Below, piece by piece: positions 1 through 26,693 of a stretch of 26,693 bases of DNA. Made by a program: the position numbers and the translations under genes. The notes under the pieces are model-generated. The model worked only from the letters and a program-made list of their open reading frames with translations. It had not been told where the DNA came from and searched no databases. Position 1 is the stretch's first letter, and every line of letters begins with the position of its first letter. The DNA is taken from the NCBI GenBank assembly GCA_020425885.1, contig JAGQRA010000572.1, positions 1 through 26,693 of the forward strand, given 5' to 3'. This stretch comes from Planctomycetota bacterium. GTDB lineage: Bacteria > Planctomycetota > UBA1135 > UBA2386.

Positions 1-1
1 C

Positions 2-967
2 GACCTGGCGGGCTCGACCAGCATCAATGCCGGCGCCAAGGGCTTCGCCGACGGCTTCTACAACCGCGCCGGCAACCCCGGTTCGCGCCTGCTGTCGATC
101 GGCGGCATCTGCGAGGACGCGATGATGGCCGTGCTGTCGGGGCTCTCGACCTTCGGCGGCCACGTCGGCGCCGGCGCCTCGTATGGCGCGTTCATCGCAG
201 CGCTCGGTCACGTCCCGTCCCGCCTGCACGCGATCGGCAATCAGGCGCGACAGCACGCCACCGGCCAACCGTTCAGCCCGATGTTCCTGGTCTGCGCCCA
301 CGCCGGCCTCAAAACCGGCGAGGACGGTCCGACCCACGCCGACCCGCAGGCGCTGCAGCTGCTGCAGGACAACTTCCCGCGCGGCACCCTGATCACGTTG
401 ACGCCGTGGGATCCGCAGGAGACGTGGCCGCTGGTAGCCGCCGCGTTGCGGCATCGCCCGGCCGTGATCGCGCCGTTCGTGACCCGGCCGAGCGAGCCCG
501 TGCTCGACCGCGCCGCGCTCGGGCTGGCTCCGGCGACCGACGCCAGCCACGGCGTCTACCATCTGCGCAAGGCGCGCAGCGATGGCCCCGGCGACGGTGT
601 CGTCGTGCTGCAGGGCAGCGGCGTCACCTACGCGTTCATCCAGGATGCGCTGCCGCTGCTCGACCACGCCGGCATCGATCTCGACGTCTACTACGTCGCC
701 AGCGCCGAGCTGTTCGAGCTCTTGCCGGCAGAAGAGCAGGAACGGATCTTCCCCGCCGCGCACGCCGCGATCGCCATGGGCATCACTGGCCTCACGCTGC
801 CGACGATGTATCGCTGGATCACCTCGCCGCGCGGTCGCAAGGCGACCATGCACCCCTATCAGAAGGGGCACTATCTCGGCAGCGGTCAGGCCGAGATGGT
901 GCTGCTCGAGGCCGGCCTCGACGGCCGCAGCCAGTTCGAGGCGGTGCGCAGCTTCATCCGCAGGTGA
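2..967 (+). CDS. tkt: Transketolase, C-terminal part (5' end outside window)
   Basis: The frame is open from the left edge to a TGA at 965-967, giving about 321 residues of a larger protein. It corresponds to the pyrimidine-binding and C-terminal domains of transketolase. The segment GEDGPTH, preceded by a hydrophobic strand, is the family signature. The GICEDAMMAVLSGLSTFGGH stretch matches the E-H-A-M-x-A-I-x-N-G helix that carries the cofactor-activating glutamate. The enzyme moves two-carbon units between sugar phosphates in the pentose phosphate pathway, using thiamine diphosphate in the cytoplasm. The sequence is more divergent than typical housekeeping transketolases, so a transketolase-like relative cannot be excluded. 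The last 31 codons contain one copy of a 46-bp direct repeat found again 7 kb downstream. Confidence 0.85.
   Translation, partial: DLAGSTSINAGAKGFADGFYNRAGNPGSRLLSIGGICEDAMMAVLSGLSTFGGHVGAGASYGAFIAALGHVPSRLHAIGNQARQHATGQPFSPMFLVCAHAGLKTGEDGPTHADPQALQLLQDNFPRGTLITLTPWDPQETWPLVAAALRHRPAVIAPFVTRPSEPVLDRAALGLAPATDASHGVYHLRKARSDGPGDGVVVLQGSGVTYAFIQDALPLLDHAGIDLDVYYVASAELFELLPAEEQERIFPAAHAAIAMGITGLTLPTMYRWITSPRGRKATMHPYQKGHYLGSGQAEMVLLEAGLDGRSQFEAVRSFIRR
875..920 (+). repeat. 46-bp direct repeat, copy 1 (inside transketolase 3' end)
   Basis: Positions 875-920 are identical to 7897-7942, in the same orientation. Here the sequence is coding and encodes the stretch around GSGQAEMVLLEAG near the transketolase C-terminus. 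Identity stops sharply at both edges. It could be an attachment-site-like duplication or the footprint of a rearrangement. Confidence 0.9.
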
Positions 968-1003
968 GGGCCGAGGCGCGCGGTGGCGCACCGACGCCAG
1001 CGT

Positions 1004-2161
1004 TCAGTGCGGCAGTGCCTGCCCCGGAACGACTGCCGCGAGGAACTCGGCAGCCGGAATGCACAGCACGCCTTGCCGGCGCAGCCGCGCATCGCCGCAA
1101 TAGACGAGGACCCTCCGGGCCTCAGGATAGTCCTCGCCGAAGGCAGCCAGGCTCTTGAGATCGGCGGGACGCACATGACGGCTGTTCTTGACCTCGATGG
1201 CCAGGAACGTGTCTTCACCGTAGAGCACGAAGTCGACCTCGGTGCCGCTGCGCGTTCGCCAGAACTGCAGGCTGACCGCGGCGTCGCTGTAGTCGATCCA
1301 GGCGCGCAGGTGCTGCGCGACGAGGCCTTCGAGCGCCGCGCCTTCGATCTCCTCGCCGCGATCGAGCGGCCCGGTCGGCCGCAGCGAGCGATAGACACCG
1401 ACATCGAACCAGTAGAATTTGGGCGCGCTCGTCGTCTGCCGGCGCGCGCGGCGTTGGAACGTCGACACCCTGTAGCCCAGCAGCAGGTCTTCGAGGACCT
1501 CGAGGTAGCTGTCGACCGTCGTCCGGCTCACCTGGCACTCGCGGGCCACGTTCGCGAGGTTCAGCGTCGCCGCCTGAGAGAAGCTCATCGCTTCGAGGAA
1601 GCGACCGAATGAATCGAGGTTGCGCACCATGCCCTCGGCCTTGACCTCCTCGCGCAGATACAGCGCGACGTAGGCACGCAGCGCGCGGTCCGGCTCGGAC
1701 GCACCGAGAACTCCCGGGACGAGGCCGAGCCGCAACGCGGATCCGAGCTCGAAGGTCGCGCCGAGTTCGGCCGCGAGGAACGGGTGCATCGCGCAACGTG
1801 CGGCGCGGCCGCCGAGCAGGTCGACACTGGTCCGCCGCAGCTTGCGCGCGCTCGAGCCGCTGAACACGAAGCGCAGGCCCGGTCGCTTCTCCTCGATCAG
1901 CGAGTGCGCCACGCTGAGCACCGCCGGGGCCCGCTGGACCTCGTCGAGCACGACCGTTCCGGGTTGCGACTGGCCGTCGACCCGCTCGCGCAGTGCTTCG
2001 GGCGAGGTCTGCAGCAATCGTTCGAGAGCGGGGTCGAGCAGGTCGAGCCACAGAGCATCCGGATAGGCCTGCCGCAACCAGGTCGACTTGCCGGTGCCAC
2101 GGGGGCCGAAGAGGAAGTAGTGCGAGCGCGGCGGCACGAAGAATCGCGGCAGTCCCGTCAT
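1004..2161 (-). CDS. AAA ATPase with DUF4143 domain
   Basis: This 385-residue protein has a P-loop GPRGTGKST at residues 19-27 and a Walker B-like VVLDEVQ at 70-76, followed by a sensor-like FVFSGSS at 98-104. This is the AAA_14 part. A winged-helix-like middle (about 195-235) leads to a C-terminal DUF4143 domain. That domain carries a PD-(D/E)xK-like set: E278 in ALEGLVAQHL, D310 in GTEVDF, and E323 with K325 in LAIEVK. The cellular role of this large family is unsettled; it is often found in accessory regions. I chose the ATG at 2161 because families of this type begin a few residues before the P-loop. A TTG at 2200 would add 13 residues. It runs convergently towards the transketolase gene, with only 36 bp between the two stop codons. 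Confidence 0.85.
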   Translation of the reverse strand: MTGLPRFFVPPRSHYFLFGPRGTGKSTWLRQAYPDALWLDLLDPALERLLQTSPEALRERVDGQSQPGTVVLDEVQRAPAVLSVAHSLIEEKRPGLRFVFSGSSARKLRRTSVDLLGGRAARCAMHPFLAAELGATFELGSALRLGLVPGVLGASEPDRALRAYVALYLREEVKAEGMVRNLDSFGRFLEAMSFSQAATLNLANVARECQVSRTTVDSYLEVLEDLLLGYRVSTFQRRARRQTTSAPKFYWFDVGVYRSLRPTGPLDRGEEIEGAALEGLVAQHLRAWIDYSDAAVSLQFWRTRSGTEVDFVLYGEDTFLAIEVKNSRHVRPADLKSLAAFGEDYPEARRVLVYCGDARLRRQGVLCIPAAEFLAAVVPGQALPH

Positions 2162-2236
2162 TTTCGCTGCGATATTTCCATCTCTGGTGAAAATCTGCAA
2201 GCCTCAGGGGTGGCTGGCCGGATCGACGACCGCAGC

Positions 2237-2318
2237 GCCGAAGCTCCGCTGGCAGCGCCGGCACGTTCAGCCAACCGTAGAGGTTGTTGCCCCAGGCGAC
2301 GGCCTGGCCATCGGCAAT
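2237..2318 (-). pseudogene. Fragment of an RCC1-like repeat protein
   Basis: Reading the minus strand from just after a TGA at 2319-2321 gives about 27 residues, including VAWGNNLYGWLNVPALP. This is a nearly standard blade of the RCC1-like (W-G-x-N-x-Y-G-Q) repeats seen in secreted bacterial beta-propeller proteins. There is no start codon, and the pattern is lost after the ALPAEL segment. I read it as a remnant of a longer gene removed by rearrangement. The rest of the 2162-2327 interval shows nothing recognisable. Confidence 0.55.
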
Positions 2319-2327
2319 TCACCAGAC

Positions 2328-4916
2328 TCAAAACACGCCGATCGTGAGCTGCAGGGCATTGGAGCTGCTGAGAAGTGCCCCGGCTGCGCCGAGCTCGAGC
2401 TGCAGCACCTGGTGGTACAAGTCGATGCCCACGAGCCCCAGATGCCGCGGAATGGGCAATTGGTAGAGCGCGGCTCCGCTGCTGTTCGGGCTGATCAGAG
2501 ACAATGCCTCGGCGCTGGCGAGCAAGAGGCAGCCTTGGCCGGCGAGCGGGGAGTAGACGCTGAGAGCGTGTCCGGGAGAAGTCAGACCGACCAGTATCGC
2601 CGCCAACCCGTTCGTCGACAGGCCAGTTGTAGAGGATGAAAATGTGCCGCCGATCCAAGGTGACGCGGCGCAGGTCAGCTCGATCGGCCCGAGCGAACCC
2701 GAGCATGTCGTGGGAATGGATACCGATTCGGCCGGACAAGTGGCACGGAGGATTGCAAGCCCGCCAGCACCAATTGCGGATGCCGAGAATGGAGTGCCAG
2801 CGAAGGAAAACAGGCCGCCAACGACAAGTTCGCCCTGCTCCGTGAACGAGAGTGAGTAGACATGTTCGTTCACTCCCCAATCGATCCCTGACCAAGATTG
2901 CCCGTCGAACCTCGCGATGTTTACAGCACTGGTTCCTGCAAGGCGGAAGTCACCGCCAATGACGATGTCGCCATTTGGCAAGGCCGCCATCGCCGCTATT
3001 CGGACATAGGGTCCTGGGGAGCCAACTGGAGTCCACATGGTACCGTCCCATCGGGCAATGGAATCAGCACTGACTCCTCCTGCGCTTGTGAACGTGCCAC
3101 CAGCGATCAGTCCCCCGCCCGGTAGGGCAAGGAGAGCTCTAACCTCTGCACCTCCTATTCCTTGACCGACTTGTTGCCACCCGACTCCGTTCCACTTGGC
3201 AATGCAACTTGCTGGAATGCCGCCCGCAGTCGAAAAAGGTCCTCCAGCAACGATATCGCCATTGGGAAGTTGGCATAGATCGAAAACCTGCCCCAGTCCA
3301 TAGCCGCCCATGCCCGAACCCATCGCCTGCCAGGACGATCCATCCCACTTCGCCACGTTGTTCGCCGTGACGGAGCCAGCGTTGGGGAAAAACCCTCCAG
3401 CGTAGAGTTCGCCGCCTGTCCCCACAAGCAGGCAGAGTACGACGTAGGACCCGGGTCCTGTCATCCCACTTCCCATAGGATGCCATGATCCCCCATCCCA
3501 CCGCGCGATGTTCATGGCGCTCACTCCACCTGCGGATGAGAAACTGCCGCCAACGACGATGTCGCCGCCTGGCAGCATCACGGCGGAATAGACCGGACCA
3601 TCAGTACCCGATCCGAGCGCTGACCAGTGCGCACCATCCCACACGGCTACGTGCGCCGCATGGATATCTCCAATGGTGGTGAACCCGCCGCCTGCGATAA
3701 ACCCGCCGCCTGCGCGGGCCGCGATGGCGTAAACGTACGAATCGGTTCCGTCACCTATGGACGACCACGCAGTTCCGTCCCACATCGCGACATTGCGCGC
3801 ATGAATCCCGCCGACCCTACCGAAGGAGCCAGCGACGAGCATTCGCCCCAACGGCAGCAAACACAGTGAGTACACGCGTTGCCCACCCGTGCCCGTCGAG
3901 AGTGAGACCCAAGTTGATCCATCCCACGTTGCGACGCAGCTGGGAAACCCGGCAGCGTTGAAGGACCCTCCTACCACCAGATCGCCTGCCTGGGTGATCT
4001 TGACATCGTATACGGTACCAGTCGGGCCCGTAGAGCCGAACGCACTCCACGTAGCACCATCCCAGCGCGCAATGCCATACGCGGATCCTGTGCCAGCAGT
4101 AGTGAAGTTGCCGCCAGCGACAACATCTCCGTTCGGAAGTTCCGCGAGAGCCGTAACGAAGCCAGGGGAAACGCCCTGCGCAAAGGCGTGCCAAGCCGCT
4201 CCATCCCATCGTGCGATGTTGCGGGCGGCTATTCCTCCAGCGGACGAAAAGGTCCCACCCACGATGATATCGCCGCTCGAATGTGCCAGCAACGAGTAGC
4301 CAAAGCCAGCCAGGCCGGATCCCAGTGGATGCCACATCGATCCGTCCCATCTGGCAATCCCACTGCAGTTGACCCCTCCGGCCTGCGTAAACACTCCAGC
4401 GGCAACAAGATCTCCATTCGAAAGCGGACAAAGAGCAAAGACCCTTTCGTTCAGTCCAGCTCCCAGTGAGTGCCAGGAGGTGCCATCCCACATCGCGATA
4501 TTACTCGCCGGCACGCCTCCGGCGGTTTGGAAGTCGCCGCCAGCGATGAGGGCGCCATTCGCTAGCACCGCAAGAGCCTTCACATCAGTGTAGCCGCCGT
4601 CGGCAACGCCGCTGCCGAGGCGCGCCCAGATACCGGTTACCGGGTCGACGGCTACAATACCAAATGCACCCTCTGTTCCGGCGGCGTCAAAAGCTCCTCC
4701 AAGGACAATGAGTGGTTGCGCGGGACCTGCACCGTCGGGATCCCAGACCGTGCTGGCCACAACCCACTTGTCAGTCCCGCGAACGGCCGAGCCAGTGACC
4801 CACTCCGTTCCGCACTGCGACCGCCCCAACGCCGCCAGCACACATGGGAGGACGCTGCCCAAAACGGGGACGAACCTAGTCGTCCAGTGCGATGTGTGCG
4901 CAACGGCGGTGTTCAT
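2328..4916 (-). CDS. Secreted WDG-repeat (beta-propeller-like) protein
   Basis: This 862-residue protein starts with a signal-peptide-like segment (FVPVLGSVLPCVLAALG). The body, to about residue 720, consists of at least twelve repeats of roughly 44-48 residues. Each has a G-D-[IL]-[VI]-x-G-G-x-F-x-x-A-G-G core and ends in N-I-A-R-W-D-G-x-x-W. This pattern suggests one or more beta-propellers. Residues 722-862 form a different beta-rich tail ending in NALQLTIGVF. Similar tails recur, from memory, on many secreted planctomycete proteins and may be for sorting. The start at 4916 is supported by AGAGGAA a few bases upstream on the minus strand, although the frame stays open to 5162. The gene lies downstream of the glycoside hydrolase on the same strand, in lower-GC DNA. 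Its ligand is unknown; surface adhesion or scaffolding is a guess. Confidence 0.8.
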   Translation of the reverse strand: MNTAVAHTSHWTTRFVPVLGSVLPCVLAALGRSQCGTEWVTGSAVRGTDKWVVASTVWDPDGAGPAQPLIVLGGAFDAAGTEGAFGIVAVDPVTGIWARLGSGVADGGYTDVKALAVLANGALIAGGDFQTAGGVPASNIAMWDGTSWHSLGAGLNERVFALCPLSNGDLVAAGVFTQAGGVNCSGIARWDGSMWHPLGSGLAGFGYSLLAHSSGDIIVGGTFSSAGGIAARNIARWDGAAWHAFAQGVSPGFVTALAELPNGDVVAGGNFTTAGTGSAYGIARWDGATWSAFGSTGPTGTVYDVKITQAGDLVVGGSFNAAGFPSCVATWDGSTWVSLSTGTGGQRVYSLCLLPLGRMLVAGSFGRVGGIHARNVAMWDGTAWSSIGDGTDSYVYAIAARAGGGFIAGGGFTTIGDIHAAHVAVWDGAHWSALGSGTDGPVYSAVMLPGGDIVVGGSFSSAGGVSAMNIARWDGGSWHPMGSGMTGPGSYVVLCLLVGTGGELYAGGFFPNAGSVTANNVAKWDGSSWQAMGSGMGGYGLGQVFDLCQLPNGDIVAGGPFSTAGGIPASCIAKWNGVGWQQVGQGIGGAEVRALLALPGGGLIAGGTFTSAGGVSADSIARWDGTMWTPVGSPGPYVRIAAMAALPNGDIVIGGDFRLAGTSAVNIARFDGQSWSGIDWGVNEHVYSLSFTEQGELVVGGLFSFAGTPFSASAIGAGGLAILRATCPAESVSIPTTCSGSLGPIELTCAASPWIGGTFSSSTTGLSTNGLAAILVGLTSPGHALSVYSPLAGQGCLLLASAEALSLISPNSSGAALYQLPIPRHLGLVGIDLYHQVLQLELGAAGALLSSSNALQLTIGVF

Positions 4917-5210
4917 GCTTTCCTCTACGGACACGATGTGGACAGGATACCGCCCATGGGGCAATACGTCTCGGCGACCTGCGGCAAGCCGCATTGCGGT
5001 AGTGCGGAACGCCGGCAACCCTTGCCTTACTGTGCTTACGCGGTCCGCAAGGGCCAACAGTACCATGATCCCGTTCCATTTGCCCCCTTGCTCTTCGGCT
5101 GACTCCGGCCGCAACTCGGTTCCGGGGACCGGGATGCGGCAGCAGGCGATCTCCTCAGCCATTCTTCACAGCGGTGAGGAGTCCTCGATCGCCCATCGCC
5201 CCGACGAAAC
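4917..5210. other. Intergenic stretch between repeat protein and glycoside hydrolase
   Basis: About 294 bp separate the glycoside hydrolase stop from the chosen start of the repeat protein. The repeat-protein frame remains open back to 5162, but the extra residues look like no known domain and would bury the signal peptide. I see no RNA gene and no clear promoter. Confidence 0.5.
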
Positions 5211-6959
5211 TCATGGATACCATGTATTGAATGCACCTGCGGCCCAGAAGTTGTGCATCGTCAGGAACAACTGTTGATAATCGTACTGCATGGTAGCCCA
5301 AGGGATTACGCCCTGATGCAGAGCCGCCAGCACTTTGGCCTGGTGGAAAGCAGCGCTGGCCAGCGCCTGCGCAGTTGCCGAAGACGTCTGCAAAACATAC
5401 CCGTTAGGCACTGTGGCAGAAAGACGGTACCCGTACTCGGACTGGAGCGACCAAGTAGCCATGTTCTCGGCCGCCCAAAGCTCCTGGATAACCAAGGCTG
5501 GGTCCTGTAGCAACAGACCGCACCCATTAGGCCCACTGGTCAACGTGGCCGCATTAGCGACGAGCAGGCTATAATGACTGCGATTCGTCCCATCCCGCAG
5601 TCTTGGCGGTGGCTCGTACTCAGGATGGGCTGGGTCGTTGGTCGGCATTGAGGCATACGTATACGACAGACTCCAGGTCCTGAAGGACGCCATGGCTTGG
5701 ATCGTGGGCTGTATTGATGTAGTACCTCCAACGCCATAGTCGCGCACGAATACCGTTCTCGATGATCCGGACCCAGCATCGAACTGGGGGCCGTAGAAAA
5801 GGCCATCGCCGTAGTGCCAGGCGATGAAATTGACATTCCACCTCGTGCCGGTTGTCGGGTCGAAGTCGGGCCCTCCGATCTTGCCGACGTTTGCCGAGAA
5901 CAGGCAGAACCCTATCCCGTCACCGCCCGGGTTCCCCGTGTACGTTGACGGCACCTTGGTCGCGAGGTTGATTGCCTCCGGATACGTCTGCCCCCACCCG
6001 ACGAGGCCCGCCTCCATGGCAATTACCGGCTTGAAGGCGGTTAGGAGGAATCTAGCGTTATCGCACTTGCGCTCAATATCCCGTGGTCCGTTTCCATAGA
6101 AGTTGAAGCCAAGTACGTCGAGATTTGGGTTGCGCGCCAAATCGCGATGCGCTGTATCGCTGTAATTCCATACTGCCGGAGTCACCGCAGTCTGCGCTCT
6201 CCCGTCGTTGAATGCCTTTATCAGTTCCAGGGAAGTGGTGATCCAGTTGAACTGCTCCATATGGTTAGAGTCAAAGAGCGGCTCGTTCATGACGTCCCAA
6301 ACCAGCAGCGTACGCTGCGCGTAGTCCGTATCTTGTGGATGCTTCATGTAGGGATACGCTGCGTCAAGCATGTCCAGGATGAACGCTGCTTCGGGGTCGT
6401 CATCGACGAAGAAACCGCCACGGGAGTTGATGACTTCAGTTCCTGGAGACCTGATCCAATTGGCGTAGTTGTAGTCAGCGTAGTAGTCGGGCAGCCCCCC
6501 TGCCAAGGACGTGGGGTCGGGCTCAACGAAGTCGTTGTCCCACACAACCGGTTTTACATGCAGCCCCTCACTCTGACACAGTCCCAGGAAGTGCACGAAC
6601 TTGTTGTGCATTATCGTTGGCTGGAAACGCCAGTAGTGATATGAGAGCCAGACTCGAACAGTGTTGAAGCCGACGTCTCGGATTCGACTGAGTTGAAGCT
6701 GTATGTCAGTCGCCACTGGACCCGCCAACGCATAGGCCTTCCATGCTGCGGCTGGAGATGCAGTGTCATTCCAAATCAGGTTCGGGTTCGTCGCTCCGAC
6801 AAGGACCCCGATGTCCGTTGTCGAGTCCTTCGTGAAGGTTGGAATGAAGTTGACTCCGTGCACATTGCGATAGTCAGCATCGATGTCATCCATCGGATGT
6901 TGCGCAATCGCCATCGGAAGAAGAGCAAGATGCGCAAGAAGAATCTTGGAATGTCCCAT
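5211..6959 (-). CDS. Secreted glycoside hydrolase, clan GH-A (GH5/cellulase-like)
   Basis: This 582-residue protein has an N-terminal signal peptide (cleavage probably near AIAQ, residue 20). A TIM-barrel hydrolase domain of the cellulase superfamily follows. NTVRVWL (99-105) fits the strand with the conserved arginine. WDVMNEP (221-227) carries the Asn-Glu pair, with E226 as the likely acid/base. LGFNFYG (283-289) is a typical barrel strand, and E316 in PVIAMEAG is the likely nucleophile. Enzymes of this clan cut beta-linked polysaccharides such as glucans or mannans outside the cell; the substrate cannot be read from sequence. The region after about residue 430 is a helical extension without a recognised carbohydrate-binding module. 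It starts 72 bp after the sigma-factor stop on the same strand. No strong Shine-Dalgarno sequence precedes the ATG. Confidence 0.75.
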   Translation of the reverse strand: MGHSKILLAHLALLPMAIAQHPMDDIDADYRNVHGVNFIPTFTKDSTTDIGVLVGATNPNLIWNDTASPAAAWKAYALAGPVATDIQLQLSRIRDVGFNTVRVWLSYHYWRFQPTIMHNKFVHFLGLCQSEGLHVKPVVWDNDFVEPDPTSLAGGLPDYYADYNYANWIRSPGTEVINSRGGFFVDDDPEAAFILDMLDAAYPYMKHPQDTDYAQRTLLVWDVMNEPLFDSNHMEQFNWITTSLELIKAFNDGRAQTAVTPAVWNYSDTAHRDLARNPNLDVLGFNFYGNGPRDIERKCDNARFLLTAFKPVIAMEAGLVGWGQTYPEAINLATKVPSTYTGNPGGDGIGFCLFSANVGKIGGPDFDPTTGTRWNVNFIAWHYGDGLFYGPQFDAGSGSSRTVFVRDYGVGGTTSIQPTIQAMASFRTWSLSYTYASMPTNDPAHPEYEPPPRLRDGTNRSHYSLLVANAATLTSGPNGCGLLLQDPALVIQELWAAENMATWSLQSEYGYRLSATVPNGYVLQTSSATAQALASAAFHQAKVLAALHQGVIPWATMQYDYQQLFLTMHNFWAAGAFNTWYP

Positions 6960-7031
6960 GGCTGTTCAAAGATCGATTGGTTCGGAAAGCCGCGACAACG
7001 GCTGGCGACAAGGACGCTTGCCGCTGGCGCC

Positions 7032-7704
7032 TTATCGCTGCGTTGACTGCTTCCCGCACTTCTCAGGCAAGTTTCCTAGCTTCATGAGCACGCGCACAGC
7101 TTTGCGCAGCCGTCGGCGGGACTTCTCCACGGCCGTGACGGTGATGCCTCGCAACTTGGCAATCATGACATTCTTGACTGACCCGGTCCGCAGGATCGCT
7201 AGCGTTTCACGATCTCCGCGCCCAAGTATGCGGTCCAACTCTTCGACCAATTCGCTCGCTGCGCCTGTCGAGAACTCGGAACCCGACTTCGCGTGCGGAA
7301 GAGAGTCGAGGCGGAACCCGGTCAGCAACTTCCGACGACATCCGTTGCGTGCCCGCTGCGCTAGGAACGGAAGGACGAGTGCAACCGCCCAACGGCATGC
7401 TTCCGACGATGCATGGTCCGCCGGAAACCGGCCCCATGCCGACGCGATGATCTCGGCGGCGAGGTCTTCACGATCGTGTTCACTCCATACCCGCGCGCGG
7501 CACCGCGATTCGATTTTGAAACGGAGGTTCTCCCAGGAGCTGCCACCGACGTGGCTGTCGGCGGTCCCCCACGCTTCTTCGATGGCATCCGAATGCGAAC
7601 TGCGAACTGCGAACTGCGAACTGCGAACTGCGAACTGCGAACTGCGAACTGCGAACTGCGAACTGCGAACTGCGCGAAACGCACAACAGGCATTCGTCTT
7701 TCAT
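7032..7704 (-). CDS. ECF-type sigma factor, currently out of frame through a 7-bp repeat (putative phase-variable gene)
   Basis: An ATG at 7704 is preceded by GGAGGAACCG, an excellent ribosome binding site. After 10 codons and one further base-split codon the reading enters 11 copies of GTTCGCA, and in this frame ends after 74 residues. From 7592 to 7032 another frame is open for 186 codons and encodes a good ECF sigma factor. It has a region 2 helix (REDLAAEIIASAWGRF, then an R-rich end) and a region 4 helix-turn-helix (VKNVMIAKLRGITVTAVEKS). That frame has no ATG, GTG or TTG between the repeat and a TTG at 7328, which would leave only region 4. Ten or thirteen repeat units would join the ATG in frame and give 221 or 228 residues. 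It sits directly upstream of the glycoside hydrolase gene. A dead gene or a repeat-count assembly error are the alternatives. Confidence 0.75.
7594..7674. repeat. Heptanucleotide tandem repeat, 11.6 copies
   Basis: TGCGAAC is repeated perfectly eleven times from 7594 to 7670 and ends with a partial TGCG. Since seven is not a multiple of three, each gain or loss shifts the downstream frame. All frames of a strand encode the same cyclic heptapeptide without stops (SSQFAVR on the minus strand, CELRTAN on the plus strand), so the repeat can be read through at any copy number. It lies inside the sigma-factor gene, near its 5' end. Confidence 0.97.
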
Positions 7705-7707
7705 CGG

Positions 7708-7714
7708 TTCCTCC
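7708..7714 (-). promoter_or_regulatory. Ribosome binding site of the sigma-factor gene
   Basis: The minus strand reads GGAGGAA followed by CCG and ATG (7704). The core GGAGG lies 5 bases before the start. It decides the ATG at 7704 as the true start, upstream of the heptamer repeat. Confidence 0.75.
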
Positions 7715-7896
7715 GCTGACTATCGCGAAGCACACGACATTCTCCCGCTCGTTACTTCTCGATGCTGGGCAACCTACCGCATTCCGCAAGTCATGCAACA
7801 CCCCGCTCCGGCCCCGGCGACCGACCTCAATACGCACTTGTTGGCCAACGAGGACTCGGCAACTCGCCACGGCCTTGCCACCGAGTCTTCGGTTGC

Positions 7897-7942
7897 CTCG
7901 GCAGCGGTCAGGCCGAGATGGTGCTGCTCGAGGCCGGCCTCG
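7897..7942 (+). repeat. 46-bp direct repeat, copy 2 (intergenic)
   Basis: This copy is identical to 875-920 in the transketolase gene and has the same orientation. Here it is outside any plausible gene, and neither flank resembles transketolase, so it is the displaced copy. Confidence 0.9.
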
Positions 7943-7975
7943 GCCGCCCTGACACCACCGGCAGGCAGGTCCCCG

Positions 7976-8419
7976 ATGGCGCGGGTCGAGCACTCGGGCT
8001 ACCCTGAAATCGTGCTCGATACCGTGCGCGCTGCCCTGGCCGAAGTGATCCGCGCCGGCCCGCCGGCGCGATTCTTTGTTCTCTTCGGATCCGCGGCGAC
8101 CGGACGGGCGCGCGCCGACAGCGACCTCGACCTGGCCTGGCTGCCGACCGACCGCGAGCTTCCGCTGTCCGAAGAGCTCGCTCTCCAGGCCGAGCTGACC
8201 CGCGCCGCCGGGCGCGAGGTAGACCTGGTCCGGCTCGATCACGCATCGACGTTGTGTCGACACGAGGTGGCGCGCGACGGGGTGCTGATCGCCGGAGATC
8301 GGGACGCCTTCATCCGCTTTCGGGCCGTCGCCGCGGCCGAGTTCCTCGACTTCGAACCGGCGCTGCGCGACGCCACGGCGCGCTATCGGCGCCGGCTCCT
8401 GAAGCAGGCGCGAACGTGA
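7976..8419 (+). CDS. MNT-type nucleotidyltransferase (antitoxin-like)
   Basis: This 147-residue protein has the minimal nucleotidyltransferase signature FGSAATGRARADSDLDL. The GS pair is at 38-39 and the metal-binding aspartates are D50 and D52. Proteins of this size pair with HepT in MNT-HepT toxin-antitoxin operons, where the known examples modify HepT by adding AMP groups. The next gene begins with a GTG overlapping this stop codon (GTGA), the usual operon layout, and its start looks like HepT. The MNT gene is intact, but its partner is not. The ATG at 7976 was chosen because upstream codons run into the 46-bp repeat and look non-coding. Confidence 0.8.
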   Translation: MARVEHSGYPEIVLDTVRAALAEVIRAGPPARFFVLFGSAATGRARADSDLDLAWLPTDRELPLSEELALQAELTRAAGREVDLVRLDHASTLCRHEVARDGVLIAGDRDAFIRFRAVAAAEFLDFEPALRDATARYRRRLLKQART

Positions 8420-8742
8420 CCGACCCTGCGATCGTGATGCGCAAGTTGGCAGCCCTGGCGGAACACACGTCGCGCCTCGAGCGGCGCCGTCCGCCGACCG
8501 CCGACGCGCTCGGCGCCGACCTCGAGCTGCAGGACGCGCTGTCGATGAGCCTCCTGGTCAGCGTCCAGGCGGCGCGAGCTGCCGACCGGCATCGCCGCGC
8601 TGCGCGCGTTCCAGGTCGCCGTCGCCGTGCACCTCGGGCCCGACGGGTAGAGGTGCTGGCAACTGCCAGGACATCGTTGTCGCCCGCACCGGCGAGCCCT
8701 CCACTCCCAAGTGACCTGACTCGTGGCGCTATCGCCGCCTGA
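8416..8742 (+). pseudogene. Truncated HepT-like toxin gene
   Basis: The GTG at 8416 overlaps the MNT stop. The first 50-55 residues (TDPAIVMRKLAALAEH, then LQDALSMSLLVSVQ) match the first helices of HepT/DUF86 proteins. From about 8575 the frame turns into an arginine/alanine-rich run and stops at 8742 after 108 residues. HepT needs a later R-x4-6-H motif for RNase activity; it is absent here. The downstream sequence reads in other frames as unrelated fragments, which suggests deletion or replacement of the toxin's 3' half rather than a simple frameshift. Confidence 0.65.
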
Positions 8743-8852
8743 CGGCCAGCTCGTCGCGTCAAGTCCAGATCCTCGGCCCGGATTTCGCCACCGTCTGCAA
8801 CCTCGGTCAGGACCGGCGAGCGACATCGTGTGGAGCGGGGCCGCGCTCGACT
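8743..8852. other. Short intergenic stretch
   Basis: This 110-bp stretch separates the broken HepT gene from the convergent protease stop. No hairpin terminator or conserved gene is seen. Confidence 0.4.
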
Positions 8853-11009
8853 TCACGGCGTATAGGTCAACGACCCCGTCACCGCGCAACTGAACGGCGT
8901 CGTGACGACGACCGCTGCCGGGCCGACGGCGCCGGGCGGCAGGATGCCGTTGATCAGGGACGCAGACGTCGAATTGATCGTCATCGGGTTGCCGCCGATC
9001 GTCACGCTCGTGCCCGGCACGAAGTTCTGGCCGACGATCAGCAGCTGGGTGCCGCCGGCCGCGGGGTAGCCGCCGATGCCGAGCACGCTGGTGATGACCG
9101 GCGAGACGTTGAACGGCGACGACGCGCTCTGGGTATCGGCGTTGGTGACCGTGAGCGAGGTGTTGCACGGCAGGCCGGCGGGGCCGGCGAAGGTGATGGC
9201 CGTGGGCGACGTCGACAGCGTCGGCGTGACGATGCCGTTCACCTCCAGGGTCAGGCCCGGCAGGAAGCCCGAGCCGAGGATCGTCACCGTCGCACCGACC
9301 GCCGCCGCGCGTGGCGTCACCGAGTTGATGACCGGCGGCGGCGCCGTCTGCACGTCGAAGGACACGAGGTTGGTGACCGCGATGTGGGCCGCCGGGGTGT
9401 CGAAGATCGCGCCCTGCAGCGAGGCCCGGATCAGCGCCGGCAGCGCCGGAATCGTCGTCGACCATGGCGCCATGGCGCCGAGTTGGGCGAAGGCGGTCGG
9501 CCCGCTCGGATCGAGGCACAGCTCGCCGATTCCCATCGGCAACTGCACCGGGGTCTGCGCGGCCTGATCGCCGAAGGCCGCCCACAGCACGAAGAACGGC
9601 GGCGTCGGTGACGGCTGCGGGTTGCTGGGCGGCACCGCCATGCTGATCTGGAACGGCACGTTGGCGGGCACGGTGACGTTGCGGTTGCCGATCTGGCCGG
9701 CGGCGCCGTTGACGAACAGCACGTCGTAGGGTCCGCCCTGCTGCGCGCCGACGTTGCCGTTGTTGCAGTTGTAGAGCCCCGAGACGGCGTCGACGGCGGT
9801 GCGGGCATCGAGGCGGCCGTGGCCGAAGTAGTTGTCGCGGCCGGGCGTGTCCTCGGTCGGCGGGCCGACCTGATCGATCGCGCCCAGGCGCAGCAGGTCG
9901 TAGACATCCTGCTGCGAAAGCGGCGGGATGTTGAGCCGAGCCGCCTCGGCCAACAACAGGCCGACGATGCCTGCCGTGATCGGCGTCGCGAAGGAGCAGC
10001 CCGAGACCACGCTGTAGGAGTTGACCGCCGAGTCGTGCATGACGGTGGCGATGTCGAGCCCTGGCGCGACGAAGTCCAGCGCCGCGCCGGTGCCGGAGAA
10101 CGAGGCCCGCGAATCGAAACGCGTGGTGGCGCCGATCGAGATCGTCAGCGGCGAAGCGCCGGGGTAGCTGACGTCGGCGTTGCCGATGCCGCCGTTGCCG
10201 GCGCACGAGATCAGGATCTTGCCGGCATTGCGCGCGGCCTGCAGCGCGTTGATCAGGGTCGAGCTGCCCGGGTAGTTGATCAGGCTCATCGACACGACCT
10301 GAACCTGCGGCAGCGTCGCGACGTAGTTGAGGGCCGAGGCCAGGTTCGCGGTGGTGCCGCCGTTGGACGAGTTGAGCACCTTGATCGGCAGCACCTTGCA
10401 CTGCCAGTCGACACCGGCGACGCCGAAGCCGTTGTTGGCGTTGGCGCACATCGCCCCGCTGACCCATGAGCCGTGCGGATGGTCGGCCTCCGGATCGTTG
10501 TCCTGATTGACGAAGTCGTAGCCGCCCGGCGCGATGCGGCCGATGAAGTCGGTGTGGTCGCTGTCGATGCCGGTGTCGAGCACCGCGATGATCGTCGTCG
10601 TTGATCCGGTAGTGACGTCCCAGGCGTCGGTCGCGCGGATGTCGGCACCAGGCGTGCCGCCGGCCTGGCCGGTGTTGCGCAGATGCCACTGCTGGACGAA
10701 GTGGGTGTCGTTGGGCACGAGCCCGCCGCTGCCGAGGCCGTTCTTCTCGGCGTACTCGGTGCCAGCATCGTCGCCCAGTCGTTTCACCCATTCGTCTTCG
10801 CTGCCGACCGGCACGCGCACGCGCATGACCCCGGAGAACTTGTCGGTCTCGGCGATCTCGAGACCGGCAGCGCGGATCCGGGCCTCGACCGCGGCCGCCT
10901 GCTTCGCTGCCGGAAGGACCAGGACATCGCCGGGCGCGAAGCTGGCCTGTGCCAGCGCGGAGGACAGCAGCAAGGTGGAAACGAGCGAGACGAGCAGGCA
11001 ACTGCGCAT
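8853..11009 (-). CDS. Secreted subtilisin-like serine protease with IPT/TIG domains
   Basis: This 718-residue protein has a signal peptide (residues 1-21, ending ALAQA) and an inhibitor-like propeptide (about 22-95). The S8 peptidase domain (about 100-410) has the full triad: D145 in AVLDTGID, H179 in HPHGSWVSG and S339 in SGCSFATP. The oxyanion asparagine is N272 in CAGNGG. Two IPT/TIG immunoglobulin-like domains close the protein (about 559-636 and 637-716). It most likely digests proteins outside the cell or at the surface. The start at 11009 is firm: AAGGAG lies 5 bases upstream. The longer open frame to 11078 adds residues that do not resemble a signal peptide. It lies 107 bp downstream of the DinB gene on the same strand, with no evident link in function. 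Confidence 0.9.
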   Translation of the reverse strand: MRSCLLVSLVSTLLLSSALAQASFAPGDVLVLPAAKQAAAVEARIRAAGLEIAETDKFSGVMRVRVPVGSEDEWVKRLGDDAGTEYAEKNGLGSGGLVPNDTHFVQQWHLRNTGQAGGTPGADIRATDAWDVTTGSTTTIIAVLDTGIDSDHTDFIGRIAPGGYDFVNQDNDPEADHPHGSWVSGAMCANANNGFGVAGVDWQCKVLPIKVLNSSNGGTTANLASALNYVATLPQVQVVSMSLINYPGSSTLINALQAARNAGKILISCAGNGGIGNADVSYPGASPLTISIGATTRFDSRASFSGTGAALDFVAPGLDIATVMHDSAVNSYSVVSGCSFATPITAGIVGLLLAEAARLNIPPLSQQDVYDLLRLGAIDQVGPPTEDTPGRDNYFGHGRLDARTAVDAVSGLYNCNNGNVGAQQGGPYDVLFVNGAAGQIGNRNVTVPANVPFQISMAVPPSNPQPSPTPPFFVLWAAFGDQAAQTPVQLPMGIGELCLDPSGPTAFAQLGAMAPWSTTIPALPALIRASLQGAIFDTPAAHIAVTNLVSFDVQTAPPPVINSVTPRAAAVGATVTILGSGFLPGLTLEVNGIVTPTLSTSPTAITFAGPAGLPCNTSLTVTNADTQSASSPFNVSPVITSVLGIGGYPAAGGTQLLIVGQNFVPGTSVTIGGNPMTINSTSASLINGILPPGAVGPAAVVVTTPFSCAVTGSLTYTP

Positions 11010-11116
11010 GGGGACTCCTTCGTGGTGAAAGCGGTTGCTACCGGATGGCAGCACTCGTTGTCGCAGCTGAAGGAACATGCGTCAACCCACGCCTGCGACG
11101 TCTGCGGCTCGGCGCA

Positions 11117-11743
11117 TCACGGGTCGGGCCGCTCGGTCACCGCGCGCTGCGGCGCCGCCGGCAACGCCTGCTTCTGCCGCGCGCCGGTCGGGCCTTCCTG
11201 ACGCAGCAGCGTCGGCAGATCCGGATACGGATAGACGACCGGCGCCTGGTCCTTCGGCAGACCACCGGTGTCCGCGCTCGGCCCGTAGGTCGAGTGCAGC
11301 GCCTTGCCGCAGAGCCGCAGCAGCACCGTCTGCTGGCCGCGGTGGTGCGCGGTGTGCGCGATCCGCCGCACCATCACCCACGCGCGCGACCGCGGCTCGG
11401 CGAAGAACGCGACGGTCTCGCCCCACCACGCGTCGTCTTTCACCGCGAGCGCGCCCAGGCGCGCCGCTGCCGCCGCCGCGTAGCACGCGATGAACGCCGC
11501 GCGCGTCTCGTCGGCCGGAGTCACCGGGCCCGGCACAGCGATGCCGAGCATGTTCGCGAACCAGCCGTTCTCGCCCACGCACTGGTGCACCATGTGCTCG
11601 CGCGCGTTGCGCCCGCGCCGGTCGCCACTGACCGGACGCCGCGCGAGGTCCTGCTCGTCGAACATGCTCCACACCGAGAGCGTCTTCTCGACCTCGGTGC
11701 GGTAGGTCTCGACCAGGAAGGAGAACGTGCCCGATGCGCCCAT
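11117..11743 (-). CDS. DinB-family protein
   Basis: This 208-residue protein has the DinB/YfiT-like four-helix bundle pattern. An N-terminal amphipathic helix is followed by E-H-M-V-H-Q (49-54), which gives a metal-ligand histidine at about 53. H-T-A-H-H-R-G-Q (130-137) supplies the other two histidines. Members bind a divalent metal; some are thiol transferases (bacillithiol or mycothiol S-transferases), but for most the substrate is unknown. The C-terminal 45 residues are proline-rich and not conserved in the family. I chose the ATG at 11743 because the helical domain begins right after it; a GTG at 11776 would add 11 residues. It is divergent from the amidohydrolase gene. Confidence 0.8.
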   Translation of the reverse strand: MGASGTFSFLVETYRTEVEKTLSVWSMFDEQDLARRPVSGDRRGRNAREHMVHQCVGENGWFANMLGIAVPGPVTPADETRAAFIACYAAAAAARLGALAVKDDAWWGETVAFFAEPRSRAWVMVRRIAHTAHHRGQQTVLLRLCGKALHSTYGPSADTGGLPKDQAPVVYPYPDLPTLLRQEGPTGARQKQALPAAPQRAVTERPDP

Positions 11744-11835
11744 GCGCGCCGTTCTACTGCGATGCACGGCCACCACGAAGGGTGAGTCGCCCGAACAGGG
11801 GAGCGCCGGGGCCGCCGCCGCGCGATGATCGCGCC

Positions 11836-13098
11836 ATGCCGCACCGCGACCCCACCGCCGCCACCGCCGCGTTCACCCTCGCGTTCGCGCTCGCCGCCTG
11901 CCTGCCGGCCCAGCGCCCGACGACCTACCGCTGCGCCCACGTGCTCGCCGAGGACGGCGCGTCGTGGCGCGGACCGACCGACGTCGTCGTGCTCGGTCCG
12001 GCCATCGTGCTCGTCGAGCCCGCCCGCAGCGAACCGGCAGACGTCGACTTCGGCGAGGCGTGGTTGATCCCCGGGCTGATCGACCTGCACACGCACGTCT
12101 GCCTGCATCCGTACGACGAGACGCCGTGGAACCAGCAGGTGCTCGAGGAGTCGCTCGAGCTGCGCTCGATGCGCGCGGTGGCGCACGCGCGCGCGACGCT
12201 CGCCGCCGGCTTCGTCGCGATCCGCGACCTCGGCACCGAGGGCGCGGGTTTCGCCGACGTCGCGCTGCGCTCCGCGATCCGCGCCGGCCTGGTGCCGGGA
12301 CCGCGCGTGTTCGCGAGCACGCGCGCGATCGTCGCGACCGGCTGCTACGGACCGGTCCTGCCGACCGTCGACGCACCGAAGGGCGCCGAGCCGGCCGATG
12401 GCGAGGTCGGCGTACGGGTCGCGGTGCGGCGGCAGATCGCGGCGGGGGCGCAGTGGATCAAGGTCTACGCCGACTACCGCCGCGCGGCGGGCCAGCCGTC
12501 GACGCCGACGTTCACGCCGGCCGAACTGCTGGCGATCTGCGACGAGGCGAAGACCGCGGGCGTGCCGGTCGCCGCCCATGCCAACACCGACGAAGGCATC
12601 CGCCGCGCCGTGCTCGCCGGCGTGCGCACGATCGAGCACGGCAGCCTCGCCAGCGAGGACACGCTGCGTCTGATGGTCGAGAAGGGCGTCGTGCTGTGCC
12701 CGTGCCTCGCGGCCAACGAGGCGATCGTGCGCTACGCGGGCCACCGGGGTCCGATCGCCGACCGCCTCAACACCAGCCGCATCGGGTTCCAGCGCGCGCT
12801 CGCCGCCGGGGTCACGATCGCGTGCGGCAGCGACGCCGGCGTGTTCCGCCACGGCGACAACGCGCGCGAGATCGAGCTGATGGTCGAATACGGCATGACG
12901 CCGGCGCAGGCGCTGGCGGCGGCGACGACGACGGCGGCGCAGGTGCTCGGCGGATCCGAGACCGGGCGCATCGCGAAGGGGCCGATGTTCGGCTTCGTCG
13001 TGCTGGCCGGCGACCCGCTGCAGGCCGTACACAACCTGCGCAAGGTGAAGGCCGTCGTCACCGACGAAGGCGGCGACCGCCTGCCGGGGCTCAGGTGA
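11836..13098 (+). CDS. Secreted amidohydrolase, imidazolonepropionase/prolidase-like
   Basis: This 420-residue protein has an N-terminal export signal ending in LAACLPAQ. Cys22 in LAAC could make it a lipoprotein. The amidohydrolase barrel shows all the metal-site residues: H85 and H87 in DLHTH, K209 in QWIKVYADYR (probably carboxylated), H248 in VAAHAN, H268 in TIEHGS and D333 in ACGSDAG. This set fits the Xaa-Pro dipeptidase-like subgroup of periplasmic amidohydrolases, which hydrolyse small peptides or related amides. The precise substrate is not readable. The ATG at 11836 was chosen as the last start before the signal sequence; no strong ribosome binding site is present. It converges on the SGNH hydrolase gene, with 20 bp between the stops. 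Confidence 0.85.
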   Translation: MPHRDPTAATAAFTLAFALAACLPAQRPTTYRCAHVLAEDGASWRGPTDVVVLGPAIVLVEPARSEPADVDFGEAWLIPGLIDLHTHVCLHPYDETPWNQQVLEESLELRSMRAVAHARATLAAGFVAIRDLGTEGAGFADVALRSAIRAGLVPGPRVFASTRAIVATGCYGPVLPTVDAPKGAEPADGEVGVRVAVRRQIAAGAQWIKVYADYRRAAGQPSTPTFTPAELLAICDEAKTAGVPVAAHANTDEGIRRAVLAGVRTIEHGSLASEDTLRLMVEKGVVLCPCLAANEAIVRYAGHRGPIADRLNTSRIGFQRALAAGVTIACGSDAGVFRHGDNAREIELMVEYGMTPAQALAAATTTAAQVLGGSETGRIAKGPMFGFVVLAGDPLQAVHNLRKVKAVVTDEGGDRLPGLR

Positions 13099-13118
13099 AC
13101 CCGAGCGTGTCAGGTCAG

Positions 13119-13823
13119 TCACCGGCCGGCGAACAGCTGCTCGAGCACCGGCCTGATCAACCGCGTCCAGTGGGCATAGCCATCGGCATTGAGGTGCAAC
13201 CGGTCACCGCGGAACCAGCGTTCGGCAGGGCGACCGTCGGCATCGAGCAGGCCGCTGGCGGTGTCGACGAAGGTCAGGGTCGGATCCGCGGCGCAGCAGG
13301 CGGCGATGCGGGCGTTGGCGTCCTCGACGATCGCCAGGTGTCGTTCGCGGCTCGGACACGGACTGATGGCGATGTAGATCAGCGGCGCATCGCAGCCGAG
13401 CGCGCGCAGGCGGGTCACGAGTTCGACGAAGCGGCCGGCGACCCACTCGCCCGAACGCGGCGCGTCGCCGGCGATGTCGTTGGTGCCGGCGAAGAGGACT
13501 ATGGCTGCTGGCCGGTGGCAGGTGACCAGCTCGGGCAACCAATAGGTCGTGTCGAAGATGCGCGAGCCGCCGAAGCCGCGGTTGATCACCGGCAGCGGTG
13601 CCATGTCGGCGGCGAGCGTCGACCACAGACGGATGCTCGAGCTGCCGACGAAGACCACCGGGTGAGCGACCTCGACGCGCTGCCGCGTGAACGCCGCGAT
13701 GTCGTCCTGCCAGCGTTGCGGGTCTTCGCCGACCGGGATCGCGGGCGTGGCTGGCGGCGCGGGTTGGAACGGTGACGGCGCCGCGCAGGCGGTGAGCAAC
13801 AGCAAGGCGAGCAAACGGCGCAT
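13119..13823 (-). CDS. SGNH/GDSL-type hydrolase lipoprotein
   Basis: This 234-residue protein begins with a lipoprotein signal (MRRLLALLLLTAC, lipid-anchored Cys13), then a proline-rich linker. The SGNH blocks are clear. Block I is VFVGSSSIRLW, with S62 as probable nucleophile. Block II is NRGFGGS. Block III is AGTNDI with N115. Block V is GDRLHLNADGYAHW with D207 and H210. Proteins of this GSSSI subgroup are typically esterases or acetyl-hydrolases acting on sugars or lipids in the periplasm. It is divergent from the Rnf operon, leaving a 222-bp shared upstream region. Confidence 0.85.
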   Translation of the reverse strand: MRRLLALLLLTACAAPSPFQPAPPATPAIPVGEDPQRWQDDIAAFTRQRVEVAHPVVFVGSSSIRLWSTLAADMAPLPVINRGFGGSRIFDTTYWLPELVTCHRPAAIVLFAGTNDIAGDAPRSGEWVAGRFVELVTRLRALGCDAPLIYIAISPCPSRERHLAIVEDANARIAACCAADPTLTFVDTASGLLDADGRPAERWFRGDRLHLNADGYAHWTRLIRPVLEQLFAGR

Positions 13824-14045
13824 GGTCGCGGCAATCTACGCCGGGCGCGCTCCACGCGTTTGCAATTCCACACCCCGTGCGCGCGTCACCCTGTCGCGGC
13901 GTGGTCCGGACCGGCGCGAGCCGGTTGTCGCTACGCACACCTCCGTAGAGAGACCCTGCCGAGCACCGCTATGATCCCCCTCTTGTCGGTTCCACCACAG
14001 CCCCTCACGCCAGCGGTCAGAAGGCCCCGTGGGGAATGAGTCGTC
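13824..14045. other. Divergent upstream region of SGNH gene and Rnf operon
   Basis: These 222 bp must hold the promoter of the long rnf operon. A TATGAT at 13970-13975 is a passable -10 box, but there is no matching -35 at the right distance. A GGGGA about 12 bases before the rnfB ATG may serve as ribosome binding site. No RNA element or riboswitch is recognised. Confidence 0.35.
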
Positions 14046-14909
14046 ATGCTCTTCCTCACGGCAGTTCTGACCATCGGCGGCCTGACCGTGCTGCTGGCGT
14101 CGCTGCTGGCGGTGGCCAATCGCAAGCTGCACGTCGAGGAGGATCCACGCATCGACGTGGTCGAGGACATGCTGCCGCATGCCAACTGCGGCGCCTGCGG
14201 CTATCCCGGCTGCCGGCCGTTCGCCGAGGCGCTGGTCCAGGGCGCGACCGCGCCGGGTAAGTGCTCGGTCAGCGACGACGACGGCCGCGCGAGCATCGCG
14301 ACGTTCCTCGGCGTCGACGTCGGCGCCGAGGAGAAGCGCGTCGCCCGGCTGGCCTGCGCCGGCGGCGACAACGTCGCCCGCGATCGCGCCCGCTACCAGG
14401 GCCTGGGGTCGTGCGGCGCCGCGGCGCTGGTGGCCGGCGGCGGCAAGAGCTGCTTCTGGGGCTGCCTCGGTCTGGCCGATTGCGAACGGGCCTGCGACTT
14501 CGACGCCATCGTCATGAACGAGCAGAACCTGCCGGTCGTCGACGAGGATCGCTGCACGGCCTGCGGCGACTGCGTCATCGCCTGCCCGAAGGACCTGTTC
14601 TCGTTGCACGCGATCAGCCATCGGCTGTGGGTGCAGTGCAGGTCGCAGGCCGAGGGTGACGAGGTGCTCGAAGACTGCCAGGTCGCCTGCACGGCCTGTG
14701 GCCGCTGCGCCATGGACGCCCCGAACCTGATCACGATGCAGGGCAACCTGCCGGTGATCGACTACGACCGCAATCACCGCACCAAGGACCCGATCCAGCG
14801 TTGCCCGACCGGGGCGATCGTCTGGCTCGATCCCGCGGCCGGACCCGAGAAGGGGCCGGCGGCACGCAAGATCATCCGCAAGGGCGCCCGCATGGACGCG
14901 CCAACCTAG
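14046..14909 (+). CDS. rnfB: Rnf complex subunit B (electron input, iron-sulfur)
   Basis: This 287-residue protein has one N-terminal membrane helix (about 3-24). The Fe4 domain follows, with C48, C51, C56 and C73 in NCGACGYPGC and KCS. Further cysteine sets are C136/C140/C146/C150, C170/C173/C176/C180 (CTACGDCVIAC) and C211/C215/C218/C221, with C253 completing more clusters. This is the normal RnfB layout. RnfB accepts electrons from reduced ferredoxin and passes them into the ion-translocating Rnf complex in the cytoplasmic membrane. It is the first gene of the operon, followed 13 bp later by the pyruvate:ferredoxin oxidoreductase, a natural source of that ferredoxin. Confidence 0.92.
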   Translation: MLFLTAVLTIGGLTVLLASLLAVANRKLHVEEDPRIDVVEDMLPHANCGACGYPGCRPFAEALVQGATAPGKCSVSDDDGRASIATFLGVDVGAEEKRVARLACAGGDNVARDRARYQGLGSCGAAALVAGGGKSCFWGCLGLADCERACDFDAIVMNEQNLPVVDEDRCTACGDCVIACPKDLFSLHAISHRLWVQCRSQAEGDEVLEDCQVACTACGRCAMDAPNLITMQGNLPVIDYDRNHRTKDPIQRCPTGAIVWLDPAAGPEKGPAARKIIRKGARMDAPT

Positions 14910-14922
14910 ACAGGAGACGGCA

Positions 14923-17900
14923 ATGTCGATTCGCATGAAGGACAAGCAGAAGAGCCCCGCTCAGGACGACCGCAACGCCAAGGGAGCGAAGTACCCGGGC
15001 GTCCGGGCCGCACTCGACGGCAACACCGCCGTCATCATGTGCGAGCGCGAATCGACCGACGCCGCCGGCGCCTACCCGATCACGCCGAGCACGCAGATGG
15101 GCGAGTATTGGGCCGAGAACGCCGCCAAGGGCCACATCAACGTGTCCGGCCGGCCGCTGATCTTCATCGAGCCGGAGGGCGAGCACGCCGCCGCCGCGGT
15201 CACCGCCGGCCTGTCGATGACCGGCCTGCGGTCGTCGAACTTCAGCTCCGGCCAGGGCATCGCCTACATGCACGAGTCGCTCTACGCCGCCGTCGGCAAG
15301 CGGCTGACCTACGTGCTCAACATCGGCGCCCGGGCGATGACCAAGTCGACGCTCAACGTCCACGCCGGTCACGACGACTACCACTGCATGGACGACAGCG
15401 GCTTCTTCCAGCTGTTCGCCAAGGACGCGCAGTCGGCCGCCGACCTCAACATCATCAGCCACCGCATCGCCGAGCTGAGCCTGACGCCGGGCGCCATCGC
15501 CCAGGACGGCTTCCTGACGACGCACCTGATCGAGTCGATGAAGGTGCCCGAGCGCGGCCTGATCGAGGAGTACCTCGGCCGCCCCGAGGACATCATCGCG
15601 ACGCCGACGCCGGCGCAGCGGATCATCTACGGCGACACCCGCCGCCGCATCCCCGAGCTGTGGACCGTCGACAACCCGATGCAGGCCGGCCTGGTGCAGA
15701 ACCAGGACAGCTACATGCAGAGCGTCGCGGCGCAGCGGCCCTATTTCTTCGATCACATCCGCGAGCTGTCGGAGCAGGCGTTCGCCGAGTTCGAGGCGCT
15801 GACCGGCCGCGCCTACGCCCGCGTCCGCGTCTCGGGCATCGCCGACGCCGACTACCTGATCGTCGGCCAGGGCAGCCTGATCTCGAGCGCCGAGGCCGTC
15901 GCCGACTACCTGCACGAGACCCGTGGCCTCAAGGTCGGCGTCGTCGATCTGGTGATGTGGCGGCCGTTCCCCGCCGATCTCATCAGCCGCATCTTCAAGG
16001 GCAGGAAGGGCGTCGCCATCCTCGAGCGGCTCGACCAGCCGTTGGCCGTCGATCTGCCGATCATGCGCGAGGTCCGCGCCACCATCAGCCGCTGCATCGA
16101 GAACGGCCGCGACCCGAAGAACCCGGCATTCCCCGAACTCGAGACCTACAAGGCGATCGCCGATGCGCCGCCGCTCTACTCCGGTTCGTTCGGCATGGGC
16201 AGCCGCGACCTGCAGCCCGAGGGCATCATCGGCGCCATCGAGAACATGCTGCCGAGCGGCGCCGGCAAGCGCTTCTTCTACCTCTCGATCGACTTCCTGC
16301 GCGACAACCCGGTGACGCCCAAGCAGCGCATCTACCAGGAGCAGGTCGAGGCCGGCTATCCGAACGTGAAGGCGCTGGCGGTCAAGGGCAGCGAGAACCC
16401 CAACCTGATGCCGGATGGCGCGATCACCGTTCGCTTCCACTCGGTCGGCGGCTGGGGCGCGATCACCACCGGCAAGAACCTGGCGATGACGCTGTTCGAT
16501 CTGCTCGGCTACCACATCAAGGCCAACCCGAAGTACGGCTCCGAGAAGAAGGGCCAGCCGACGACCTACTACCTGTCGGCGGCGCCCGAGCCGATCCGCA
16601 TCAACTGCGAGTACTTCTACGTCGACGTGGTGCTGTCGCCGGATCCGAACGTGTTCCACCACACCAACGCGCTGGCCGGACTCAAGGAAGGCGGCACGTT
16701 CATCATCCAGAGCGATGCCGCGAGCCCCGAACTGATGTGGGACAGCATCCCGGCGCACTATCGCAAGACGATCGTCGACAAGAAGATCAAGCTGTTCTAC
16801 CTCGACGCCTTCCAGGTCGCGCGCGACGAGGCCTCAGACCCCGAGCTGCAGCTGCGCATGCAGGGCATCGCCTTCCAGGGCGCGTTCTTCGCCGCCTCAC
16901 CGGTGATGGCCCAGGCCGGGCTCGACGAGGAGAAGCTGCTCGACGCCATCCACAGCCAGCTGCGCGCCAAGTTCGGCGGCAAGGGCGCCCGCGTCGTCGA
17001 GGACAACATGCGCGTCGTCAAGCGCGGCTTCGACGAGGTCAAGGCGGTGCCGCACGGCTCGACCGCCGCCGTCGCGCCGAACGCACCGGCGGCCGCTGCC
17101 GAGCCGCCGCTGCCGCTGATGCTGAAGCGGCTGCCGCAGAGCAGCATGACGGCCTCGGACGTGCACCGCTTCTGGGAGCAGACCGGCAGCTTCTACGCCC
17201 GCGGCATGGGCAACGACAACCTGACCGACCCGTTCATCGGCCTCGGCGTGATGCCGGCCTCGACCGCGGTGTTCCGCGACATGACCGGCATCCGCTTCCA
17301 TCACCCGGAGTGGATCGCCGAGAACTGCACCGGCTGCGGCAACTGCTACACGGTCTGCCCCGACACCGCGATCCCGGGCCTGGTCAACGACGTCTCGCAG
17401 GTGCTCGACACCGTGGTCGCGCGGGTGCGCAAGCACGGCGGCAAGACCGAGCACCTGCCGAAGGCGGTGCGCCAGCTCGAGCCGCAGCTGCGCGCGCTGC
17501 TGCTCGAGGCCGGTGAGAAGTGCGACGTCGGCGCCGTCATCAGCGAGGCGATCGACCGCACCGTCGCCGCCGCCGACGAGGGCGTGCGCGACGCGCTGCG
17601 CGGCGAGTTCGCCGCCTTCGAGGGCGAACTCGGCAGCTTCAAGCTCGCCATCACGCGGCCGTACTTCACCAACCAGGAGAAGGACGCCGCCGGCTCCGGC
17701 GGCCTCCTCAGCATCACGGTCAATCCCTACACCTGCAAGGGCTGCATGGAGTGCGTCGAGGTCTGTGGCGACGACGCCCTGCGCTCGATTCCGCAGACCG
17801 ACACGACGATCAAGAACCTGCGCGCCGACTGGGATCTGTGGCTCGACCTGCCGACCACGCCGAAGAAGTTCCTCCGCGTCGAGGATCTCGAGCAGGGCAT

Positions 17901-19893
17901 CGGCGCCCTCGAGACCCTGCTGCTCGAGAAGGACAACTACATGTCGTTCGCCTCGGGCGACGGCGCCTGCCTCGGCTGCGGCGAGAAGACCTCGGTGCAC
18001 CTGTTCACGGCCACCGTCGAGGCGCTGATGCGGCCGCGCGTGGCACGCCACCTCGAGGCCATCGACGACCTGCTGGCCCGGCTCGAGCGGCACATCAAGC
18101 TGCGCCTGGTCGAAGAGGTCGACGTCGGCGACGCCGCCGTCATCGGCAGGATCATGGGCGAGATCGGCCACGGCGACGTCACGCTGTCGACGCTGGCCGA
18201 GCGCATCGAGCAGGTCACCGGCGGCGAGCCGATCGATCAGGAATGGCTGCAGCGCGCCACCGGCCTGGTGGCCGAGCTCAAACGGCTGCGCTGGCAGTAC
18301 ACCGATGGTGAGACCGGGCGCGGCCGCTCCAACATGGGCATGGTCAACTCGACCGGCTGCACCTCGGTCTGGGGCAGCACCTGGCCGTTCAACCCGTACC
18401 CGTTCCCGTGGACCAACCACCTGTTCCAGGACTCGACCTCGATGGCGCTGGGTCTGTTCGAGGGCCACATGCAGAAGATGGCGGCGGGCTTCCGCGCCAT
18501 CCGCATGGCCGAGCTCGAGGTCGCCGGCCGCTACGACCCGCGCCAGCACGACGACTTCTTCCGCTACTTCGACTGGCAGCAGTTCACCGACGAGGAGTGG
18601 GAGCTGTGTCCGCCGGTGGTCGCCGTCGGCGGTGACGGCGCGATGTACGACATCGGCTTCCAGAACCTGTCGCGGGCGCTGATGTCTGGCAAGCCGATCA
18701 AGGTGTTCGTCGTCGACACCCAGGTCTACAGCAACACCGGCGGTCAGGCCTGCACCTCGGGCTTCTTCGGCCAGGTCTCCGACATGGCCCAGTACGGCAA
18801 GGCCACGCGCGGCAAGGAGGAGGTGCGCAAGGAGATCGGCCTGATCGGCATGGCGCACCGCACCACCTACGTGATGCAGAGCTCGATCGCGCATCCGAAC
18901 CACATGATCGAGGGCTTCATCAAGGGCCTGAAGGCGCGGCGGCCGGCGCTGTTCAACCTCTACGCCGCCTGCCAACCCGAGCACGGCATCGGTGACGACC
19001 TGAGCTCGCACCAGAGCAAGCTCGCGGTCGAATCGCGCGCCTACCCGCTGTTCCGCTACGACCCCGACGCCGGCGTGCTGCCGCAGGATTGCTTCGACCT
19101 CGAGGGCAACCCGGCGATCGACGAGACCTGGCCCACCTACCAGCTGCGCTACCTCGACGGCGATGTCGAGAAGGCGATGGAGCTGCCGCTGACGTTCGCC
19201 GACTTCGCCGTCACCGAGGCGCGCTTCCGCAAGCACTTCCGCACCGCGCCGCACGACACCTGGAACGCCAACATGGTGCCGCTGCACGAGTTCATCGCGC
19301 TCGAACCGGACGATCGCGAGGGCCTGTTCCCGTACCTGTGGACGGTCGACAAGAAGCAGCACCTGGCGCGCCTCCTGGTCGCCGAGCCGATCGTGCGTTC
19401 GTGCGAGGACCGCCGCGACTTCTGGCTCATGCTGCGGTCGCTGGCGCGTGAGGCCGAGGAGTCGCGCAGCGACATCGAGCAGGCCGTGCAGCGCGCCATG
19501 GTCTCAAAGCTGGCCAGCGGCTTGATGCAGCTCGCGACCGGCAGCGTCGGCGATGCAGGCGCGGCGTTGCAGAGCCTGGTCGCGCCGACGGCGACGAACG
19601 GCGGCGGCAACGGCAACGGCGCCGCGGCGGCAACGGGCGGCGACTACATGGCGCCCTGGATCGACAGCGAGCAGTGCACCGCCTGCGACGAGTGCATGAA
19701 CATCAACGCCAAGATCTTCAAGTACAACGCCCAGAAGAAGGCGGTGATCGCCAACCCCGACGGCGGCCCCTACAAGGATCTGGTCAAGGCGGCCGAGCGC
19801 TGCACGGCGCGCGTCATCCACCCCGGCCTGCCGCGCGATCGCGGCCAGAAGGGCATCGACAAGCTGATCGCCCGGGCCACCAAGTTCAACTGA
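14923..19893 (+). CDS. Giant pyruvate:ferredoxin (2-oxoacid:acceptor) oxidoreductase
   Basis: At 1656 residues it is far longer than the usual ~1170-1200 of single-chain PFOR (NifJ). Domain I starts near residue 25 and includes YPITPST and GEHAAAA. The transferase domain II ends near 470. Domain III (gamma-type) has HSVGGWGAITTGKNL. After an alanine/proline linker come two 4Fe-4S motifs, CTGCGNCYTVC at 802 and CKGCMECVEVC at 938, separated by an extra helical stretch of about 110 residues. The thiamine-diphosphate domain has C1016 and C1019 (ACLGCGE), C1146 (NSTGC), GDGAMYDIG at 1237-1245 and the YSNTGGQ strand near 1270. Another ~110-residue insert separates CGE from NSTGC. A C-terminal ferredoxin-like domain has C1585, C1588, C1591 and C1627. 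The enzyme splits pyruvate and CoA to acetyl-CoA and CO2, reducing ferredoxin. AGGAGA precedes the ATG. Confidence 0.92.
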   Translation: MSIRMKDKQKSPAQDDRNAKGAKYPGVRAALDGNTAVIMCERESTDAAGAYPITPSTQMGEYWAENAAKGHINVSGRPLIFIEPEGEHAAAAVTAGLSMTGLRSSNFSSGQGIAYMHESLYAAVGKRLTYVLNIGARAMTKSTLNVHAGHDDYHCMDDSGFFQLFAKDAQSAADLNIISHRIAELSLTPGAIAQDGFLTTHLIESMKVPERGLIEEYLGRPEDIIATPTPAQRIIYGDTRRRIPELWTVDNPMQAGLVQNQDSYMQSVAAQRPYFFDHIRELSEQAFAEFEALTGRAYARVRVSGIADADYLIVGQGSLISSAEAVADYLHETRGLKVGVVDLVMWRPFPADLISRIFKGRKGVAILERLDQPLAVDLPIMREVRATISRCIENGRDPKNPAFPELETYKAIADAPPLYSGSFGMGSRDLQPEGIIGAIENMLPSGAGKRFFYLSIDFLRDNPVTPKQRIYQEQVEAGYPNVKALAVKGSENPNLMPDGAITVRFHSVGGWGAITTGKNLAMTLFDLLGYHIKANPKYGSEKKGQPTTYYLSAAPEPIRINCEYFYVDVVLSPDPNVFHHTNALAGLKEGGTFIIQSDAASPELMWDSIPAHYRKTIVDKKIKLFYLDAFQVARDEASDPELQLRMQGIAFQGAFFAASPVMAQAGLDEEKLLDAIHSQLRAKFGGKGARVVEDNMRVVKRGFDEVKAVPHGSTAAVAPNAPAAAAEPPLPLMLKRLPQSSMTASDVHRFWEQTGSFYARGMGNDNLTDPFIGLGVMPASTAVFRDMTGIRFHHPEWIAENCTGCGNCYTVCPDTAIPGLVNDVSQVLDTVVARVRKHGGKTEHLPKAVRQLEPQLRALLLEAGEKCDVGAVISEAIDRTVAAADEGVRDALRGEFAAFEGELGSFKLAITRPYFTNQEKDAAGSGGLLSITVNPYTCKGCMECVEVCGDDALRSIPQTDTTIKNLRADWDLWLDLPTTPKKFLRVEDLEQGIGALETLLLEKDNYMSFASGDGACLGCGEKTSVHLFTATVEALMRPRVARHLEAIDDLLARLERHIKLRLVEEVDVGDAAVIGRIMGEIGHGDVTLSTLAERIEQVTGGEPIDQEWLQRATGLVAELKRLRWQYTDGETGRGRSNMGMVNSTGCTSVWGSTWPFNPYPFPWTNHLFQDSTSMALGLFEGHMQKMAAGFRAIRMAELEVAGRYDPRQHDDFFRYFDWQQFTDEEWELCPPVVAVGGDGAMYDIGFQNLSRALMSGKPIKVFVVDTQVYSNTGGQACTSGFFGQVSDMAQYGKATRGKEEVRKEIGLIGMAHRTTYVMQSSIAHPNHMIEGFIKGLKARRPALFNLYAACQPEHGIGDDLSSHQSKLAVESRAYPLFRYDPDAGVLPQDCFDLEGNPAIDETWPTYQLRYLDGDVEKAMELPLTFADFAVTEARFRKHFRTAPHDTWNANMVPLHEFIALEPDDREGLFPYLWTVDKKQHLARLLVAEPIVRSCEDRRDFWLMLRSLAREAEESRSDIEQAVQRAMVSKLASGLMQLATGSVGDAGAALQSLVAPTATNGGGNGNGAAAATGGDYMAPWIDSEQCTACDECMNINAKIFKYNAQKKAVIANPDGGPYKDLVKAAERCTARVIHPGLPRDRGQKGIDKLIARATKFN

Positions 19894-19899
19894 TCGACG

Positions 19900-21246
19900 A
19901 TGCGCTTCTGGGCCCGCAACAACACCTTCGCCCACGGCATCCACCCGCCGGAGGCGAAGGACGACACCAAGGACCTCGCGATCCGCCAGTTCCCGTTCGC
20001 GCCGGTACAGGTCGTGCCGCTGCAGCAACACCTCGGCAAGCCGGCGATCGCCGAGGTCAACGAGGGCCAGGAGGTGACGCGCGGCCAACGCATCGCCCGG
20101 GCCGACGGCTTCATGTCGGTGTCGATGCACGCCCCGGCCTCGGGCACCGTACGCAGGATCGGCCTCGCGCCGGCGATCAGCGGCCAGATGACGCCCGCGA
20201 TCTTCATCGAGCCGTTCCCGGCCTCGACCCAGGAGGTGATGCAGGGCACGCCGTGCCACGCCGACACCGCGACGCCTGACGAGATCGTCGCCGCCGTGCA
20301 GGAGGCGGGCATCGTCGGCCTCGGCGGCGCCGCCTTCCCGACCCACGTCAAGCTCAGGATCCCCGACGGCAAGGCGGTCGACACGCTGCTGATCAACGGC
20401 GCCGAGTGCGAGCCCTACCTGACCACCGACCACCGCGTGATGCTCGAACACGCGGCCGACGTCATCGCCGGCATCCCCTATCTGATGAAGGCGACCGGCG
20501 CGCCGCGCACGGTGATCGCCATCGAGGCCAACAAGCCCGACGCCGCCACCGTGCTGGCGCAGGCCGTCCCGCCCGGCGCGCCGATCACCGTCCAGGTGCT
20601 GCCGGTCAAGTACCCGCAGGGCGCCGAGAAGATGCTGATCACGGCGCTGCTCGGTCGCGAGGTGCCGTCCGGCGGACTGCCGCTCGACGTCGGCGCGCTC
20701 GTGACCAACGTCGCCACCTGCGCCGAGATCGGCCGCCTGCTGCCGCACGGCGCCGGCATCCACGAACGCGTCGTCACCGTCGGTGGCCCGGCGGTGGCGA
20801 AGAAGGGCAACTACCGGGTGCCGATCGGCACGCCGCTGCGCTTCGTGCTCGAGACCTGCGGCCTCGCCGACGACGTCACCCGCGTCTTCCTCGGCGGACC
20901 GATGATGGGCAACGCCGTCAGCAGCCTCGACATCCCGGTGACCAAGGGCACCTGCGGCATCATCGCCTTCACCGCCCGCGAGACCGGCCACATCAGCGGC
21001 CAGCACGAGTACCCGTGCATCCGCTGCGGCCACTGCCTCGACGCCTGCCCGATCTTCCTCAATCCGTCGCAGCTCGGCCTGCTGGCGCAGAACGGCCAGT
21101 ACGATCGCATGGCCGCCGAGCACCACCTCATGGACTGCTTCGAGTGCGGCTGCTGCACCTTCGTCTGTCCGTCCCACATCCCGCTGGTCCAGCACTTCCG
21201 CGTCGGCAAGCGCGCGGTGCGCAAGGCGAAGGCGGCGGCACAGTGA
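19900..21246 (+). CDS. rnfC: Rnf complex subunit C (NADH/FMN site)
   Basis: This 448-residue protein is a canonical RnfC. An N-terminal barrel-like domain (HGIHPPEAK) leads to the nucleotide/FMN-binding segment GIVGLGGAAFPTHVKL. A SLBB-like region follows, then two 4Fe-4S motifs: C373/C376/C379/C383 (CIRCGHCLDAC) and C413/C416/C419/C423 (CFECGCCTFVC). RnfC exchanges electrons with NAD(H) on the cytoplasmic side. It lacks the long alanine-rich C-terminal repeat of proteobacterial RnfC, as in clostridial-type proteins. It begins 6 bp after the oxidoreductase stop and overlaps the rnfD start, indicating translational coupling. Confidence 0.93.
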   Translation: MRFWARNNTFAHGIHPPEAKDDTKDLAIRQFPFAPVQVVPLQQHLGKPAIAEVNEGQEVTRGQRIARADGFMSVSMHAPASGTVRRIGLAPAISGQMTPAIFIEPFPASTQEVMQGTPCHADTATPDEIVAAVQEAGIVGLGGAAFPTHVKLRIPDGKAVDTLLINGAECEPYLTTDHRVMLEHAADVIAGIPYLMKATGAPRTVIAIEANKPDAATVLAQAVPPGAPITVQVLPVKYPQGAEKMLITALLGREVPSGGLPLDVGALVTNVATCAEIGRLLPHGAGIHERVVTVGGPAVAKKGNYRVPIGTPLRFVLETCGLADDVTRVFLGGPMMGNAVSSLDIPVTKGTCGIIAFTARETGHISGQHEYPCIRCGHCLDACPIFLNPSQLGLLAQNGQYDRMAAEHHLMDCFECGCCTFVCPSHIPLVQHFRVGKRAVRKAKAAAQ

Positions 21247-22340
21247 TCGGCCGCGCCAACACCAAGGCGTCGGATCACGGCTCGGGCCGGACGCTCGACA
21301 TCCGCAGCTCGCCGCACATCCTCAGCGGCAACCGGGTCGACAGCATCATGTTCAACGTGGTGCTGGCGCTGCTGCCGGTGACCGCGTTCGCGGTCTACGC
21401 CTTCGGCCTCACGGCGCTGCTGACGCTGATCACCGCGACCGGCGCCTGCGTGCTCGCCGAACACCTGGTCTGCCGGCTCAACGGCAAACCCACGACCATC
21501 GGCGATTGGTCGGCCGTCATCACCGGTCTGCTCTACGGCCTCAGCCTGCCGCCCGGCCTGCCGCTGTGGATGACCGCGGTCGGCGGCGTCATCGCCATCG
21601 TGCTCGGCAAGGCGTTGTTCGGCGGGCTCGGCAGCAATCCGTTCAACCCGGCCCTGGTCGGTCGCGCCATCCTGCAGGCGGCGTTCCCGGTGGCGATGAC
21701 GACCTGGCCCGTCGCCGTCGCCGATCGCTTCACCTCGTTGCCGTCGTCGCTGCTGGCCTGGCCGTTCATGGCCCCGACCTACGACGGCCTGAGCGGCGCG
21801 ACGCCGCTGGCGCTGTGGAAGTTCGACCACCAGCTGACCGCGACCGCCGACCTGTTCTTCGGCCTCGGCTCCGGCGCGAGCGGCGAACTGGTCTTCACCG
21901 CCGGCTCGACCGGCGAGACGTCTGCGCTGCTGGTCCTGCTCGGCGGCGCCTGGCTGGTGGCACGCCGGATGATGAACTGGCGCATCCCGCTCGCGATCTT
22001 CGCCACCGTGTTCGTGTTCTGCGGCATCCTCGAGACGATCGACCCGGCGCGCTATGCCGGCCCGATGTTCATGCTGCTGTCCGGCGGCATGATGCTCGGC
22101 GCCGTGTTCATGGCGACCGACATGGTCGGCTCGCCGATGACCCACATGGGCTGCGTCGTCCACGGCATCGTGATCGGCGTGCTGGTCGTCGTGATCCGGG
22201 TCTGGGGCGGCATGCCCGAAGGCATGATGTACGCGATCCTGCTGGCCAACGCGCTGGCGCCGCACATCGACGGCCTGATCCGACCCAGGGTCTACGGCAC
22301 CCGGTCGCGGCTGGCACGGCAGACACGGAGGACGTCATGA
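21243..22340 (+). CDS. rnfD: Rnf complex subunit D (membrane, covalent FMN)
   Basis: This 365-residue integral membrane protein belongs to the NqrB/RnfD family. SPHILSGNRVDSIMFNVVLALLP near the start is characteristic. The flavinylation motif SGAT is at 184-187, with T187 as the expected covalent FMN site; in Vibrio cholerae RnfD the modified threonine has the same number. The start is a GTG at 21243 that overlaps the rnfC stop (GTGA). The family starts at this distance before the first helix, and no better start follows. The flavin is normally attached by ApbE, which is not encoded in this window. Confidence 0.93.
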   Translation: MIGRANTKASDHGSGRTLDIRSSPHILSGNRVDSIMFNVVLALLPVTAFAVYAFGLTALLTLITATGACVLAEHLVCRLNGKPTTIGDWSAVITGLLYGLSLPPGLPLWMTAVGGVIAIVLGKALFGGLGSNPFNPALVGRAILQAAFPVAMTTWPVAVADRFTSLPSSLLAWPFMAPTYDGLSGATPLALWKFDHQLTATADLFFGLGSGASGELVFTAGSTGETSALLVLLGGAWLVARRMMNWRIPLAIFATVFVFCGILETIDPARYAGPMFMLLSGGMMLGAVFMATDMVGSPMTHMGCVVHGIVIGVLVVVIRVWGGMPEGMMYAILLANALAPHIDGLIRPRVYGTRSRLARQTRRTS

Positions 22341-23020
22341 CCGCGCCCGCCGTGACCGCCCCGGCGCCGACTCCGGTCTGGCACCTCTACCGCGCCCTGG
22401 TCGGCATCGGCCTCCTGTGCGGGCTCCTGATCGTGAGCGTCTACGTGCTGACCAGGCCGATCATCCAGGCCAATCGGATCGCAGCCCGTCAGGCCGCCGT
22501 GCTCGAGGTCCTGCCGGCCGCGACCAGGAGCCGCACGTTCCGCCTCGCCGACGACGAAACGTTCGCGCCGGTCGCCGTCGACAGCCTTGGCGAAGGACTC
22601 GTCTTCGCCGGTTTCGATGCCGATGGCCGGCTCGTCGGCGTCGCGCTCGAGGCCGCGGGCCAGGGCTACGCCGACGTCGTGCGCGTGCTCTACGGCTATT
22701 CGTTCGATCAGCAGGCCGTGATCGGCATCAAGCTGCTCGAGAGCCGCGAGACGCCGGGCCTCGGCGACCGCGTCGAGAGCGATACGGGATATCAGGCCAA
22801 CTTCGAGCGACTCGACGTCGCGCTGACCGCCGACGGCAGCGCGCTGCAGCACCCGATCGAGTTCACCAAGAACGGCGGCAAGCAGCATCCGTGGCAGATC
22901 GACGGCATCACCGGCGCCACCATCACCTCGCGCGCCATCGCCGACATGCTCGCCGCCAGCACCGCCCATTGGATCGCCCGCGTGGTCCGACGCAGCGCCG
23001 ACTTCCGGCCCGAGAACTGA
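22337..23020 (+). CDS. rnfG: Rnf complex subunit G (covalent FMN)
   Basis: This 227-residue protein has one N-terminal membrane helix (about 20-40) and an FMN-binding domain. The latter includes SRETPGLGDRVES and the flavinylation motif TGAT followed by ITS, with T195 as the expected covalent FMN threonine. RnfG sits with its domain outside the cytoplasmic membrane and relays electrons between RnfD and the RnfA/E iron-sulfur centre. It overlaps rnfD by ATGA. Confidence 0.93.
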   Translation: MTAPAVTAPAPTPVWHLYRALVGIGLLCGLLIVSVYVLTRPIIQANRIAARQAAVLEVLPAATRSRTFRLADDETFAPVAVDSLGEGLVFAGFDADGRLVGVALEAAGQGYADVVRVLYGYSFDQQAVIGIKLLESRETPGLGDRVESDTGYQANFERLDVALTADGSALQHPIEFTKNGGKQHPWQIDGITGATITSRAIADMLAASTAHWIARVVRRSADFRPEN

Positions 23021-23023
23021 GCC

Positions 23024-23674
23024 ATGACCTCCGAACGACAAGACCAGACGACCGGCACCGACGAGTTCCTCAAGGGACTGTGGGCGCAGAACCCGGTGTT
23101 CGTGCAGGTGCTCGGCATGTGCCCGGTGCTGGCCGTGACCAACACCGCGCAGAACGCGCTGGCGATGGGGCTGGCGACGGCGTTCGTGCTGCTGATGTCG
23201 AACCTCGTCGTCAGCGCGATCCGCGACTTCGTGCCCAAACAGGTCCGCATCGTCACGTTCATCCTGGTGATCGCGACCTTCGTCACCGTCGTCGACTACT
23301 CGATCCAGGCCATCAGCCTGTCGCTGCACAAGGCGCTCGGCGCCTTCATCTCGCTGATCGTCGTCAACTGCCTGATCCTCGGTCGCGCCGAGGCCTTCGC
23401 CAGCAAGAACGGCCCGCTGCGCTCGGTGCTCGACGGCCTCGGCATGGGGCTCGGCTTCACCATCGGCCTGCTCTGTCTCGGCTGCGTGCGCGAGCTGCTC
23501 GGCAAGGGCGCGCTGTTCGGCCTGCCGCTGTTCGGTGCCGGCTACCAGAGCTGGGTCATCATGATCCTGCCGGCCGGCGGCTTCTTCACCCTGTCGGCCT
23601 GGCTCTTGCTGTTCAACTGGCGCGCCCAGGTCCGCGCCCGTCGCCAGCAACTCGAAACGGAGACGACCGCATGA
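23024..23674 (+). CDS. rnfE: Rnf complex subunit E (membrane)
   Basis: This 216-residue protein has about six membrane helices. The family segment LWAQNPVFVQVLGMCPVLAVT carries C33, and LIVVNCLILGRAEAF carries C116. These two cysteines correspond to the pair that helps hold the intramembrane [2Fe-2S] cluster shared with RnfA. It starts 3 bp after the rnfG stop and overlaps rnfA by ATGA. The C-terminal tail is short and basic. Confidence 0.93.
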   Translation: MTSERQDQTTGTDEFLKGLWAQNPVFVQVLGMCPVLAVTNTAQNALAMGLATAFVLLMSNLVVSAIRDFVPKQVRIVTFILVIATFVTVVDYSIQAISLSLHKALGAFISLIVVNCLILGRAEAFASKNGPLRSVLDGLGMGLGFTIGLLCLGCVRELLGKGALFGLPLFGAGYQSWVIMILPAGGFFTLSAWLLLFNWRAQVRARRQQLETETTA

Positions 23675-24249
23675 ACGACTCCCTCGGCGTCATCTTCGTC
23701 AACGCCTGCCTCGTCAACAACTTCGTGCTGGCCTTCTTCCTCGGCATCTGCCCGTTCCTCGGCGTCTCGGGCAAGCTCGCCACGGCCTCGCGGATGGGGC
23801 TGGCGGTGACGTTCGTGATGCTGGTGAGCTCGATGTGTGCCTACGGCATCAACGCGCTGCTGATCGCGATCGACGCGCCGTATCTGCAGCTGCTGTCGTT
23901 CATCGCCGTGATCGCGTCGACGGTGCAGCTGGTCGAGATGTTCATCAAGAAGGCGAGCCCGGTGCTGTTCCGCGCGCTCGGCATCTTCCTGCCGTTGATC
24001 ACCACCAACTGCGCGATCCTGTTCCTGGCCCTGACCCAGACCGCCAAGGGCTTCTCCCTGCTGCAGTGCGCCGTCTACGCGATCGGCGCCGGCGCCGGCT
24101 TCACGCTGGCGTTGGTGCTGATGGCCGGCGTCCGCGAGAAGCTCGAGCTGGCCCGACTGCCGGATGTGGTCAAGGGCACCGCCATCGCGCTCGCCGTCGC
24201 CGGACTGCTGTCCGTGGCCTTCATGGGTTTCGCGGGGTTGGGGGCGTGA
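23671..24249 (+). CDS. rnfA: Rnf complex subunit A (membrane)
   Basis: This 192-residue protein with six membrane helices has an inverted topology relative to RnfE. NNFVLAFFLGICPFLGVSGK (C27) and LPLITTNCAILF (C114) provide the second half of the intramembrane [2Fe-2S] site. The length matches the family. A small cysteine-rich membrane protein starts 2 bp after its stop. Confidence 0.94.
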   Translation: MNDSLGVIFVNACLVNNFVLAFFLGICPFLGVSGKLATASRMGLAVTFVMLVSSMCAYGINALLIAIDAPYLQLLSFIAVIASTVQLVEMFIKKASPVLFRALGIFLPLITTNCAILFLALTQTAKGFSLLQCAVYAIGAGAGFTLALVLMAGVREKLELARLPDVVKGTAIALAVAGLLSVAFMGFAGLGA

Positions 24250-24251
24250 GC

Positions 24252-24458
24252 ATGGGCGTCGAACTCATCAAGGCGATGGCCGGCATCGCCGTCATCCTCG
24301 GCGCCTGGCTCGCGGTGCAGCGGGCCTGGCGCGCGGCGTTCCCCGACGCGACCGAAGCGGACGCGCTGGCCCGGCACGGCAGCTGTCACGGCTGCGGCTG
24401 CGAGACGCCCTGCGACAACTCGAAACAGGCGCGACGATCCGCGCAGGAATCATCATGA
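24252..24458 (+). CDS. Small cysteine-rich membrane protein, possibly an iron-delivery factor for Rnf
   Basis: This 68-residue protein has one N-terminal membrane helix (about 6-24) and a cysteine cluster HGSCHGCGCETPC (about 43-55) on the following loop. I do not recognise a named family with certainty. The layout, one helix followed by CxxCxC...C, resembles NqrM, a small protein needed to mature the iron site of the related Na+-NQR pump, and FeoB-associated cysteine-rich proteins. Its position between rnfA and the flavin reductase, with 2 bp after rnfA and 17 bp before the next gene, suggests a role in assembling the RnfA/E cluster. That role is inference. Confidence 0.7.
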   Translation: MGVELIKAMAGIAVILGAWLAVQRAWRAAFPDATEADALARHGSCHGCGCETPCDNSKQARRSAQESS

Positions 24459-24475
24459 AATGGAGGACAGAGGCC

Positions 24476-25330
24476 ATGCGACTGCAGGACTACGACACCT
24501 CGGACCAGTTCTCGGCGACGCTGGTCAGCACCGAGCGCATCACGCCGACCGCGACCGACGAGGTCCGCGAACTCGAGATCGACATCGGCCGCCCGACGTT
24601 CTCCGCTCACGCCGGCCAGAGCGTCGGCGTGCTGGCGCCGGGCCAGCGCGAGTTCGGCCAGGATCATCACTTCCGCCTCTACACCGTCGCCGACCTGCCC
24701 GAACAGCTCGAACGCTCGACCCGCATCAAGCTCTGCGTCAAGCGCTGCAGCTACGTCGACGAGTACAGCGGTGAGCGCTACCAGGGCGTCGCCTCGAACT
24801 GGCTGTGCGACCTGCGCGCCGGCGCCGAGATCACGATGACCGGACCCTACGGCACCCCGTTCGAGATCCCGGCCGAGCTCGACGCCACGCTGCTGCTGAT
24901 CGGCGCCGGCACCGGCATCGCGCCGTTCCGCGCCTTCTGCAAGCGCCTCTACCACGACGTGCCCGACTTCGCCGGCAAGGTGCTGCTGTTCCATGGCGCG
25001 CGCAGCGGACTCGATCTGATCTACCACAACAGCGAGAAGGACGACTTCAGCCAGTACTACGACCGCGGCACGTTCGAGGCGATCCAGGCCCTCAGCGACC
25101 GCCCGCACTGGACCGACGCCGTCGACTGGCAGGGGGCCTTCGAGAGCCGGGCCCAGGAACTCGCCTCGCTGCTCGACGATGCCAAGACCTACGTCTATGT
25201 CGCCGGGCTCGAGAAGATCCGCGACCGTCTCGACCGCACGCTCGCCGAAGTCGTCGGTTCCGAGAGTCGATGGGCGCGGCGCAAGGCCGAGCTCATCGCC
25301 GGCCATCGTTGGGTCGAGCTGCTGTATTAG
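24476..25330 (+). CDS. Plant-type ferredoxin-NAD(P)+ reductase
   Basis: This 284-residue flavoprotein has an FAD-binding barrel with FRLYTVAD (the RxYS-like motif) and ERYQGVASNWLCDL, the plant-type FNR pattern GxxSNxLCDL. The nucleotide-binding half has LLIGAGTGIAPFRAF and TYVYVAGLEKI. The chain ends in HRWVELLY; a terminal tyrosine preceded by W-x-E-x-x is the feature that stacks on FAD in plant-type FNRs. There is no [2Fe-2S] domain, so it is not NqrF. It should exchange electrons between ferredoxin and NAD(P)H. The usual 2'-phosphate-binding Ser-Arg/Tyr set is not clearly conserved, so the coenzyme choice is open. The start at 24476 is preceded by GGAGG; an ATG at 24455 overlapping the previous stop would add 7 residues. 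Confidence 0.88.
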   Translation: MRLQDYDTSDQFSATLVSTERITPTATDEVRELEIDIGRPTFSAHAGQSVGVLAPGQREFGQDHHFRLYTVADLPEQLERSTRIKLCVKRCSYVDEYSGERYQGVASNWLCDLRAGAEITMTGPYGTPFEIPAELDATLLLIGAGTGIAPFRAFCKRLYHDVPDFAGKVLLFHGARSGLDLIYHNSEKDDFSQYYDRGTFEAIQALSDRPHWTDAVDWQGAFESRAQELASLLDDAKTYVYVAGLEKIRDRLDRTLAEVVGSESRWARRKAELIAGHRWVELLY

Positions 25331-25414
25331 GCTGCGACTCAAATGTCGAGGCAGGACTTCGCCGACGAACTCGGACAGTGACACTGCCAGAACCGGCGCA
25401 GCACGATTGAAGAA

Positions 25415-25437
25415 CGAAAGGTTGCCTTTCGATTTTC
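25415..25437 (+). terminator. Putative Rho-independent terminator of the Rnf operon
   Basis: A perfect 7-bp stem (CGAAAGG / CCTTTCG) with a TTG loop is followed by ATTTTC, about 85 bp after the reductase stop. The stem is short and moderately GC-rich, so its strength is uncertain. The rest of the 25331-25554 gap shows no gene. Confidence 0.5.
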
Positions 25438-25554
25438 GATCACCGAGGCTCGGGTGCCCATCACCCCGAAGCCGCTTGCCCCAGGGCCCGGAAACCGGCG
25501 AACGACCGGCACCTGCCGATAGGGCCCCAACCCGGGCACGGGGCACCCTTCCTG

Positions 25555-26559
25555 ATGACGACCCTCGATCACGCCACGCTCGTCACCCGCCTGCGGACCA
25601 TCCAGGGCGACATCCGGTCGGCGCTGCGCTCGCACATGCAGACCCAGGGGGTCGCGGTGCTGTCGCGAACCGTCCGCGACGACGATGGCGACACGATCTT
25701 CGGCATCGACGCCCACGTCGAGGAGATCCTGCTCGATCAATGTCAGGAATGGGGTCGGACGCAGCACTTCGTCCTGATCGCCGAAGGGCTCGACCCGGGA
25801 GGTCTGCAGTTCGGCAGGCAGGGGCGGGGCGGACCACCGTTCCGCCTGTTGGTCGACCCGATCGACGGCACCCGTGGCCTGATGTACGACAAGCGCTCGG
25901 CCTGGAGCCTGATGGGCATCGCCCCGGATCGGGGGCCGGCGACCAACCTGTCGGATATCGAGATCGCGGTCATGACCGAGCTGCCGACGACGCGGCAGGC
26001 GACCAGCGACGTGCTGTGGGCCGGCAAGGGCGAAGGCGTCGGCGGCGAACGTCACGACCTGGGCCATGGCACCGCCCGGCCCATCGCCGTCGTGCCGAGC
26101 AAGGCACCGACGTTGTTGCATGGCTTCGCGACCGTGAGCAACTTCTTCCAGGGCGGTAAGGAGCTGCTGGCGCGGCTCGAGGAGGCGATCCTGCAGCGCG
26201 CGCTCGGCCCGTGGAACCCGGCCAAGGCCGAGGTCTACTGCGACCAGTACATCTGCTCGGGCGGTCAGCTCGCCGAGGTCGCCCTCGGGCGCGATCGGTT
26301 CGTGCTCGACGTGCGCCCGTTGGTCCATCGCAAGCTCGGGGTCGAGGCGTCGCTCACCTGCCGGCCGTACGACGTCGTGAACTGGCGCATCGCCGCCGAG
26401 GCCGGCTGCGTCGTCTGCGACCCGTACGGCGACCCGCTCGACGCGCCGCTCGACACCACGACCAACGTCGCGTTCGCCTGCTATGCCAATCAGGCGCTCG
26501 CGGACCGGATGATCCCGATCGTGCGTGAGGAAGTGGAACGGCACCTCGGGCCGCGATGA
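25555..26559 (+). CDS. Inositol-monophosphatase-like phosphatase
   Basis: This 334-residue protein has the metal-binding signature of the IMPase/FBPase superfamily: IDAHVEEIL (47-59), a single glutamate in LIAEGLD (E77) and LVDPIDGTRGL with D101, D104 and T106. The later RPYDVVNWRIAAEAGCVV corresponds to the W-D-x-A-A...E-A-G motif. The usual adjacent EE is IAEG here. Members remove phosphate from inositol phosphate, fructose bisphosphate or PAP; which one applies is not readable. An extra middle segment (about 120-200) makes it longer than typical IMPases (~260-270). It is downstream of the Rnf operon's terminator and probably independent. Confidence 0.75.
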   Translation: MTTLDHATLVTRLRTIQGDIRSALRSHMQTQGVAVLSRTVRDDDGDTIFGIDAHVEEILLDQCQEWGRTQHFVLIAEGLDPGGLQFGRQGRGGPPFRLLVDPIDGTRGLMYDKRSAWSLMGIAPDRGPATNLSDIEIAVMTELPTTRQATSDVLWAGKGEGVGGERHDLGHGTARPIAVVPSKAPTLLHGFATVSNFFQGGKELLARLEEAILQRALGPWNPAKAEVYCDQYICSGGQLAEVALGRDRFVLDVRPLVHRKLGVEASLTCRPYDVVNWRIAAEAGCVVCDPYGDPLDAPLDTTTNVAFACYANQALADRMIPIVREEVERHLGPR

Positions 26560-26580
26560 TCGCCCGCGATCGTCCCGTCG

Positions 26581-26693
26581 CTACCGCCGCCAACCCTCGA
26601 CCTGGACCAGCCGATCTTCCTCGGCGATCCAGGCCGACAGCTTGCCGCCATAGACGCAGCCGGTGTCGAGGCCGATGCACTGCGGCCTTCGCA
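26581..26693 (-). CDS. Metallophosphoesterase, C-terminal end (rest outside window)
   Basis: The minus strand is open from the right edge to a TAG at 26581-26583. It encodes about 37 residues containing CIGLDTGCVYGGKLSAW, the last conserved block of the bis(5'-nucleosyl)-tetraphosphatase / serine-threonine phosphatase group (the LDTG-CVYGG-L-T motif). The gene is convergent with the IMPase-like gene. Only the tail is visible, so the subfamily is uncertain. Confidence 0.75.
   Translation of the reverse strand, partial: RRPQCIGLDTGCVYGGKLSAWIAEEDRLVQVEGWRR

Follow-up and report, generated by a model that had tools for sequence, protein, structure and literature searches.

A heptanucleotide array between the start codon and the domain of an ECF-like sigma gene in a planctomycete: a candidate phase-variation locus

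Described slippage switches and the present locus

Most familiar examples of slippage switching concern host-adapted pathogens, in which surface genes and DNA methyltransferases are the targets. For neuO, the gene of the K1-capsule O-acetyltransferase of Escherichia coli, the number of heptanucleotide units taken modulo three is described as setting the ON or OFF state, and 42 of 64 neuO-carrying genomes are given as phase-OFF (PMC13001214). The locus presented here likewise has a heptanucleotide array read modulo three; however, neuO encodes a surface-modifying enzyme with measured variation, whereas the target here is a sigma-like regulator known from one assembly. In mga of Group A Streptococcus, poly-C slippage in the coding region of the regulator is reported to switch other genes (PMC10330708). 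As in mga, slippage in the proposed switch would occur within the coding part of a transcriptional regulator gene; mga differs in that its tract is a homopolymer near the 3' part, the regulator is of another kind, the organism is a pathogen and the switch is proven. In Campylobacter jejuni, slippage in flgR together with phase variation of flgS is reported to make the control of the sigma-54 regulon phase-variable (PMC3930126). There, an activator and a kinase are switched rather than a sigma factor, and the flgR tracts are homopolymeric. An alternative sigma factor, as is proposed for the present locus, is found in Sigma-H of Staphylococcus aureus, and one of the mechanisms of its expression is a gene rearrangement. 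The account in PMC7911514 describes 'phase-variation-like' expression in a subpopulation and two expression mechanisms; unlike the present case, no coding-region repeat is named there.

Heptamers are described as the most abundant class of long repeats of 5–11 nt in most genomes, and the arrays of TAACTGA as mostly intergenic, just upstream of starts (PMC4679880). The array studied here differs in its placement, between a Shine-Dalgarno–ATG pair and a sigma frame. The terms 'sigma factor' and 'planctomycet' are absent from the main text of a 2025 review of phase variation (PMC11868660). Among the papers listed in our searches of the open-licence literature of PubMed Central we found neither a repeat-switched sigma factor nor a description of contingency loci in this free-living phylum, although such absence is not proof. 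In its manner of working the proposed switch resembles established ones; for its type of target gene and its type of host organism we found no precedent there. A switch on a sigma factor, if real, would act one level above the usual targets and leave the state of a whole regulon to chance, in a phylum of free-living bacteria.

Array, reading frames and encoded protein

The window, i.e. the whole stretch of DNA analysed, comprises 26,693 nucleotides of a Planctomycetota contig. On its minus strand, a Shine-Dalgarno-like GGAGG (7710..7714) lies 5 nt ahead of an ATG at 7704, and 30 nt on from this ATG begin 11 perfect units of CGCAGTT (7674–7598). With a partial unit the whole period-7 run measures 81 nt (7674–7594), whereas 200 first-order Markov sequences of equal length gave no period-7 run longer than 18 nt. 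It is thus a perfect non-triplet tandem repeat positioned between a start codon and a protein domain. Beyond it lies the divergent ECF-like sigma frame with regions 2 and 4 (7592–7032, minus strand), which has no internal stop over its 186 codons, while the other two frames past the array stay open for 76 and 36 codons. The first sigma codon lies 112 nt from ATG 7704, that is 35+7n with n=11, so that the ATG and the sigma frame agree only at n = 1, 4, 7, 10, 13 and so on. In the assembled sequence they do not agree: the frame that opens at ATG 7704 runs through the array, where it encodes an RSSQFAV heptapeptide repeat, and stops after 74 codons (7480..7704). The sigma frame is closed upstream by a TGA at 7703–7701, and from there none of the codons ATG, GTG and TTG occurs in it until TTG 7328, its 89th codon. 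The initial annotation had reported the strong ribosome binding site, the 11 copies, the intact but out-of-frame sigma codons, the rule that 10 or 13 units give the full-length protein, the 74-residue product and the missing alternative start; its observation is confirmed. The count of 11 units rests on one assembly and may be wrong, but the design would remain.

The same annotation had seen recognisable regions 2 and 4, a claim that is weak for the window sequence by itself, which has no Pfam sigma match, and stronger once a profile with its relatives is used. The best family match of the window protein is NCBIfam TIGR02989, the Rhodopirellula/Verrucomicrobium ECF family (E=2e-4, residues 31–166). 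This is its nearest family, yet the score is 21.4 bits where the curated cut-off is 124.55. The protein falls below the curated Pfam and NCBIfam cut-offs for ECF sigma factors, and for this reason it is labelled only 'ECF-like'. All four rows of alignment A1, in which the window frame stands with relatives, match TIGR02989; the A1 profile matches SigL (positions 27–168, 4.5e-6), the profile built with relatives matches solved ECF sigmas, and two relatives (L085 and L182) exceed the Pfam cut-off for region 2. Judged from these alignments, the presence of sigma regions 2 and 4 in the window protein is convincing only together with the relatives. The GC contents of the sigma frame by codon position (0.63, 0.52, 0.71) are of coding type.

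No close orthologue was found: a protein search with the sigma frame gave 261 candidates, none at E≤0.01, a pattern scan of genome contigs gave 44 matches, none of which was confirmed, and tblastn with the window sigma against plasmid sequences gave no match. The window also encodes a 1656-aa protein, presumably of the pyruvate:ferredoxin oxidoreductase type, whose best segment is 74–76% identical to the counterparts in three Planctomycetota MAGs (L058, L001, L070). In 80 loci around this protein, nine window genes including the sigma gene had no match at E≤0.01. The sequence comparisons are best read as pointing to a sigma gene that evolves fast and often sits in a tight operon.

The sigma gene is followed, after a gap of 72 nt, by the gene of a 582-aa secreted-type protein (5211..6959, minus strand), for which sequence searches of Pfam, NCBIfam and PDB gave no match, and then by that of a 944-aa beta-propeller-type protein (2328..5162, minus strand; Pfam Rax2, 2.3e-24, and DUF5122). 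The GC3 values of the three genes are 0.71, 0.66 and 0.65, respectively, against 0.84–0.96 in ten other window genes, which sets the three apart as a segment of distinct composition. The ten do not include 'RnfG', which was read in a wrong frame. Positions 875–926 and 7897–7948 hold the two copies of a 52-nt direct repeat (96% identity); it is the end of a transketolase-type gene, copied about 7 kb away to a place just upstream of the sigma gene. The low-GC segment between the two copies may be the mark of an insertion. Divergent from the sigma gene lies a gene for an MntA-type nucleotidyltransferase antitoxin (7976–8419, plus strand; NCBIfam NF047752, 4.5e-25), whose start at 7976 was chosen by us.

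Repeats and neighbours of related genes

We used the A1 profile to search the class of the L070 genome (G003) for relatives, and further matches were then scanned for repeats. In total, 73 distinct ECF-like genes were scanned, the window included. The first 60 comprise the window and loci L081–L092 and L119–L199 (matches of at least 25 bits, duplicates removed), and the other 13 are the new genes among 29 extra loci. A repeat was counted if it was non-triplet and lay within -220 to +15 nt of the sigma2 start; the repeat thresholds were fixed with the arrays and the G10 tract already known.

Five of the 73 genes carry such a repeat. Besides the window, these are the ECF-like genes of genomes G150 (GGGCATC, 12.3 units) and G136 (CCCATTC, 3.4 units), both with the array between a Shine-Dalgarno–start pair and region 2, of G155 (octamer TCGGAGAC, 4.9 units, at the 5' place) and of G156 (locus L085; a G10 tract within the 5' coding part). 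No two of these four units are related, none is related to the window unit, and none is a multiple of three. Strong Shine-Dalgarno–start pairs stand ahead of the arrays in the window, G150 and G155. As assembled, the sigma frame of G150 agrees with GTG 5257, which follows AGGAGG, and disagrees with ATG 5250; that of G155 agrees with ATG 1327, that of G156 with a start codon, and that of G136 with GTG 4514 but not with ATG 4492. In the window and the four relatives alike, both wrong frames stop 5–76 codons from an anchor just past the repeat, and the sigma frame stays open. The repeat-bearing relatives share about 20–27% identity with the window frame and keep its key residues. The simplest reading of these sequences is that arrays arose several times in an N-terminal stretch that is probably dispensable for the sigma domain.

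Leaving out the window, the repeat is present in 4 of 72 genes and absent in 68. The 461,084 nt of unselected contigs of G150 and G136 contain four non-triplet repeats, none of period 7; this gives an expectation of about 0.15 among 72 genes, against the 4 observed (P about 2e-5; this and all other p-values here are descriptive, because the pattern was noticed ahead of counting). An equal expectation is obtained from the background of L001–L080, with 14 repeats in 1.57 Mb, a figure that omits two period-6 repeats as triplet-compatible. A tree of 64 rows places the five repeat-bearing genes together in a divergent group (support 96/89) that has 13 rows, DNA being available for 9, with repeats in 5 of 9 genes inside the group and 0 of 51 outside. 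In a quick tree of 77 rows, the G155 octamer gene leaves the group and the repeat-free L257 enters it; with the window omitted the counts are 3/8 vs 1/64 (p=0.0036), or 2/8 vs 1/64 for multi-base units only (p=0.03). A careful tree of the same 77 rows restores the first group with L257 outside, at a support of 17/78 (4/8 vs 0/64 with the window omitted, p=6.8e-5). All rows of the divergent group are long branches. The trees do not sustain a single robust repeat-bearing clade, as its support drops from 96/89 to 17/78 once genes are added and the G155 gene changes place in the quick tree. Since the grouping is not robust, the enrichment of ECF-like genes in 5' repeats has its footing in the count made without a tree; that the repeat-bearing genes form one lineage is likely, though these trees do not prove it.

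Among the divergent members, the DNA of L087, L090, L142 and L186 has no repeat at the thresholds used. Upstream of GTG 2001 in L090 (G134), a GGGAGG–ATG pair leads into CCTGTCA, repeated about 2.5 times, and then into a stop immediately ahead of the sigma gene; this stretch, below the repeat thresholds, is possibly what is left of a similar array. The nearest kin of the G136 protein, the predicted proteins P0005–P0008, start about 15 residues before a conserved tryptophan and, in their protein sequences, have no repeat-coded stretch. For the G150 protein (P0004) the gene caller placed the start after the real array, so P0005–P0008 may have arrays upstream as well.

The gene that follows the sigma gene varies from locus to locus. 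We took the most gene-like next ORF at each of seven loci. There is an overlap with the sigma stop in G150 (-7) and G156 (-4), and elsewhere the ORF follows at gaps of 4 nt (G134), 44 nt (G136), 45–72 nt (G142), 72 nt (window) and 109 nt (G155). By a reading of the N-termini, it starts like a secreted protein in four loci (window, G136, G156 and G134), and it is a small protein in the other three. Six small proteins of these three loci were aligned (A5), five of 113–128 residues and one of 107; the G155 members share only 10–14% identity with the first row, which makes a single small-protein family a guess. The model of one A5 member is a beta-sandwich (pLDDT 77.2), and its PDB matches are weak and mixed (best Foldseek E 0.007), so no function is assigned. 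One small protein matches PHROG 9522, a major tail protein (6.2e-8). Small beta-rich proteins after divergent sigmas, up to three in succession, are seen in L269 (5016–6089), L155 (3435–4541) and L120 (895–1281).

Homologues of the 582-aa protein are found in 8 of the 154 genomes of the class searched. A conserved pairing with the sigma gene was tried and rejected: the A3 sigma profile has no match in L103–L118, which hold ten such homologues with flanks. The homologue in G134 (L109, G134:C176) carries 8.4 units of TCACG (2636–2677) behind ATG 2683 and out of frame with the gene, and no in-frame start occurs from the array to a signal-peptide-like stretch. From its sequence this would be the same OFF-like state on another type of gene, and it is a candidate switch. 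In the other nine of the ten homologue loci, the repeat scan gave only another short repeat at the far end of L111.

Exact CGCAGTT arrays were found in one of 392 Planctomycetota genomes (G290) and in one viral contig; a 27-nt pattern of the array gave no match in the 288 genomes of the L002 phylum. In G290 long arrays lie between genes (L117 14–100 and the end of L118), with an AAAATCC heptamer array alongside. Descent of the window array from a shared CGCAGTT array was not retained, as by the listed ORFs both outside occurrences are intergenic.

A proposed slippage switch and its alternatives

We read the locus as a phase-variation (simple-sequence contingency) locus on a divergent ECF-like sigma gene, a reading that we hold to be probable, though well short of certain. 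Translation would begin at ATG 7704 and pass through the array. Slipped-strand mispairing at replication would add or remove 7-nt units and so shift the downstream frame. Numbers of units equal to 1 modulo 3 would give a sigma-like protein with an RSSQFAV-repeat N-terminus, other numbers a short dead product, and the assembled 11-unit copy would be an OFF state. In the ON state the sigma would drive transcription of its own unit, to which the 582-aa gene belongs at this locus, and perhaps act at other promoters; at loci where the sigma stop and the following start overlap, coupling would add a translational effect. That copy number changes by slippage in cells, that the protein acts as a sigma factor and that it has a regulon are what we infer.

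The reading draws on the anatomy of array and frames, the early stops in the wrong frames, the different units at one 5' place, the count of 4 in 72 against about 0.15 expected, the Shine-Dalgarno–start pairs and the pentamer array on the 582-aa homologue of G134. Counted against it are the single assembly, the 68 of 72 relatives free of repeats, the intergenic position of CGCAGTT in G290 and the viral contig, the non-robust clustering, the descriptive nature of the p-values and the score of the window sigma under the curated cut-offs. As to the switch interpretation of the initial annotation, the anatomy, the arithmetic and the unrelated 5' non-triplet repeats in 4 of 72 other ECF-like genes speak for it, and we regard it as partly supported. 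The recurrence of unrelated repeats at one 5' site of related sigma genes argues for selection. A wider and more tentative proposal, which we rate somewhat below an even chance, is that slippage switches have settled repeatedly on the divergent ECF-like sigma genes of planctomycetes. Three heptamers, an octamer and a poly-G tract would have been gained independently at one 5' site, and free-living cells would flip a sigma regulon and the coupled secreted proteins randomly rather than by signal.

The recurrence could also reflect neutral growth of repeats in the loosely constrained N-terminus of dispensable, fast-evolving sigma-like genes, the window copy being frameshifted and decaying. The strong divergence of the gene and the lack of close homologues in our searches fit this account, as do the low-GC3 segment in which it lies and the out-of-frame state of the window copy. 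We consider it unlikely, because the frame retains 186 open codons with coding-type GC, the key residues are kept despite the low identity, and in G150, G155 and G156 the repeat-bearing copies share their frame with a start codon.

The slippage switch would also lose its basis if the assembled number were an artefact of assembly or consensus, the true number being 10 or another in-frame value and fixed, which would leave the gene permanently ON and its N-terminus encoded by the repeat. In G290 a CGCAGTT array closes one contig and opens the next, with a flank common to both, which indicates that such arrays trouble assemblers, and there is one assembly of the window; but an 81-nt array is within ordinary read length, and unrelated arrays recur across other assemblies. 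An artefact thus seems improbable to us. That the array is a 5' untranslated spacer tuning transcription or initiation, with the sigma protein starting downstream at a non-standard codon, is very improbable: the unit is intergenic elsewhere and the called start of P0004 lies past its array, but the window frame has no ATG, GTG or TTG from the array to its 89th codon and the Shine-Dalgarno–start pairs sit ahead of the arrays.

Further short-unit arrays were seen in the loci collected. The viral contig (L113, IMGVR_UViG_3300035670_000610) has GTTCGCA arrays at 2063–2093 and 3834–3874, in two spacers between phage-like genes, and the second is followed by heptamers in the opposite orientation. 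A pentamer array of CAGAT is found in L083 (2127–2153), and an octamer array of GTGAATGA / GCTCCCTC in L015 (726–823).
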